DNA from: Cupriavidus taiwanensis LMG 19424
GTDB lineage: Bacteria; Pseudomonadota; Gammaproteobacteria; Burkholderiales; Burkholderiaceae
Assembly: GCF_000069785.1 (NCBI RefSeq)
Contig: NC_010528.1
Location: 2,170,001 to 2,234,000, forward strand
Reading direction: 5' to 3'
Length of the DNA stretch: 64,000 nt
The position numbers and the translations under genes were made by a program. This document shows, piece by piece, positions 1-64,000 of this stretch. Positions within the stretch are counted from its first letter, which is position 1, and each line of letters begins with the position of its first letter. The notes under the pieces are model-generated. The model ran no database searches and was not told the origin of the DNA. It was given only the letters and a program-made list of their open reading frames with translations.

Positions 1-67
1 AGACGAGTCTCGAACTCGCGACCTCAACCTTGGCAAGGTTGCGCTCTACCAACTGAGCTACTCCCGC
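1..67 (-). tRNA. tRNA-Gly (GCC), 3' end cut by window edge
   Basis: Read on the minus strand this is a tRNA starting GCGGGAGTAGCTC with anticodon loop CTTGCCAAG, so the anticodon is GCC (glycine). All 67 visible bases are identical to the complete copy at 128-203. The last bases of the acceptor stem and the CCA lie outside the window. It is the second of two tandem glycine tRNAs downstream of pgsA. Confidence 0.93.
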
Positions 68-127
68 ATACAACTTTGACTGCCAGCCCCGCACCGCGAT
101 GATCGCGCTGCCGGACTTCTTTTGACC

Positions 128-203
128 TGGAGCGGGAGACGAGTCTCGAACTCGCGACCTCAACCTTGGCAAGGTTGCGCTCTACCAACTGAGCTACTCC
201 CGC
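128..203 (-). tRNA. tRNA-Gly (GCC)
   Basis: This is a 76-base cloverleaf on the minus strand: the 5' acceptor arm GCGGGAG pairs with CTCCCGC, the T arm contains GTTCGAG, the anticodon is GCC, and CCA is encoded at the 3' end. It lies 172 bp downstream of pgsA in the same direction, the uvrC-pgsA-tRNA-Gly order also known from gammaproteobacteria. A 60 bp spacer separates it from the second copy. The gap 204-375 to pgsA holds no gene. On the minus strand a weak promoter-like pair (TTGTGA, 18 bp, CATAAA) sits at 233-262, but I would not rely on it. Confidence 0.96.
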
Positions 204-375
204 AGGGCACTACCGAAATCAAATAAAGGTGTTTTATGCTGCAATACGCCGATATCTCACAACATCTTGCGCCAAACCCACCTTATCTCGCTGCTTTCGC
301 TTGCGTCGTCAGCAACGAGAATGAGATTATGCAAAGAACTGCCCTCCCCGTCAACCACTTTCTCGAATTTTCTTT

Positions 376-975
376 TCACTTCGGCGCGCCGGCTCGCGCG
401 ACCACACTGCTGCGTTCGCGGATCTGCGGCCACGCCAGCTTCATGTAGTAAATCATCGACCACAGCGTCAGCACCGCCGCCACGTAGATCATCCAGGTGC
501 CCAGCAGATGGGCGTCGAAGCCGAACAGCCGGTCGCTGAACAGCAACAGCGGAATCGCCACCATCTGCACAGTGGTCTTGAGCTTGCCAAGGAAATTGAC
601 CGCGACACTCTTTGAGGCGCCGATCTGCGCCATCCATTCGCGCAGCGCCGAGATGGTGATCTCCCGCCCGATGATGACCAGCGCGATCAGGTCGGCAACC
701 CGGTCCAGCGCCAGCAGCGACAGCAGCGCCGCCGTCACCATCAGCTTGTCGGCGACGGGGTCCAGGAAGGCGCCGAACGACGAGGTCTGGTTCCAGCGCC
801 GCGCCAGGAAGCCGTCCAGCCAGTCGGTCACCGCGGCGATGATGAAGAACGCCGCCGCGGTTACGTTCTTGGTATGCATCGGCAGCCAGGCGTCGGGCAG
901 GTAGAAGACCCCTACCACCAGAGGAATCATGGCGACGCGAAGCCAGGTCAGCAGGATCGGGATATTGAAGGGCAT
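376..975 (-). CDS. pgsA: CDP-diacylglycerol--glycerol-3-phosphate 3-phosphatidyltransferase
   Basis: PgsA makes phosphatidylglycerol phosphate from CDP-diacylglycerol and glycerol 3-phosphate at the inner membrane, the committed step to phosphatidylglycerol and cardiolipin. The 199-residue product has the CDP-alcohol phosphatidyltransferase signature, reading DWLDGFLARR and then GAFLDPVAD, which supplies the metal-binding aspartates. Several hydrophobic helices surround it. I chose the ATG giving MPFNIPILLTWLR, the usual N terminus of the family; a longer frame opens 69 bp upstream but adds only unconserved Arg/Pro-rich sequence. It follows uvrC by 116 bp and precedes the tRNA-Gly pair. Confidence 0.95.
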   Translation of the reverse strand: MPFNIPILLTWLRVAMIPLVVGVFYLPDAWLPMHTKNVTAAAFFIIAAVTDWLDGFLARRWNQTSSFGAFLDPVADKLMVTAALLSLLALDRVADLIALVIIGREITISALREWMAQIGASKSVAVNFLGKLKTTVQMVAIPLLLFSDRLFGFDAHLLGTWMIYVAAVLTLWSMIYYMKLAWPQIRERSSVVARAGAPK

Positions 976-1091
976 GGAACTCGGACGGCGGGGGGACGGT
1001 AGCCAATCCTGCGATTGTCGCCGATTTCCGGGCCAATCGAGCATTCTTGGCGATACGCGTGCCGGCCCGCCGCCTGTCGCGGCGGCCGCGG

Positions 1092-3182
1092 TCAGTGCAG
1101 CTGCCGGTAGATTTCCTCGGCCAGCCCGCGCGAAATGCCCTCGACGCTGGCCAGTTCATCGATGCTCGCGGCCATCACGCCGCGCAGTCCGCCGAAGCGG
1201 GTCAGCAGCTTTTGGCGCCGGCGCGCGCCGATGCCTTCGATCTCTTCCAGCCGCGAGGTGGTGCGCGTCTTGGCGCGGCGCGCGCGCATGCCGGTGATGG
1301 CAAAACGGTGCGCCTCGTCGCGGATCTGCGCCACCAGCATCAGCGCGGCACTGCCCTGGCCCAGTTCCAGCGCCGGGCGGCCATCGGCGAACACCAGCGT
1401 CTCCAGGCCGACCTTGCGGCCCTCGCCCTTGGCCACGCCGACCAGCAGCCCGATATCCAGCCCCAGCTCCTCGAACACCTGCCGAGCCACCTCGACCTGG
1501 CCCTTGCCGCCGTCGATCAGCACGATCTGCGGCACCAGCGCCGCGGCTTCGCTGCCGCCTTCGGCGCCGCCGTCTTCCTGGATCTGTTCGACCAGCTTCT
1601 GGTAGCGCCGCGTCAGCACCTGCCGCATGGCCGCGTAGTCGTCGCCAGGGACGATGTCCTGGATGTTATAGCGGCGGTACTCGCTGTTCTGCATGTCGTG
1701 GTGGTGGTACACCACGCACGACGCCTGCGTAGCCTCGCCGGCGGTATGGCTGATGTCGAAGCACTCGACGCGCAGCAGCGCCAGGTCTTCCAGGTCCAGC
1801 CCGATGGTTTCTGCCAGCGCGCGCGTGCGCGCTTCCTGGCTGCCCTGCTCGGCCAGGTGGCGCGACAGCGCCAGCGCCGCGCCCTGCTGCGCCATCTCGA
1901 GCCAGATCTTGCGCTGGCCCTGCGGCTGGCGCACCAGCGCAACCTTGCGTCCGGCGTGCAGCGCCAGCGCCTCGAGCACCGCGGCATCGTCCGGCACATG
2001 GCTGACCACGACGATGGGCGGCGCCGGCTGCTCCAGGTAGTGCTGCACCATGAAGGCCGACAGCACGCGCGTGGCGATGCGGTCCACGGTCAGCGGCAGC
2101 GCGGCGTCCGCTGCGTCCGCGGCGCCAGCCTCCTCGGCGCTTCCCTCGGCGCGCTCATCCGCGTCCTCGACGATCATCGCCGCCTCGTCCGCATGGGCCG
2201 GGAAGTAGGCCTTGTCGCCCAGATGGCGCCCGCCGCGCACCATGGCCAGGTTGACGCAGGCGCGGCCACCCTCGACCGCGACGGCCAGCACGTCGATGTC
2301 GCGTGCCTGCCCACCGACCTCTTCCACTGCCTGGCGTTTGAGCACGGTCGACAACGCCGCGATCTGGTCGCGCACCGCCGCCGCCTGCTCGAATTCCAGC
2401 CGCTCCGCATGCTGTTCCATCTTGCCCTGCAGGCCTTCCAGCACCTCGCTCTGGCGGCCTTGCAGGAAGCGCGCCGCGTTGGCGACATCGCGCGCGTAGT
2501 CGTCTTCGCTGATGGCGTTGACGCACGGCCCGGTGCAGCGGTGGATCTGGTGCAGCAAGCACGGCCGCGTGCGGTTGTTGAAGACGGTGTCCTCGCAGGT
2601 GCGCAGCTGGAACACCTTCTGCAGGATCTGCATGCTCTCGCGCACCGCATAGGCGCTCGGGAACGGGCCGAAGTACTGGTGCTTGCGGTCGGTGGCGCCG
2701 CGGTAGTACGCCATGCGCGGGAAGCGGTGCCCGGTCAGCTTCAGGAACGGGTAGGACTTGTCGTCGCGGAACAGGATGTTGTAGCGCGGCGCCAGCGCCT
2801 TGATCAGGTTGTTCTCGAGCAGCAGCGCCTCGGCCTCGGTGCGCACCACCGTGGTCTCGATGCGGGCGATGCGCGACACCATCATCGCGATGCGCGGCGA
2901 CAGCTGGGTCTTGTTGAAATAGCTCGCCACCCGCTTCTTCAGGTCGCGGGCCTTGCCCACGTACAGCACGTTGCCGTTGGCGTCGAAATAGCGGTAGACG
3001 CCCGGCAGGCCGGGCAGGCGCGAGATGATCGGGCGGGCATCGAAGGGCTCTGCCGGAGCATCGGCTTGCGCTTCAGCGCCTTGAGGCGGCGCTTCCGCTG
3101 GCACCGCGGACGGCACCTCGGCGTGCGCCTCGGCCGGTACCTCGTCTGCGGGTTTCGGAGAATCGGGTTGCTGGTCTGACAT
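1092..3182 (-). CDS. uvrC: Excinuclease ABC subunit C
   Basis: UvrC makes both incisions around a DNA lesion in UvrABC nucleotide excision repair. The 696-residue protein shows, in order, a GIY-YIG nuclease domain (GVYRYFD then [12 protein letters not shown], about residues 60-90), a UVR helix pair around residue 250 that contacts UvrB, a central RNase H-like endonuclease domain with the FDISH motif, and a C-terminal helix-hairpin-helix region. It is longer than the usual roughly 610 residues because of a 50-60 residue Ala/Pro/Glu-rich N-terminal extension before GIY-YIG and an acidic Ala-rich insert near the middle. It is divergent from earP, with 106 bp between the starts. Confidence 0.97.
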
Positions 3183-3288
3183 GTGGGGACGGTGACCGCT
3201 GCGGGCCGGCGCGCGTCATCGCCGCGCGGCCTCTAAAATCGCAAGTTTAGAGCAATTCAACCGCGCGCCCCGCCGACCACCACCTCTC

Positions 3289-4452
3289 ATGCCTATCCGC
3301 TCCTGGGACATTTTCTGCACTGTGATCGACAACTTCGGCGACATCGGCGTCTGCTGGCGGCTGGCCCGCCAGCTCGCGCAGGAGCACGGTCACGCGGTGC
3401 GGCTGTGGGTCGATGACCTGGCCAGCTTCGCCCGGCTGGCGCCGGAACTGGATCCCGCCGCAGTGGTCCAGCACCTTGCCGGCGTGGAGATCCGCCCGTG
3501 GCATCCGGCAGCCGCGCCCGGCGCAACCGACGGCACCGCCGGCGCCGTTCCGCACGATGCCGTGATCGAAGCCTTCGCCTGCCACCTGCCGCCAGCGTTC
3601 CTCGACCGCATGGCGGCGCGCGCGCCCAAACCCGCGTGGATCAACCTGGAGTACCTGAGCGCCGAACCATGGGTGCGCGAACACCACGCGATGCCCTCCC
3701 CCCATCCGCGCCTGCCGCTGGTGAAGCACTTCTTCTTTCCCGGCTTCGAGCCCGGCACCGGCGGCCTGCTGCGCGAATCGATGCTGGGCGCGCAGCGTGC
3801 CGCCTTCCTCGACGGCGCGGCGGCCCAGGCGTCACTGTGGCACCGGCTGGGCGTGACGCCGCTGACCGATGCGCTGCGCGTAAGCCTGTTCGCCTATCCC
3901 AACCCGGTGCTGCCGGCGCTGCTGGAACAATGGCGCGACGGCACCGAGGCCATCCATTGCCTGGTGCCGGCCGGCCTGGCGGCGAGCCAGGCGGCGCAGT
4001 GGCTGGGCGCCCCGCTGGAGCCGAGCCGGCCGGTCGCGCGCGGCAGCTTGCGCGTGCAGGCCACGCCCTTCGTGCGGCAGGAGCACTATGACGAATTGCT
4101 GTGGGCCTGCGACCTCAATTTCGTGCGCGGCGAGGACTCCTTCGTGCGCGCCCAATGGGCGGCGCGCCCGCTGGTCTGGCACATCTACCCGCAGGACGAC
4201 GCGGCCCACCGGGTCAAGCTCGATGCCTGGCTGGAGCTCTTCGCAAAGAGCGGCGTAGCGCCGGAAGCAGCCGCCGCGCTGGCCGATTTCTGGCACGCCT
4301 GGAACGGCTACGGCAACGCGCCGGACTGGCCGCGTTTGCGTGCGCACCTGCCGGCACTTGCGGCGACCGCGCCGCGCTGGGAGCGGCGCTTGCAGCATCC
4401 CGGCGACCTTGCCGCGAACCTGGTGGCGTTTTGCGAAAATCAGGTAAAATAA
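3289..4452 (+). CDS. earP: EF-P arginine rhamnosyltransferase EarP
   Basis: EarP transfers rhamnose from dTDP-rhamnose to arginine 32 of elongation factor P, which EF-P of this type needs to rescue ribosomes stalled at polyproline. The 387-residue protein begins with the family signature (SWDIFCTVIDNFGDIGVCWR), whose conserved aspartates lie in the N-terminal Rossmann half. Later it has the RGEDSFVRAQWA stretch of the nucleotide-sugar half. It is a GT-B fold protein (formerly DUF2331). It lies directly upstream of efp on the same strand, the usual partnership. The 204 bp between them suggests efp may also have its own promoter. Confidence 0.95.
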   Translation: MPIRSWDIFCTVIDNFGDIGVCWRLARQLAQEHGHAVRLWVDDLASFARLAPELDPAAVVQHLAGVEIRPWHPAAAPGATDGTAGAVPHDAVIEAFACHLPPAFLDRMAARAPKPAWINLEYLSAEPWVREHHAMPSPHPRLPLVKHFFFPGFEPGTGGLLRESMLGAQRAAFLDGAAAQASLWHRLGVTPLTDALRVSLFAYPNPVLPALLEQWRDGTEAIHCLVPAGLAASQAAQWLGAPLEPSRPVARGSLRVQATPFVRQEHYDELLWACDLNFVRGEDSFVRAQWAARPLVWHIYPQDDAAHRVKLDAWLELFAKSGVAPEAAAALADFWHAWNGYGNAPDWPRLRAHLPALAATAPRWERRLQHPGDLAANLVAFCENQVK

Positions 4453-4656
4453 CCGGTTGATCCAAATGGCGACCGGGCCGGAGAACCAGGGTCTTGCCGG
4501 GCGTGAACCACCACGCGGGGCAATGGCCTAAAGCAAGCTGGGCACGGGGTCGCGAGCGCGTGGATCCTGGCTCTCGCGGGCTTACCGCGGGCACGCCGGC
4601 AGCGCGCCTTCGCCATTCCAAATTCCTAGACTTTATTTTTCAGGAAATCAGTTCAG

Positions 4657-5217
4657 ATGAAAATCGCACAGGAACTCCGCGTCGGTAACGTGTTCATGAT
4701 CGGCGGCGATCCGATGGTCGTGCAGAAGGCCGAGTACAACAAGTCGGGCCGCAACGCCGCTGTGGTCAAGATGAAGTACAAGAACCTGCTGACGGACGCA
4801 CCGGGCGAGTCGGTGTTCAAGGCCGACGACAAGTTCGAAGTGGTGGTGCTCGAGCGCCGCGAATGCACCTACTCGTACTTCGCTGACCCGATGTACGTGT
4901 TCATGGACGCCGACTACAACCAGTACGAAGTCGAGAAGGACAGCATGGGTGACTCGCTGAACTACCTCGAGGACGGCATGAACGTCGAAGTCGTGTTCTA
5001 CAACGACAAGGCCATCTCGGTCGAAATGCCGACCACGCTGGTCCGCGAAATCGTCTACACCGAGCCGGCCGTCAAGGGCGACACCTCGTCGGGCAAGGTG
5101 CTCAAGGGCGCCAAGATCAACACCGGCTTCGAGCTGCAAGTGCCGCTGTTCTGCAACATCGGCGACAAGATCGAAATCGACACCCGCACCGGCGAATACC
5201 GCAGCCGCGCCAACTAA
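4657..5217 (+). CDS. efp: Translation elongation factor P (Arg32 type)
   Basis: EF-P binds between the ribosomal P and E sites and speeds peptide-bond formation at consecutive prolines. The product is 186 residues, the standard length, with an N-terminal KOW-like domain and two OB domains. The loop tip reads SGRNAAV with arginine at position 32, so this is the rhamnosylated subfamily and not the lysine-modified EpmA/EpmB type. This agrees with earP immediately upstream. A strong hairpin terminator follows at 5256-5285. Confidence 0.98.
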
Positions 5218-5255
5218 GGCGCTGGTCTCGCCCCGCTTCTGCGCGGGGCGGTCAA

Positions 5256-5285
5256 CAAAAATGGCAGCCTCGGCTGCCATTTTTG
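5256..5285. terminator. Bidirectional intrinsic terminator between efp and nagZ
   Basis: A perfect 14 bp inverted repeat, CAAAAATGGCAGCC with its reverse complement separated by two bases, carries an A run on the left and a T run on the right. It can therefore end transcripts from efp (plus) and from the convergent nagZ operon (minus). Confidence 0.9.
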
Positions 5286-5312
5286 TTTGCGCACGACCCG
5301 CCGCCCCGGGGT

Positions 5313-6362
5313 TCAGGCGATCAGGTCGTGTTCCTGCAGCGTGCGCAGCGCGGCGCGGTACTCGCCCTGCTGGTGCAGCTTGTTCCAGTCCAGCGGCTTG
5401 CGTCGCGCGAACAGCTTGCGGATGCGGCGACGCGACATCTTGTCGATATCCACGTCGAGCTCGCTCAGGAGCTGGTCGGCACGGTCCGGGTGGTTGCAGA
5501 TCAGCACCATGTCGCAGCCGGCGGTCAGCGCGGCACGCGCGGCCTCGGTGACGTTGCCGGCGACGCTGGCACCTTCCATGCTCAGGTCGTCGCTGAAGAT
5601 CACACCCTCGAAGCCCAGTTGTGCGCGCAGCACGTCCTGCAGCCAGTAGCGCGAGAAGCCCGCCGGGCTGGGATCGACCTTGGGGTAGATCACGTGCGCC
5701 GGCATCACCGACGCCAGCGACAGGCCCAGCCATTCATACGGGCGCGCGTCCTGGCCGAGGATCTCGTCCAGCGTGCGCTCGTCGACCGGGATCGCCACGT
5801 GCGAATCCGCCTCGACGTAGCCGTGGCCGGGAAAGTGCTTGCCGCAGTTGCTCATGCCGGCCAGCAGCAGGCCGTGGTTCAGGTGGCCGGCCAGCATCGA
5901 CACCACGCGCGGATCGGCGTGGAAGGCGCGATCGCCGATCACGGCGCTGCGGCCGTAGTCGAGGTCCAGCACCGGGGTGAAGCTCAGGTCGATATCGCAG
6001 GCGCGCAGCTCGGCGGCCAGCACATAGCCACAGGCAACCGCCGCCTTGGTCGCGGCCAGCACGTCGCGTTCCCACAGCTCGCCCAGGCGGTGCATCGCCG
6101 GCAGGTGGGTGAAGCCATCGGTCTTGCAGCGCTGCACGCGACCGCCTTCATGGTCGATGCAGATCAGCACGTCGTCGCGCACCGCGCGGATGGCACGCGT
6201 CAGCGCCTCCAGCTGCGCGCGCGACTCGAAATTGCGCGCGAACAGGATCACGCCGCCGGTGAGCGGATGCGCGATGCGGCGCGCGTCTTCCGCGTCGAGC
6301 TGCTTGCCGACGACATCGAGGACCACCGGGCCCGGCCGCTTGCCGGAATTCTTCTTGGACAT
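5313..6362 (-). CDS. nagZ: Beta-N-acetylhexosaminidase NagZ
   Basis: NagZ is a cytoplasmic family 3 glycoside hydrolase. It removes GlcNAc from anhydro-muropeptides during cell wall recycling and so affects AmpC beta-lactamase induction where that circuit exists. The protein (349 residues from the chosen ATG) has the KHFPGHG motif followed by DSH, the His/Asp acid-base dyad, and SDDLSMEG, which holds the nucleophilic aspartate. No secretion signal is visible. A GTG 18 bp upstream would overlap the acpS stop; neither start has a convincing ribosome site. It is the last gene of the pdxJ-acpS-nagZ group. Confidence 0.95.
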   Translation of the reverse strand: MSKKNSGKRPGPVVLDVVGKQLDAEDARRIAHPLTGGVILFARNFESRAQLEALTRAIRAVRDDVLICIDHEGGRVQRCKTDGFTHLPAMHRLGELWERDVLAATKAAVACGYVLAAELRACDIDLSFTPVLDLDYGRSAVIGDRAFHADPRVVSMLAGHLNHGLLLAGMSNCGKHFPGHGYVEADSHVAIPVDERTLDEILGQDARPYEWLGLSLASVMPAHVIYPKVDPSPAGFSRYWLQDVLRAQLGFEGVIFSDDLSMEGASVAGNVTEAARAALTAGCDMVLICNHPDRADQLLSELDVDIDKMSRRRIRKLFARRKPLDWNKLHQQGEYRAALRTLQEHDLIA

Positions 6363-6376
6363 GGAAGGGGTTGGGT

Positions 6377-6799
6377 TCACAAGGCTGTAGGTTGAGACAC
6401 CGCCGCGCCGCTGCGCTCGGCAATGGCGAAGGCGACTGCGTAATCATGTTCGTCACTGACACTGACCCGCACGACCAGCCCGCGTTCCGCCAGCCACGCG
6501 GCCAGCTCGCCATGGCACACCGCGGTGGGCTCGCCGGACGGCAGGTTCATCAGTTCCATCGCGCGCCATGTCATCGGCCAGCGCATGCCCAGGCCGATCG
6601 CCTTGGAAAACGCCTCCTTGGCGGCGAAGCGCGTCGCCAGGAACGCCAGGCCGCGCTTTTCCGAACGCGCCTTGCGGGCGTGGTACTTGGCCAGTTCGTC
6701 CGGGCCTAGCACCTTTTCGGCGAAACGGCCGTTGGTGCGCGTCATCACGCCCTGCACGCGCGCGATCTGGATGATGTCGGTGCCGATGCCGTAAATCAC
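6377..6799 (-). CDS. acpS: Holo-[acyl-carrier-protein] synthase
   Basis: AcpS moves 4'-phosphopantetheine from CoA to the serine of acyl carrier protein (acpP, 20118-20357). The 140-residue protein has the family start [12 protein letters not shown] with the magnesium-binding aspartate, and the [13 protein letters not shown] helix with the conserved WxxKEA-type glutamate and lysine. It starts with GTG overlapping the pdxJ stop (GTGA), so translational coupling is likely. The pdxJ-acpS linkage is widespread in proteobacteria. Confidence 0.97.
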
Positions 6800-7578
6800 G
6801 CCGGGGTGCTCGCGGCAGGATACTGCGTGCCCAGGCGCGCGGCCACCATGATGGCCTTCATCTCGCGTACCGCGTTCTCCCAGCCGGTGAATACGGCGTG
6901 CGCGACGATGGCGTGGCCGATGTTCAGCTCCTTGATGCCGGGCAGCGCCGCGATCGGCTGCACGTTGGTGTAGTGCAGCCCGTGGCCGGCATTGACCACC
7001 AGGCCATGCTTCTGGCCGGCATCGGCGCCGTCGGCGATGCGGCGGAACTCGGCCGCCTGCTCCGCGGGGGTATGCGCATCGGCATAGCGCCCGGTATGCA
7101 GCTCGATCACGGGCGCGCCGCAGGCCGCGGCCGCGGCGATCTGGTCAGCGTCCGGATCGATGAACAGCGACACGCGGATGCCGGCGCCGGCCAGCTGGGC
7201 GCACGCGGCCTTCACCAGCTCGAAGCGGCCGGCCACGTCCAGCCCGCCCTCGGTGGTCACTTCCTCGCGGCGCTCCGGCACCAGGCACACGTCCTGCGGG
7301 CGGATCTCGCAGGCGATGTCGAGCATCTCCTGCGTGATTGCGCATTCGAGGTTCATGCGCGTGGCCAGCTGCGGGCGCAGCGCGCGCACGTCGGCATCGC
7401 GAATGTGGCGCCGGTCTTCGCGCAGGTGCAGCGTGATCAGGTCGGCGCCGGCCTGCTCCGCCAGCAGCGCGGCGCGAATGGGATCGGGGTACACGGTGCC
7501 GCGCGCGTTGCGCAGCGTGGCCACGTGGTCGATGTTGACGCCAAGGTCGATGACGCCCGGATTTGCGTGGAAGATCAT
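6796..7578 (-). CDS. pdxJ: Pyridoxine 5'-phosphate synthase
   Basis: PdxJ condenses 1-deoxyxylulose 5-phosphate with 3-amino-1-hydroxyacetone 1-phosphate, the last ring-forming step of vitamin B6 synthesis. The 260-residue TIM barrel starts with the hallmark [16 protein letters not shown] and later shows [14 protein letters not shown] and [12 protein letters not shown]. The reading frame is open far upstream into recO, but homology begins at [13 protein letters not shown], so that ATG was chosen. It lies 38 bp after recO and overlaps acpS by four bases. Confidence 0.97.
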
Positions 7579-7616
7579 GCGAGCAGGTGCAGGAGTAAGT
7601 CGGAGATTCTTGTCGG

Positions 7617-8504
7617 TCAGAGATACTGCAGGTCGATCAGTATCTGGCGCGTCTTCAGCGGCGCGCCTTGCAGATAATAATGCAGCAGGAACCGCATCAG
7701 CGCGCGGCTTTGCGCGGCGGTCTGCGCGCGGCTGTAGTCGTCCTGCGCCATGTCCAGCAGCGTCTGGCCCGACACCACCGGCCACGTCGACGGGTCGCTC
7801 GGCTGGGCCCGGCGCACGCCGCGCTCGGGCTGGTAGACATAATCGAGCCCCGCCTGCACCCGCTCGCCGGTGCTCAGGCACTGGTCGAACGCCACCGCGA
7901 AACCGGTTTCCTGCAGCAGCACGCGCTCGAAGCTGCGCAGCACCAGTCCGGCCGGCTCGCCGTGCGCCAGCCGCGTCAGCGTCGACAGGTAATGGCGGAA
8001 CAGCACCGGATGCGCGTCCTCGCGCGGGCAAAAGCGCATCAGCAGCTCGTTCAGGTAGAACGCCGACAGCAGCGCGTCGCCGGCCAGCGGCGGCATGCCC
8101 CCCACCCACTCGGCCTTGGTCAGGGTCTTGACCTCGCCACGGCCGCTCCATGACACCGAGACCGGATGGAAGTGCTGCAGCACCGCGCGCAGCGCCGAGT
8201 GCGGGCGCTTGGCGCCCTTGGCCACCATCGAGAGACGGCCGTAGTCGCGCGTGAAGACGTCCAGGATCAGGCTGGTCTCGCGGTACGGCCAGGCGTGCAG
8301 CACGAAGCCGGGCTGCTCGCCCACGCGCGACTCGGGGCGCGCCGGCACGATGCGCATGGCGCGGTCCATCATCGCGCGCGCGGCGGCATCGGCCATGCCG
8401 GGCAGCGCGCCGCTGTCGAGCAGTTCCGCGGCCTCGTCGACCACGGGGTCGGCGCGCCGGGCCTTGGGCGCGGGCGCGCGCGCGATGTCAGCGGTCTTGC
8501 TCAC
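7617..8504 (-). CDS. recO: DNA repair protein RecO
   Basis: RecO works with RecF and RecR to load RecA on SSB-coated single-stranded DNA. The protein has the N-terminal OB-fold region ([20 protein letters not shown], then [13 protein letters not shown]) followed by a helical region ending in ILIDLQYL. It lacks the four-cysteine zinc site of some relatives. The start is uncertain. The GTG at 8504 (MSKTADIAR) gives 295 residues and stays clear of era; the most upstream start would overlap era by 67 bp. Residues before GFVLHAW are low-complexity Ala/Arg. The rnc-era-recO-pdxJ order is a classic conserved block. Confidence 0.9.
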
Positions 8505-8560
8505 GGGGCGCTCGCTGGGGGCTCGCTGTCGGGTTGGGGGCGTCGGGATCGCTGCAGGGC

Positions 8561-9496
8561 TCACTCGTAGCCGTACGCGCGCAGGCCGGCTTCGTTGTCG
8601 GCCCAGCCGCTCTTCACCTTGATCCACATTTCCAGGTAGACCTTGCCGTCGAACAGCTTTTCCATGTCCAGGCGCGCCTCGGTGGAGATCTGCTTGAGCT
8701 TGCTGCCCTTGTTGCCGATGATCATGGCCTTGTGCGCGTCGCGCTCGACCAGGATGGTGGCAAAGACGCGGCGCAGGCGCCCCTCGGTCTCGAACTTGTC
8801 GATGACCACGGTGCTGGTGTACGGCAGCTCGTCGCCGGTCCAGCGGAACACCTTCTCGCGGATGATCTCCGAGGCCAGGAAGCGTTCGCTGCGATCGGTC
8901 ATGGCGTCCGCGTCGTACATCGGCTCGCCTTCCGGCAGGTAAGGCCGGATGATCTCGAACAGCCGCGCGATATGGTCGCGGGTCTTGGCCGACATCGGCA
9001 CCACTTCGCGGAACGGGAACAGCTGCCCCATCTTCTCCAGGAAGGGCATCATCACTTCCGAGCGGTTCTCGCCGATGCGGTCGAGCTTGTTGGCCACCAG
9101 CAGCACCGGCGTGTTCTTCGGCAGCAGCGACAGCACCTTCTCGTCGTCGGCGCCGTAATAGCCGGCCTCGACCACAAACAGGATCAGATCCACCGACGAC
9201 AGCGTCGAGGTGACCGCGCGGTTCAGCGAACGGTTCAGCGCGCTGGCGTGGCGGGTCTGGAAGCCAGGCGTATCGACGAACACATACTGCGCGTCATCGG
9301 TGGTCTGGATGCCGACGATGCGATGCCGCGTGGTCTGCGCCTTGCGCGAGGTGATGCTGATCTTCTGGCCGACCAGCGCGTTCATCAGCGTGGACTTGCC
9401 CACGTTGGGGCGGCCGACGATGGCCACGGTGCCGCAGCGGAACGCCGCGGCCGGGGTATCCGCCGCGTCTTGCTGCGGATGGGTAGATTCGGTCAT
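8561..9496 (-). CDS. era: GTPase Era
   Basis: Era is an essential GTPase that binds the 3' end of 16S rRNA during 30S maturation. The 311-residue protein shows a P-loop ([17 protein letters not shown]), a switch II DTPGFQ motif, the NKLD specificity motif, and a C-terminal KH RNA-binding domain with the IGNKGSKLK loop. It overlaps the rnc stop by four bases, as in many proteobacteria, coupling RNase III and Era synthesis. About 25 residues precede the G domain. Confidence 0.98.
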
Positions 9497-10263
9497 TCCT
9501 TCAACCTGAGAGACAGCTGCGGGTCCTGCGGCTGGGGTTGCTTGCGGGTCTTGCCGGTACGCTCGGCGCGGCTGCGCTTGAGCAGCTGCGGCACCAGCTT
9601 CTGGACTTCATCGAGCGCCAGCTTGGCGGCGGCCTGCTCTGCCGCGCGGCGCGACGCGCCGGTGCCGAACACCCGGACTTCCAGTTTAGGCACGGTGCAC
9701 TCGACTTCAAACTGCTGGCTGTGCGCGGCGCCGTGTGTGGCGATTACGTTATATTGCGGCAGGGCAATCTTGTGGCCCTGCAGGTATTCCTGCAGCAGGG
9801 TCTTGGCGTCCTTGCCCAGCGTGCGCGGATCGACCTGCTCCAGGATCGGGATATAGAGCTTGCGGATCAGCGCCCGCGCGGCATCGAAGCCGGCGTCGAG
9901 AAACACCGCGCCGACGATGGCTTCGAGGGCATCGGCCAGGATCGAGGGCCGGCGAAAGCCGCCGCTCTTCAGCTCGCCCTCGCCCAGGCGCAGGGTGTCG
10001 GACAACTGCAGCATCTGCGCGATTTCGTACAGCGCCTGCTGCTTGACCAGGTTGGCCCGCACCCGCGAGAGATCGCCCTCGTCGAGCTTGCCGAACATGC
10101 CATAGAGCATGTCGGCCACGGCGCAGTTGAGCACGGAGTCGCCGAGGAACTCCAGGCGTTCATTGTGCTGGGCGCTGTGGCTGCGGTGCGTCAGCGCCTG
10201 TTGCAGCAATTCGGGCTTGCTGAATCGGTAGCCGAGTCGTTGCTGCAAGGCGTCGAGGTTCAT
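9493..10263 (-). CDS. rnc: Ribonuclease III
   Basis: RNase III cleaves double-stranded RNA, notably in rRNA precursor processing. The 256 residues contain the signature [11 protein letters not shown] (catalytic Glu/Asp) near residue 40, the second acidic motif [13 protein letters not shown], and a C-terminal double-stranded-RNA-binding domain around residues 155-225. A basic tail follows it. The start lies one base from the stop of the DUF4845 gene, and the end overlaps era. Confidence 0.98.
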
Positions 10264-10264
10264 A

Positions 10265-10660
10265 TCAGTGCTGCGTTCCTGAATAGGTAATCAACAGGCT
10301 CAGGGGTCCGTAGACAGGCACCTCGGTGCGGTACGAGAAATCGACCGACTGGATGGTGCCGTTATCGTCTTCCCGGATCAGCAGGTCTTCGCCCTTGACC
10401 GCGGTAATGCGGTCGATGGCGGCCTGCTTCTCGAAGAATTCGACCACTTCACGCTTGTTGGCGGCGCGCTGCTTGGCATAGCCGGCGGCGCGCTTGACCG
10501 AAAAATATTCCACCAGGCTCGGGATCGCGCGCAGGGTCGGCAAGGCCACGCCGACCACGAACACCACGATCACCAGCAGCGTCCACACGGAAAACCCGCC
10601 AGCGCCGCCCCGGCGCCCTGCCGGATGGTTTCCTGCCCCCACCTTCCCAAATCGACCCAT
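10265..10660 (-). CDS. DUF4845 single-span membrane protein
   Basis: This 131-residue protein has a Gly/Arg-rich N terminus, one hydrophobic helix (about residues 23-45, [20 protein letters not shown]) and a roughly 80-residue soluble C-terminal part that should face the periplasm. It matches the DUF4845 family, which typically sits between lepB and rnc in betaproteobacteria, exactly as here. Its function is not established. The position suggests a role tied to signal peptidase or envelope biogenesis, but that is inference. It is 46 bp after lepB and directly abuts rnc. Confidence 0.85.
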
Positions 10661-10706
10661 CGCGCCTGCCCTCGTTTTGTTGAGTGTTCTTGCGCCGCGG
10701 AGATGC

Positions 10707-11606
10707 TTATTTAAACGATCCCACGCGTCCGAAATTGCCCAGGTTCATCCAGATCACGAACGCCTTGCCGACAATATTCTGGTCAGGCACGAACCCCCAG
10801 TAACGGGAATCGAGGCTGTTGTCGCGGTTGTCGCCCATGACGAAATAGTGACCCGCAGGTACCTTGCAAGTCACACCCTGTTGATTGTAGGTGCAGTTGT
10901 CCCGGTACGGAAAATCCGGATCCGCACCCGCGATAAACGCCGGCCGGTCGGCGTCGTTCAGGATGCCATGCTCGACGCCGCCCGGGAGCTTTTCGCGGAA
11001 ATGACGCGAATAGGCCAGGCGCTCCTCGTCGAGGAAGTCCGGCAGCGCGGTGTACTCGGCCGGCTTGCCGTTGATGGTCAGGCGCTTGTTGGCGTACTGC
11101 ACCACATCGCCCGGCACGCCGATCACGCGCTTGATGTAGTCGAGCGACGGGTCTTTCGGGTACCGGAACACCATCACGTCGCCGCGCTGGGGCTCGCCCA
11201 TGTCCATGATCTTCTTGTTCACCACCGGCAGCCGGATGCCGTACTCGTACTTGTTGACGAGGATGAAATCGCCGATCAGCAGCGTCGGAATCATCGAGCC
11301 GGACGGGATCTTGAACGGCTCGACCACGAACGAGCGCAGCACGAACACCGCCAGAATGACCGGGAAGAAACTGGCCGAATACTCCAGCCACCACGGCTGG
11401 CGCAGCTTTTCCTCGGCCAGGCGCTTGCGCGTGGCTTCGGCGTCGGCCGCGCCGAAACTGCCTTGCAGACGGCCCTGCTGCGAATCGAACTCGGCCAGCG
11501 CGAGTCGCGCCGAAGAGCGGCGCTGCCGCTCGAACACGAGCTTGTCGGCCACCCACGCCACGCCCGTGATCACCACCAGCACAAAAAGGATCAGTGCAAA
11601 ATTCAT
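10707..11606 (-). CDS. lepB: Signal peptidase I
   Basis: LepB removes signal peptides from secreted proteins at the periplasmic face of the inner membrane. The 299-residue protein has an N-terminal membrane helix (NFALILFVLVVITGVAWVAD), a second hydrophobic segment before the active site, the catalytic serine in IPSGSMIPTLLIGD, the lysine in YIKRVIGVPGD, and the GDNRDNSLDSRYWGFV box near the C terminus. The ATG giving MNFALIL was chosen; the frame is open 81 bp upstream without conserved sequence. It follows lepA by 99 bp, the usual lepA-lepB pairing. Confidence 0.97.
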   Translation of the reverse strand: MNFALILFVLVVITGVAWVADKLVFERQRRSSARLALAEFDSQQGRLQGSFGAADAEATRKRLAEEKLRQPWWLEYSASFFPVILAVFVLRSFVVEPFKIPSGSMIPTLLIGDFILVNKYEYGIRLPVVNKKIMDMGEPQRGDVMVFRYPKDPSLDYIKRVIGVPGDVVQYANKRLTINGKPAEYTALPDFLDEERLAYSRHFREKLPGGVEHGILNDADRPAFIAGADPDFPYRDNCTYNQQGVTCKVPAGHYFVMGDNRDNSLDSRYWGFVPDQNIVGKAFVIWMNLGNFGRVGSFK

Positions 11607-11705
11607 GACGGCTTCTGGTTCTTGGAAATCCTGGTACAGCCTGTTCTGTCGCCACGCCGGCAAGGCTGCCGGGCGTGGCCCGGCCACTGCCCCGCCCGCG
11701 GCAAT

Positions 11706-13499
<1,794 letters not shown>

Positions 13500-13695
13500 C
13501 TAATGTTCAGGGAAGCGCCGGCTGAGAGCCCGGGCGGCAACAAGCAGTGGAGCGGCCCGGCGCCGCGCGCCGCAAGGCGTGCGCGGGCGTACCGCGGGTT
13601 CGGGGGTGCAATTTTTGCGCCAATCCGCAATTTTACCGGATTTTCAATGACTTCCGGGTCGTCATATGGTGGCGTGGCGCGGATGCCGGCGCGGC

Positions 13696-14001
13696 TCAGC
13701 GGGCGGTGCGCGTGGCGCCATGTGCGGCCAGCCATACCCTTGTTGCCGCTTCGTCGAGGAAATAGTGACAAAGGGGCGCAGCATTCGCCGACGAGTCCGC
13801 CCGCAAGTCCGCCGGCTTGCCGGGCATCAGCACCGGCACCAGTTCGCCAAAGCGCGCCTCCAGCGCGGCATCGGCGTCGACATCGACCTCATGCAGGGTA
13901 AAAGAAAAATCGCGCCGGAGCGGCTCCAGCGCGACTTTCATGTCTTCGCAAAGATGGCAGTACGCCCGGCCCAACAGCGTCAGCGCGGGCGTGGCAGCCA
14001 T
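13696..14001 (-). CDS. Glutaredoxin-like thioredoxin-fold protein
   Basis: A 101-residue protein with a CxxC redox motif near the N terminus (GRAYCHLCEDM), a following beta-alpha-beta pattern, EVDVDAD, and a cis-proline-like segment (VPVLM). It fits the small DUF836 glutaredoxin-like family. The substrate is unknown. It begins seven bases after the mucD stop, so it is in the rpoE-mucD transcript and probably translationally coupled to mucD. That placement hints at a link to envelope redox or stress responses, but the protein has no signal peptide and should be cytoplasmic. Confidence 0.85.
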   Translation of the reverse strand: MAATPALTLLGRAYCHLCEDMKVALEPLRRDFSFTLHEVDVDADAALEARFGELVPVLMPGKPADLRADSSANAAPLCHYFLDEAATRVWLAAHGATRTAR

Positions 14002-14007
14002 GGCGGA

Positions 14008-15495
14008 TCAGCGGGACGAGGCAGCGCCCGGTCGCAGCGTCAGCACCTGGGTGGCATCGCCGCGCCGCACGAACACCGCGGCGATCCGGCTCTTGTCCAG
14101 GCCACGCACCAGGTCGTTGAACTGGCGTGCATTGGTCACGTCGGTGTCGCCCAGCCGCAGGATGATATCGCCCGGACGGATGCCGGCGCGCAACGCCGGG
14201 CCATCGGCCACCTCGACCTCGACGCCGGACTTGAGCTTGAGCTCTTTCAGGCGCGCCTCGGGCAGGTCGCTGACCACCAGGCCCAGCGCATTGGGCTTGC
14301 CGGCCTGGGCCGCGCTGTCGTCCTTGGGCGCCGCGCCGCTGCGCGCGCGCGCCTTGCCCTCCGGCTCCAGTTCGGCAACGGTGATGCTGACCTCGCGGGT
14401 CGCGCCCTTGCGCCACAGTTGCAACGGCACGCGCGTGCCGGGCTTGGTCTCGCCGACCATGCGCGGCAGGTCCGAAGCGCGCTCGATATCGCGGCCGTTG
14501 AACTTCAGGATGATGTCGCCCGCCTCGATGCCCGCCTTCTCCGCGGGACCGCCCGGCTCGACGCTGCCCACCAGCGCGCCGCGCGCACGGCCCAGGCCCA
14601 GCGAATCGGCGACCTCCTTGGTGACGTCGCCGATCGCCACGGCAATGCGGCCGCGCGTCACGCGCCCGGAGGACTTGAGCTGCTCCGACACCCGCATCGC
14701 CTCGTCGATCGGGATTGCGAACGAAATCCCCATGTAGCCGCCGCTGCGGCTGTAGATCTGCGAGTTGATACCGATCACTTCGCCGCGCAGGTTGATCAGC
14801 GGCCCGCCGGAGTTGCCGGGGTTGACCGCCACGTCGGTCTGGATGAACGGCAGGTAGTCGCCGGTATCGCGGCCCTTGGCCGAGACGATGCCGGCGGTCA
14901 CACTGTTGTCCAGCCCGAACGGCGAGCCGATGGCCAGCACCCACTCACCGGCGCGGACCTTGTTGGAATCGCCCAGCGGCAGGCGCGGCAGGCCGGTGGC
15001 CTCGACCTTGAGCAGCGCGACGTCGGTGCGCTTGTCCGAGCCGATCAGCTTGGCCTTGAATTCGCGCTTGTCCGGCAGGGTCACGTAGATGGTTTCGGCG
15101 TCGGCCACCACGTGCGCGTTGGTCATCACATAACCATCCTGGCTGATGATGAAGCCCGAACCCACGCCGCGGCTCTGCTCTTCCTGCTGCGGCGGCTGCC
15201 CGCGGCGCGGCGGCGTGCCGGGCGCCGGCGCCCCCGGCATCGGCACGCCGAAGAAGCGGCGGAAGAATTCCGCCATCTCGTCGTCGCTGCCTGGCGCGCC
15301 GCGCTGTCGGACCAGCTCGGTGGTGCGAATGTTGACCACGGCCGGGCTGGCTTTCTCCACCAGGTCAGTGAAGTCGGGCAGGTTGTAATTGGAGGCAGCG
15401 GCCTGGGCGTGGCTGACTTCGGCAACGGTCGGGCCGAGCAGCATCATGGCAGCCATGACCACGGCCCGCGCCAGGGCTGGAGATCTGAACATCAT
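14008..15495 (-). CDS. mucD: Periplasmic serine protease, DegP/MucD family
   Basis: This is a trypsin-like HtrA protease and chaperone that degrades misfolded envelope proteins. The 495-residue product has a signal peptide (MMFRSPALARAV to about residue 31), the catalytic triad as TNAHVV (His), TDVALLKV (Asp) and GNSGGPL (Ser), and two C-terminal PDZ domains. A flexible Pro/Gly/Gln-rich loop lies before the protease core. The ATG-ATG start has a GGGAG site upstream; a longer frame of 42 residues before it is not signal-like. It is the end of the rpoE-rseA-rseB-mucD set and is expected to be under sigma-E control. Confidence 0.95.
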   Translation of the reverse strand: MMFRSPALARAVVMAAMMLLGPTVAEVSHAQAAASNYNLPDFTDLVEKASPAVVNIRTTELVRQRGAPGSDDEMAEFFRRFFGVPMPGAPAPGTPPRRGQPPQQEEQSRGVGSGFIISQDGYVMTNAHVVADAETIYVTLPDKREFKAKLIGSDKRTDVALLKVEATGLPRLPLGDSNKVRAGEWVLAIGSPFGLDNSVTAGIVSAKGRDTGDYLPFIQTDVAVNPGNSGGPLINLRGEVIGINSQIYSRSGGYMGISFAIPIDEAMRVSEQLKSSGRVTRGRIAVAIGDVTKEVADSLGLGRARGALVGSVEPGGPAEKAGIEAGDIILKFNGRDIERASDLPRMVGETKPGTRVPLQLWRKGATREVSITVAELEPEGKARARSGAAPKDDSAAQAGKPNALGLVVSDLPEARLKELKLKSGVEVEVADGPALRAGIRPGDIILRLGDTDVTNARQFNDLVRGLDKSRIAAVFVRRGDATQVLTLRPGAASSR

Positions 15496-15623
15496 CGACA
15501 ACTCCCGGGATTCAGCGAAAAGAAGAAAAACCGACTGGATGTGATCCCGTGGCGGGGACCCTTCGCAGGTTTCATGGAGCCGGCCCCGGACGAAACCCGG
15601 GCGCCAGCCGCACCTGCTCACGC

Positions 15624-16712
15624 TCAGTGTACCGTCTTGGGCGGACGGTACTCTACGGCCGTCGCAAACTGGCGCACGGTGCTCGCCGGCACCTCGCCCA
15701 CCACGGTGATCCAGAAATCGGCAACCCGGCGCACCACGACCTGGGTCGCGCCGAGCGCGGCCACGCCTTCGCGGCGCGCACGTTGCTCGGAAACCGGCTC
15801 AATGAAGACCGACAGGCCGGTGAGCCCGTCGCTGTAGACGATCTGCAGCACTTCGAACACCTGCCCGCGGGCATTGCCCGGAGGCGGCGCGCGCAACTCG
15901 CCGAGGGGGCGGCGGACCTCGCGGATCTTCTGGAATCCCTTGAGCGGCACCGCGATCGACCAGCCCTCGTCGGCGATGCTGGTGGGCTGGTAGGTCACCT
16001 CATAGTGATTCCAGCTGCTGGAATTCTTGATCGCGGCAAGGATACGCTGCTTCTCTGACGGCACGCCGATCTGCACCTGCGAGAACGACACCTGCTCCAG
16101 CACCTTGCCGCCGTCGCCGATGGTCTGCGCGCGCATCAGCAGGCCGGAATTCTTTTCCGCCCACAAGCGCACCGCGTAGCGCGCGGCATCGTGCGGCTCC
16201 AGCGCAAAGACCTCGCACTCCATGCCGGCCACGCGCTCGGCGGGCATCTTGCGCATGTCGTACAGGTCCAGCACATCGTTCTTGTTGGTGGCGAGCAGCG
16301 CCGGGAAGCGGTCCTTGGCGTCCTGCTTTTCCACCACCACCAGCTTGGCTTCGGGGATCAGGCTGTGCACGACGTCGTTCTGCCGCAGCACTTCGCGCGG
16401 CTTGCCGTCGAGGGTCTCGAGCCGTTCGTATTCGTTGTGGACGAGATCGCTGTAATGCTGGATACGCGAGGCGTGCATGACGCTGCCGCGCTGATAGATC
16501 AGCGTGCCGACATAGTTCTCGCGCTGTGCGGCTTTGTGGATCTTGTTGAGCCAGGCAGTTGCGTCGCGTCGGGTCAGCGTATTGTCCAAAGGCTGCGCGG
16601 TGGCCGCCGCAGCGCTCAGACACAAGGCCAGAAAAAAGGACCTACGCAGGGCCCTAATTCTCTGCGCGCCCGCTACATGGGCGGGCGAACCTCCTTTGTG
16701 CATGTCCGGCAT
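15624..16712 (-). CDS. rseB: Sigma-E regulatory protein RseB/MucB
   Basis: RseB is a periplasmic protein that binds the periplasmic part of RseA and shields it from proteolysis until lipid or lipopolysaccharide signals accumulate. The product (362 residues from the chosen start) has a signal peptide-like segment (RRSFFLALCLSAAAATAQ) and then the LolA-like N-terminal domain and the C-terminal RseA-binding domain. The ATG overlaps the rseA stop (TAATG), supporting coupling. An AAAGGAGG stretch just inside the gene could serve a slightly later start, but no good start codon follows it at the right distance. Confidence 0.92.
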   Translation of the reverse strand: MPDMHKGGSPAHVAGAQRIRALRRSFFLALCLSAAAATAQPLDNTLTRRDATAWLNKIHKAAQRENYVGTLIYQRGSVMHASRIQHYSDLVHNEYERLETLDGKPREVLRQNDVVHSLIPEAKLVVVEKQDAKDRFPALLATNKNDVLDLYDMRKMPAERVAGMECEVFALEPHDAARYAVRLWAEKNSGLLMRAQTIGDGGKVLEQVSFSQVQIGVPSEKQRILAAIKNSSSWNHYEVTYQPTSIADEGWSIAVPLKGFQKIREVRRPLGELRAPPPGNARGQVFEVLQIVYSDGLTGLSVFIEPVSEQRARREGVAALGATQVVVRRVADFWITVVGEVPASTVRQFATAVEYRPPKTVH

Positions 16713-17341
16713 TATTCCTGCGTATTTTCCTGAGTGAAGTTTGCACCGTTGGCAACCGTGCGCATGGTCGGCACGAAAGCATCCGTTGCCACTGAAGTGC
16801 GATGCGCACGCAGGTATTCGTCCAGGCGCGGGTCGCGGATCATCTGCGGGGCGTCCGCGGCGACCGTGACGATGCCGGCGGCCTGGCCGGAGGCCGGCTG
16901 TTCGGCACGGGCGACCACGGCATCCGGCGTTCCTACCGTGGCGGGACCGCGCATCTGCGGCACCACCACCCAGCTGACCGCGGCCACGGCGGCGGCGATG
17001 GCGGTGCCGGGCATCACGCGGCGCACCCACGACGGCCTGACCAGCAGGCGATGGCGGGCGCCAGCCTGCGCTACCGCCGGCACCAGCACGTGCGGCTCGG
17101 CTTCGAGGCGCGCGGAGAAACGCGAGAGGAAATCGGCGGTGGAACCCGCCTGCGTCAGGTCTTCGGAACGCAAGGCGTCGCCGATCAACTGGTATGTGGT
17201 CCAGTCGGAAAGGCCGGCTTCGCTCTTCGCGAGATCGAGCACGGCATCGACTTCGTGCGGCGCCAGTTCGCCATCCATCAATACGGAGATCTGCTCCGCT
17301 GCTTCCACTACATGAACCGACTGCTTATGAGCCTGACCCAT
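16712..17341 (-). CDS. rseA: Anti-sigma-E factor RseA/MucA
   Basis: RseA is an inner-membrane anti-sigma factor that holds RpoE inactive until regulated proteolysis releases it. The N-terminal cytoplasmic part (EQISVLMDGELAPHEVDAVLD, then YQLIGDALR) matches the RseA N-terminal sigma-binding domain. A hydrophobic helix follows around residues 120-140 (PGTAIAAAVAAVSWVVVP) and the rest is periplasmic. I chose the ATG giving MGQAHKQSV (209 residues). An alternative GTG directly overlapping the rpoE stop would add 40 residues of unconserved sequence. It is coupled to rseB downstream. Confidence 0.92.
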   Translation of the reverse strand: MGQAHKQSVHVVEAAEQISVLMDGELAPHEVDAVLDLAKSEAGLSDWTTYQLIGDALRSEDLTQAGSTADFLSRFSARLEAEPHVLVPAVAQAGARHRLLVRPSWVRRVMPGTAIAAAVAAVSWVVVPQMRGPATVGTPDAVVARAEQPASGQAAGIVTVAADAPQMIRDPRLDEYLRAHRTSVATDAFVPTMRTVANGANFTQENTQE

Positions 17342-17461
17342 TTCCCACCCCAAGACATTCCATTGAACACCGATAATCCCGTTACTGCTGTCGCTTATCG
17401 ATGCAGGAATAGGCTGCAACGCTGGCCGCACGACATTCTTCTCTACCACCTGGACCGCCAC

Positions 17462-18061
17462 TTACCACCGCTTGCCCTCTGCCGTTCCCAGCAGCGGGCG
17501 CAACCGCTCGGCAATCGCCTCGCGTGCGCGGAAGATGCGCGAGCGCACCGTGCCGATCGGGCACCCCATCGCTTCGGCGATTTCCTCGTAGCTGAGGCCC
17601 TCGATCTCGCGCAGCGTGATGGCGGTCCGCAATTCTTCCGGAAGTGCTTCCATCGCGCGGTTCACCGTCTCGGCAACTTGGCGCGTGTGAAGCATCGACT
17701 CCGGCGTATTGATATCCCTTAGTTGTTCACCGTCCGCAAAAGTTTCAGCCTCTTCCGCATCGATATCGCTGGACGCTTCCGGGCGGCGGCCCTGGGTAGC
17801 CAGGTAGTTCTTGGCGGTGTTGACGGCGATCCGGTACAGCCACGTGTAGAAGGCCGACTCCCCGCGGAACTGGGGCAAGGCGCGGTATGCCTTGATGAAG
17901 GCATCCTGCGCCACATCCTCGACTTCAGCGGGATCCCTGACCAGGCGCGAAATCAGGCGAATGATCTTCCGATGGTATTTGGTCACCAGAAGTTCAAAGG
18001 CCCGCTTGTCGCCCTGCTGGACGCGTTCAACTAGGAGCTGATCGGCTTCGCGTTCGCTCAC
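17462..18061 (-). CDS. rpoE: RNA polymerase sigma factor RpoE/AlgU
   Basis: An ECF sigma factor for the envelope-stress regulon. The 199 residues contain region 2 (FELLVTKYHRKI, DVAQDAFIKAYRAL with the YTWLYRIAVNTAKN helix that melts the -10) and region 4 (REIEGLSYEEIAEAMGCPIGTVRSRIFRARE, the helix-turn-helix for the -35). The start codon is GTG with AGGTGA upstream. It heads rpoE-rseA-rseB-mucD. A TTGTCG/GATACA-like pair about 17 bp apart lies upstream, but I could not see a clear GGAACTT-type autoregulatory sigma-E promoter. Confidence 0.96.
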   Translation of the reverse strand: MSEREADQLLVERVQQGDKRAFELLVTKYHRKIIRLISRLVRDPAEVEDVAQDAFIKAYRALPQFRGESAFYTWLYRIAVNTAKNYLATQGRRPEASSDIDAEEAETFADGEQLRDINTPESMLHTRQVAETVNRAMEALPEELRTAITLREIEGLSYEEIAEAMGCPIGTVRSRIFRAREAIAERLRPLLGTAEGKRW

Positions 18062-18117
18062 GTATGGCTCACCTGCAGTGTATCTCTTGGTTTGGTCGTC
18101 ACGACAAACGTTGTATT

Positions 18118-18714
18118 TTACCTACGATTCTCAGCCCGCCCGGTGAAGCAACGCGCATCCTGTGACCGCAAGCTAACAAAATCGTTCCCTGGGCTGGCAT
18201 CGGGTTGCACCCGCAGTGCAACTCGCGCGGACCGTTGCAGCCACCGCGCCAGTTCCGGACCAGCTGCCTGCCAGGGAAGAAGAATGGCGCCGGGCATCGC
18301 CGGATCACCGGGGGCCAGGCACACTACCGCTGCGTCTCCGAGCTGCCAGCACTGCCGCACGACGGCTTCGCGCCGCGCGCCGCCGGGCGCTTCCAGCCAG
18401 ATGCGCAGGGGGCCTTCGGCGTCGGCGTCCTGCACGGCCGTGCAGACCCAGCGCAGGCCGCGCCACCATGCCGGCCAGGCACGCAGGGCCGCTACGGCGG
18501 CCAGTGCCAGGCCGGCACCCGCTGCGAGGTGCCACCACAGCAAGCCCGCCTGGCTGCCGGCAATGGCATCGGCCAGCGTCCGCGCCAGCAGCGCGAGCGC
18601 CAGCAATTCGCCGGCACAAAACACGAACAGGGCCCACCCCAGCGGGTGGACCCTGCCATGGCGCAGCCCCTCAAGGGCCCGCCTCAACCACGGATCAGGC
18701 GCGGCGGAAAACAA
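18118..18714 (-). CDS. Small membrane protein of unknown function (YgfX-like topology)
   Basis: I do not recognise this 198-residue protein with certainty. It has two hydrophobic segments (about residues 26-46 and 58-80) in its N-terminal half and a soluble C-terminal half rich in tryptophan, ending in an ILLPWQAAG...[14 protein letters not shown] pattern. That layout resembles the YgfX/CptA membrane family, which is often found near sigma factor genes, but the match is by topology only. It overlaps the 3' end of fabF by 20 bp and lies 56 bp before rpoE, so it probably belongs to the transition between the fab and rpoE groups. Confidence 0.65.
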
Positions 18715-19927
18715 GCGTGCCGTTGGTGCCGCCGAAACCGAAGTTGTTCTTCACTGCCACGTCGATCTTCATCTCGCGCGCCGTGTTGGCCACGTAGTCC
18801 AGGTCGCACTCGGGGTCCTGGTTGTCGAGGTTGATCGTCGGCGGCGAGACCTGGTGGTGCAGCGCCAGCACGGTGAAGACCGACTCCAGGCCACCGGCGC
18901 CGCCCAGCAGGTGGCCGGTCATCGACTTGGTCGAGTTCACCACCATCTTGTAGGCCTGGTCGCCGAATGCTGCCTTGATCGCATCGGATTCGTTCTTGTC
19001 GCCCAGCGGCGTGGAGGTGCCGTGCGCGTTCAGGTAATGCACCTGGTCGGTGTTGATGCCGGCATCCTTGAGCGCATTGACCATGCAGCGGCGCGGGCCG
19101 TCCATGTTCGGCGCGGTCATGTGGTAGGCGTCGCCACTCATGCCGAAGCCGATCAGCTCGGCATAGATGCGCGCACCGCGGGCCTTGGCCGACTCATACT
19201 CTTCCAGCATCATCACGCCCGCGCCTTCGCCCAGCACGAAGCCGTCGCGGTCCTTGTCCCACGGACGCGAGGCCGCTGCCGGATCGTCGTTGCGCGTCGA
19301 CAGCGCGCGCGCGGCGGCGAAACCACCAATGCCCAGCGGCGACACGGTCGATTCCGCGCCGCCCGCCAGCATGGCGTCGGCATCGCCGGCCTGGATCAGG
19401 CGGGCGGCCAGGCCAATGCTGTGCAGGCCGGTGGTGCACGCCGTCACGGCCGCCAGGTTCGGGCCCTTGATGCCGTGGATGATCGACAGGTGGCCGGCGA
19501 TCATGTTGATGATCGAGCCGGGCACGAAGAACGGCGAAATCCGGCGCGGACCACGCTCGCTCAGCACGGCATGGGTATCCTCGATCATCGGCAGGCCGCC
19601 GATGCCCGAGCCGACCAGCACGCCGATGCGCTCGGCATTGGCCTCGGTCACTTCCAGGCCGCTATCCTTCAGCGCCTGCGTTCCGGCCGCGATGCCGTAA
19701 TGGATAAACGTATCCATATTGCGGGCTTCCTTGGCCGGGATGTAATCCTCGGCATTGAAACCCTTCACTTCGCCGGCGAAGTGCACGGACAGCGCGGAGT
19801 GATCGAATTTGGTGATGGTGGCGATGCCGGACTTGCCGGCTACCAGGTTGGCCCAGCCTTCGGCAACCGTGTTTCCGACCGGAGACACAAGGCCAAGCCC
19901 AGTGACGACGACGCGACGACGGCTCAC
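18695..19927 (-). CDS. fabF: 3-oxoacyl-[ACP] synthase II
   Basis: FabF elongates acyl-ACP with malonyl-ACP, including the temperature-sensitive C16:1 to C18:1 step. The 410-residue thiolase-fold enzyme has the nucleophilic cysteine in TACTTGLHS, and the two histidines in [11 protein letters not shown] and [12 protein letters not shown]. It starts with GTG. It follows acpP by 190 bp in the same direction, the usual acpP-fabF order. The acpP-fabF gap holds no gene. Confidence 0.98.
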
Positions 19928-20117
19928 TATGTTTTCCTACGGGTGCGTGAAACGGGAACGGAACGCGGAGTTGCCCGCCGCCGGCGCTGAAGGCCGCACG
20001 GCGAAGCCCATTCCATTCTGCTTCTTCGAACAGACGAAAGCCACAGAAAACAGCAAGGCGCGGCCGCAACGGCCCGCCCACCTGCCTTCTGTGGCTCGGA
20101 ATGCAGAGACGACGGGC

Positions 20118-20357
20118 TTAGGCCTTGACGTGCGCGGTAGCGTAGTCGATAGCCTGTTGCACGGTCGTGATCTTTTCGGCTTCCTCATCGGGAATTTCCA
20201 TGCCGAATTCATCTTCCAACGCCATCACGAGTTCAACCGTGTCCAGCGAGTCCGCACCGAGATCGTTCACGAACGACGATTCGTTCTTGATGTCTGCCTC
20301 GGCCACGCCAAGCTGTTCTGCCACGATTTTCTTGACGCGTTGTTCGATATTGTCCAT
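20118..20357 (-). CDS. acpP: Acyl carrier protein
   Basis: The 79-residue acidic four-helix protein carries the growing acyl chain. The phosphopantetheine attachment site is the serine in [15 protein letters not shown] (Ser37). AcpS at 6377-6799 is its activating enzyme. The gene lies 170 bp downstream of fabG. A TAAAAT box about 35 bp upstream of the start on the minus strand could be the -10 of a separate acpP promoter, consistent with the high ACP demand, but the -35 is poor. Confidence 0.98.
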
Positions 20358-20527
20358 GTAACCCTCCAGGGAAGTTCGACAAAAAGTGGGCGCATTTTAG
20401 CAGGTTTGGGACAACAGAAATGCTGCCTGCCAAGCTTTGCAAGAATCGCGCCCGATTGGTTCGGAAAACTACGACTTCCGGCAGCTTCTCCCGGCTTCTT
20501 TGCCTAAAAAGCCACCGAAAAACACCA

Positions 20528-21277
20528 TTAATTCATGTACATCCCGCCGTTCACATGCAGGGTGGTGCCGGTGATGTAGGCAGCCTGCGGGCCAGCCAGG
20601 AAGGCCACCGCATTGGCAATATCCTCGGGCTGGCCCAGGCGGCCCAGCGGGATCTGTTTCTTGAGCGAAGCATGCTGCTCTTCGGACAGCGCCTTGGTCA
20701 TGTCGGTATCGATAAAGCCCGGCGCGACGCAGTTGACGGTCACGTTGCGGCTGCCAATCTCGGCAGCCAGCGAACGGGTCATGCCGGCCACGCCGGCCTT
20801 GGCCGCGGAGTAGTTCATCTGGCCGGGATTGCCGACCGAGCCCACCACCGAAGTGATATTGATGATGCGGCCCTGGCGCGCCTTCATCATCGGGCGCAGC
20901 ACCGCGCGCGACAGGCGGAACACAGAAGTCAGGTTGGTCTGGATCACGGCCAGCCAGTCCTCGTCCTTCATGCGCATCGCCAGCTGGTCCTGCGTGATGC
21001 CGGCATTGTTGACCAGCACGCCGATGCCGCCGTGGCTCTTGACGATCTCGTCGATGAGCGCCTCGCAGGCAGCGGCATCATTGACGTTGAGCATGGCGCC
21101 CTTGCCCTTCAGGCCTTCGGCGCCGAGGTAGTCGGTGATGCCGGCCGCGCCGGCTTCGCTGGTGGCGGTGCCGATCACGGTGGCGCCCTGCCGGGCCAGT
21201 TCCAGCGCAATGGCGCGGCCGATGCCACGCGAGGCGCCGGTGACCAGCGCAACCTGGTTGTCGAGAAGTTTGGTCAT
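20528..21277 (-). CDS. fabG: 3-oxoacyl-[ACP] reductase
   Basis: FabG is the NADPH-dependent reductase of the fatty acid elongation cycle. The 249-residue short-chain dehydrogenase has the TGASRGIGRAIA nucleotide-binding motif, NNAG, the catalytic serine in ITSVVGSVG, and YSAAKAG with the Tyr/Lys pair. It starts 16 bp after the fabD stop, so the two are co-transcribed. Confidence 0.98.
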   Translation of the reverse strand: MTKLLDNQVALVTGASRGIGRAIALELARQGATVIGTATSEAGAAGITDYLGAEGLKGKGAMLNVNDAAACEALIDEIVKSHGGIGVLVNNAGITQDQLAMRMKDEDWLAVIQTNLTSVFRLSRAVLRPMMKARQGRIINITSVVGSVGNPGQMNYSAAKAGVAGMTRSLAAEIGSRNVTVNCVAPGFIDTDMTKALSEEQHASLKKQIPLGRLGQPEDIANAVAFLAGPQAAYITGTTLHVNGGMYMN

Positions 21278-21293
21278 GCGGTTGTCCTGTTGC

Positions 21294-22223
21294 TTACTTC
21301 AGCAGTGCCAGCGTGTCTTGCAGCGAAGCCGGATCGAAGATCGCGCCGCCGCTGAGGTTGCCGTCGATGCGCTTGGTCATGCCGGCCAGCACCTTGCCCG
21401 GACCGCATTCGATCACGTGGGTGATGCCTTCGGCGGCCATCTTCTGCACGCACTCTACCCAGCGCACCGGCGCGGCGGCCTGGCGCACCAGCGCATCCTT
21501 GATCCCTTCGGGATCGTTGACGATGGCGACGTCGACGTTATTCACCAGCGGGATCGACGGCGCCGAGAAAGCCAGGCCGGCCATGCGCTCGCGCAGGCGG
21601 TCGGAGGCGGGCTTGAGCAGCGACGAGTGGAACGGCGCCGACACCGGCAGCGGCAGCGCACGCTTGGCGCCCTTGGCCTTGGCGATTTCGCAGGCCTTCT
21701 CGACCGCGCCCTTGTGGCCGGCGATCACCACCTGCGACGGCGCGTTGAAGTTGACGGCCTCGACCACGCCCGTGGCGGACGCTTCGGCGCACGCGGCGCG
21801 CACGTCGTCATCCGACAGGCCGAGGATCGCGGCCATGCCGCCCTCGCCCACCGGCACGGCTTCCTGCATGGCCTGCGCACGGAACCGCACCAGCGGTACG
21901 GCATCGGCAAACGGAATCACGCCCGCGGCCACCAGCGCGGAGTATTCGCCCAGGCTGTGGCCGGCGACCAGCGCCGGTGCCGGGCCGCCGGCATCGAGCC
22001 AGGCCCGGTAGATCGCCACCGCGGCGGTCAGCATCACCGGCTGCGTATTGGTGGTCAGGTTCAGTTCTTCGGCAGGGCCTTCGGCGATCAGGCGACCGAG
22101 ATCCTGGCCGAGCGCGGCCGAGGCTTCTTCCACGGTGGCGCGCACCACGGCATTGTCGGCGAAGGCATTGAGCATGCCGACCGACTGCGAACCCTGGCCG
22201 GGAAATACGAAAGCGAATTTCAT
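21294..22223 (-). CDS. fabD: Malonyl-CoA--[ACP] transacylase
   Basis: FabD loads malonate onto ACP. The 309-residue product starts FAFVFPGQGSQSVGML, has the nucleophile in GHSLGEYSA (Ser near residue 92) and the catalytic histidine in PVSAPFHSSLL. Malonyl-CoA comes from acetyl-CoA carboxylase, one subunit of which (accD) lies at 60241-61113. It sits between fabH and fabG with short gaps. Confidence 0.98.
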   Translation of the reverse strand: MKFAFVFPGQGSQSVGMLNAFADNAVVRATVEEASAALGQDLGRLIAEGPAEELNLTTNTQPVMLTAAVAIYRAWLDAGGPAPALVAGHSLGEYSALVAAGVIPFADAVPLVRFRAQAMQEAVPVGEGGMAAILGLSDDDVRAACAEASATGVVEAVNFNAPSQVVIAGHKGAVEKACEIAKAKGAKRALPLPVSAPFHSSLLKPASDRLRERMAGLAFSAPSIPLVNNVDVAIVNDPEGIKDALVRQAAAPVRWVECVQKMAAEGITHVIECGPGKVLAGMTKRIDGNLSGGAIFDPASLQDTLALLK

Positions 22224-22306
22224 CGGATGGAAACCCTAACAAGAAATCGGGAGCCGGCGCCGCGGCGGAGCATGCCTGCGCGGCACGACCTGGCGCCGGC
22301 CGCGTA

Positions 22307-23287
22307 TCACATGCGCAGCAGCACCGCACCCCAGGTGAAGCCGCCGCCCACGCCTTCCATCAGCACGGTGTGGCCCGGGCGGATGCGGCCGTCGCGCACG
22401 GCGACGTCCAGCGCCAGCGGGATCGATGCCGCCGAGGTGTTGCCGTGCTCGTGCACGGTGGCGACCATGCGTTCGGCCGGCAGGCCCAGTTTCTTCGCGG
22501 TGCCCTGCATGATGCGGATGTTGGCCTGGTGCGGAATCAGCCAGTCGACCTGATCGGGCGACACGCTGGCGGCTTCCATGGCTTCGCGCGCCACCTTGTC
22601 GAGCACGTTCACGGCGAGCTTGAACACCGCCTGGCCGTCCATGTGCAGGAACGGGTTGCCGGTGATATTGCCGCCGGCGACGTTGCCCGGCACGCACAGG
22701 ATGTCGACATGGCTGCCGTCCGAATGCATGGCGCTGGACAGGATGCCCGGCTCGTCGGACGCCGACAGCACCACCGCCCCGGCGCCGTCGCCGAACAGCA
22801 CGCAGGTGGTGCGGTCGTTGAAGTCGAGGATGCGCGAGAACACTTCGGTACCGATCACCAGCACATTGCGGTGCGAGCCGCTGCGAATGAACTTGTCGGC
22901 GGTGGCCAGCGCGTACACAAAGCCGGAGCACACCGCCTGCAGGTCGAAGGCCGGGCAATGGTTGGTGATGCCAAGCTTTTCCTGCACGATGCAGGCGGTG
23001 CTGGGGAACACGAAGTCCGGCGTCGAGGTGGCGACGATGATCAGGTCGATGTCCTGGCGGTCGATGCCGGCGGCCTCAATGGCCTGCTCGGCGGCCTTGA
23101 CCGCCAGCGTGCTGCTGGTCACATCGGGCTCGGCCCAGTGCCGCGCCGAGATGCCGCTGCGCGAGACGATCCACTCGTCGCTGGTCTCGATGCCTTTCTC
23201 GGCAAGCTGCGCCGCCAGCTCATGGTTGGTCACGCGCCGCGGAGGCAGGTAGCTCCCGGTACCGATGATTTTTGCGTACTTGGTCAT
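22307..23287 (-). CDS. fabH: 3-oxoacyl-[ACP] synthase III
   Basis: FabH starts fatty acid synthesis by condensing acetyl-CoA with malonyl-ACP. The 326-residue enzyme has the cysteine in [12 protein letters not shown], the histidine in [10 protein letters not shown] and the asparagine in [13 protein letters not shown] chose the ATG of [16 protein letters not shown]; the frame continues ten residues upstream. It follows plsX by 53 bp. Confidence 0.98.
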
Positions 23288-23340
23288 GTATTGTCGGATC
23301 GTATGGCCCGCCGGCACGCTCGACCGGCGCGCGGTGGCGC

Positions 23341-24420
23341 TCAGGCGACGTGGGGGCTGGGATGCGCGCCAGGCGCCTCTGTCTCCGGGGCGGACTGGAC
23401 GCCGCCTGCGGCGCTGGATTTATCGGCAAAGGCCCGGGTGATACGGGCGATCACGCCATTCTTGGCGGCATCATACCCGCGTTTGATGGCCCACTCAAAA
23501 GAATGGGCATCGGCCGAGCCGTGGCTCTTGATCACCAGCCCGCGCAGGCCCAGCAGCGACGCGCCGTTGTAGCGCGCCGGGTCGAGCCGCCTGGCCAGGC
23601 GCGACAGCACCGGCATGGCGACCGCGGCCAGCAGCTTGGTGAACCACGAGCGGGTGAATTCTTCCTTGATCATGCTGCCGATCATCTTGGCCAGGCCCTC
23701 GGTGCTCTTGAGCGCCACATTGCCGACGAAGCCGTCGCAAACCACGATGTCGGTCGTACCCTTGAAGATGTCGTTGCCTTCCACGTTGCCGTAGAAATTC
23801 AGCTCCGAGGCGCGCAGCAGTTCGCCGGCGCGCTTGACCACCTCGTTGCCCTTGATGACTTCCTCGCCGATGTTCAGCAGGCCCACCGTGGGGTGTTCCT
23901 TGTGGTCGACGACCGCCACCATGGCCTCGGCCATGCGCGCGAACTGCAACAGGTGCTCGGGCTCGCAATCGGCATTGGCGCCGAGGTCCAGCACCGTGGT
24001 GCCCCACCCCTGTTCGTTGGGGATGGTGGTGGCGATGGCGGGGCGCTCGATGCCTTCGAGCGTCTTCAGCACATAGCGCGATACCGCCATCAGCGCGCCG
24101 GTGTTGCCGGCGGAAATGCAGGCGCCGGCCAAGCCTTCCTTGACCTGGGTGACGGCAACGCGCATCGAGGAGTCGCGCTTCTTGCGCAGTGCCACTTCGA
24201 CCGGGTCATCCATGGTGATGACCTCGGTGGCCTCGACGATGCTGACGCGCGGATGATCCAGCGCGTGCAGCTTCTTCAGCTGCGCCCGGATGGCGTCGGG
24301 CAAGCCGACCAGCACCATCTCGGCATCGTCGTGGCGGGAAAGAAAACTGATCGCCGCGGGCACCGTCACGGACACACCGTGATCGCCGCCCATGCAGTCG
24401 ATAGCGATTTTGATCGTCAT
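23341..24420 (-). CDS. plsX: Phosphate acyltransferase PlsX
   Basis: PlsX converts acyl-ACP to acyl phosphate for phosphatidic acid synthesis, linking fatty acid and phospholipid pathways. The 359-residue protein starts [13 protein letters not shown] and has the family blocks [19 protein letters not shown] and [12 protein letters not shown]. The C terminus carries a roughly 20-residue Ala/Pro/Glu-rich tail. It is 165 bp downstream of rpmF, with an intrinsic hairpin terminator between them, so transcription into the fab operon is either by readthrough or from a promoter after the hairpin. Confidence 0.97.
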
Positions 24421-24481
24421 TGTTCCTGGTACGGATAGCGCGGCGGCGCACGCCACGCCCGGCGGGAATCCCGAGCGCCCA

Positions 24482-24516
24482 ACAAAAAAGCGGCAACGAT
24501 CTTGCCGCTTTTTTGT
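24482..24516. terminator. Intrinsic terminator between rpmF and plsX
   Basis: An inverted repeat with 15 bp arms (AAAAAAGCGGCAA core) and a five-base loop has A and T runs at the two ends. On the minus strand it lies between the rpmF stop (24586) and the plsX start (24420), so it would terminate or attenuate the yceD-rpmF transcript before the fab genes. Confidence 0.85.
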
Positions 24517-24585
24517 GTCTGACCGATTATTGTCCGACCCACAGGCATGCGCGAGCGAGACGCAACGTCACGCCTAGCGAAGCTA

Positions 24586-24765
24586 TCAGTCGTTCTTGGT
24601 CTTGATGACCTTGCGACCACGGTAGTAGCCGTTCGGGCTCACGTGGTGGCGCAGGTGGGTTTCGCCGGTGGTCGGCTCGACGGCCAGCGGCGCGGCCGAC
24701 AGGTGGTCGTGCGAACGGTGCATGCCGCGCTTGGACGGCGACTTCTTGTTCTGTTGAACAGCCAT
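24586..24765 (-). CDS. rpmF: Ribosomal protein L32 (bL32)
   Basis: A 59-residue basic protein of the large ribosomal subunit, beginning [20 protein letters not shown] and ending KVIKTKND. This is the zinc-free form: it lacks the CxxC pairs of zinc-binding L32. GAAGGAG lies eight bases before the ATG. It is 116 bp downstream of yceD and upstream of plsX, the well-known yceD-rpmF-plsX-fab order that ties ribosome and lipid synthesis. Confidence 0.97.
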
Positions 24766-24881
24766 GATGACTCCTTCGAGAATTTTTCAATATTAACACA
24801 CGCATCCCGCCCAAGGCGTAGCCGGGGCCCGGCCGGATGCTTCAGATTCACCTGCAAGACCCTGCAGGCCGCGCTGCGGCT

Positions 24882-25472
24882 TCAGTGCCGGGTCTTCAGG
24901 CCGGCCAGCACCGCGAAGGGCGAAGGCCGCTTTTCTTCCTCAGGCTCGGCTTCAGGCCGGGCCTCGCCGTCCGATCCCGTCACGAGGCTTTCGTGCACGG
25001 TCGGGCAGACGTCATGCTTGGGTGCCACCGGCAACGCCAGCAGCACTTCATCTTCTATCAGTTCCAGCAGCGAGAACCGCTTCGAGCCGGCGATCACGTC
25101 GACTTCGTCATCGTCCATCGGCGCCGCGTCGGCCGCTTCCTCGCTTTCCACCACTTCGAAACGCGTTGACGTCTCGATCGGCTGGGCATAGGGCGTCAGG
25201 CAGCGCTGGCAATCCAGCCACATCCGGCCCCGCACGGTCACGTCGAGGAACAGCCGCTGCGCCACCGCGGCGCCGGGCTCGGCAGCCTCTTCGCGCACGA
25301 AGCCGGTGGCCGTGTAGGCGAACGTCTCATCGGGTGCCGAGGCTGGCGCTTGCGCGGCGGTCTCGGCTAAGATGCGCGGCAAATCCCGCACCGCCACGTC
25401 GCCGGCCAGGCTTTCACCCTTTCGGCACAAGGCGAAGAGGTCAAGCGCGCGCAGGTCGATCGGCTGGGTCAT
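24882..25472 (-). CDS. yceD: YceD/DUF177 family protein
   Basis: A 196-residue acidic protein of the DUF177 family, with the conserved centre WLDCQRCLTPYAQPIET and a Glu/Pro-rich C terminus. In other bacteria the family is associated with 23S rRNA accumulation; the biochemical role is not settled. It always precedes rpmF, as here. Its promoter is at 25588-25617 on the minus strand. Confidence 0.9.
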   Translation of the reverse strand: MTQPIDLRALDLFALCRKGESLAGDVAVRDLPRILAETAAQAPASAPDETFAYTATGFVREEAAEPGAAVAQRLFLDVTVRGRMWLDCQRCLTPYAQPIETSTRFEVVESEEAADAAPMDDDEVDVIAGSKRFSLLELIEDEVLLALPVAPKHDVCPTVHESLVTGSDGEARPEAEPEEEKRPSPFAVLAGLKTRH

Positions 25473-25587
25473 GTGCGTGGCTCCTGTCGCAAATCAATGA
25501 CGGGTTCGCCACATGCCTCACCTGACGGATTGCGGGCCGCGCACATTGGCGGCACTGCGCCCGGGTGCGGATGCGGCTAAACGCGCG

Positions 25588-25617
25588 ATTATACGGTGTA
25601 AACCTTTTCGAGGTCAA
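25588..25617 (-). promoter_or_regulatory. Sigma-70 promoter of yceD-rpmF
   Basis: On the minus strand TTGACC (25612-25617), an 18 bp spacer and a perfect TATAAT (25588-25593) lie about 115 bp upstream of the yceD start. The spacer contains GTTTAC (25598-25603), a GTWWAC sequence, which is a known adenine methylation motif in Ralstonia relatives. Confidence 0.8.
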
Positions 25618-25667
25618 AGGCCTTGCTCCGGAAGCCACCTGGCTTCCGGCTCCGATTCTAATTACTT

Positions 25668-26267
25668 ATGTCTCCTGACTCCCGCCCCCGGCTGATCCTC
25701 GGCTCCGGCTCGCCCTACCGCCGCGAACTGCTGGAGCGGCTGCGCATTCCCTTTGAAGTCGCCGTGCCGGACATCGACGAAACCCCGCTGGCCGGCGAAG
25801 CGCCCGAGGCCACGGCGCTGCGGCTGTCGCAGCGCAAGGCCGAGGCCATCGCGGCACGCTACCCTGGCGCGCTGGTGATCGGCTCCGACCAGGTGCTGAC
25901 GCTGGACGGCGCCCAGATGGGCAAGCCGGGCACGCACGACAATGCCGTGGCGCAGCTGCGCCGCATGCGCGGCCGCACCGCCACCTTCCATTCGGCGCTG
26001 TGCCTGCTGGATTCCCGCTCGGGCACCGCGCAACTGGCCGACGTGCAGACCCGCGTGACACTGCGCGACCTGACCGACGCCGAAATCGAGACCTATCTGT
26101 TGCTGGAGCGCCCCTACGACGTAGCAGGCAGCGCCAAATCAGAGGGACTGGGCATCACGCTGCTGGCGCGTGTCGAGTCCGACGATCCCACCGCGCTGGT
26201 CGGCCTGCCGCTGATCGCGCTGACCGGCATGCTGCGCCAGGCCGGCTACCCTCTCCTTACCGCATGA
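25668..26267 (+). CDS. Maf-family nucleoside triphosphate pyrophosphatase (YceF type)
   Basis: Maf proteins hydrolyse non-canonical or modified nucleotides such as m7GTP. The 199-residue product has the N-terminal phosphate-binding motif LILGSGSPYRRELLERL, the catalytic aspartates in PDIDET and IGSDQVL, and QRKAEAIA, and ends with the GLPLIALTGMLR block. It is divergent from yceD (195 bp apart) and 25 bp upstream of the methyltransferase gene, so those two are probably one transcript. Confidence 0.93.
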   Translation: MSPDSRPRLILGSGSPYRRELLERLRIPFEVAVPDIDETPLAGEAPEATALRLSQRKAEAIAARYPGALVIGSDQVLTLDGAQMGKPGTHDNAVAQLRRMRGRTATFHSALCLLDSRSGTAQLADVQTRVTLRDLTDAEIETYLLLERPYDVAGSAKSEGLGITLLARVESDDPTALVGLPLIALTGMLRQAGYPLLTA

Positions 26268-26292
26268 TCCGCATCCACCGCACCTACCCACG

Positions 26293-27024
26293 ATGAGCGG
26301 CACCCTTTACCTGATCCCCAATACCCTCGGCAAGCGCGACGAAGCCGACCCGCTGGCCGAGGTGATCCCGGCGGGCGTGCAGCAGATCGCGGCCGGGCTC
26401 GACTACCTCGTCGCCGAGAACGCCAAGACCGCGCGCGCCTTCCTGAAGAAACTGGGCGAAACCACGCCGCTGGCGCGCCCGATCCAGCAGATCGAGATCC
26501 AGGAACTGAATGTCAATACGCGCGCCGATGCGCTGGCGGCCCTGCTGGCGCCGCTGCAGGCCGGCCGCGACGGCGGCCTGCTGTCAGAAGCCGGCGTGCC
26601 GGCGGTGGCCGACCCGGGCGCCGACCTGGTGCGGCTGGCGCATGCGCGCGGCATCCGCGTGCGGCCGCTGGTGGGCCCCAGCTCGATCCTGCTGGCGGTG
26701 ATGGGCTCGGGCCTGAACGGCCAGAGCTTTGCCTTCAACGGCTACCTGCCGGTCGATGCCAACGAGCGCGCGCAGCGGCTGCGCGAACTGGAACAGCGCT
26801 CGCGCAAGGCCAGCCAGACCCAGGTCTTTATCGAAACGCCGTACCGCAACGGCGCGCTGCTGGAAGCCATGCGCCAGCACTGCGCCGGCACCACGCTGCT
26901 GTCGGTGGCGGTGGACCTGACCCTGCCCGGCGAGACCATCGTGACGCTGCCGCTGTCGGACTGGCGCCCCGAGCGGATCGCGCTGCACAAGCGCCCGGCG
27001 ATCTTCTCGCTGCTCGCCCTTTAG
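26293..27024 (+). CDS. SAM-dependent methyltransferase, tetrapyrrole methylase / RsmI-like
   Basis: A 243-residue protein of the tetrapyrrole methylase fold, related to the 16S rRNA 2'-O-methyltransferase RsmI. Visible blocks are GTLYLIPNTLG at the N terminus, the SEAGVPAVADPGADLVRLAH motif (SAM site) and the VGPSSILLAVMGSGLNGQ segment. It is shorter than RsmI, lacks its C-terminal extension, and opens differently, so it is probably a paralogue with an unknown substrate. It is co-directional with maf and ends before a bidirectional terminator. Confidence 0.88.
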   Translation: MSGTLYLIPNTLGKRDEADPLAEVIPAGVQQIAAGLDYLVAENAKTARAFLKKLGETTPLARPIQQIEIQELNVNTRADALAALLAPLQAGRDGGLLSEAGVPAVADPGADLVRLAHARGIRVRPLVGPSSILLAVMGSGLNGQSFAFNGYLPVDANERAQRLRELEQRSRKASQTQVFIETPYRNGALLEAMRQHCAGTTLLSVAVDLTLPGETIVTLPLSDWRPERIALHKRPAIFSLLAL

Positions 27025-27046
27025 GCAAACAACGGCACGGAAATGA

Positions 27047-27072
27047 CAAAGGGGGCGCTTGCGCCCCCTTTG
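27047..27072. terminator. Bidirectional intrinsic terminator
   Basis: A perfect 12 bp stem (CAAAGGGGGCGC) with a two-base loop lies between the convergent methyltransferase gene and the S49 peptidase gene. The short A and T runs at the ends suit both directions. Confidence 0.8.
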
Positions 27073-27095
27073 TTCACACGCTGCCGCGCCAGGCT

Positions 27096-28292
27096 TCAGC
27101 GCATGCCCTGCATGCCGGTGCTCCACAGCATGGTCTTCATCGCCGCGGTGCCCACGGCCGCGCCAAAGCGCTTGGCCACGCGCTCGGCGATGTTCTCCTT
27201 GACCGTGTAGTCGACGATGTCCTCGGCCTTGAACAGGTCGCGCGCCACGTACTCCGCACTGCCCAGCCCGTCGGCCAGTCCCAGCGCAACGCTGCGCTCG
27301 CCCGACCAGAACAGGCCGGAGAACAGTTCCGGGTCGTCCTTGAGCCGGTCGCCGCGGCCTTCCTTGACCACGTCGATAAACTGCTGGTGGATCTGCTTGA
27401 GCATGGCTTCGGCAAAGGCCTTCTGCTTCGGCACCTGCGGCGAGAACGGGTCGAGCATGCCCTTGTTGGCGCCCGAGGTATAGAGCCGGCGCTCCACCCC
27501 CAGCTTGTCCATCAGCCCGGTAAAGCCAAAGCCGTCCATCAGCACGCCGATCGAGCCGACGATGCTGGCCTTGTCGACATAGATCTTGTCGGCCGCCGCC
27601 GCCACGTAATAACCGCCGGAAGCACAGATTTCCTCGACCACCACATACAGCGGCTTGGACGGGTAGAGACCGCGCAGGCGGTGGATCTCGTCGTTGATGA
27701 TGCCTGCCTGCACCGGCGAACCGCCAGGTGAATTGATCTTAAGGATCACGCCGGCGGCATTGCTGTCGGCAAAGGCCGCCTGCAGGGAGGCATTGATGGC
27801 TTCGGCGCTTGCCGGCGTGCCGGCGGCAATTTCCCCTTCGAGCGTGACCATCGCGGTGTGGCGGCCCGAGGCGGTGATGGTGCCGTCGCCCTTGAAGTCG
27901 AACACCGCGAACAGGATCAGCACCAGCAGGCCCAGGGTCACCAGGCGGAAGAAGATTCGCCAGCGCCGCGCCGCGCGTTGCTCGCGCAGCGATGCGGTGA
28001 GCACTTTTTCCAGCACATCGCGTTCCCAGCCTCCGCTCGCCTGTCCGCCCACCTGCCCGCCGGCGGTGGCGCCGGACAGGCGCGCCTTGCGCTCGCGCGC
28101 CTCGCGCCGCGCGGCGTCATCGCCCGCGCGCAGCTCGTCTTCCAGCGGGAAGTCGGCACGCTTGGCGGTCACCAGGCGCTCGGACTCCGGCACGGGCGCT
28201 GCCTCAGACGGTCCGGCTGCTCCGGTGGGCTTTTCTTCCGGCTGGGCCGGCTGATTCGACTCATCCGAAGGCGGTTTCTGTTGTTCTGTCAT
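27096..28292 (-). CDS. sppA: Signal peptide peptidase SppA-like S49 protease
   Basis: A membrane-anchored serine protease expected to digest cleaved signal peptides or membrane fragments. From the chosen ATG (MTEQQKPP) the protein is 398 residues: a roughly 100-residue Pro/Glu/Arg-rich cytoplasmic part, one membrane helix (LVTLGLLVLILFAVFDF), then the single S49 domain with the serine in EEICASGGYYVAAAAD and the lysine region YTSGANKGMLDPFS. This is the short (36K-type) form. The frame is open 49 residues upstream but lacks conservation. It follows the Rieske gene by 23 bp. Confidence 0.92.
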   Translation of the reverse strand: MTEQQKPPSDESNQPAQPEEKPTGAAGPSEAAPVPESERLVTAKRADFPLEDELRAGDDAARREARERKARLSGATAGGQVGGQASGGWERDVLEKVLTASLREQRAARRWRIFFRLVTLGLLVLILFAVFDFKGDGTITASGRHTAMVTLEGEIAAGTPASAEAINASLQAAFADSNAAGVILKINSPGGSPVQAGIINDEIHRLRGLYPSKPLYVVVEEICASGGYYVAAAADKIYVDKASIVGSIGVLMDGFGFTGLMDKLGVERRLYTSGANKGMLDPFSPQVPKQKAFAEAMLKQIHQQFIDVVKEGRGDRLKDDPELFSGLFWSGERSVALGLADGLGSAEYVARDLFKAEDIVDYTVKENIAERVAKRFGAAVGTAAMKTMLWSTGMQGMR

Positions 28293-28315
28293 GCAAATCG
28301 CTCGTGGAAATCCAT

Positions 28316-28714
28316 TCAGGCGCCGCCACAAGGCTCGGCCGCGCGGTACGGGGCCTGGGGCAGCCAGTAGACCTGGCCATCGCGTTCTTCGACCTGCAGC
28401 TTCGCCAGCGCGGCCCCCCGACAGGGACCGCCGACGCACTCGCCGCTATCCGGCGCGTACACCGCGCCATGAGTGGCGCACATCAAGTATAGGCCCGAGG
28501 CATCGAAGAACCGCCCCTCCTGCCAGTCCAGCTCCATGGGTACGTGCGCGCACTGGTTCAGGTAGGCGTGGGCCACACCATCGAATCGCACCACAAAGGC
28601 GCCGATCTCGCGCCGGTCGACCACCACCGAGAAGCGCACGCCAAGACCGCCCTCTTGCAACGCATCGGCGGCGCACAGCCGCACCGGCGCCTGGCCGGAG
28701 ACGGCGTCAGGCAT
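28316..28714 (-). CDS. Rieske [2Fe-2S] domain protein
   Basis: A 132-residue stand-alone Rieske ferredoxin-like protein. The cluster ligands are visible as CAHVPMELDW (Cys-x-His) and CATHGAVY (Cys-x2-His). No oxygenase partner is nearby, and there is no signal peptide or membrane helix, so it is a soluble cytoplasmic electron carrier or sensor of unknown partner. Its start overlaps the end of the HAD phosphatase gene by eight bases, and sppA follows. Confidence 0.9.
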   Translation of the reverse strand: MPDAVSGQAPVRLCAADALQEGGLGVRFSVVVDRREIGAFVVRFDGVAHAYLNQCAHVPMELDWQEGRFFDASGLYLMCATHGAVYAPDSGECVGGPCRGAALAKLQVEERDGQVYWLPQAPYRAAEPCGGA

Positions 28715-29366
28715 GGGCCAGCAGCCACTCGGTCAGGTCGGCGATCGAACTGGCGCAGTGCACCGGCGCCATCGCGCGCAGCGACTCGGCCGGGTGGGCC
28801 CCGTAGCAGACGCCCAGGCCCTTGGCGCCCGCGTTGGCCGCCATTTGCAGGTCATGGGTGGTGTCGCCGATCATCACCGTACGCTCCACATCCTGGCCCA
28901 GCTCGCGCGTCAGCTCATGCAGCATGGCCGGGTGCGGCTTGGAGAAGGTCTCGTCGGCGCAGCGCGTGGCGTCGAACAGCGCGGTCAGGCCGCTGGCGGC
29001 CAGCGCGCGCTGCAGGCCGACGCGCGTCTTGCCGGTGGCCACGCCAAGAAAATAGTGTTCCGCGCGCAGCGTCTCGAGCATTTCGCGCACGCCGTCGAAG
29101 AGCACCAGATCGGCGTCGCGGGTCAGGAAATGGTAGCGGTAGCGCTCGGCCAGCCGCGGGTAGTCGGCCGGGTCGAGTGTCGGGACCGCATACGACAGCG
29201 CGTCCTTCAGCCCCAGCCCGATCACGTGGCTGGCGGCGCTGTCGTCGGGCACCGGCAGGCCAAGGTCCCGGCTGGCGAGCTGGATGCACTTGGCGATGGT
29301 CGGGGTCGAGTCCATCAGCGTCCCGTCCCAGTCAAAAACGATCAGGTCAAATTGTTGCCTGGCCAT
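28707..29366 (-). CDS. HAD-superfamily hydrolase, phosphoglycolate phosphatase-like
   Basis: A 219-residue HAD-IA phosphatase. Motif I is VFDWDGTLMDST with the nucleophilic aspartate, motif II is in GVATGKTRVG, motif III lysine is in FSKPHPAML, and motif IV is MIGDTTHDLQMAANAGAKG. The cap is the small helical type. It belongs to the group annotated as phosphoglycolate phosphatase Gph or related enzymes; the substrate cannot be read from sequence. It follows rluC by 30 bp, a linkage also common in other betaproteobacteria. Confidence 0.9.
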   Translation of the reverse strand: MARQQFDLIVFDWDGTLMDSTPTIAKCIQLASRDLGLPVPDDSAASHVIGLGLKDALSYAVPTLDPADYPRLAERYRYHFLTRDADLVLFDGVREMLETLRAEHYFLGVATGKTRVGLQRALAASGLTALFDATRCADETFSKPHPAMLHELTRELGQDVERTVMIGDTTHDLQMAANAGAKGLGVCYGAHPAESLRAMAPVHCASSIADLTEWLLAHA

Positions 29367-29396
29367 GGAAGTCCTTGTGGCGTTTGAGGCACTACC

Positions 29397-30398
29397 CTAC
29401 TCCGGGGCGTGCAGTTCACGCAATTGTTGCAGGAATCCGACGCATTCGTCGGGCAGCGGCGCCTCCACGGACAGCGGCTCGCCGGTGGCCGGGTGGATGA
29501 ACACCAGGCGGTGCGCATGCAGGAACATTCGCTTGATGCCGGGCTTGGCCCCGGAACGCGCCAGCGACTTGTTCAGCGTGAAATCGCCATATTTTTCGTC
29601 GCCGACAATCGGGAAGCCGGAGTGTGCCAGGTGGACTCGGATCTGGTGCGTGCGGCCGGTCTTCAGTTCGGCCTCGAGCAGGGTGAAACCGGGGAAGGCC
29701 TCGACCCGGTTGAACACGGTATGCGACGCCAGCCCGTCGGCCTGGACCCGCACCCGGCGCTCGCCGTCCGGCGTGCTGTATTTATATAGCGGCAGCTTCA
29801 CGTGCTGGCGGGCGTTCAGGAATTCGCCGGCGACGCAGGCGTAATAACGCTTGTCCATGGTGTTGCCGCGAATCTGCTCGTGCAGGTGGACCAGCGCCGA
29901 GCGCTTCTTCGCCAGCACCAGGATGCCGGAGGTCTCCCGGTCCAGCCGGTGCACCAGTTCCAGGAACTTGGCCTGCGGGCGCGACCGGCGCAGCTGCTCG
30001 ATGACCCCGAAGGCGACGCCCGAGCCGCCATGGACGGCGACGCCGGCCGGCTTGTTGATGACGAGCAGGTGGGCGTCCTCGAACAACACCGGGAATTCGC
30101 CCGCGGGCACGGGCGCCGCGCCGGACTGGGCAGCACTTGCCACCCGCATCGGCGGAATGCGCACCACATCGCCGGACTGGAGACGATAGGTGGCGTCGAT
30201 CCGGCCCTTGTTGACCCGCACCTCGCCCGAGCGCAGCACCCGGTAAATGTGACTCTTCGGTACCCCCTTGGCCACCTTCAGCAGGAAGTTGTCAATGCGC
30301 TGGCCTTCGGAGCCTTCGTCAATCGTGACATACGCCACCTGCGGGCTGGCCGGCGCAGCTTCGGCAGCCTTTTCAATTTGATGGCGTAACTCATTCAT
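29397..30398 (-). CDS. rluC: 23S rRNA pseudouridine synthase RluC
   Basis: RluC makes pseudouridines in 23S rRNA (955, 2504 and 2580 in E. coli numbering). The product (333 residues from the chosen ATG) has an N-terminal S4 domain (RIDNFLLKVAKGVPKSHIYRVLRSGEVRVNKGR region) and the catalytic aspartate in LVHRLDRETSGILVLAKK. AGGAAA lies upstream of the ATG. The frame stays open 78 residues further upstream into the rne leader, but that part is not conserved. It is divergent from rne, the same arrangement as in E. coli. Confidence 0.95.
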   Translation of the reverse strand: MNELRHQIEKAAEAAPASPQVAYVTIDEGSEGQRIDNFLLKVAKGVPKSHIYRVLRSGEVRVNKGRIDATYRLQSGDVVRIPPMRVASAAQSGAAPVPAGEFPVLFEDAHLLVINKPAGVAVHGGSGVAFGVIEQLRRSRPQAKFLELVHRLDRETSGILVLAKKRSALVHLHEQIRGNTMDKRYYACVAGEFLNARQHVKLPLYKYSTPDGERRVRVQADGLASHTVFNRVEAFPGFTLLEAELKTGRTHQIRVHLAHSGFPIVGDEKYGDFTLNKSLARSGAKPGIKRMFLHAHRLVFIHPATGEPLSVEAPLPDECVGFLQQLRELHAPE

Positions 30399-31190
30399 TT
30401 TCAATATAATTTCCTCGCTGTTCCGGCTCGTGGCCGGCAGCGTAAGACCTGTGTAAGCGATGGATCTTCGAGTTTTCTTCGATTTTTCGCATTCTACACT
30501 TGGGGTTGCCGCCGACCCCGCCCGTCTCCCGCAATTCGCGTTACGCCAAGCGCCAGACGGGCAAATGGCAGCAAAAGCAGCACGCACGGTGCCGCCGGCA
30601 TGCAGGAAGTCGCCCAAAGGAGGCTTCGGCACGGCAGGCGGTGACGTGGGAACTGAGTGTTCAGGTAAAACAGAATTTAAAGGCGGATGCCGCAGCCGGC
30701 ATCCGCTTCGGTGAGAGAAGTCCCGCCCGCACCGGGAAACGGTGCCGGCCGGCAGGTTGACCTGCCGCCTGACTGGAAGTTACCGGCGCCCGGTCGCAGA
30801 ACTCCAAGAAGTAGTAGGTGCGCCCGCCAGGAGAAGTCAGGCAGCAACGGCAACCTTGCCGTGTCCGAAAAATTTGCTCTTTGACGCGTCTAGGCCTTCC
30901 GCGGCCGGCCGCGATGCCGCCGGTGCTGGTTGCGCCGGCGCCCAGCATCGCCTCCGGCACGGGAATGCGCCGGATGTCTGCGCAAGAGCAGCCTCCGGCG
31001 TTCTCTCCTGCCCTGCGGTCGTTACCCCGACGTCATCGCTCTCTTTCACCCGCGCCCAGCCGCCCGCATGTCCTGCGCAGCGGCGCTTTCCGGCAATTCT
31101 CGCGCCTCGCTCGCTCCCTCGCGTGCTCCATGGATCGCCGCGGACACCGCCCAGACGGTGCCACCCGCGACACTGGAGTGAGGTATTGCG
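30399..31190 (+). promoter_or_regulatory. Long structured leader region of rne
   Basis: This 792 bp gap between divergent rluC and rne has no convincing gene. A TACACT box at 30495-30500 could be the -10 of an rne promoter, giving a leader of nearly 700 nt. Between 30683 and 30794 several perfect hairpins follow closely: GCGGATGCC/GGCATCCGC (30683-30691 with 30698-30706), a small ACCG/CGGT hairpin (30731-30743), CGGCAGGT/ACCTGCCG (30750-30767) and ACCGG/CCGGT (30782-30794). The word AGAAGT or GGAAGT recurs between them. RNase E genes elsewhere have long leaders that RNase E itself cleaves for autoregulation; that role here is inference. 30800-31190 shows nothing else I can support. Confidence 0.6.
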
Positions 31191-34100
31191 ATGAAACGCA
31201 TGCTGTTCAACGCGACGCAACAGGAGGAATTGCGCGTCGCCATCGTCGACGGTCAGAAGCTGATCGACATCGACATCGAGACTGCCGGGCGCGAACAGCG
31301 CAAGGGCAACATCTACAAGGGTGTCATCACCCGTATCGAACCCTCGCTGGAAGCCTGCTTCGTCAACTACGGCGAAGAGCGCCACGGCTTCCTGCCGTTC
31401 AAGGAAGTCGCGCGCGCCTTCTTCAAGGAAGGCATCGACGTGCGCAACGCGCGCATCCAGGATGCCCTGCATGAAGGCCAGGAACTGATCGTCCAGGTCG
31501 AGAAGGAAGAGCGCGGCAACAAGGGCGCGGCCCTGACCACCTTCATCTCGCTGGCCGGCCGCTACCTGGTGCTGATGCCGAACAACCCGCGCGGCGGCGG
31601 CGTGTCGCGCCGCATCGAGGGCGAAGACCGCCAGGAACTGCGCGAGACCATGGCGCAGCTGACCGTGCCGGAAGGCATGAGCATCATCGCCCGGACCGCG
31701 GGCATCGGCCGCTCGGCCGAGGAACTGCAGTGGGACCTGAACTACCTGCTGCAACTGTGGAAGGCCATCGACGGCGCCGCCGGCGACAACAAGGCCCCGC
31801 TGCTGATCTACCTCGAATCCAGCCTGGTGATCCGCGCGATCCGCGACTACTTCCAGCCGGATATCGGCGAGATCCTGATCGACACCGACGAGATCTACGA
31901 ACAGGCCCGCGCCTTCATGAGCGTGGTGATGCCCGACAACATGAACCGCGTGAAGAAGTACCGGGACGACGTGCCCCTCTTCTCGCGTTTCCAGATCGAG
32001 CACCAGATCGAATCCGCCTACTCGCGCATGGTCATGCTGCCGTCGGGCGGCGCCATCGTGATCGACCACACCGAGGCACTGGTCTCCGTGGACGTCAACT
32101 CGGCGCGCGCCACCAAGGGCGCCGACATCGAGGAAACCGCGCTGCGCACGAACCTCGAGGCCGCCGACGAGATCGCCCGCCAGCTGCGCCTGCGCGACCT
32201 GGGCGGCCTGATCGTGATCGACTTCATCGACATGGAGTCGGGCAAGGCCCAGAAGGACGTGGAAACGCGCCTGAAGGACGCGCTGCGCCACGACCGCGCG
32301 CGCGTACAGATGGGCAAGATCAGCCGCTTCGGCCTGATGGAGCTGTCGCGCCAGCGCCTGCGCCCGTCGCTGTCGGAGGGCTCGCACATCACTTGCCCGC
32401 GCTGCAATGGCACCGGCCATATCCGCGATACCGAATCGTCCGCCCTGCAGGTGCTGCGCATCATCCAGGAAGAGGCGATGAAGGAAAACACCGCCGCCAT
32501 CCACTGCCAGGTGCCGGTGGAGGTCGCTGCCTTCCTGCTGAACGAGAAGCGCCAGGAAATCAACCTGATCGAGCTGCGCTTCAAGGTCAACGTGCTGCTG
32601 ATTCCCAACAAGCACCTGGAAACGCCGCACTACAAGCTGGAGCGCCTGCGCCACGACGACCCGCGCCTGGAAGACAGCACCGCCAGCTACAAGATGGCCG
32701 AGGCTGCCGCCAAGGAACTGGAAGCCGACACCAGCTACAGCAGCCGCCGCAAGGAAGAAGCCAAGCCGCGCCAGGAAGCCGCGGTCAAGGGCATCACGCC
32801 GGAACAGCCTGCCCCGGTCTCGGTGCCGCGCCCCGAGCGCGCCCCGCGTCCGGAAGCCGCGCCCGTGGCCCCGCCCGTGCCGGCCACCAAGCCCGTGGAA
32901 GCCGGTGGCTTTATCGCCTGGCTGAAGGGCCTGTTCGGTGCCCGCCCGGCCACCCCGCCGGTGGTGGAGCCGGCCAAGCCCGCCGCCGCCGCGGAAACCC
33001 GCAGCGCCGAGGGCCGCCGTGAGCGCGGTCCGCGTGGCGAAGGGCGCGGCCAGCGTGGCGAGCGCGCCGAACGCGGCGAGCGTGGCGAGCGCACCGAACG
33101 TGGCGAGCGCCAGGGCCGTGGCCAGCGCGGTGAACGTGCCGAGCGCGGCGAACGCACCGAACGCGCCGAGCGTGGCGACCGCCAGGCCGGTGAGCGTGGC
33201 GAGCAGCGCGAAGGCCGTGGCGAACGCCCGGGCCGCCAGCCGCGCCAGCAAGGTGAAGGCCAGGCCACGCCGGCGGTAGCCCGCCAGGCCGAGGCCGTGC
33301 CAGCCGAGCGCGCCCAGGGTGAACGCGCCGAAGCACGCCAGGAAGGCCGCCGCGACCGCAACCAGGAACGCCGCGAGCGCCAGCGCGAACGCCAGCGCGA
33401 GCGCAGCGAACTGCGCGAAGCCGAAGCCGGTGAAGCGCCGCAGCCGGAAGCCATCGCTGCCGCCCAGGCCCTGGGCGTGCTGCCCCAGGCCGTGACCGAA
33501 GAGACCCAGCCGCGTGCCGAGCTGCCGGAAGGTGCCGAAGCCGCTGCCGAGACTGCCGAAGGCGAGGAACGCCGCCGCCGCAACCGCCGTGGCCGCAACC
33601 GCTATCGCCGCGAACGCGACGAGTCGGTGCAGGGCGCATCGGGTGAAGGTGAAGGTGAAGGCGCCGCGGCCGAAGGCTTCGCCCCGGCCAGCGTCGAAGC
33701 CGGCGTGACCGCCGAGCCCGCGCCGCAAGCGGCCGTGGCCGCGCCGGTCGCGGCGGAAGCCGTCGAAGCCATCCGCATCGCCGTGCCGGCAGACGTGACG
33801 CCGGCTCCGGCGGCCGAAGCCGCTCCGGTGGCCGAGCCGGTGGCCGCGCCAGCCGCCGAGACTGTCGCTCCGGTGGCCGTGGCGGTGACCGAAGCCGTTG
33901 CCGCCGAAGCCATCGCCGAGCCGGCCATCAGCGCGGCGGTCGAGACCGCCGCGCCGGTCGTGCCGGCCGCAGCCCCGGCACCGGCACAGGCGCCCGTGCT
34001 GGCGCCGCAGGCGGAAGCCGCTCCGGCGGCCGAGCCCGCGGCACCGGCACCGGCCGCCGCCGCGCCGGCGGTGCTGGAAAACCTGGAGCCGATGCTGGCC

Positions 34101-34286
34101 AGCGCCGGCCTGCAATGGGTCCATACCGACAGCGACAAGCTGCGCTCGGCGCAGGAAGCCGCCGCCCGCATCGTGCCCGCCCCGCGCGTGCCGCGCGAGC
34201 GCAAGCCGCTGCCCCCGCTGCCCCAGGGTCCGATGATCCTGGTGGAGACCGGCAGCCGCGAAGTGCAGATGGCATCGCAGCAGTAA
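31191..34286 (+). CDS. rne: Ribonuclease E
   Basis: RNase E is the endonuclease that starts mRNA decay and matures rRNA and tRNA. Of 1031 residues, about the first 500 form the catalytic half: an S1 domain ([20 protein letters not shown]), the metal-binding aspartates Asp301 (SVDVNS) and Asp344 (VIDFIDM), and the zinc-link cysteines Cys402 and Cys405 in CPRCNGTG. The C-terminal half is disordered. Residues of about 605-690 are a run of [13 protein letters not shown] repeats, followed by [11 protein letters not shown], then an Ala/Pro/Val/Glu-rich stretch ending in [15 protein letters not shown]. The basic-acidic repeats probably bind RNA and degradosome partners. The ATG is preceded by GAGTGAGG. 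A terminator follows at 34317. Confidence 0.97.
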
Positions 34287-34316
34287 GCGACGCCGCTGCG
34301 CTGCAGCCAAGGCAAG

Positions 34317-34345
34317 AAGGGGACGGCCACGCCGTCCCCTTTTTT
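34317..34345 (+). terminator. Intrinsic terminator of rne
   Basis: An 11 bp perfect stem (AAGGGGACGGC with its complement) with a CAC loop is followed by a T run, 30 bp after the rne stop codon. Confidence 0.9.
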
Positions 34346-34512
34346 CATCGGCGGCGCACCCGGTGAATCCTCGCCGTCACCGCTGGATGCGGATGCCCCG
34401 CCCCCGCCTCGGCTAGAATGGCAGCAGAACGCATCCGGCCCCCCGAGCGCCCGCGCCACATCGCTTTATGCGTGGCCGTCCCGCTCCCCGGACGCCGTGC
34501 CACCCACAGGCC

Positions 34513-35637
34513 ATGACCGAATCCGTCATCCCGATTTTCGACCTGCGCGACCATCGCTACCGCTCGATGACGCCCAGCATTCCCGGCAACCTGGTTGCGC
34601 CGACCGGCCTGGTGGCCGACCGCCGCGGCCGGCCGCTGCATGACCTGCGCATCTCGGTGACCGACCGCTGCAACTTCCGCTGCGTCTACTGCATGCCCAA
34701 GGAAGTGTTCGACAAGGACTACACCTTCCTGCCGCATTCCGAACTGCTCAGCTTCGAGGAGATCGAGCGCACCGCGCGCCTGTTCGTGGCCCACGGCGTC
34801 GAGAAGATCCGCCTGACCGGCGGCGAGCCGCTGCTGCGCAAGAACATCGAGCACCTGGTCGAGATGCTGGCGAAGATCGAGACCGTGTCGGGCAAGCCAC
34901 TGGACCTGACGCTCACCACCAACGCCTCGCTGCTGGCGCGCAAGGCGCGCGCGCTGCGCGACGCGGGCCTGACGCGGGTCAGCGTCAGCCTGGACGCGAT
35001 CGACGACGCCACCTTCCGCCGCATGAACGACGTGGACTTCGCGGTGGCCGACGTGCTGCATGGCATCGAGACCGCGCAGGCCGTGGGACTGGCGCCGATC
35101 AAGGTCAACATGGTGGTCAAGCGCGGCACCAACGACCAGGAAATCGTGCCGATGGCGCGCCACTTCCGCCACAGCGGCATCATCCTGCGCTTCATCGAGT
35201 TCATGGACGTAGGCGCCAGCAACCACTGGCAGATGGACGAGGTGCTGCCGTCTGCCGAAGTGGTGAAACGCATCGATGCCGAATTCCCGCTCGAACCGGT
35301 GCAGGCCAACTATTCCGGCGAAACCGCCGAACGCTGGCGCTACCGCGACGGCGCCGGCGAGATCGGCGTCATCTCCAGCGTCACCCATGCCTTCTGCGGC
35401 GACTGCAGCCGCATCCGGCTGTCCACCGAAGGCCGGCTCTACCTGTGCCTGTTCGCCACCGAGGGCTTCGACCTGCGCGCGCTGCTGCGCGGCGGCTACA
35501 GCGACCTGGAAATCTCCAACGCGATCGCGCAGGTATGGCAGGGCCGCACCGACAACTATTCCGAGCAGCGCAGCGACCCGGCCGTGCGTGCCAAACGCGC
35601 CGAGCGCAAGATCGAGATGTCCTATATCGGCGGCTGA
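34513..35637 (+). CDS. moaA: GTP 3',8-cyclase MoaA
   Basis: MoaA is the radical SAM enzyme that begins molybdopterin synthesis by rearranging GTP to 3',8-cyclo-7,8-dihydro-GTP. The 374-residue product has the radical SAM motif CNFRCVYC near residue 55, the [11 protein letters not shown] block, and the C-terminal second [4Fe-4S] site including [18 protein letters not shown]. The C terminus ends in the essential Gly-Gly pair. I chose the ATG of [10 protein letters not shown]; an upstream ATG would add 15 residues. It heads moaA-mobA-moeA. Confidence 0.97.
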
Positions 35638-35657
35638 ACCCGCCCCACACCTACTCC

Positions 35658-36257
35658 ATGATTGCACGCGACGACGTCACCGGCCTGATCCTCGCAGGCG
35701 GCAGGGGCAGCCGCATGGGCGGCACCGACAAAGGCCTGCAGCCGCTGCATGGCACGCCGATGGCCATGCACACGATGATGCGGCTGACGCCGCAGGTGGG
35801 CGGACTGATGATCAACGCCAACCGCAACCTGGCCGCCTATGAGTCCTTCGGCGTGCCGGTCTACACCGACAGCGTGCCCGACTTCGCCGGCCCGCTGGCC
35901 GGGATGCTCGCCGGCCTGGAACAATGCGCGACCCCCTGGATGGTGACGGCGCCGTGCGATTCGCCGTTCCTGCCGACCGACCTGGTGGCGCGCCTCGCGC
36001 AGGCGATCGAGGCCGAAGGCGCCGAGCTGGCGATTCCGGTCACGCTGGACCCGGATGGCCGGCGCCAGACCCAGCCGGTGTTCTGCCTGATGCCGGTCAG
36101 TGCGCTCGACAGCCTGGTGGCTTATCTTTCCGGGGGCGGCCGCAAGATCGAGACCTGGGCCGCCTCGCACCGGCTGGCCGAGGTACTGTTCGACGACGCC
36201 GCGGCCTTTGCCAATATCAACACCCTGGACGAACTGCGCGCGCACGAAGCGCGCTGA
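35658..36257 (+). CDS. mobA: Molybdenum cofactor guanylyltransferase
   Basis: MobA attaches GMP to molybdopterin to form the MGD cofactor of bacterial molybdoenzymes. The 199-residue product has the nucleotidyltransferase motif LILAGGRGSRMGGTDKGLQ, the DFAGPLAG block and the metal-site aspartate in VTAPCDSPFLP. The start is the ATG of MIARDDVTG, 20 bp after moaA; the frame is open upstream inside moaA but is non-homologous there. moeA follows 36 bp later. Confidence 0.95.
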   Translation: MIARDDVTGLILAGGRGSRMGGTDKGLQPLHGTPMAMHTMMRLTPQVGGLMINANRNLAAYESFGVPVYTDSVPDFAGPLAGMLAGLEQCATPWMVTAPCDSPFLPTDLVARLAQAIEAEGAELAIPVTLDPDGRRQTQPVFCLMPVSALDSLVAYLSGGGRKIETWAASHRLAEVLFDDAAAFANINTLDELRAHEAR

Positions 36258-36293
36258 ATTCCCGCCCCAGCCACCGTCGACCGCCGAGCCGCC

Positions 36294-37592
36294 ATGCCCT
36301 CCTTGCAATCCGTCATTTCCTGCCTGTCCGACTACGATCCCACGGCGCTGCCGGTGGAGCATGCCAACCGCATCATCGGCGAGGTGGTCGAGCCGGTGCG
36401 GGGCATCGAGCAGTTGCCGATCCGCAGTGCGCTGGACCGCGTGCTGGCCGAGGACATTGTCTCGACCATCGACGTGCCGGCCCATGACAACTCGGCGATG
36501 GACGGTTATGCCTTCCAGGGCGCGGCACTGGCGGCGGCGCAGACTCCCACGGTAGAACTCGAGGTCATCGGCAGCGCCCTGGCCGGCGGCACCGGTGCGC
36601 TGGCTCCCAGCGCCGTGCAGGCCGTGCGCATCATGACCGGCGCCGTCATGCCGGCCGGCTGCGATACCGTGGTGCCGCAGGAGTTTGTGGAAACCGTGGC
36701 CGGCGGCGCGCGCATCCGCTTTGCCGCCGACTGCGTCCGCATTGGCGACAACCGGCGCCTGCGCGGCGAGGACCTGGCCCGCGGCCAGGCCGCGCTGCAG
36801 GCCGGGCGCATCCTGCAGCCGGCCGACCTTGGCCTGCTGGCGTCACTGGGCGTGGCCGAGGTACGGGTGCGCAGGCGCCTGCGCGTGGCGTTCTTCTCCA
36901 CCGGCGACGAACTGCGCTCGATCGGCGAGCCGCTCGACCCCGGCTGCGTCTACGACTCCAACCGCTACACGCTGCACGGGATGCTGCGGCGGATGAACGT
37001 TGACCTGCTCGACATGGGCGTGGTGCGCGACAACCCCGAAGCGCTCGAAGCCGCTTTCCGCACCGCGTGCGAAAGCGCTGATGCGGTCATCACCTCGGGC
37101 GGCGTCTCGGTCGGCGAGGCCGACTACACCAAGCAGATCATGGCGCGGCTGGGCGATGTCACGTTCTGGAAAATCGCCATGCGTCCGGGCCGGCCGATGG
37201 CCTTCGGCCGCATCCAGGCCGACGGCGCGGGCGCGCACTCGGCCCTGCTGTTCGGCCTGCCGGGCAACCCGGTGGCGGTGATGGTCACCTTCTACCATTT
37301 CGTGCGCGCCGCGCTGCACCGGCTGATGGGCGCGACCGTACCGCCGCTGCCGCTGCTGCGCGTGCGCAGCGCGCAGGCGATCCGCAAGAAGCCCGGGCGC
37401 ACCGAGTACCAGCGCGGCATCCTGGCGCGCGCCGGCGACGGCGAGTGGGAGGTGCGCATCACCGGCCAGCAGGGCTCCGGCGTGCTGCGCTCGATGAGCG
37501 AGGCCAACTGCTTTATCGTGCTTGGCCATGAACAGGACTCGGTCAAGGCCGGCGACGCGGTCGAGGTGATGCTGTTCGACGGGCTGGTTTGA
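36294..37592 (+). CDS. moeA: Molybdopterin molybdenumtransferase MoeA
   Basis: MoeA inserts molybdate into adenylylated molybdopterin. The 432 residues show the PAHDNSAMDGYAF signature, the VGDNRRLRGED block, the Rossmann-like molybdopterin-binding domain (FSTGDELRSIGEP ... SGGVSVGEADYTK) and LPGNPVAVMVTF. It is the last recognisable Moco gene here. With moaA and mobA it forms a compact operon; moaB, moaC, moaD and moaE are not in the window. Confidence 0.97.
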   Translation: MPSLQSVISCLSDYDPTALPVEHANRIIGEVVEPVRGIEQLPIRSALDRVLAEDIVSTIDVPAHDNSAMDGYAFQGAALAAAQTPTVELEVIGSALAGGTGALAPSAVQAVRIMTGAVMPAGCDTVVPQEFVETVAGGARIRFAADCVRIGDNRRLRGEDLARGQAALQAGRILQPADLGLLASLGVAEVRVRRRLRVAFFSTGDELRSIGEPLDPGCVYDSNRYTLHGMLRRMNVDLLDMGVVRDNPEALEAAFRTACESADAVITSGGVSVGEADYTKQIMARLGDVTFWKIAMRPGRPMAFGRIQADGAGAHSALLFGLPGNPVAVMVTFYHFVRAALHRLMGATVPPLPLLRVRSAQAIRKKPGRTEYQRGILARAGDGEWEVRITGQQGSGVLRSMSEANCFIVLGHEQDSVKAGDAVEVMLFDGLV

Positions 37593-37785
37593 GCGGTACG
37601 GCGGGCCCTGCGCGCAACCATTCGCTACACGACCGTAGCAATGTGTCGTTTTTGTGCTGCACATTTGCCGCCGCGGCACGGTTGTCGCCGGGCTTTCGGC
37701 TGCCCCGCGGCCGGCGGGCTATGCTTGGCATCGGCCAATCGCTACACTTGGCGCACGATTCAGAAACATTCGAGTATCCCCCGTC

Positions 37786-38067
37786 ATGAATCAGGAGATT
37801 GCGTACCTCCACCCCGTCAAGACCGCCCGCGCGCTGGTGCTGGTCTACCTCTGCTTCTCCCTGCCGATCGTGTCGCTGGGCCTGTTCGTCACCTTCATCC
37901 GCTATGGTGACCTGCCGGCGATCACGGTGTTCAGCGCGATCATCCTCAATGCGCTGATCGGCTTCGGCCTGCTGTGGCTGGCCTGCAAGGCCTACAACTG
38001 GGTCGCCGCCCGCTTCGGCGGCATCGAAGTCCACGTGCGCGAGCTGTCCCCCGAAGACGACCGCTGA
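37786..38067 (+). CDS. Small two-helix membrane protein, function unknown
   Basis: A 93-residue protein that I do not recognise. It has two hydrophobic helices (about residues 17-38 and 46-70) and a charged C terminus (HVRELSPEDDR). The ATG giving MNQEIAYLHP was chosen; longer upstream starts exist but would run through the intergenic region. That 193 bp gap after moeA contains two near-identical TCGCTACAC words (37622 and 37739), possibly part of a promoter region. It could ride on the moe transcript. Confidence 0.7.
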   Translation: MNQEIAYLHPVKTARALVLVYLCFSLPIVSLGLFVTFIRYGDLPAITVFSAIILNALIGFGLLWLACKAYNWVAARFGGIEVHVRELSPEDDR

Positions 38068-38147
38068 ACGGCGCACCGCCAGGCCGGCCGCCTTACCTGC
38101 CCCACCCGCCTCACCCGCGTCCTTCCGACACCTGACGCACGGCACGC

Positions 38148-39647
38148 TCAGGCCTGGCTCTTTTCCGCGTTTTCAGGGCTTTCCGGCATGCCGTCCGCCG
38201 GCGTTTCGAGCCCGAGTCCCAGCAGCTGCTGCGCGGCTTCGCCCGGCAGCGCTTCCACCGTGCGCAGCTTGCGCGCCATCTGCCGCGTGCGCACTTCCGC
38301 CTGTTCGATATTGCGCGCGGCACGCTCGAGGGTATCCCGGGTCTTGGCCAGCACGTCGCCGAACTTGCCGAATTCGGTCTTGACCGCGCCGAGCACTTCC
38401 CACACCTCGCTCGAGCGCTTTTCCAGCGCCAGCGTGCGGAACCCCATCTGCAGGCTGTTCAGCAGCGCGGTCAGCGTGGTGGGACCGGCTACGGTCACGC
38501 GATAGTCGCGCTGCAGCTGGTCGGTCAGGCCGGGACGGCGCAGCACCTCGGCATAAAGCCCTTCGGTCGGCAGGAACAGGATGGCAAAGTCCGTAGTCTG
38601 CGGCGGCGCCAGGTATTTTTCGGCGATGGTCTGGGCCTCGCGCCGCAGTGCCATTTCCAGTTCGCGGCCGAACGCGAGCACGCCATCGGGATCGCCGCGT
38701 TCCTGCGCGTCCACCAGGCGCTCGTACTGTTCCTTGGGAAACTTGGCGTCGACCGGCAGCCATACCGGCGCAGGGTCCGCGCCCGCGGCCTTGCCGGGCA
38801 GGCGGATGGCAAACTCCACGCGCGCGCCCGAATTGCGCACGGTCTCGACATTCTTGCCGTACTGCTCCGGCGTCAGCATCTGCTCCAGCAGCATCTCCAG
38901 CTGCACCTCGCCCCAGGTGCCGCGCGACTTCACGTTGGTCAGCACCTTCTTCAGGTCGCCCACGCCCTGCGCCAGCACCTGCATTTCGCCCAGGCCGCGA
39001 TGCACCTGCTCGAGGCGGTCCGACACCAGCCGGAACGATTCGCCCAGCCGCTGCTCCAGCGTGGCGTGCAGCTTCTCGTCGACGGTGCGGCGCATTTCCT
39101 CGAGCTTGGCGGCATTGTTGGCCTCGATATCCTGCAGCTTCTGCTCCAGCGTGGCACGCACCTCCGCCAGGCGCCGCTCGTTGGCCTCGGACAGTTGCGC
39201 CAGCTGCTGCTGCAGGCCGTCGCCGAAGCGGCGCAGCGTGCCGGCCTGCTCGTCGCGCGCCTGCTGGGCCTGCAGCATCAGGTGCTGGCGCACCTGCTCC
39301 AGTTGCTGGGTGTTGGTCTCGGTCAGCTTGGCCAGCTGCTGCGCGAAGGTATCGATCTGGTTGTTCTGCAGCGTGGCGATGCCGGTCAGCTGCGACGACA
39401 GCGCCTGCTGGAAGCGCAGCATCTGCTGCGCCGACTCGCCGCGGCTGCCGCGCGCGGCCTCGGCCACTTCGGTGCGCACCTCGCGCTCCAGCCGCTCCAT
39501 GCCGCGCGCATACTCCAGCCGCATTTCGTCGAGCTGCCGCGCCGTGCCGGCGCCGGATGACCCGGCCTGCTGGCGCAGCAACACGATGACCAGCAGCACA
39601 ACCGCGAGCAGCGCCGCGGCCAGCGTCAGGAACGGAATCAGGGTCAT
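38148..39647 (-). CDS. rmuC: DNA recombination protein RmuC
   Basis: RmuC limits inversions at short inverted repeats and is thought to be a nuclease of the restriction endonuclease-like fold. The 499-residue protein has one N-terminal membrane helix (PFLTLAAALLAVVLLVIVLL), a long coiled coil of Gln/Leu/Glu-rich heptads (about residues 30-200), then the RmuC core (GVGDLKKVLTNVKSRGTWGE, LPVDAKFPKEQYERL, ILFLPTEGLYAEVL). The C-terminal tail is Ala/Glu-rich. The next gene starts ten bases upstream of its start. Confidence 0.95.
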   Translation of the reverse strand: MTLIPFLTLAAALLAVVLLVIVLLRQQAGSSGAGTARQLDEMRLEYARGMERLEREVRTEVAEAARGSRGESAQQMLRFQQALSSQLTGIATLQNNQIDTFAQQLAKLTETNTQQLEQVRQHLMLQAQQARDEQAGTLRRFGDGLQQQLAQLSEANERRLAEVRATLEQKLQDIEANNAAKLEEMRRTVDEKLHATLEQRLGESFRLVSDRLEQVHRGLGEMQVLAQGVGDLKKVLTNVKSRGTWGEVQLEMLLEQMLTPEQYGKNVETVRNSGARVEFAIRLPGKAAGADPAPVWLPVDAKFPKEQYERLVDAQERGDPDGVLAFGRELEMALRREAQTIAEKYLAPPQTTDFAILFLPTEGLYAEVLRRPGLTDQLQRDYRVTVAGPTTLTALLNSLQMGFRTLALEKRSSEVWEVLGAVKTEFGKFGDVLAKTRDTLERAARNIEQAEVRTRQMARKLRTVEALPGEAAQQLLGLGLETPADGMPESPENAEKSQA

Positions 39648-39656
39648 GCGAAAACC

Positions 39657-40652
39657 TCAGCGGCGATGCGCCATCACTTCAGGGTTGATCACGGTGGGCG
39701 GATGGCCGGCCTGCGGGCCCTGGTCGAGCGCCGCGATCAGGTTGTCGGCCGCGAGCATGGCCATGGCGCGGCGGGTTTTCTCGGACGCGCTGGCGATATG
39801 CGGCGTCAGCACGACGTTGGGCACCGTCAGCAGGTCCGGATGGACCGAAGGCTCGCCCTCGAACACATCCAGCCCGGCGCCGAAGATGCGCTTGTCGCGC
39901 AGCGCCCGCGCCAGCGCGGCGTCGTCGACGATGCCGCCGCGCGCCAGGTTCACCAGCGTCGCGGTGGGCTTCATCAGCGCCAGTTCGGCGGCGCCGATGG
40001 CATGGTGGCTTTGCGGGCCATAGGGCAGCACCAGCAGCAGGTGGTCGGACTGGCGCAGCAGGTCTTCCTTGCTGACATAGCGGGCGTTGAGCGCGCGCTC
40101 GGTTTCGGCCGGCAGCTGGCTGCGGTTGTGGTACAGCACGTTCATGCCAAACCCGCCCGCACGCCGCGCCAGCGCCTGGCCGATACGGCCCATGCCGAGG
40201 ATGCCCAGCGTGCTGCCGTGCAGGTCCATGCCGACCAGCATGTCGTAGCTCCAGCGCTGCCACTTGCCGGCGCGCAGGTAGTGCTCGGCCTCTGTGACGC
40301 GGCGCGCGGTCGCCATCAGCAGGGCCCAGCCGAAGTCGGCGGTGGTCTCCGTCAGCACGTCCGGCGTATTGGTGGCGACGATGCCCGCGGCCGTCAGCGC
40401 CGGCAGGTCCAGGTTGTTGTAGCCGACCGCCATGTTGCACACCGCGCGCAATGCCGGCAGCCCCGCAATGACGCCGGCGTCGATGCGGTCGGCGGCGTTG
40501 GCCAGCACGCCGGCCTTGCCGGCCAGCCGTGCCTTCAGCGCCGCGGCGTCGAGCACCGCGTCCTGCTGGTTGTCGTCGACATCGAAATACTGCGCCAGGT
40601 GCGCGATGACTTCGGGATAGATGGCGCGGGTGACCAGGACGGACGGCTTCAT
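39657..40652 (-). CDS. D-2-hydroxyacid dehydrogenase (glyoxylate/hydroxypyruvate reductase type)
   Basis: A 331-residue NAD(P)H-dependent dehydrogenase. It has the nucleotide-binding motif LGILGMGRIGQALARR, the catalytic arginine in NLARGGIVDD, the glutamate in DVFEGEP and the histidine in LTPHIASAS. The sequence is closest in style to GhrB-like glyoxylate and hydroxypyruvate reductases; 2-ketogluconate reductase is another possibility. It lies nine bases from rmuC and four bases after the antiporter gene, so the three genes are probably co-transcribed. Confidence 0.9.
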   Translation of the reverse strand: MKPSVLVTRAIYPEVIAHLAQYFDVDDNQQDAVLDAAALKARLAGKAGVLANAADRIDAGVIAGLPALRAVCNMAVGYNNLDLPALTAAGIVATNTPDVLTETTADFGWALLMATARRVTEAEHYLRAGKWQRWSYDMLVGMDLHGSTLGILGMGRIGQALARRAGGFGMNVLYHNRSQLPAETERALNARYVSKEDLLRQSDHLLLVLPYGPQSHHAIGAAELALMKPTATLVNLARGGIVDDAALARALRDKRIFGAGLDVFEGEPSVHPDLLTVPNVVLTPHIASASEKTRRAMAMLAADNLIAALDQGPQAGHPPTVINPEVMAHRR

Positions 40653-40656
40653 GGCA

Positions 40657-42072
40657 TCAGATATGGAAGAAGAGGAAGGTCATGACGACGAACAGCGGCA
40701 CCAGGAAGATGCCCGAGTACAGCATGTAGCCGAAGAAGCTCGGCATGCGCACGCCCCGGTTCTCGGCGATGGCCTTGACCATCAGGTTGGGCGCATTGCC
40801 AATATAGGTGTTGGCGCCCATGAACACCGCGCCGGCCGAAATCGCGGCCAGCGTCGAGGCATCGCGCGTCATCAGCGTGGCGGGGTCGCCACCGGCGGTA
40901 TTGAAGAACACCAGGTAGGTCGGCGCATTGTCCAGGAAGGAGGACAGTACGCCGGTCGCCCAGAAATACATGCCGTCGACGGGCTGCCCGTTGGCGTCGC
41001 TGACCGCGCGGATTACTCCCGCGAACGCGCCGTCGGTGCCGGCCTTCAGCATGGCGATGACCGGGATGATGGTCAGGAAGATGCCGGCGAACAGCTTGCC
41101 GACCTCGAGGATGGGCTCCCAGTTGAATTCATTGCCGACGCGCGCCGAGCGCGGCGTGACCAGCAGCGACACCACCGCCACCACCACCAGCAAGCCGTCG
41201 CGCACCGCGGCCTGCAACGGCACCTCGGTGCCGAGGATATCGAACGAGGTCCCGGGCTTCCACAGCCCGCTCATCAGCACCAGACTGACCACGGCCAGCA
41301 GCAGCACGAAGTTGAACTTGCCTTCGATGGCGATGCCGCCCGAATCCGGGGTGGGATCGTTGCGCGGCGGCAGCTCCTCTTCCTTGTTGCGGTAGTAGTA
41401 CCGGTCGACCAGGTAGAACAGCAGCAGCAGCGCAGCGCAGACGAAGAGCGTTTCCGGAAAAATGTTCTGCAGGGTCCAGAAGAAATCGACGCCCTTCAGG
41501 AAGCCGAGAAACAGCGGCGGGTCTCCCAGCGGCGTCAGCGCGCCGCCGGCGTTAGCCACCAGGAAGATAAAGAACACCACCACGTGCGCCACGTGGCGGC
41601 GGTTGTCATTGGCGCGCAACAGCGGCCGGATCAGCAGCATGGCCGCGCCGGTGGTGCCCATGAAGCTGGCCAGGAACGTGCCCAGCGCGAGGATGCCGGT
41701 GTTGAGCCCCGGCGTGCCGTGCAGGTTGCCGCGCACGCAGATGCCGCCGGCAACGATATACAGCGTGGTGATCAGCGCGATGAAGGGAATGTACTCTGCC
41801 AGCAGCGCGTGCACGGTGCTGACCGCGGCGGCATGCGGGCCGAACACGACCGCGAACGGCAGCAGGAACAGCAGGCCCCAGCCGGCGGCGATCTTGCCGT
41901 AATGGTGATGCCAGAACTTCGGCCCCAGCAGCGGCCACAGCGCAATCGACAGCAGGATGCCGGCAAAAGGCAGCCCCCACAGCGGCGACAGCGATGCCCC
42001 GTCCAGGTCGGCGGCATGGCCGGCGGCAGGGAACGCGGCCAGCAGTGGCAACAGCACGGAGGCACGTCGCAT
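40657..42072 (-). CDS. Na+/H+ antiporter, NhaD-like (ArsB/NhaD superfamily)
   Basis: A polytopic membrane protein (471 residues from the chosen ATG) with about a dozen hydrophobic segments. An N-terminal signal-like segment (MRRASVLLPLLAAFPAAGHAA) precedes the first helix. Blocks such as MGTTGAAMLLIRPLLRAN, GGALTPLGDPPLFLGFLKGV and FLDNAPTYLVFFN fit the NhaD/citrate transporter superfamily. It should exchange Na+ or Li+ for protons; a carboxylate substrate cannot be excluded. GAGGAGAT lies about ten bases before the ATG. The frame is open 40 residues upstream without support. Confidence 0.88.
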   Translation of the reverse strand: MRRASVLLPLLAAFPAAGHAADLDGASLSPLWGLPFAGILLSIALWPLLGPKFWHHHYGKIAAGWGLLFLLPFAVVFGPHAAAVSTVHALLAEYIPFIALITTLYIVAGGICVRGNLHGTPGLNTGILALGTFLASFMGTTGAAMLLIRPLLRANDNRRHVAHVVVFFIFLVANAGGALTPLGDPPLFLGFLKGVDFFWTLQNIFPETLFVCAALLLLFYLVDRYYYRNKEEELPPRNDPTPDSGGIAIEGKFNFVLLLAVVSLVLMSGLWKPGTSFDILGTEVPLQAAVRDGLLVVVAVVSLLVTPRSARVGNEFNWEPILEVGKLFAGIFLTIIPVIAMLKAGTDGAFAGVIRAVSDANGQPVDGMYFWATGVLSSFLDNAPTYLVFFNTAGGDPATLMTRDASTLAAISAGAVFMGANTYIGNAPNLMVKAIAENRGVRMPSFFGYMLYSGIFLVPLFVVMTFLFFHI

Positions 42073-42229
42073 CAGGCAGGATCTCCTCGGAAATGCAGCG
42101 GTCATGGGCGCGCGCGGCGCGATGCCAAGGCGCGCGGGCAAGCCTGCAAGTGTAATGCAAGGCCCTGCCGCGATTGCCCTTGCGGCATGCATTTTCGGAT
42201 TGCGGCGCGCTGTCTGCGCGCCGCCTGGT

Positions 42230-42916
42230 TCAGGCCCCGTCGACCAGGATCACATGCACGCGGTACGGTCCGTGGGCGCCAAGCACGATGGTCTGCTCGA
42301 TATCGCCCGTGCGCGAGGGCCCGCTGATGATATTGGTGGCGCGCGGCAGTTCGCCGCGTTCGCTGCGCACCAGGGCAAACGCATCCTCCAGCCCCGCAAC
42401 GATGCGCGAGCGCGGCACTACCGCCAGATGGGTCTCGGGCAGCAGCGCGGCCGAGGCGAAGGTGGTGGGGCCGGACAGCAGCATCAGCGAGCCGGTCTCG
42501 GCAATTGCGCAAAAACAGCCGGTGATGCCGACCAGGTCGCCATGCTCGCGGTCGGCCGCGGCGTCGCGTACCGGCGGGCGGCATTCCACCGCCAGCCCCG
42601 CGGCCTGCCACGGCAGCGGGCCCAGTTCCTCCCACGCGACCGCGCGGCGCACCAGCTGCAGGCTGTCGAGATAGCGCGCCGCGGCGGCCGGCACGTCGGC
42701 CAGGGTCGCGACGCGGTCCACGGTCGAGGCCATGCGCTGCGCCTGTGCCAGGAAGGCTTCGGCCAGTTCGGGCGCGGCGGGCGGACGCGGGCCCTGCGGG
42801 TGGCGGGCCAGGTAATCGGCGACGGCGCCCCGCTCCCCCGCGCTCGGCCTGGCCGGCCTGCCCTGGGCGGCACGGATGCGGGCAAAGATGCGGTCACGGG
42901 CGTCGTTGGTTTCCAT
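42230..42916 (-). CDS. LUD-domain protein, LutC/YkgG-like
   Basis: A 228-residue LUD-domain protein resembling LutC, the third component of the LutABC L-lactate oxidation system. Visible blocks are RDRIFARIRAAQGRP at the N terminus, GITGCFCAIAETGSLML and the C-terminal ISGPSRTGDIEQTIVLGAHGP motif. lutA and lutB homologues, normally adjacent, are absent here: pncB lies upstream and the antiporter downstream (157 bp gap). It is therefore either an orphan of a split lut locus or has another role. The ATG at 42916 was preferred to one seven residues earlier. Confidence 0.88.
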   Translation of the reverse strand: METNDARDRIFARIRAAQGRPARPSAGERGAVADYLARHPQGPRPPAAPELAEAFLAQAQRMASTVDRVATLADVPAAAARYLDSLQLVRRAVAWEELGPLPWQAAGLAVECRPPVRDAAADREHGDLVGITGCFCAIAETGSLMLLSGPTTFASAALLPETHLAVVPRSRIVAGLEDAFALVRSERGELPRATNIISGPSRTGDIEQTIVLGAHGPYRVHVILVDGA

Positions 42917-43000
42917 GGGGTCTGGCTGGCGTGGCAATGCGCAAAGGCGCGATGCGGCGATTATAGGGTCGATACAGCGCGCGCTATTGTTAAGGCCCTG

Positions 43001-44179
43001 CTACGCGGCAGGCTGCACCGAATACACCTGGCGCAGGTAGGCCAGGTAGCCGGGGTCGTCGCACATGGTCTTTTCCGGCGTGTCCGAGAGCTTGGCCACC
43101 GGCTGCCCGTTACAGCGCACCATCTTCAGCACGATCTGCAGCGGCGTGTAGCCCAGGTCGTTGGTGAGGTTGGTGCCGACGCCGAAGGCCAGCCGGCAGC
43201 GGCCATGGAAGCGCTGATACAGCTCGATGACGCGCGGGATGTCCAGGCTGTCGCTGAAGATCAGCGTCTTGGTGCGCGGATCGACGCGGTTGGCGGCATA
43301 GTGGGCCACCATGCGCTCGCCCCACAGCACCGGATCGCCGGAATCGTGGCGCACGCCGTCGAAGAGCTTGCAGAAATAGAGGTCGAAGTCGCGCAGGAAG
43401 GCGTCGAAGCCATAGGTATCCGACAGCGCGATGCCCAGGTCGCCGCGATACTCGCGCGCCCAGCGCTCCAGCGCAAACACCTGCGAATCGCGCAGCCGCG
43501 GCCCCAGCGCCTGGCAGGCCTGCAGGTACTCGTGCGCCATCGTGCCCAGCGGCACCATGTTGTGCAGGCGCGCGAAGTGGACATTGCTGGTGCCGGCCAG
43601 TTGCGGCCCCAGCAGGCGCCGCATGGTCAGCAGCACCTCTTCCTGCCAGTCGCGCGAGAAACGCCGGCGCGTGCCGTAGTCGGCGATCACGCAATCGTTC
43701 AGTTCGGGCGCCTTCAGCAGCGCCAGCTTGGTCTCCAGCCGGCGGCGGCCTTCGGCCAGGTCCGGCCGCGGCTGGGTGCGGCGGAAGTAGACTTCATTGA
43801 CGATGGCCAGCACCGGCACTTCGAACAGGATGGTATGCAGCCAGGGGCCGGTAATGGCAATCTCGATCTCGTCATTGCCCTGCGGCGACGGGCGCACCGA
43901 GACATATTTCTGGTTCAGGTGGAACAGCCCGAGAAAATCGACGAAATCGCTCTTGATAAAGCGCAGGCCACGCAGGTAAGCCAGTTCGTCGTCGGTGAAG
44001 CGCAGCTGGCACAGGTGCGCCACCTCGTCGCGGATTTCGTCGATATACGGCGTGAGATCGATGCCCGCGTTGCGGCATTTGAAGCGGTATTCCACTTGCG
44101 CTTGCGGGAACTGATGCAGCACCACCTGCATCATCGTGAATTTGTACAGGTCGGTGTCGAGCAGGGACTGGATGATCAT
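43001..44179 (-). CDS. pncB: Nicotinate phosphoribosyltransferase
   Basis: PncB converts nicotinate and PRPP to nicotinate mononucleotide in NAD salvage. The 392-residue protein begins [17 protein letters not shown], the family hallmark, and has [23 protein letters not shown] with the region of the phosphorylated histidine, and [11 protein letters not shown]. It is 84 bp upstream of the LutC-like gene and divergent from fdxA. Confidence 0.97.
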
Positions 44180-44546
44180 AGCGAGCCAGACGGCGATGCC
44201 GGGTCAGAACGCCATGCTACCTGAAGTCTGCCCACTGCCGGCTGACGGACTGGTACCGCGCAGCCTGTCCGAAGACAGGCAAACCCGCCCACCGGCCACC
44301 ATGCGTTAAATCAAAAGTACATAAAGAAATAAGAAAACTATCTGATCCGGCTATATAGACCCGCTATCCTTGCCAGAAGGCTCGGCTACAATATCGGTTT
44401 CCGAAAGGCCTCGGCCGGCGCTCGCCCAGCCCATGCTGCCCAGCGGCAAGCGGGGCGCCTCCATGTGATGGATGCGGCGCGTCATGCCGGCAAGAAGCGG
44501 CCCCACAGTTTCCCATTCAAAGCCGACCCGTTTTCCTGGAACCGAA
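44180..44546. promoter_or_regulatory. Divergent intergenic region pncB / fdxA
   Basis: A 367 bp gap without a gene. Its middle (44290-44400) is clearly AT-richer than the surroundings, which suggests promoters. A TACAAT box at 44387-44392 fits a -10 for fdxA on the plus strand, but no good -35 lies 16-18 bp upstream. No hairpin or riboswitch-like pattern stands out. Confidence 0.45.
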
Positions 44547-44870
44547 ATGACTCACGTTGTCACCGAATCCTGCATCCGTTGCCGCTACACAGACTGCGTT
44601 GACGTGTGTCCGGTCGATTGTTTCCGCGAGGGCCCCAACTTCCTGGCCATCGACCCGGATGAGTGCATCGACTGCGCCGTGTGCGTGGCCGAATGCCCGG
44701 TGAACGCCATTTATGCCGAGGAAGACGTCCCGGGCGACCAGCAGCAGTTCATCGAGCTGAATGCCGAACTGGCGCGCGCCTGGCCTTCCATCACCAAGAC
44801 CAAGGCCCCGCTGGCCGAGGCCGAGGAGTGGAAGGACGCCACCGACAAGCTGCAGTACCTGGAGCGCTGA
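44547..44870 (+). CDS. fdxA: Ferredoxin FdxA, 7Fe type
   Basis: A 107-residue ferredoxin with two Cys-rich clusters: [18 protein letters not shown] and [17 protein letters not shown]. The arrangement matches the [3Fe-4S][4Fe-4S] ferredoxins of the Azotobacter FdI/FdxA family, and the C-terminal tail ([15 protein letters not shown]) is typical. It carries electrons to unknown acceptors. A ferredoxin-NADP reductase gene follows 86 bp downstream, which points to a functional pair. The ATG is the one before THVVTESC. Confidence 0.95.
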
Positions 44871-44956
44871 GCGCACCGGGCAGCATAGAAAGCCGTCCCC
44901 ACGCGCTTTCCGCAATGCCGGGCACCCGCGTGCCCAACCAACGTATCAGGACGAAT

Positions 44957-46066
44957 ATGGACTTGAGCATTCCAAATCCCGTTGCCGACGCGACCAGGCA
45001 GGTCGAGGGCGGCAGCCCCGCAGGCGGCCAGCCGCTGGAAATCGACGCGCTGATCGTCGGTGCCGGCCCGGTGGGTCTGTTCCAGGTGTTCGAACTGGGC
45101 CTGCTCGAAATCAAGGCCCACGTCATCGATTCCCTGAAGGTCGTTGGCGGCCAGTGCGTGGAGCTGTATCCGGACAAGCCCATCTACGACATCCCGGCCG
45201 TGCCGAGCTGCACCGGCCAGGAACTGACCGACAACCTGCTCAAGCAGATCGAACCGTTCGAGCCCACCTTCCACCTGGGCCAGGAAGTCTCCGTGGTCGA
45301 GCGCCGTGACGATGGCCGCTTCTTCGTCGAGACCTCGCTCGGCACGCGCTTTATCACCAAGACCATTTTCATCGCCGCCGGCGTGGGCTCGTTCCAGCCG
45401 CGCACGCTGAAGGTCGATGGCATCGACAAGTTCGACGGCAAGCAGCTGTTCTACCGCGTCAAGGATCCGAGCCGCTTCCACGGCCGCAACCTGGTGATCG
45501 TCGGCGGCGGCGACTCGGCGCTGGACTGGACCCTGGACCTGGTCGGCAAGGCCGAGTCGGTGGTGATGATCCACCGCCGCGACGGCTTCCGCGCCGCGCC
45601 CGCGTCGGTCGCCAAGATGAAGGAACTGTGCGAGCAGATGGAAATGCAGTTCCTGGTCGGCCAGATCAGCGGCTACGAAGAGAAGGATGGCGTGCTCACC
45701 GAGATCAAGGTGAGCGGCGCCGACGGCGTGACCCGCCGCCTGCCGCTGGACGACCTGCTGGTGTTCTTCGGGCTGTCGCCCAAGCTCGGCCCGATCGCCG
45801 AATGGGGCCTGGACCTGGAGCGCAAGCAGATCAAGGTGGACACGGAGAAATTCCAGACCAATATCCCCGGCATCTTCGCGGTCGGCGATATCAACACCTA
45901 CCCCGGCAAGAAGAAGCTGATCCTGTCGGGCTTCCATGAGGCCGCGCTGGCCGCGTTCGGAGCCGCACCGTATATCTTCCCGGAAAAGAAGATCCACATG
46001 CAGTACACCACCACCTCGCCCAAGCTGCACAAGGTGCTGGGCGTGGAATCGCCGGTGTTCGACTGA
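44957..46066 (+). CDS. Ferredoxin--NADP+ reductase, thioredoxin-reductase-like type
   Basis: A 369-residue flavoprotein that should move electrons between NADPH and ferredoxin. It has the FAD motif [16 protein letters not shown], an NADPH motif [11 protein letters not shown], and the C-terminal [26 protein letters not shown] block. There is no CxxC pair between the domains, which separates it from thioredoxin reductase and places it with the YumC-like reductases. It directly follows fdxA. An intrinsic terminator lies about 20 bp after the stop. Confidence 0.94.
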
Positions 46067-46084
46067 CGGGCCCAGGCCTCGCAG

Positions 46085-46111
46085 AAAAAACCGCCGCGAG
46101 GCGGTTTTTTT
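46085..46111 (+). terminator. Intrinsic terminator after ferredoxin reductase
   Basis: An AAAAAACCGCC stem and its complement with a GCGA loop end in a run of seven Ts, shortly after the reductase stop at 46066. Confidence 0.92.
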
Positions 46112-46259
46112 CTGGCACAACGCCGGAACCGTCGCTATAATGCGGCCTCGCTGTTCAGCGCCACGGTCCGGGGCCGGCAACCAGCCGCCCCTGCGCCACG
46201 CGCCAGCAAGCCAGCCTTCGCCGCGCCCCGCCTGACAAGAAGTAAATGTCGAAAGGGTG

Positions 46260-46289
46260 TTGACGAAGAAAAGAGAAACTGGCTATAAT
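46260..46289 (+). promoter_or_regulatory. Sigma-70 promoter of tRNA-Asn
   Basis: TTGACG (46260-46265) and a perfect TATAAT (46284-46289) are 18 bp apart and end 15 bp before the tRNA-Asn 5' end, as expected for a strong stable-RNA promoter with a short leader. Confidence 0.88.
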
Positions 46290-46304
46290 TTCTTTCTCAG
46301 CTGT

Positions 46305-46380
46305 TCCCCGATAGCTCAGTCGGTAGAGCGACGGACTGTTAATCCGCAGGTCCCTGGTTCGAGCCCAGGTCGGGGAGCCA
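46305..46380 (+). tRNA. tRNA-Asn (GTT)
   Basis: A 76-base tRNA starting TCCCCGATAGCTCAGTCGG, with anticodon loop CTGTTAATC (GTT, asparagine), T arm GGTTCGAGCCC and encoded CCA. The acceptor stem TCCCCGA pairs with TCGGGGA. It has its own promoter and terminator, so it is a single-gene unit. Confidence 0.98.
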
Positions 46381-46390
46381 ACCGATACGG

Positions 46391-46419
46391 AAGCCCGGTG
46401 CAAACGCACCGGGCTTTTT
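46391..46419 (+). terminator. Intrinsic terminator of tRNA-Asn
   Basis: A perfect 11 bp stem (AAGCCCGGTGC) with an AAAC loop is followed by TTTTT, ten bases after the tRNA CCA end. Confidence 0.92.
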
Positions 46420-46490
46420 CGTTTGCGCGTCGCGTTTGTGGGTCGCAAATAGCTGTGGTTCGGGGCTGCCGCGGCGCCCCGCCCTTCGCT

Positions 46491-47258
46491 CTACCCTTGC
46501 AGCGTAGCGCCTGCGGCCTTCAGCGCCACGACAATAGCTTCTGCATTGGCTTCGACCCGATGCAGCGGCCCAGCCACCGACATCCCGTAGGCAACGCCAC
46601 CGAGCGATACCGGCATCGCGATGGCCCCCAGGTCGGGGAACGACTCGCCGAAATTCGGATACCACCCCTGCGCCTGCCACTGCTGCATCGCCGCCTCGAA
46701 TACCCGCAGCGAGTCCACCGTGCGGCCGGTGCGCGAGGCAAAGGAAGCACCGGCCAGCAATTCCGCGCGGCTTTCCATCGTCATGGTGCCGAGGATGGCG
46801 CGGCCGATGGAGTTGACATGCGCGTCACGCAGCTCGCCCGGCGCGGCAATGTAGCGCACCGGGTTCGGGGATTCGCGCACCTCCAGATACAGCACGCGGC
46901 CATCGTCCTGCAGCTTGCCGAAGACCACGGTCTCGCCGGTGGTGTCGCGCAGCGACTCCAGCACCGGCTGCACGCGCTCCAGCAGCGGGTCGTTGCGGGC
47001 GATGCGCTGCGCGATGTCGAGCAGCCGGCGCGTCGGGTAGTAGCCCTGCCGGCGGCCGGTCTCGTAGAGATAGCCGAGCGAGGCCAGCGTGCGGATCAGC
47101 CCGAGGCAGCTCGACATCGGCGCACCGAGCTGCCTGGCCAGCTCGGTCAGCGTCAGCGAGCGCCCTTCGCGCGCATAGATTTCCATGATCTCGATCACGC
47201 GCAGCGCCGTCTTGACGCTGCCGTAGCCGGACTTTTCCGCGGCTTCGTGTGCTGCCAT
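46491..47258 (-). CDS. IclR-family transcriptional regulator
   Basis: A 255-residue regulator with an N-terminal winged helix-turn-helix (SVKTALRVIEIMEIYAREGRS, LTELARQLGAPMSSCLGLIRTL) and a C-terminal effector-binding GAF-like domain (LRDTTGETVVFGKLQDD ... NSIGRAILGTM). IclR proteins usually control adjacent catabolic genes in response to a pathway metabolite. It is the last gene of the cupin-Bug-dehydrogenase-CoA-transferase cluster on the same strand, 59 bp from the CoA-transferase gene, so it probably controls that cluster. The effector is unknown. Confidence 0.93.
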   Translation of the reverse strand: MAAHEAAEKSGYGSVKTALRVIEIMEIYAREGRSLTLTELARQLGAPMSSCLGLIRTLASLGYLYETGRRQGYYPTRRLLDIAQRIARNDPLLERVQPVLESLRDTTGETVVFGKLQDDGRVLYLEVRESPNPVRYIAAPGELRDAHVNSIGRAILGTMTMESRAELLAGASFASRTGRTVDSLRVFEAAMQQWQAQGWYPNFGESFPDLGAIAMPVSLGGVAYGMSVAGPLHRVEANAEAIVVALKAAGATLQG

Positions 47259-47317
47259 CGTTGGCTTCCTCGACTTCAGTATCCGTTGGCCGGGATTGTA
47301 CGCGGCGGCAGCGCGGA

Positions 47318-48478
47318 TCAGTCCTCCGGTCCGTGGGCGGGCGGCAAGGCCTGCGGCCAGCTGCGGATGTTGCCGGGCGTACGCGAGAAGCGCGTGGGAA
47401 TGCCTACGCCGCGCAGGCGCCCTTCGCTCGGATGGTCGTACTCGAACATCATGCCGGTGGCGCGCAGGTGCGGGTCGTCGGCGAGGCTGTCGAAATGCGG
47501 CACCTCGCTGTGCGGGATGTCGGCATCGCGCAGCAGCGCCAGCCATTCGGCGGTGGTGCGCTGCGCGACGATCTCGGCCAGCGTGGCATAGAGCGCGTCG
47601 ATATTGGCGCTGCGCGCGGCCGGGGTCGCATAGCGCGGATCGCTGGCCAGCGGCGCATGGCCCGAGACATCGAAGAACCGCTGCCACTGCGCACTGGTGT
47701 ACGGCAGCAGCGCAATATGGCCGTCGCGCGTGCGGTACGGCTTTCGGTGCATCGACATCACGCGCGGATAGCCGGCCGGCCCGAGCGGCGGCACGAAGGT
47801 CTGCCCGGCCAGCTGCTCCGTGGCCAGGAACGACACCAGCGTCTCGAACATCGGCACCTCGATGGCCTGGCCCCGGCCCGAGCGCTCGCGTTCGTACAGC
47901 GCCATCGGAATCGCATAAGCCACCGTCAGCCCGGCGACCTTGTCGGCGAGGATGGTGTTGACGTACTGCGGCCCGTCGTTCGCGTTGGCACCCTGGAACT
48001 GCGCCATGCCGCTGCGCGCCTGGATGATGTCGTCGAACGCCGGCGCGCCGGCGTAGGGCCCCGCCTCCGAATAGCCATAGGCGCCGCAGTAGATCAGCCG
48101 TGGATGGTCCGCGCACAGCGAGGCATAGTCGAGCCCTAGCTTGCGCAGCGACTGCGGCCGCACGTTCGAGACAAAGACATCGGCGCCGGCGATCAGCGCC
48201 TTCAGCGCCGCCAGGTCGTCGGGCTGCTTCACGTCCAGCACCACGAACTGCTTGTTGCGGTTCAGGTTGAGGAAGCTCGCGCCCATGGCGGCGTGCCGCG
48301 CCGGCTCGGCGTGGCGGAACACGTCGCCGGCGGGCGGCTCGACCTTGATCACCTCGGCGCCCATGTCGCCGAGGATCTGCGTGGCGTACGGCCCCATCGC
48401 CACCGAGGTCATGTCGATCACGCGGATCCCGGCGAGCGGCCCGGTGGGCGCATTGGCTTGGGCTGGACTGTCTTGCAT
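47318..48478 (-). CDS. Class III CoA-transferase, CaiB/BaiF family
   Basis: A 386-residue family III CoA-transferase, which exchanges CoA between an acyl-CoA donor and a free acid through an aspartyl-CoA thioester. It has the N-terminal block GIRVIDMTSVAMGPYATQILGDMGAEVIKVE, and AFDDIIQARSGMA carries the catalytic aspartate. LLRDADIPHSEV lies in the C-terminal half. The substrate cannot be read from sequence; family members act on carnitine, formate/oxalate, succinate/mesaconate and aromatic acids. It is 12 bp downstream of the acyl-CoA dehydrogenase gene, so the natural pathway is activation of an acid followed by alpha,beta-desaturation. Confidence 0.93.
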   Translation of the reverse strand: MQDSPAQANAPTGPLAGIRVIDMTSVAMGPYATQILGDMGAEVIKVEPPAGDVFRHAEPARHAAMGASFLNLNRNKQFVVLDVKQPDDLAALKALIAGADVFVSNVRPQSLRKLGLDYASLCADHPRLIYCGAYGYSEAGPYAGAPAFDDIIQARSGMAQFQGANANDGPQYVNTILADKVAGLTVAYAIPMALYERERSGRGQAIEVPMFETLVSFLATEQLAGQTFVPPLGPAGYPRVMSMHRKPYRTRDGHIALLPYTSAQWQRFFDVSGHAPLASDPRYATPAARSANIDALYATLAEIVAQRTTAEWLALLRDADIPHSEVPHFDSLADDPHLRATGMMFEYDHPSEGRLRGVGIPTRFSRTPGNIRSWPQALPPAHGPED

Positions 48479-48490
48479 CGCCGCTCCCGC

Positions 48491-49657
48491 TCAGTACGAC
48501 TTGGGCAGGCCCAGCACCCGCTCGGCGATAAAGCAAAGGATCAGCTGCGGGCTGACCGGCGCGATGCGCGGGATATACGATTCGCGCAGCAGCCGCTCGA
48601 CCCGGTACTCGCGCGAATAGCCCATGCCGCCCAGCGTCAGGATCGCGGTCTGGCAGGCATTGTGGCCGGCCTCGGCGGCGAGGTACTTGGCGGCATTGGC
48701 CTCGGCCCCGCAGGACTGGCCCGCGTCGTAGCGCGCCGCGGCCTTGAGCATCATCAGGTTGGCCGACTCCAGCTGCATCCACGCCTGCGCCAGCGGATGC
48801 TGCACGCCCTGGTTCATGCCGATGGGGCGGCCGAATACCACGCGCTCCTTGGCGTATTGCGTGGCGATGGCCAGCGCCGCGCGCCCCAGCCCGATGGCCT
48901 CGGCCGCGATCAGGATGCGCTCCGGGTTGAGCCCGTGCAGGATGTACTCGAAACCCTTGCCCTCTTCGCCGATGCGGTCTTCGTCGGGAATGAACAGGTC
49001 GTCGATGAACAGCATGTTGGTGTCGACGGCGGCGCGGCCCATCTTGTCGATCTCGCGGATCTCGATCTTGCTGCGGTCGACTTTGGTATAGAACAGCGAC
49101 AGCCCCTCGGTCGATTTCTTGACCGATTCCAGCGGCGTAGTGCGCGCCAGCAGCAGCATGCGGTCGGCCACCTGCGCGGTCGAGATCCAGATCTTGCGCC
49201 CGCTCACCGAATAGCCGCCCGGCACCTTGCGCGCAAAGGTCTTGAGCTTGGTGGTGTCGAGCCCCGCGTCGGGCTCGGTCACGCCGAAGCAGGCCTTCTC
49301 CTGCCCGGCGATCAGCGGCGGCAGGAAGCGGCCCTTCTGCGCGTCGGTGCCGAACACCACCACCGGGTTCAGGCCGAACACGTTCATGTGCACCGCCGAG
49401 GCGCCGGTCATGCCCGCGCCCGACTGCGAGATGGTCTGCATCACCAGCGCCGCCTCCAGGATGCCCAGCCCCGCGCCGCCGAAGGCCTCGGGCATGGCCA
49501 CGCCGAGCCAGCCGCCTTCGCACAGCGTCTTGTAGAACTCATGAGGATAAGTGCCGGACTTGTCGAGGCGGTCCCAGTATTCCATGTCGAATTGCGCGCA
49601 GACCTGCTGCACCGCCTCGACGATGGAGGCCTGTTCTTCGGAGAGATCGAAATTCAT
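48491..49657 (-). CDS. Acyl-CoA dehydrogenase
   Basis: A 388-residue FAD-dependent dehydrogenase that desaturates an acyl-CoA. It has the N-terminal helical domain, the FAD-binding ACFGVTEPDAGLDTTKL motif and WISTAQVADRMLLLART region, and the C-terminal helices with QTAILTLGGMGYSREYRVERLLRE, where the ISRIY-type loop is replaced by YIPRIAPVS. It lies between the Bug-type binding protein gene (39 bp) and the CoA-transferase gene (12 bp). Electrons should pass to ETF, which is not encoded here. Confidence 0.93.
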   Translation of the reverse strand: MNFDLSEEQASIVEAVQQVCAQFDMEYWDRLDKSGTYPHEFYKTLCEGGWLGVAMPEAFGGAGLGILEAALVMQTISQSGAGMTGASAVHMNVFGLNPVVVFGTDAQKGRFLPPLIAGQEKACFGVTEPDAGLDTTKLKTFARKVPGGYSVSGRKIWISTAQVADRMLLLARTTPLESVKKSTEGLSLFYTKVDRSKIEIREIDKMGRAAVDTNMLFIDDLFIPDEDRIGEEGKGFEYILHGLNPERILIAAEAIGLGRAALAIATQYAKERVVFGRPIGMNQGVQHPLAQAWMQLESANLMMLKAAARYDAGQSCGAEANAAKYLAAEAGHNACQTAILTLGGMGYSREYRVERLLRESYIPRIAPVSPQLILCFIAERVLGLPKSY

Positions 49658-49696
49658 CGCGTTACCTGCTTGCTGTCGTTGTCTGTTCGATGTGTC

Positions 49697-50674
49697 TTAT
49701 TCCGGCTGGATGCCCGCGTCCTTCACCAGCCGCGCCCACTTCTGCAGCTCGGCCACGACAAACTGGTTGAGCTCGGCCGGCGTGCTGCCGAACGGCTCGA
49801 AGCCCAGCGCGTGGAACTGCGCCGCATGCTGCTTGCTGGTGGCGATCGCGACCAGTTCGCGGTTCAGGCGCTCGACCACCGGGGCCGGCACCCCGGCCGG
49901 CGCGAACACGCCGTTCCACGAGGTCACGTCGAAGCCCTTCAGTTCCGGCACGCTCGCCAGCGGCGGCAGGTCCGGCAGCAGTGCGCTGCGCTGCGCGGTG
50001 GTCACCGCCAGCGCGCGCAACTTGCCGGCGCGCACGTTGGCGATGCCGGCGGCAAAGTCGACGAACATGGCCTGCACCTGGCCGCCCATCACATCGGTCA
50101 TGGCGGGCGGCGTGCTCTTGTACGGCACATGCAGCATCTTCAGCCCCGCCATCTTCGACAGCGTCGCGCCCGAGACGATGCCGGTGCTGTTGCCGCTGGC
50201 ATAGGTCAGGCCCGGATGCGCCTTGGCGTAGTCGACGAACTCGCGCAGCGTCTTGACCGGCAGCGCCGGGTTGACCACCAGCATGAATGGCAGATTGCCC
50301 ATGCGCGAGATCGGCGTGAAATCCTTGACCGGGTCATAGCGCAGCTGCTTCATCAGCGACGGGTTGGCCGAATGCGTGGTGTTGGTGGTCATGAACAGCG
50401 TATAGCCGTCGGCGGGGGCCTTGGCCACGAACTCGGCGGCGATGGTGCCGTTGGCGCCGGGCTTGTTGTCCACCACCACCGGCTGCTGCAGCGACTCGCC
50501 CAGGTACTTCGCGGTCAGGCGCGCCACCGCGTCGGTACCGCTGCCCGCTGCAAACGGCACCACCAGGCGCAACGGCTTGTTGGGGAATTCATCGCCGGCC
50601 AGCGCCGGAGTCGCGGCCAGTGCCGCGCTGCAACCCAGCACCAGGCCGGCAAAAGTGTTTTTGAAGGACTTCAC
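49697..50674 (-). CDS. Tripartite tricarboxylate transporter (Bug-family) substrate-binding protein
   Basis: A 325-residue periplasmic binding protein with a signal peptide (MKSFKNTFAGLVLGCSAALA, cleavage after ATPALAG). It has the Bug-family blocks FPNKPLRLVVPFAAGSGTDAVARL, VVDNKPGANGTIAAEFVAK and HVPYKSTPPAMTDVMGGQV. Bug proteins capture carboxylates, mostly for TctAB-type transporters or as solute sensors; no tctA or tctB is in the window. It starts with GTG behind AGGAGA. Its place upstream of the dehydrogenase and CoA-transferase genes suggests that it binds their organic acid substrate. Confidence 0.93.
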   Translation of the reverse strand: MKSFKNTFAGLVLGCSAALAATPALAGDEFPNKPLRLVVPFAAGSGTDAVARLTAKYLGESLQQPVVVDNKPGANGTIAAEFVAKAPADGYTLFMTTNTTHSANPSLMKQLRYDPVKDFTPISRMGNLPFMLVVNPALPVKTLREFVDYAKAHPGLTYASGNSTGIVSGATLSKMAGLKMLHVPYKSTPPAMTDVMGGQVQAMFVDFAAGIANVRAGKLRALAVTTAQRSALLPDLPPLASVPELKGFDVTSWNGVFAPAGVPAPVVERLNRELVAIATSKQHAAQFHALGFEPFGSTPAELNQFVVAELQKWARLVKDAGIQPE

Positions 50675-50721
50675 GGTGGTTGTCTCCTGTCGTTTTGCGC
50701 CCTGCCGTGACCCGTCGCGCC

Positions 50722-51111
50722 TCAGGCGGGCCGGATCACGCGCTCAGGGGATTCCTCGTAAGGCGGGGAATAGATCACCAGAATCTTCGCCGGCTCGTCG
50801 CTGACCACGGTGAAGACGTGCATCTGGTCGGGGGGAAAGAAGCAGCAATCGCCGGGGCCCAGCTCCCGGCGCTGCCCGCCGACCTCGGCGACGGCGCGGC
50901 CTTCCAGCACGTAGCAGACCTGTTCGATACCGGGATGCGCGTGCGGCAGCGCGCCCTTGCCTTTTTCGATGGTGCCGTGGATCACTTCCAGATGGCGCGA
51001 GCCGACCGTCTCGGGCGCGATCAGGCGGCGGTTGAGCGTGCCGACATGGTTGGCGGGGTGGTAGCCCGCGACGTCCATGGTCGAGACGAAGTAGACGGGT
51101 TGATCCGGCAT
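50722..51111 (-). CDS. Cupin-domain protein
   Basis: A 129-residue single-domain cupin. Motif 1 is visible as ALPHAHPGIEQVCYVLEGRAVAEVGG and motif 2 as PGDCCFFPPDQMHVFTVV, with histidines and a glutamate suited to bind a metal. The start MPDQPVYFV with GGAG upstream was preferred to an ATG six codons earlier. It is the first gene of the cluster. Its role could be catalytic (an isomerase, dioxygenase or decarboxylase) or sensory; sequence does not decide. Confidence 0.88.
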   Translation of the reverse strand: MPDQPVYFVSTMDVAGYHPANHVGTLNRRLIAPETVGSRHLEVIHGTIEKGKGALPHAHPGIEQVCYVLEGRAVAEVGGQRRELGPGDCCFFPPDQMHVFTVVSDEPAKILVIYSPPYEESPERVIRPA

Positions 51112-51127
51112 GCGGGTCTCCTGCTTC

Positions 51128-51175
51128 AATTCATGTTTATGAAAAATAGTTTATATCCATGAATTTATTCGTCAA
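51128..51175 (-). promoter_or_regulatory. Promoter and inverted repeat of the cupin-CoA-transferase operon
   Basis: An AT-rich island in GC-rich surroundings. On the minus strand TTGACG (51170-51175), a 16 bp spacer and TAAACT (51148-51153) form a sigma-70-like promoter. An inverted repeat AATTCATG (51128-51135) / CATGAATT (51158-51165) spans it: one arm lies in the spacer and the other downstream of the -10. This is the expected layout for an operator of the IclR regulator encoded at the end of the operon. Confidence 0.6.
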
Positions 51176-51320
51176 ACGATTTTTGGCGTGAGTGCGGGTT
51201 TACCGGGAGGCACGGGGGGGCACGTCGGCAACAACCGCGTTATCATTCGCAGATCGCGCCCAGCCAAGCGCGCACGCCCGTGACTCCGGCCCGTCCGCCG
51301 GCCCTCGTTGCACTGCATTC

Positions 51321-51350
51321 TTGACAGTGCTGTCGTATACATGCGATAGT
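51321..51350 (+). promoter_or_regulatory. Sigma-70 promoter, probably of rpsU
   Basis: A perfect TTGACA (51321-51326), an 18 bp spacer and GATAGT (51345-51350). The spacer contains GTATAC (51335-51340), a palindromic GTWWAC site. The rpsU start is about 220 bp downstream, so rpsU mRNA would have a long leader. Within that leader TGTCAGG and CCTGACA can pair, and a GCCGCC/GGCGGC hairpin lies just before the ribosome site. The rest of the 467 bp gap 51112-51578 shows no gene. Confidence 0.6.
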
Positions 51351-51578
51351 TACGGGCGTATAGCATTCATGGAAACCGGTACTGTCAGGCTCCAGTTGTG
51401 TTCGGACCTGGCGCTATCACCCCTGACACTGGTTGCACGGACTGAAACGTCCACATCTTTCAGGTTCGCGGGGGCGCACCCGGGCATCGGCCCGGCGTGC
51501 AATACCAGTCGCTCCGGCGACCGCAGTTTCCCCCCGTGTGAACCAGCCGCCCCGGCGGCAATCCCCTAAAGGACTGAA

Positions 51579-51791
51579 TTGACTAAGATCGTCTTGAAAC
51601 CCGGTGAGCCCGTTGAAGTTGCAATGCGGCGTTTCCGTCGTGCCATTCTGCAGACTGGCCTGATCGTTGAACTCAAGAGCCGTACCGCTTACGAGAAGCC
51701 GACGACCGAGCGCAAGCGCAAGAAGAAGGCCGCCGAAGCACGCCTGCGCAAGCGCCTGCGCATGCAGATGCTGCCGAAGAAGATGTACTGA
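51579..51791 (+). CDS. rpsU: Ribosomal protein S21 (bS21)
   Basis: A 70-residue basic protein of the small subunit, involved in initiation on natural mRNAs. Its sequence ([20 protein letters not shown] ... [14 protein letters not shown]) is typical. The start codon is TTG, behind an AAAGGA site at good spacing; no ATG or GTG is available in frame, so the TTG is real. It is a single-gene unit with a promoter at 51321 and a terminator at 51829. Confidence 0.97.
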
Positions 51792-51828
51792 TTCCGGTAC
51801 GCTTCGCTGCCCGGCATCGCGGGGCAAG

Positions 51829-51856
51829 AAAAACCGCCAGTTCGCTGGCGGTTTTT
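51829..51856 (+). terminator. Intrinsic terminator of rpsU
   Basis: A perfect 12 bp stem (AAAAACCGCCAG with its complement) with the stable TTCG tetraloop ends in a run of seven Ts, about 40 bp after the rpsU stop. Confidence 0.94.
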
Positions 51857-51986
51857 TTATGCCCGCGCGCAGGGCGTGCCGCCTGCGCGCCCACGGGCTC
51901 TGCTGCGGTGCGCCACCTGAGCGCCGCGCGGATGACCGGCATAATGGCGGATATTGCGCCGTTGCGGCGCCACACCGGACCCTGCC

Positions 51987-52898
51987 TTGACTGCCATCCT
52001 CGAGTTGCGCAAGGTGCGCAAGCAATACGGCGACACGGTCGTGGTCGACAACCTCGACCTCCAGGTTTTCCGCGGCCAGTGCTTCGGCCTGCTGGGCCCC
52101 AACGGCGCCGGCAAGACCACCACGCTGCGGCTGCTGCTGGGACTGACCACGCCCATGGCGGGCACGCTGACACTGTGCGGCGAGCCCATTCCCGAGCGCG
52201 CGCCGCAGGCGCGCATGCGCGTGGGCGTGGTGCCGCAGTTCGACAATCTCGACCCGGACTTCTCGGTGATCGAGAACCTGCGCATCTTCGGGCGCTACTT
52301 CGGGCTGTCGTCGGCCGAGATCGAGCGGCGCGTGCCGAGGCTGCTGGAATTCGCGCGGCTGGAAAACCGCGCCGACGCGCAGGTGCGCGACCTCTCCGGC
52401 GGCATGCGCCGGCGCCTGACCGTGGCCCGCGCGCTGATCAACGACCCGGACCTGCTGGTCATGGACGAGCCCACCACCGGCCTGGACCCGCAGGCGCGCC
52501 ACCTGATCTGGGAGCGGCTGAAGTCGCTGATGGCCAGCGGCAAGACCATCCTGCTGACCACGCACTTCATGGAAGAGGCCGAACGGCTGTGCAACTACCT
52601 GTGCGTGATCGACGGCGGCCGCAAGATCGCCGAAGGCAAGCCGCACGAGCTGATCGACAGCCAGATCGGCTGCGACGTGGTCGAGGTCTATGGCGATGAA
52701 CTGGACACGCTGCGCGGCACGCTGACGCCGCTGGCGCAGCGCACCGAGATGAGCGGCGAGACACTGTTCTGCTACGTGCGCGAGCCCGCCCCGCTGCTGG
52801 CGGCGCTGCACGGCAGGAGCGGCGTGCGCTACCTGCACCGCCCGGCCAACCTCGAGGACGTGTTCCTCAAGCTGACCGGCCGCGAGATGCGGGACTGA
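51987..52898 (+). CDS. ABC transporter ATP-binding protein, NodI-like
   Basis: A 303-residue ATPase with Walker [12 protein letters not shown]-loop [13 protein letters not shown], signature [11 protein letters not shown], Walker [14 protein letters not shown] and the switch histidine in LLTTHFMEE. The C-terminal 70 residues are the extension seen in ABC-2 type exporters. Sequence and pairing resemble NodI/NodJ, but homologues are common outside nodulating bacteria and the cargo is unknown. The TTG start ([10 protein letters not shown]) was chosen; another TTG lies 33 bp upstream. The permease gene follows 13 bp later. Confidence 0.92.
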
Positions 52899-52911
52899 AC
52901 CAAGGGACGAC

Positions 52912-53763
52912 ATGAGCGAACAGGATCCCCGCGCGGACGCCACCGATGCCTCCCCCGCCACCGCCATGGCGGCGCGACAGACCTATCCGCAGCCGCTGCT
53001 GCCGCGCAACCTGCGCAACTGGATGATGGTCTGGTACCGCAACTACATGGTGTGGAAGAAGCTGGCCATTCCGTCGATGATCGGCAACCTGGCCGATCCG
53101 ATGATCTACCTGTTCGGGCTGGGGCTCGGACTGGGGCTGATGGTCGGCCAGGTCAATGGCGTGTCGTATATCGCCTTCCTGGCGGCCGGCACCACCGCGT
53201 CCAGCGTGATGATGTCGGCCAGCTTCGAGTCGATGTATTCGGCGTTCTCGCGCATGCATGTGCAGCGCACCTGGGAAGCGATCATGCATGCGCCGCTGAC
53301 GCTGGGCGACGTGGTGCTGGGGGAAATCGCCTGGGCCGCCAGCAAGGCCGTGCTGTCTGGGCTGGCGATCATGCTGGTGGCGGGCGCGCTCGGCTATGCG
53401 CAGATGCCGGGGGCGCTGCTGGCGCTGCCGGTCATCGTGCTGGCCGGGATTGCCTTCGCCGCGCTGGCGATGATCGTGACCGCGCTGGCGCCCAGCTACG
53501 ACTTCTTCATGTTCTACCAGACCCTGGTGATGACGCCGATGCTGCTGTTGTCGGGCGTATTCTTCCCGCTGGAACAACTGCCCGAAGGCGTGCAGGCAGC
53601 GACCAAGGTGCTGCCGCTGGCGCACGCCGTGGCGCTGATCCGCCCGCTGATGCTGGGCCGCCCGGTCGACGGCGCCGGCCTGCATCTTGCGGTGCTGGCC
53701 GTTTATGCAGTGGCCGCGCTGGTGGTATGCCTGGTGCTGCTGCGCCGCCGGCTGCTGCGCTGA
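52912..53763 (+). CDS. ABC-2 type transporter permease, NodJ-like
   Basis: A 283-residue membrane protein with six predicted helices and the ABC-2 signature region. It has a roughly 40-residue cytoplasmic N terminus, the WYRNYMVWKKLAIPSMIGNLADPMIYLFG entry helix, and near the end QTLVMTPMLLLSGVFFPLEQLPEGVQ. It pairs with the ATPase immediately upstream to form a homodimeric exporter. Nothing nearby suggests lipo-chitin oligosaccharide synthesis, so a general export role is more likely. Confidence 0.92.
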   Translation: MSEQDPRADATDASPATAMAARQTYPQPLLPRNLRNWMMVWYRNYMVWKKLAIPSMIGNLADPMIYLFGLGLGLGLMVGQVNGVSYIAFLAAGTTASSVMMSASFESMYSAFSRMHVQRTWEAIMHAPLTLGDVVLGEIAWAASKAVLSGLAIMLVAGALGYAQMPGALLALPVIVLAGIAFAALAMIVTALAPSYDFFMFYQTLVMTPMLLLSGVFFPLEQLPEGVQAATKVLPLAHAVALIRPLMLGRPVDGAGLHLAVLAVYAVAALVVCLVLLRRRLLR

Positions 53764-53802
53764 TTCCGTCCCATGCCAGGCTCAACCATTACTACGTGTT
53801 CC

Positions 53803-54138
53803 ATGCAGTCTTTATTTCCCCGCTTGCGTCGCAACCTGCGCAACGATAGCGAAACCTCCGCCAATCTGCAGCGCATTGCCCTGATGCTGGCGGCCGCCTG
53901 CGCCACCGTGTCGCTGTCCGGCTGCATGGTGGTCGGCGCCACCGTGGCCGTCGGCAGCGCCGCGGTGTCGACCGTGGCGACGGTCGGGTCGGCAGCGGTC
54001 AGCGTGGCCTCCACCGCGGTCGGCGCCACCTACGACGTCACCGCCGCCGGCGTGAAGGCGATGGCCGGCAGCGATGAGCCGGCACCGCAAGCGCCTGCCC
54101 TGCAAGAACCGGCCCCGGTGGTCGCGGCGACAGAGTAG
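53803..54138 (+). CDS. Small putative lipoprotein with Gly/Ala/Val repeats
   Basis: A 111-residue protein of unknown function. A hydrophobic stretch ending in LSGC (about residue 41) looks like a lipoprotein signal, although the segment before it is long, so the true start may be later or the protein may simply be membrane-anchored. After it come VGSAAVSTVATVGSAAVSVA-type repeats of small residues and an Ala/Pro-rich tail. It starts 39 bp after the permease gene and ends four bases before the convergent metZ stop. Confidence 0.6.
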   Translation: MQSLFPRLRRNLRNDSETSANLQRIALMLAAACATVSLSGCMVVGATVAVGSAAVSTVATVGSAAVSVASTAVGATYDVTAAGVKAMAGSDEPAPQAPALQEPAPVVAATE

Positions 54139-54142
54139 CGCC

Positions 54143-55348
54143 TCAGTCGCCCAGGCCGCGCAGCAGGTCGGCCTTCAGGTCTTCGACGGACTCCAGCCCC
54201 ACCGCCAGGCGGATCAGCCCTTCGCCCACGCCCGCGGCCGCCTTGGCCTCGGGGCTGACGCGCGCGTGCGTGGTGGTGTACGGGTGCGTGATGGTGGTGC
54301 GGGTGTCGCCCAGGTTGCCGGTGATCGAGCACAGCCGCGTGTTGTCGATCACGCGCCAGGCGTTGGCGCGCTGCTGCTCGGGCGTGGCGCCCTTCAGCTC
54401 GAACGAAACGATCGCGCCGCCGCCGCTCTGCTGGCGCATGGCAATCTCGTGCTGCGGGTGCGACGCCAGCGCCGGGTGGAACACGCGCGCCACCGCCGGG
54501 TGCGATTCGAGGAACTGCGCCAGCGCCAGCGCGCTGGAGGAATGGCGCTCCATGCGGATTGCCAGTGTCTCCATGCCCTTGAGCAGCACCCAGGCATTGA
54601 AGGCCGACAGCGTCGGCCCGGCGGTGCGCACGAACGGGAACACCTTGCCCATGATGAAGTCTTGCGAGCCCAGCACCGCGCCGCCCAGCACGCGGCCCTG
54701 GCCATCGATATGCTTGGTGGCGGAGTGCACCACGATATCGGCGCCGAATTTCATCGGCTGCTGCAGCGCGGGCGAGCAGAAGCAGTTGTCGACCACCAGC
54801 AGCGCGTTGGCGTCGTGGGCGATGTCGGCCGCCGCCGCGATGTCAGCCACCTCGGTCAACGGGTTCGACGGCGTCTCCAGGAAGAACAGCTTCGTGTTCG
54901 GCCGCACTGCCGCACGCCACGCTTCTAGGTCGGTCGGGTCGACAAAGGTCGTCTCCACGCCGAACTTCCCGAAGATATTGTTGAACAGCGTCATGGTCGA
55001 GCCGAAGATCGCGCGCGAGCTGACCAGGTGGTCGCCGGCCTGCATCGACGACAGCACCACCGACAGGATCGCGCTCATGCCCGACGCCGTGGCCATGCAG
55101 GCCTGCGCCCCTTCCAGCGCGGCCAGGCGCGACTGGAACATCGACACGGTCGGGTTGGTGAAACGCGAATAGGTGTAGCCCTCTTCCGAGTTGGCAAAGC
55201 GCTCGGCGGCCTCGGCGGCGCTGTTGAAGCAGAAGCTTGAGGTCAGGTACATGGCCTCGGAGTGCTCCATGAACTCGCTGCGCAGCGTGCCGGCGCGCAC
55301 GCCAAGAGTATCGATGCCGAGCGATTCAGGATTGAGCGGTTGGTTCAT
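54143..55348 (-). CDS. metZ: O-succinylhomoserine sulfhydrylase
   Basis: MetZ makes homocysteine directly from O-succinylhomoserine and sulfide, a PLP-dependent step of methionine synthesis. The 401-residue Cys/Met-metabolism enzyme has YTYSRFTNPTVSMFQ, the PLP lysine in HSATKHIDGQGRVLGG, and FLETPSNP. The ATG giving MNQPLNPESLG was chosen; the upstream open frame of 67 codons crosses the leader terminator. It follows purF in the same direction but has its own promoter, a SAM-II-like riboswitch and a terminator hairpin in its 280-nt leader. Confidence 0.96.
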   Translation of the reverse strand: MNQPLNPESLGIDTLGVRAGTLRSEFMEHSEAMYLTSSFCFNSAAEAAERFANSEEGYTYSRFTNPTVSMFQSRLAALEGAQACMATASGMSAILSVVLSSMQAGDHLVSSRAIFGSTMTLFNNIFGKFGVETTFVDPTDLEAWRAAVRPNTKLFFLETPSNPLTEVADIAAAADIAHDANALLVVDNCFCSPALQQPMKFGADIVVHSATKHIDGQGRVLGGAVLGSQDFIMGKVFPFVRTAGPTLSAFNAWVLLKGMETLAIRMERHSSSALALAQFLESHPAVARVFHPALASHPQHEIAMRQQSGGGAIVSFELKGATPEQQRANAWRVIDNTRLCSITGNLGDTRTTITHPYTTTHARVSPEAKAAAGVGEGLIRLAVGLESVEDLKADLLRGLGD

Positions 55349-55428
55349 GCTGGTGGCGCGGTCGTACCCGCGCGAATGCGATGGTTTCGACAAGCTGCGC
55401 ACCGGCCCGGTGGACGGCGCGCGGCCAT

Positions 55429-55469
55429 GAAAAAAGCCCGTGCGATCGGATGGTCGGATCGACGGGCTT
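55429..55469 (-). terminator. Intrinsic terminator in the metZ leader
   Basis: On the minus strand AAGCCCGT pairs with ACGGGCTT, extended by CGATC/GATCG inside, and is followed by six Ts. It lies 80 bp upstream of the metZ start and about 100 nt downstream of the SAM-II-like aptamer. It could be the riboswitch-controlled attenuator of metZ or simply catch transcripts from purF. Confidence 0.8.
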
Positions 55470-55571
55470 GCTGTTCTGCGAATGGCCGTGGGCTTCAGGC
55501 TGTGGCGGCCGGCTTCCGGGCCTCGCGGCGCCGGCAAGGCGCTGCGCATCGGGAATCGTTGCTGGCCACCA

Positions 55572-55630
55572 TCTCTTTAGCTGTTTCGGGCTGTACCCGC
55601 GTCCGCAAGCTGACTATCAAATCGACGCCC
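55572..55630 (-). ncRNA. SAM-II (metA-type) riboswitch, candidate
   Basis: Read on the minus strand, this leader segment has the order of elements of the SAM-II aptamer. The P1 arm GCGTC (55624-55628) is followed by GATTTG (55618-55623), then CTTGC, then the other P1 arm GACGC (55599-55603), then the conserved GCTAAAG (55575-55581), whose bases form the pseudoknot in known examples. A small hairpin CGGG-TACAG-CCCG (55587-55599) sits in the third loop. It lies immediately after the metZ promoter and upstream of metZ, a sulfur gene class that SAM-II controls. High SAM would be expected to lower metZ expression. Identification is by eye against the remembered consensus. Confidence 0.72.
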
Positions 55631-55634
55631 GGCC

Positions 55635-55663
55635 ATGTTACGGCCGGGCCCCGCATTCGTCAA
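55635..55663 (-). promoter_or_regulatory. Sigma-70 promoter of metZ
   Basis: On the minus strand TTGACG (55658-55663), a 17 bp spacer and TAACAT (55635-55640). Transcription would start near 55628, right at the first arm of the riboswitch aptamer. The -10 lies in the loop of a GCCCGGCC/GGCCGGGC inverted repeat (55627-55649). Confidence 0.7.
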
Positions 55664-55678
55664 CGCGCGCGGCGCGGC

Positions 55679-57208
55679 TTACTCGTTGCCGCCGGAGCGC
55701 TGCAGGTGCAGTTGCGAGCGCTCGGTGTCAGCGCCGGTGCCGTCGCGGTCGGCCTGGCTGCGCGCGGTTTCCAGGCGATCCAGGTAGGCCTCGTCGATAT
55801 CGCCGGTGATGTAGCGGCCGTCGAAGCACGAGGCGTCGAAGTCGTTCAGCGCCGGGTTGATGTCGCGCACCGCCTGCTTCATCGCTTCCACGTCCTGGTA
55901 CACCAGCTTGTCCGCGCCGATGATCTTGGCGATCTCTTCGTGCGTGCGGCCATGCGCTACCAGTTCGCTGCGGGTCGGCATGTCGATGCCGTACACGTTG
56001 GGGAACTTCACCGGCGGCGCGGCCGAGGCGAAGATCACCTTGTTGGCGCCGGCGTCGCGCGCCATCTGCACGATCTCGAACGAGGTGGTGCCGCGCACGA
56101 TCGAGTCGTCGACGATCAGCACGTTCTTGCCCTTGAACTCCACGCCCATGGCGTTGAGCTTCTGGCGCACGGACTTCTTGCGCACCGCCTGGCCAGGCAT
56201 GATGAAGGTGCGGCCGACGTAGCGGTTCTTGAAGAAGCCTTCGCGGTAGTTCACTCCCAGACGGTTGGCAACCTGCATCGCGGCCGGACGGCTGGAATCG
56301 GGAATCGGCATGACCACGTCGATATCGCCGGCCGACACTTCCTGGCGGATCTTCTCGGCCAGGTAGTCGCCCATGCGCAGGCGCGCGTCGTAGACCGGCA
56401 CGCCATCGATGCACGAATCCGGACGCGCCAGGTAGACGTACTCGAAAATGCAGGGCGTCAGCACCGGGTTGTCGGCGCATTGCTTGCTGTAGAGCTTGCC
56501 GTCGAGGTCGATGAAGATGGCCTCGCCCGCTGCCACGTCGCGCTCGAACTTGTAGCCGATGCCTTCCAGCGCCACCGATTCCGAGGCGACCATCCATTCC
56601 TTGCCGGTGGGCGTCTCGACGCTGCCCAGGCACAGCGGCCGGATGCCGAACGGATCGCGCACCGCCAGCATGCCGTAGCCGGCGATCTGCGCCGAGATCG
56701 CGTACGAGCCGCGCACGCGGCGGTGCATGCCCGCCACGGCCTTGAAGATGGTTTCCGGATCGAGCGCCATGCCGTTGCTGGCGCGCTGCAGCTCGTCGGC
56801 CAGCACGTTCAGCAGCACTTCGGTATCCGAATGCGTGTTGATATGGCGGCGGTCGCGGCGGAACATCTCCTCGCGCAGCTGCTGCCAGTTGGTCAGGTTG
56901 CCGTTATGCGCCAGGATGATGCCGTAGGGGGCGTTGACGTAGAACGGCTGCGCCTCTTCCTCGCTCGAGGCCGAGCCGGCGGTCGGGTAGCGCACCTGGC
57001 CGATGCCCGCGTTGCCGGGCAGGCCGCGCATATTGCGCGTGCGGAAGACATCGCGCACCAGGCCGTTGGCCTTGTGCATGTGGAAGGTACTGCCGTTGGC
57101 GGTGGCGATGCCGGCAGCATCCTGTCCGCGGTGTTGCAACAACAGCAGGCTGTCGTAAATCAGTTGGTTGACAGGCGTGGATGACACCACACCGACGATA
57201 CCGCACAT
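55679..57208 (-). CDS. purF: Amidophosphoribosyltransferase
   Basis: PurF makes 5-phosphoribosylamine from PRPP and glutamine, the committed step of purine synthesis. The 509 residues start MCGIVGVV, so Cys2 is the exposed glutaminase nucleophile after methionine removal. The glutaminase half shows HNGNLTNW and the C-terminal phosphoribosyltransferase half has the PRPP motif [13 protein letters not shown]. There are no cysteines arranged for an iron-sulfur cluster and no propeptide, so it is the E. coli-type enzyme. It follows cvpA by 104 bp. Confidence 0.98.
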
Positions 57209-57312
57209 GCCAAGCTCCCAGGAAAGGCTTTGATTCAGGGGGGCGCAGCCCGGCCCGGGATCCTCCGGGCCCGAAGGCCTGCGTTACTACCAGCCGCGCA
57301 ACGTGCCCGGCC

Positions 57313-57810
57313 TTATGTCTTCACGTACTTCGCCAGCTCCGGCGGCAGCCATGGCTTGATCGACTCCATGGCCTGCATCACATACGGGCGGCTCACCGCA
57401 TCGCGCCAGAACGGTTCTTCCGGCAATTTCGTCAGGCTGGCCAGCGTCACCATCACCATCACCAGCAGCACGCCGCGCAGCACGCCGAACACCAGTCCGA
57501 GGCCACGGTCGGCGGGCTTGAGGCCGGTGCTCTCCAGCAACTGCCCGACCACCATGCCGGCCAGCGAGGCGCCCAGCACGGTGCCGATCAGCAGCACCAC
57601 GAAGCCCAGCGCATGGCGAGCCAGCTCGCCGCCCGGCAGCGACTCGGGCATCCAGCCCGCGGCGACCGCGCCGTAGCGGAACGCCACCCAGAACGCCACC
57701 ACCCAGCCGATCAGCGACAGCACCTCGCGCACCAGGCCGCGCAGCACGCCCAGCAGGCCCGAGGCCAGCAGGATGAAGACCACGGCATAGTCGAAGAAAG
57801 TCGGCTGCAT
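57313..57810 (-). CDS. cvpA: CvpA-family membrane protein
   Basis: A 165-residue inner-membrane protein with four hydrophobic helices, starting TFFDYAVVFILLASGLLGVLRGLVREV, the family hallmark. CvpA was named for colicin V production in E. coli and has since been linked to envelope stress; its activity is unknown. It sits directly upstream of purF, the conserved cvpA-purF pair, and 41 bp after the SPOR protein gene. Confidence 0.93.
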   Translation of the reverse strand: MQPTFFDYAVVFILLASGLLGVLRGLVREVLSLIGWVVAFWVAFRYGAVAAGWMPESLPGGELARHALGFVVLLIGTVLGASLAGMVVGQLLESTGLKPADRGLGLVFGVLRGVLLVMVMVTLASLTKLPEEPFWRDAVSRPYVMQAMESIKPWLPPELAKYVKT

Positions 57811-57851
57811 CGTTGCTGGCGGCCAGGCACGCGTGCCGGCCGCGGCGCCCC

Positions 57852-58592
57852 TTACTGTTCCACGACCTTCGAGGTCAGCCCCACCGCCCGCACGCGCTTG
57901 TCGGCCGCATCGGCGGCGTCGCGATCGTTGAAGGGACCGGCACGCAGCAGGATGCGCTCGCCGTCGGCCAGCACTTTCTTTTCGACATACGCCGGCACCT
58001 TGCTCGCCTTGAGCTTGGCCAGCCAGCCCTTGGCGCGCTCTTCCGAAGAAAACGCGCCGATCAGGATCAGGTACTTGCCGCTGCCGGTCCTGGCCTCGGC
58101 CTTGGTTTCAGGCTTCGCCTCGGGCTTGGCTTCGGTGCGCTGCGCGGGCTTGTCGGCGGCGGCCGCCGAGGGCTTCGGCGCACTGACGATCTCCTCGCCG
58201 GCATCCAGCGCGGCGGCATCATTGCGCGACGCCGGCGCGGCCGGCGCGGGCGGCAGCGGATCGGCCTTGCGCGGCTCGACGCGCGGCTTCTGCGAGCTGG
58301 TCACACCATTGGCAACCTTGACCGAGACGTCGTCGGACACCGGCCGCGGCTTGGTCTCGAACACGATCGGCAGCACGATCACGGCGGCCACCATCAGCAC
58401 CACGGCGCCGATCAGCCGGCGGCGCGCGCGCTGCTTCTGCGGAAATTCAGGGTCCAGCGTGTCGTCGGCATACTCGTCGGCCAGGCGGCGCGACGAGGCG
58501 ATGCCTGCACCCGTGTCGGTGCGCTGGCGCCGCGCACGCTCGGGTGCCGGGTCGTTGCCCTTGCGGGAAGAAAACAGCGAAAGCAGGCCCAT
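57852..58592 (-). CDS. SPOR-domain membrane protein (DedD/FtsN-like)
   Basis: A 246-residue protein with a basic cytoplasmic N terminus (KQRARRRL), one membrane helix (LIGAVVLMVAAVIVLPIVF), a Pro/Ala/Lys-rich periplasmic linker with KPEAKPETKAEA-type repeats, and a C-terminal SPOR domain (LILIGAFSSEERAKGWLAKLK ... RILLRAGPFNDRDAADAA). SPOR domains bind denuded septal peptidoglycan, so it should join the division site, as DedD does in E. coli at the same position between folC and cvpA. Confidence 0.92.
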   Translation of the reverse strand: MGLLSLFSSRKGNDPAPERARRQRTDTGAGIASSRRLADEYADDTLDPEFPQKQRARRRLIGAVVLMVAAVIVLPIVFETKPRPVSDDVSVKVANGVTSSQKPRVEPRKADPLPPAPAAPASRNDAAALDAGEEIVSAPKPSAAAADKPAQRTEAKPEAKPETKAEARTGSGKYLILIGAFSSEERAKGWLAKLKASKVPAYVEKKVLADGERILLRAGPFNDRDAADAADKRVRAVGLTSKVVEQ

Positions 58593-58700
58593 AGATTGGT
58601 TCGGTGATACGGCCTCGTGGGGCCGCTCGTTGCGTTTGCCGCTCAGTGATCGGCCAAGGCCGCCGGTTTGGTCAGGTCAGCGCGCGCCGGGACGCCCGCT

Positions 58701-60011
58701 TCAGTTTGCTTGCGTGGCACGGTAGGCCATCACGCCGGCGACGGTATAGAACGATCCGAAGACCAGAATTCTATCATTCTCGGTGGCTCGCTCGATGGCG
58801 TCGCGGAATGCCGCCTCGGGGCTGGAAAAGCAGGCCGCGGTCGCATCCGGGCCGGGCTGGAAGCCCCCTGCTTCGAGCTTGCCGAGCAGGTCCGCGGCGC
58901 TGGCAGCGCGTTCGGTCGGCAGGTCGCACAGGCACCAGTGGTCGACCTTGTCGGCCACGTGCTGCAGCACGCCGGCGATGTCCTTGTCCTGCATTGCGCC
59001 GAACACCGCATAGGTGTAGCGGAAGAAGCCCATGTTCTCGAGGTTCTGCCCCAGCGTCGCCGCCGCGTGCGGATTGTGCGCCACGTCGAGGATCACGGCC
59101 GGACGGCCCGGCAGCACCTGGAACCGCCCCGGCAGCTCGACGAAGGCCAGGCCGTTGCGCACCTCCTGCGCGCTCACCGGCAGGCGCTCGCGCAGCGCCT
59201 GCAGCGCCGCCAGCGCAGCCGATGCATTCAGCAGCTGGTTGGCGCCGCGCAGCGCCGGATAGCCCAGCCCGTTGAGCTTGCGCCCGCCGCCGCTCCAGTC
59301 CCATTGCTGGCGCTCCTGGCCCTTGGCGGCCTGGAAATGATAGTCGCGCCCCACCAGCCACAGCTCGGCGCCGACCGCCTCGGCGTGCGCCACCAGCGAC
59401 TTGGGCGGCACCGGGTCGCCGCAGATCGCCGGCACGCCCGGACGGAAGATGCCGGCCTTCTCGAAGCCGATTTCCTCGCGGGTGTTGCCCAGGTACTGGG
59501 TATGGTCGATGTCGACGCTGGTGATGATGGCGCAGTCGGTATCGATCACATTGGTTGCATCGAGGCGGCCACCCAGCCCGACCTCGAGGATGATCGCGTC
59601 CAGGCCGGAAGCCGCGAAGAAATGGATGATCGCCAGCGTGGTGAATTCGAAATACGTCAGGCTGACCGGGTCGGCAAAGCTGTTGCGCGCGCGCTCGACC
59701 GCTTCGAAGTGCGGCAGTAGCTGGGCGTCGGTGGCGATTTCGCCGTTCAGGCGCGCGCGCTCGTTGAAAGAGATCAGGTGCGGCGAGGTATGGCAGCCCA
59801 CCTTGTAGCCGGCTTCCAGCAGGATGCGCTCGAGCATGGCGCAGGTCGAGCCCTTGCCGTTGGTGCCGCCCACGGTAAAGACCGCGGCGTCGATGCGCAG
59901 CCCGAGGGCTTCCTTCACGCGCGTGATGCGCGTCAGGCCCATGTCGATGCCCACGGGATGGGCGGTTTCGAGATGGGCGAGCCATTCGGGGAGCGTGTGG
60001 AAGACAGGCAT
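58701..60011 (-). CDS. folC: Dihydrofolate synthase / folylpolyglutamate synthase
   Basis: FolC adds glutamate to dihydropteroate and further glutamates to folates. The 436-residue Mur-ligase-like enzyme has the P-loop FTVGGTNGKGSTCAML, the TSPHLISFNERARLNG block with the substrate loop, ILEVGLGGRLDATNV and DVAHNPHAA. It follows accD by 229 bp in the same direction and precedes the SPOR gene, the standard accD-folC-dedD order. Confidence 0.97.
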   Translation of the reverse strand: MPVFHTLPEWLAHLETAHPVGIDMGLTRITRVKEALGLRIDAAVFTVGGTNGKGSTCAMLERILLEAGYKVGCHTSPHLISFNERARLNGEIATDAQLLPHFEAVERARNSFADPVSLTYFEFTTLAIIHFFAASGLDAIILEVGLGGRLDATNVIDTDCAIITSVDIDHTQYLGNTREEIGFEKAGIFRPGVPAICGDPVPPKSLVAHAEAVGAELWLVGRDYHFQAAKGQERQQWDWSGGGRKLNGLGYPALRGANQLLNASAALAALQALRERLPVSAQEVRNGLAFVELPGRFQVLPGRPAVILDVAHNPHAAATLGQNLENMGFFRYTYAVFGAMQDKDIAGVLQHVADKVDHWCLCDLPTERAASAADLLGKLEAGGFQPGPDATAACFSSPEAAFRDAIERATENDRILVFGSFYTVAGVMAYRATQAN

Positions 60012-60108
60012 TGGGCGTACGAGGAAATGTTTGCTACCAGATTCGGTCAGCCCCTCACAAAGTCAAGGGTGAGGATAGCGCGCTGAGAAAACGTAGCAAA
60101 TCTCTACC

Positions 60109-60178
60109 GTCATTCCCGCGCAGGCGGGAATCCAGCGTCTTAGAAAAGTCACTGGGTTCCTGCCTGCGCGGGAACGAC
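60109..60178. repeat. Imperfect palindromic repeat unit between accD and folC
   Basis: The left arm starts GTCATTCCCGCGCAGGCGGG and the right arm (60152-60178) is nearly its reverse complement, ending CTGCGCGGGAACGAC. Each arm is itself a small palindrome (CCCGC-GCA-GGCGGG). About 16 bp separates the arms. This form is widespread in proteobacterial intergenic regions as a REP- or MITE-like element. Here it occupies the middle of the 229 bp accD-folC gap and could fold into a long hairpin in the mRNA. Confidence 0.8.
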
Positions 60179-60240
60179 AAACAAGAAATGCGAAAGGCGC
60201 GTCAACCGCCCGCGCCTTCGGTACCGCGATATTGGCGGCG

Positions 60241-61113
60241 TTATGCCACCGCGTCAGCCGGCTGCTTCTGCAGCAGTGCCAGCAGCTGCGCCAGTTCGGC
60301 GCGCATCTTGCGGCGGTCGACGATCATGTCGATGGCGCCCTTCTGCAGCAGGAATTCCGAGCGCTGGAAGCCTTCCGGGAGCTTCTCGCGCACGGTCTGC
60401 TCGATCACGCGCGGGCCGGCAAAGCCGATCAGCGCCTTGGGCTCGGCGATCACCACGTCGCCCAGGAAGGCGAACGAGGCCGACACGCCGCCCATGGTCG
60501 GGTCGGTCAGCACGCTGATGAACGGCAGCTTGCTCGCGCTCAGCTGGTTCAGCATGGCCGTGGTCTTGGCCATCTGCAGCAGCGACAGCAGGCTTTCCTG
60601 CATGCGCGCGCCGCCGGTGGCGGTAAAGCAGATGAAGGGCACCTTCTGCTCCAGCGCGGCCTGCGCGCCGCGCACGAAGCGCTCGCCCACCACCGAGCCC
60701 ATCGAGCCGCCCATGAACTCGAACTCGAAGCAGCTCGCCACCACCGGGATGGTGTGGATGGCACCGCCCATCACCACCATCGCATCGGTCTCGCCGGTGT
60801 CTTCCATGGCGGCCTTGATGCGGTCCGGGTACTTCTTGGAATCCTTGAACTTGAGCGCGTCGACCGGCACGATCTCCTGGCCGATTTCATAGCGGCCTTC
60901 GGCGTCCAGCAGCGCGTCCAGGCGCGCACGCGCGCTGATGCGCATATGGTGGTCGCACTTGGGGCAGACGTGCAGGTTGGCCTCGACGTCGGTCCGGTAC
61001 AGGGTGGACTCGCACGACGGGCACTTGACCCACAACCCCTCGGGGATGCCCTTGCGGGTGCTGGGGTCGGTCTGTTGAATCTTGGGGGGCAGGAGTTTAT
61101 CCAACCAGCTCAT
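60241..61113 (-). CDS. accD: Acetyl-CoA carboxylase carboxyltransferase subunit beta
   Basis: AccD is the beta subunit of the carboxyltransferase that makes malonyl-CoA for fatty acid synthesis. The 290-residue protein has the N-terminal four-cysteine zinc ribbon ([10 protein letters not shown] ... CPKCDHHM) and the crotonase-fold core with [18 protein letters not shown] and [28 protein letters not shown] precedes the ATG of [10 protein letters not shown], which was preferred to a start 26 codons earlier. It is 180 bp downstream of trpA, the known trpA-accD-folC linkage. Confidence 0.97.
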
Positions 61114-61293
61114 GAAAGCTCCTTTCGGATGACTGCGGTCCGCCGGCAGGCCCGTGATCGGGGCGCCGGCTGGCGGAAGGCAGGGAATCAACCCGCGAAT
61201 TTACCATGACGGCCCGGTGAGCCCGAAGCGCAACGCGCGAATTGCGCATAATCCTGCACCTCTCGGACCCACTCAAGCGGGCAATGCATCACT

Positions 61294-62091
61294 TCAAGCG
61301 TCCAGCGCCTGGCGAATCTCGGCGATAAACGATTGCAACGCCGTCACGGCCTGCTCGCGCGGCGTGTCTTCCAGCAGCTGCACCAGCCGGCTGCCGATCA
61401 CCACGGCATCGGCCACGCTGCCGATCGCGCGCGCGGTCTGCGCGTCGCGAATGCCGAAGCCCACCCCTACCGGCAGGTTGGCGTGCTGCTTGATCAGCGG
61501 CAGGCGCGCCGCCACGCTGTCGAGGTCGATCGATGCGGAACCGGTCACGCCCTTGAGCGAGACATAGTAAAGATAGCCGCTGGCGACCTTGGCCACGGCC
61601 TCGATGCGCGCATCGGTCGAGGTGGGCGCCAGCAGGAAGATCGGGTCCATGCCATGGTCGCGCATCAGCCCGGCGAACGACTCGCACTCCTCGGGCGGAT
61701 AGTCGACCACCAGCACGCCGTCGACGCCGGCGGCGCTCGCGGCCGCGGCGAATGCCGCTTCGCCCATGCGCTCGATCGGGTTGGCGTAGCCCATCAGCAC
61801 CACCGGCGTATCCGTATTGGTCTGGCGGAACTCGCGCACCCACTGCAGCACCTGCGTGAGCGACACGCCCTGCGCCAGCGCACGCTCGGAGGCGCGCTGG
61901 ATCACCGGGCCGTCGGCCATCGGGTCGGAGAACGGCACGCCCAGCTCGATCACGTCGGCGCCGCCGGCCACCAGCGCGTGCATCAGCGCCACGGTCAGGC
62001 CGGGCTCCGGATCGCCGGCGGTGATGAACGGAATCAGGCCCTTCTTCTGCTGCGCGGCCAGTGCCGCGAACGTCTTCTGGATACGGGACAT
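61294..62091 (-). CDS. trpA: Tryptophan synthase alpha subunit
   Basis: TrpA cleaves indole-3-glycerol phosphate and passes indole to TrpB. The 265-residue TIM barrel has the catalytic glutamate in [16 protein letters not shown] together with the Asp60-equivalent in the same motif, LVVDYPPEE and [11 protein letters not shown]. Its start lies one base after the methyltransferase stop (TGATATG), so it depends on translation of that gene, which separates it from trpB. Confidence 0.98.
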
Positions 62092-62092
62092 A

Positions 62093-63022
62093 TCAGGGAA
62101 TCAGGTGAGGCCGCGACGCCGGCGAGACATCGTCGTTGGCGGCGGCCAGGGTTGGGGTGGCCAGACTGGGGGCACCGTCGGGCTCGATCGCGGGCATGGC
62201 TTGCGCAGCCGCGGCCACGCGCGCGCACGCCACCTGCACATATTCCGGATTGATCTCGAAACCGGCAAAGCGCCGGCCGTGGCGCAGGCACGCCACCGCG
62301 GTGGTGCCGCTGCCGGCGAACGGATCCAGCACCAGGCCGCCCGGCGGGCAGCTCGACAGCACCATGCGCTCGACGATCTCCAGCGGCTTCTGCGTGGGGT
62401 GGTTGGCACGCTCCGGGTCCTGGCGGTGGATGCGCGAGACGCTCCACAGGTCCTTCGGGTTGTAGCCCACCTCCAGCCACTTCTTGCCTTCGAAACGCGG
62501 CCGGCTGCGCGCCTTCTTGGTCTCGGGGTCGTACGGGATGCGCACCGGGTCGAGATCGAAGTAGTAGTCGCGCGCCCTGGCGAAGAAGCCGATGTTGTCG
62601 TGCACCGACGAGAACTTGCGCGTGGTGCCGCCCATGCTGGGCACGCGGCGGTCCCAGATAATCTCGTTGATCATGGTGAGGCGCCGCTTGAGCATCACGA
62701 ACAGCTCCGGCGAGTACTGCCAGGTGCAGAACAGGTAGAGCGTGCCCTTGGGCGCGAGCTTGGGCACGACCGCGTCCATCCAGCGCTCGGACCAGTCCAG
62801 GTAGGCCTGGCCCGACAGCAGGTCGGAATCGTTGCCGTAGTCCTTGCCCAGCCCGTACGGCGGATCGGCGACGATCAGGTCGACCGAGCCGTCCGGCAGG
62901 CGGGCAATGCCCTCGAACATGTCTTCCTGGAACAGGCGCAACTGGGCGGAGTCGGGCGCGCCGGCAGCATCCGGCGCGCCGGCGCCGCCCACGGCAAGTC
63001 CGGTCGGAGGCAGCGCGCGCAT
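62093..63022 (-). CDS. Solitary DNA adenine methyltransferase, beta class
   Basis: A 309-residue DNA methyltransferase with motif IV DPPY at Asp53, a central target-recognition region, and the SAM-binding motif DPFAGSGTT at about residue 233 followed by FEINPEY. Motif IV before motif I marks the beta class that includes CcrM. No restriction endonuclease gene is adjacent. The ATG overlaps the trpB stop (TGATG) and the stop is one base from the trpA start, so it is embedded in the trp operon. From memory, Ralstonia solanacearum has a conserved methyltransferase specific for GTWWAC at this locus; orthology here is inference. The Ala/Gly-rich first 25 residues are unconserved. Confidence 0.92.
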
Positions 63023-64000
63023 CAGAGCTTGAGCCCCGCGCGCTCGGCCACGGTGTGCATGTCCTTGTCACCGCGGCCGGACAGGTTCACCAGCAGCAGC
63101 TTGTCCTTGGGCAGCGTCGGCGCCAGCTTGCAGGCGTAGGCGATCGCATGGCTCGATTCCAGCGCCGGGATGATGCCCTCGATGCGGCAGCAGTCGTGGA
63201 AGGCCTTGAGCGCTTCCTCGTCGGTGATCGGCACGTACTGCGCGCGGCCGCTGTCCTTGAGCCAGGCATGCTCGGGGCCGACGCCGGGGTAGTCCAGGCC
63301 GGCCGAGACCGAATGCGTCTCGATGATCTGGCCGTTGTCGTCCTGCAGCAGGTAAGTGCGGTTGCCGTGCAGCACGCCGGGCGTGCCGCCGGTCAGCGAC
63401 GCCGCGTGGCGGCCGGTGTCCAGCCCGTCGCCGGCGGCTTCGACGCCGATCAGCTGCACATCCTGGTGCTCGATATACGGATAGAAGATGCCCATGGCAT
63501 TGGAGCCACCGCCCACGCACGCGATCACGGCATCCGGCTGGCGCCCGGCCAGCTCGGGCATCTGCACCTTGGCCTCCTCGCCGATCACGCACTGGAAGTC
63601 GCGCACCATCATCGGATACGGGTGCGGGCCGGCCACGGTGCCGATGATGTAAAAGGTGTTCTCGACGTTGGTGACCCAGTCGCGCATGGCTTCGTTGAGC
63701 GCGTCCTTGAGCGTGCGCGAGCCGCTTTCCACCGGCACCACGGTCGCGCCCAGCAGCTTCATGCGGTAGACGTTGGCGGCCTGGCGCTTGACGTCCTCGG
63801 CGCCCATGTAGACCACGCACTCCATGCCGAAGCGCGCGGCGATGGTGGCGGTGGCCACGCCGTGCTGCCCTGCCCCGGTCTCGGCGATCACGCGCGGCTT
63901 GCCCATGCGCCTGGCCAGCAGCGCCTGGCCGATGACATTGTTGATCTTGTGCGCGCCGGTGTGGTTCAGGTCTTCGCGCTTGAAGTAGATCTGCGCGCCG
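63022..64000 (-). CDS. trpB: Tryptophan synthase beta subunit (5' end outside window)
   Basis: TrpB condenses indole with serine using PLP. About 326 C-terminal codons are visible and the N terminus lies beyond the window. The PLP lysine is in [14 protein letters not shown], the substrate motif is [13 protein letters not shown], and the phosphate-binding loop is [10 protein letters not shown]. The frame is intact to its stop, which overlaps the methyltransferase ATG. Confidence 0.97.

Follow-up and report, generated by a model that had tools for sequence, protein, structure and literature searches.

A SAM-II-type element with an extra hairpin in the metZ leader of Cupriavidus taiwanensis and its relatives

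What kind of RNA precedes metZ in Cupriavidus taiwanensis LMG 19424, and how might it act on the gene? An earlier note, made from the DNA letters alone, proposed a riboswitch resembling SAM-II with its own promoter and terminator. Annotation points elsewhere. In the window, by which we mean the whole analysed stretch of 64,000 nucleotides (contig NC_010528.1, positions 2,170,001 to 2,234,000), the sole Rfam matches at curated cut-offs are three tRNAs, and under permissive settings the strongest match in the 371 nt around the leader is to RF02424, ‘Burkholderia sRNA Bp2_287’, on the strand opposite to metZ. At the window’s edge, on the minus strand, two near-identical tRNA genes lie in tandem (1-67 and 131-203). 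From comparisons of sequence, we consider that the leader is very probably a SAM-II-type OFF switch that responds to SAM and belongs to a subtype bearing an additional hairpin, P3.

SAM-II in betaproteobacteria is already in print. The class was described with a promoter adjoining P1 and frequent terminators, in a study that lists Bordetella bronchiseptica in the legend of a figure (Corbino et al., 2005; PMC1273637), and has been reported as most common in Alpha-, Beta- and Gammaproteobacteria (PMC2704228). A later survey placed SAM_alpha in Rhizobiales and Rhodobacterales only, and described a ‘novel’ betaproteobacterial metXZ element with a pseudoknot and a terminator, found in one copy per genome and before metX in 30 of 35 cases (Leyn et al., 2014; PMC4239095). 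The accessible text of its metXZ account does not mention the metZ leaders of Burkholderia or Ralstonia. A precedent comes from Sinorhizobium meliloti, where a SAM-II leader of metZ with predicted SAM-dependent termination yields a short leader RNA, the sRNA RZ (Scheuer et al., 2022; PMC9373788); it shares gene, predicted mechanism and short RNA with the window’s leader and differs in its alphaproteobacterial host. Among openly available texts, outside subscription journals, we found no publication on the P3 subtype, on the strand of RF02424, or on a link between SAM-II, the metXZ element and Bp2_287.

Architecture and conservation of the metZ leader

In the minus-strand leader a promoter is followed by a SAM-II-type aptamer (55628-55571), then by an intrinsic terminator (55469-55430) and finally by the metZ ATG at 55348. 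The features are as follows.

Ends at 55679, minus strand: 509-codon open reading frame upstream of the leader, called purF after the locus drawn in PMC3521395
55663-55635, minus strand: sigma-70-type promoter, TTGACG (55663-55658), 17-nt spacing, TAACAT (55640-55635), 6 nt 5' of P1
55628-55624, minus strand: GCGUC, 5' strand of P1, pairing with GACGC (P1 covariation)
55623-55618, minus strand: GAUUUG, predicted third strand of the P2 triplex, corresponding by our own mapping to U8, U9 and U10 in SAM-V numbering
55614-55612, minus strand: (G)UC, 5' strand of P2a, able to pair with GA(U) at 55573-55571
55611-55605, minus strand: AGC followed by TTGC; UUGC (55608-55605) is the 5' strand of the P2b pseudoknot
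55604, minus strand: G, P1a base, able to pair with C55583
55603-55599, minus strand: GACGC, 3' strand of P1 (P1 covariation)
55598-55588, minus strand: P3 hairpin GGGU-ACA-GCCC, inserted directly after P1
55587-55582, minus strand: A-rich joint GAAACA, from the alignment of relatives
55581-55575, minus strand: GCUAAAG, 3' strand of P2b, corresponding by our own mapping to U47, A48 and A50 in SAM-V numbering
55573-55571, minus strand: GAU, 3' strand of P2a, from the sequence, with the pair counted in relatives
55480-55470, minus strand: block CGCAGAACAGC just before the terminator, conserved within Cupriavidus, an antiterminator candidate
55469-55430, minus strand: intrinsic terminator, hairpin 55469-55434 and six U at 55435-55430, -20.0 kcal/mol, with a bulge and an internal loop
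55348-54143, minus strand: metZ, O-succinylhomoserine sulfhydrylase, 401 aa, gene name after the locus in PMC3521395
55431-55651, plus strand: match to RF02424, ‘Burkholderia sRNA Bp2_287’, 47.9 bits, E 1.1e-9, below the cut-off of 70

The promoter proposed in the earlier note is present: a promoter scan of the leader returned one such site against a mean of 0.2 in shuffles, and TTGAC(G/T)-17/18-TA(A/C)CAT stands 6 nt ahead of P1 in all 17 element-bearing leaders of the Cupriavidus clade. The MetZ encoded downstream is 96-99% identical to that of C. necator, C. alkaliphilus, C. neocaledonicus and further named Cupriavidus, among the best 80 of 126 relatives.

All pieces of the proposed SAM-II layout (GCGTC, GATTTG, CTTGC, GACGC, GCTAAAG) occur on the minus strand. 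GATTTG, TTGC and GCTAAA are invariant in 31 of 31 rows of one alignment and 38 of 38 of a second, and the longer GCTAAAG is unchanged in 31 of 31, bearing out the expectation that GATTTG and GCTAAAG would be conserved in related leaders. The covariation anticipated for P1 was also found. In alignment A6, whose rows are related and whose shuffle counts are not probabilities, 98.9% of P1 cells are paired and 16 are double-changed, against 2.8 in shuffles. Two of five measures lie near shuffle values: three of five pairs changed on both sides against 1.7 in shuffles, with 56 of 500 shuffles as high, and further pair types numbered 5 against 4.8, near chance. Many of the double changes fall between the SAM_alpha-type rows and the others, and the rows are related, so the changes may reflect few events. 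In Pandoraea, P1 reads ACGUC/GACGU.

The remaining helices are predicted. Barrick and Breaker (PMC2258182) had anticipated a P1a pair; of 38 sequences, 35 have G-C there and 3 have A-U. The P2b pairs, UUGC with GC(U)AA, are present in all 38, and being invariant they contribute no covariation. P2a, 2 bp in the hairpin-less relatives, is paired in 80.3% of cells, with one of its two pairs changed on both sides; in the window UC/GA can form, for a P2a of 2-3 bp. A single-strand fold of the aptamer was no better than shuffles (z 0.15).

In the SAM-V structure the ligand is contacted by U47 and A50, together with U8 and the U20:A48.U9 triple, with a metal at U10 (PMC6061858). By position, in our own mapping, these bases have counterparts in the window; the place of A18, the partner of A50, is taken by C, as in SAM_alpha rows with GGCUUGC.

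Model searches and a hairpin shared with SAM-V

Rfam’s own models do not place the element. SAM_alpha (RF00521) gives an end-to-end alignment with the minus strand of the 371 nt under permissive settings, at 14.0 bits and E = 1 against a cut-off of 36, and SAM_V (RF01826) returns nothing at E <= 10 in the same interval; the significant match to one or the other that the earlier note looked for is thus missing. As the curated SAM_alpha model fails to recognise the element, we treat it as a divergent SAM-II subtype and not as a plain SAM_alpha member.

A broadened model, R1, which includes P3-type sequences and models four of the five P1 pairs, gives the window 61.3 bits; this match is circular and was not used, as the window is in R1’s training set, and a second model, R2, was therefore built. 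R2 derives from 38 sequences, SAM_alpha-type rows from outside the window’s class but in the same phylum (presumably Alphaproteobacteria) and hairpin-less relatives, and contains neither P3 nor the window. It matches the window at 41.2 bits (E 2.7e-8), the sole match up to E = 5, which upholds the proposed layout. Of 45 P3-bearing loci tried (24 of the 30 RF02424 loci fetched, 20 of the 32 P3-bearing leaders among the 43 with the element, and L072), R2 matches all 45 at E <= 7.5e-4, in 19 over the P1-L1 part only.

Searches across larger groups suggest that such elements are widespread. At E <= 0.01, R1 has matches in 274 of 399 genomes from the order, covering 122 of 158 genera, where about four chance genomes are nominally expected. 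MetZ, MetX or MetK, the three proteins checked for, lies downstream of 29 of the best 30 loci (three MetZ at about 34% identity). Among metZ loci of public genomes, R1, trained on the P3 type, finds the element in 43 of 80 (best 80 of 126 relatives). RF00521 itself matches 57 of 299 genomes of the phylum, five of them in the window’s order and three more in its class. Among ten weaker matches fetched, those in the order precede metX (L062, L063, L064, L066) or metZ (L065), and those in the class precede metZ (L067) or metK (L068, L069). Some hairpin-less relatives reach the SAM_alpha cut-off of 36 (L174, 38.1; G138, 36.2). Rfam’s SAM_V matched none of the 299 genomes, in a search that had no positive control and is therefore uninformative on absence.

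Several further elements came to light. Elsewhere in the C. taiwanensis genome another SAM-II-like element, this one with a long P3, stands before metX (L072:1165-1260; G000 C1 near 150.7 kb), with TATAAT ahead and a terminator behind; it scores 41.8 bits with R1, is absent from the training of R1 and R2, and has no Rfam match at E <= 0.05. SAM_alpha and RF02424 both miss E 0.05 in this locus and in L162, and R1 finds both. Tandem SAM-II-like elements with a terminator after the first occur in L103 (1501-1558 and 1655-1720) and L070 (582-642 and 752-806). The second element of L103 bears a P3-like hairpin; MetZ, MetX and MetK were sought downstream of L103 and none was found. SAM-II-like elements also stand ahead of metK, which encodes SAM synthetase, in the class (L068, L069) and the order (L075, L077, L085, L086, L090).

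The copies before metX are probably the published metXZ element, judging from layout and genes and compared by its description: both occur in betaproteobacterial metX and metZ leaders, with pseudoknot regions 1-4 and 2-6 and a terminator behind (PMC4239095). Unlike the elements here, the metXZ element as described is not tied to SAM-II, and being reported at one copy per genome it may leave the metZ copies of Burkholderia and Cupriavidus outside.

The extra hairpin recurs in leaders of named Cupriavidus, Pandoraea, Paraburkholderia and Chitinasiproducens and in RF02424 loci. Its stem is maintained across 37 distinct third loops (P3 plus joint), whose lengths range between 16 and 76 nt. Most stems close with GGG/CCC, and the fourth pair is U-G, G-C, G-U, A-U, C-G or U-A in the register picked by the script. 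Pair types were counted over the 37 third loops, with the stem finder taking a shifted register for Burkholderia GGGGC..UUCCC; L070:752-806 was left out, and as some loci appear under two spans, n per form counts spans. The earlier note had seen in the leader a less typical betaproteobacterial variant with a small hairpin in the third loop. The comparisons bear out the hairpin; SAM-II-like elements in betaproteobacteria are less unusual than the note held, and the hairpin recurs across genera.

In the available account of SAM-V, its published P3 is the closest counterpart of this hairpin; P3 and a 2-bp P2a mark SAM-V there, whereas SAM-II is without P3 and has a 5-bp P2a in 60% of cases (PMC6061858). 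With SAM-II the window’s element shares P1, the GAUUUG third strand, the predicted UUGC/GCUAAA P2b and the P1a pair, as well as a promoter just 5' of P1, a terminator behind and an association with methionine genes. It differs in carrying P3 where SAM-II has a GUUAAA..AAGU stretch, in its P2a of 2-3 bp and in its sub-threshold score. With SAM-V it shares P3 straight after P1, the A-rich joint after P3, the 2-bp P2a and counterparts of the contact bases, but its P1 has 5 bp where that of SAM-V has 4, and it is followed by a transcription terminator where SAM-V has a Shine-Dalgarno sequence within P2a. The window’s P2a lies more than 220 nt from the ATG, with the terminator between. Judged by its sequence, then, the window’s subtype combines the SAM-II sequence and platform with two SAM-V traits, P3 and the 2-bp P2a; we assign it to SAM-II by homology and architecture, although it scores below the Rfam cut-off and bears a P3 that SAM-II lacks.

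Since both of these traits are those of SAM-V (PMC6061858), the aptamer could instead bind a relative of SAM, such as SAH, or control translation as SAM-V does. We find this quite improbable. Counterparts exist for the bases that recognise the sulfonium charge (U9, U20) and the adenine (U47), and Burkholderia and Ralstonia are reported to have a separate SAH riboswitch for ahcY (PMC4239095). Against control of translation, the purine-rich tail lies more than 220 nt from the ATG, and no nearby in-frame start is common to the 17 Cupriavidus-clade leaders. A translation start near the aptamer was considered and rejected: the window has an in-frame ATG 201 nt 5' of the metZ ATG, but in-frame starts vary across the 17 leaders, and several have none beyond 54 nt.

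The Bp2_287 family on the opposite strand

If the minus strand carries a SAM-II-type switch, what is the RF02424 match on the plus strand? The family is frequent among the window’s relatives, with matches in 49 of 120 genomes of its taxonomic family at E <= 0.001 and in 28 above the cut-off. RF02424 starts with the complement of the U-tract and runs past the complement of P1, and so is the reverse complement of the terminator and aptamer. In the 30 loci fetched, which are the best RF02424 matches (weaker ones and some second matches per genome were left out), the strand facing the match carries a SAM-II-like core with MetZ downstream, in 30 of 30. The two descriptions meet in L174, a metagenome-assembled genome labelled ‘Proteobacteria bacterium’, where SAM_alpha matches the metZ strand at 38.1 bits and RF02424 the opposite strand in the same place at 33.3 bits; SAM_alpha also matches the metZ strand in L177.

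RF02424 could alternatively mark a genuine plus-strand gene for a small RNA that is antisense to the metZ leader. Besides the match itself and its frequency above cut-off in the family, this reading can call on an RT-PCR product in B. pseudomallei, listed on the minus strand of chromosome 2 (PMC3521395). That study combined prediction with RT-PCR primed by oligo(dT), which leaves the strand unsettled, and its authors observed that in most genomes Bp2_Cand287 precedes methionine genes, and raised the idea of a cis-acting element (PMC3521395); SAM-II is nowhere named for Bp2_Cand287 in the accessible text. Because the family opens with the complement of the U-tract, the terminator would function on the metZ strand only. 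The promoter 6 nt before P1 is directed at metZ in 17 of 17 Cupriavidus-clade leaders; in RF02424 loci L001-L028 it is weaker, with a best match of 5-7 of 12. We added a mirrored test of the 37 third loops, given that the stem finder shifted register in one form and accepts only standard pairs. The metZ strand gave the longer P3 stem in 13 of these and the other strand in 2, with 22 ties, and G-U pairs numbered 23 on the metZ strand against 4 on the other. Together with the SAM_alpha matches in L174 and L177, these observations leave a plus-strand gene extremely improbable.

By length the published RNAs resemble the span from P1 to the U run. RIT77, equated with BTH_s31 and Bp2_287 and classed as an sRNA (PMC10987360), spans 135 nt, and BTH_s31 is 143 nt long (PMC4035088), both similar to the 137-138 nt that this span measures in L001-L008, the eight best RF02424 loci. 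RF02424 thus shares with the switch the locus, terminator and aptamer of metZ leaders, and differs in being modelled on the opposite strand and typed as an sRNA gene. By this evidence, all of it from sequence comparison apart from the cited work, the plus-strand match would be the reverse complement of the switch and not an independent gene.

Terminator, proposed switching and what the element implies

The earlier note described a perfect hairpin followed by six Ts. The six Ts and a strong terminator (-20.0 kcal/mol) are there, though the hairpin has a bulge and an internal loop; a simple terminator scan of the leader listed 0 terminators. Among relatives a terminator accompanies the element in 42 of 44 leaders (the window and L139, with a proper terminator 24 nt downstream of the aptamer, included) against 2 of 37 leaders that lack it, an association that represents fewer than 81 independent cases as the leaders are related. 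The two terminator-like matches in element-less leaders lie more than 200 nt before metZ.

The Cupriavidus clade is evenly divided, with the element present in 17 of 34 loci (L105-L138) and absent in 17. In the 17 element-less leaders GATTTG and GCTAAA are both absent from the final 450 nt, as is any run of five Ts from the final 300 nt, and in several the upstream stop is a few tens of nucleotides or less from metZ. Since the whole module is missing from half of these leaders, it is dispensable. Palindromes of the type CTCTCCCGC..GCGGGAGAGG lie upstream of metZ instead in L114, L116, L119, L120 and L127, where the module is missing.

How might an aptamer of this kind be coupled to its terminator? 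In hairpin-less leaders the GCUAAA strand pairs with the 5' arm of the terminator better than with shuffled arms (p <= 0.05) in 24 of 39, for example GCUAAAGCGAGG with CCCCGUUUUAGC, and this pairing uses at least four of the six GCUAAA bases in 28 of 39. With GCUAAA shared between them, P2b and the antiterminator would be mutually exclusive, which would make for a clean OFF switch. Outside Cupriavidus, the pairing reaches p <= 0.05 in 8 of 32 P3 leaders, four of them from Pandoraea (L139, L140, L143, L144). Two hairpin-less leaders, L078 and L091, had been binned as P3 by a length rule; the corrected counts are 7 of 30 for P3 and 25 of 41 for hairpin-less leaders. For L025 and L030, what this test treated as the terminator was an early weak hairpin.

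In the Cupriavidus clade the GCUAAA antiterminator reaches p <= 0.05 in 0 of 15 leaders; for L108, whose tail and terminator letters are the window’s own, p is 0.786. The direct antiterminator GAUG-GU-GGC against GCC-CGUC was rejected as drawn on the same 0 of 15. The aptamer’s GCUUGCGG might pair with the conserved block that precedes the terminator; 1 of 17 leaders shows this at p <= 0.05, and the pairing is a candidate only.

These results raise the possibility that in Cupriavidus the aptamer no longer switches its terminator, which would then be constitutive, with a short leader RNA as the main product or with control exerted elsewhere. The lack of a supported antiterminator in 15 leaders and an aptamer-terminator spacer of 55-124 nt speak for it, as does the S. 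meliloti metA terminator, which has no predicted antiterminator in the published account (PMC9373788). Conservation of the aptamer speaks against it: 12 of 13 leaders keep 53-57 of 57 aligned aptamer positions, and in four of these the spacer retains just 26-29 of 93. An aptamer nearly unchanged beside an eroded spacer looks as though it has been selected together with the terminator. Within that spacer the CGCAGAACAGC block stands out, retaining 13-14 of 16 aligned positions in L112, L113, L117 and L118 against the 26-29 of 93 in the rest. Loss of switching thus seems unlikely to us, and we continue to favour a SAM-responsive OFF switch.

The mechanism that we propose builds on what the comparisons establish at the sequence level: the aptamer layout, P1 covariation, conservation of SAM-contact bases, P3, the promoter, the terminator, and the joint presence or absence of the parts. 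Transcription would start at the 5' edge of P1. When SAM is abundant, it would be bound by the pseudoknot formed by the GAUUUG third strand and the UUGC/GCUAAA P2b, and the terminator upstream of metZ would then stop transcription, releasing a leader RNA about 200 nt long. Under SAM limitation, a portion of the aptamer would be free to interfere with the terminator and metZ would be read; in Cupriavidus this would involve an antiterminator pairing that we infer.

More broadly, we lean, with moderate confidence, towards the view that the metZ leaders of Burkholderiaceae form a P3-bearing SAM-II subclass between SAM-II and SAM-V, which arose by insertion of a hairpin into the third loop of a common betaproteobacterial SAM-II. 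On the same view SAM-II is a general methionine switch of Burkholderiales, acting before metX, metZ and metK and hidden under two names, one of them a wrong-strand sRNA family. One known mechanism would then explain an orphan Rfam sRNA family and, probably, an orphan metXZ element. Natural intermediates between SAM-II and SAM-V with nearly identical cores would make it testable whether P3 and the length of P2a play a part in the choice between control of transcription and of translation. Transcriptome counts of RIT77, BTH_s31 or Bp2_287 as an sRNA related to stress or infection may reflect attenuation of metZ, and many Burkholderiales genomes would gain a likely SAM sensor for metX, metZ and metK.
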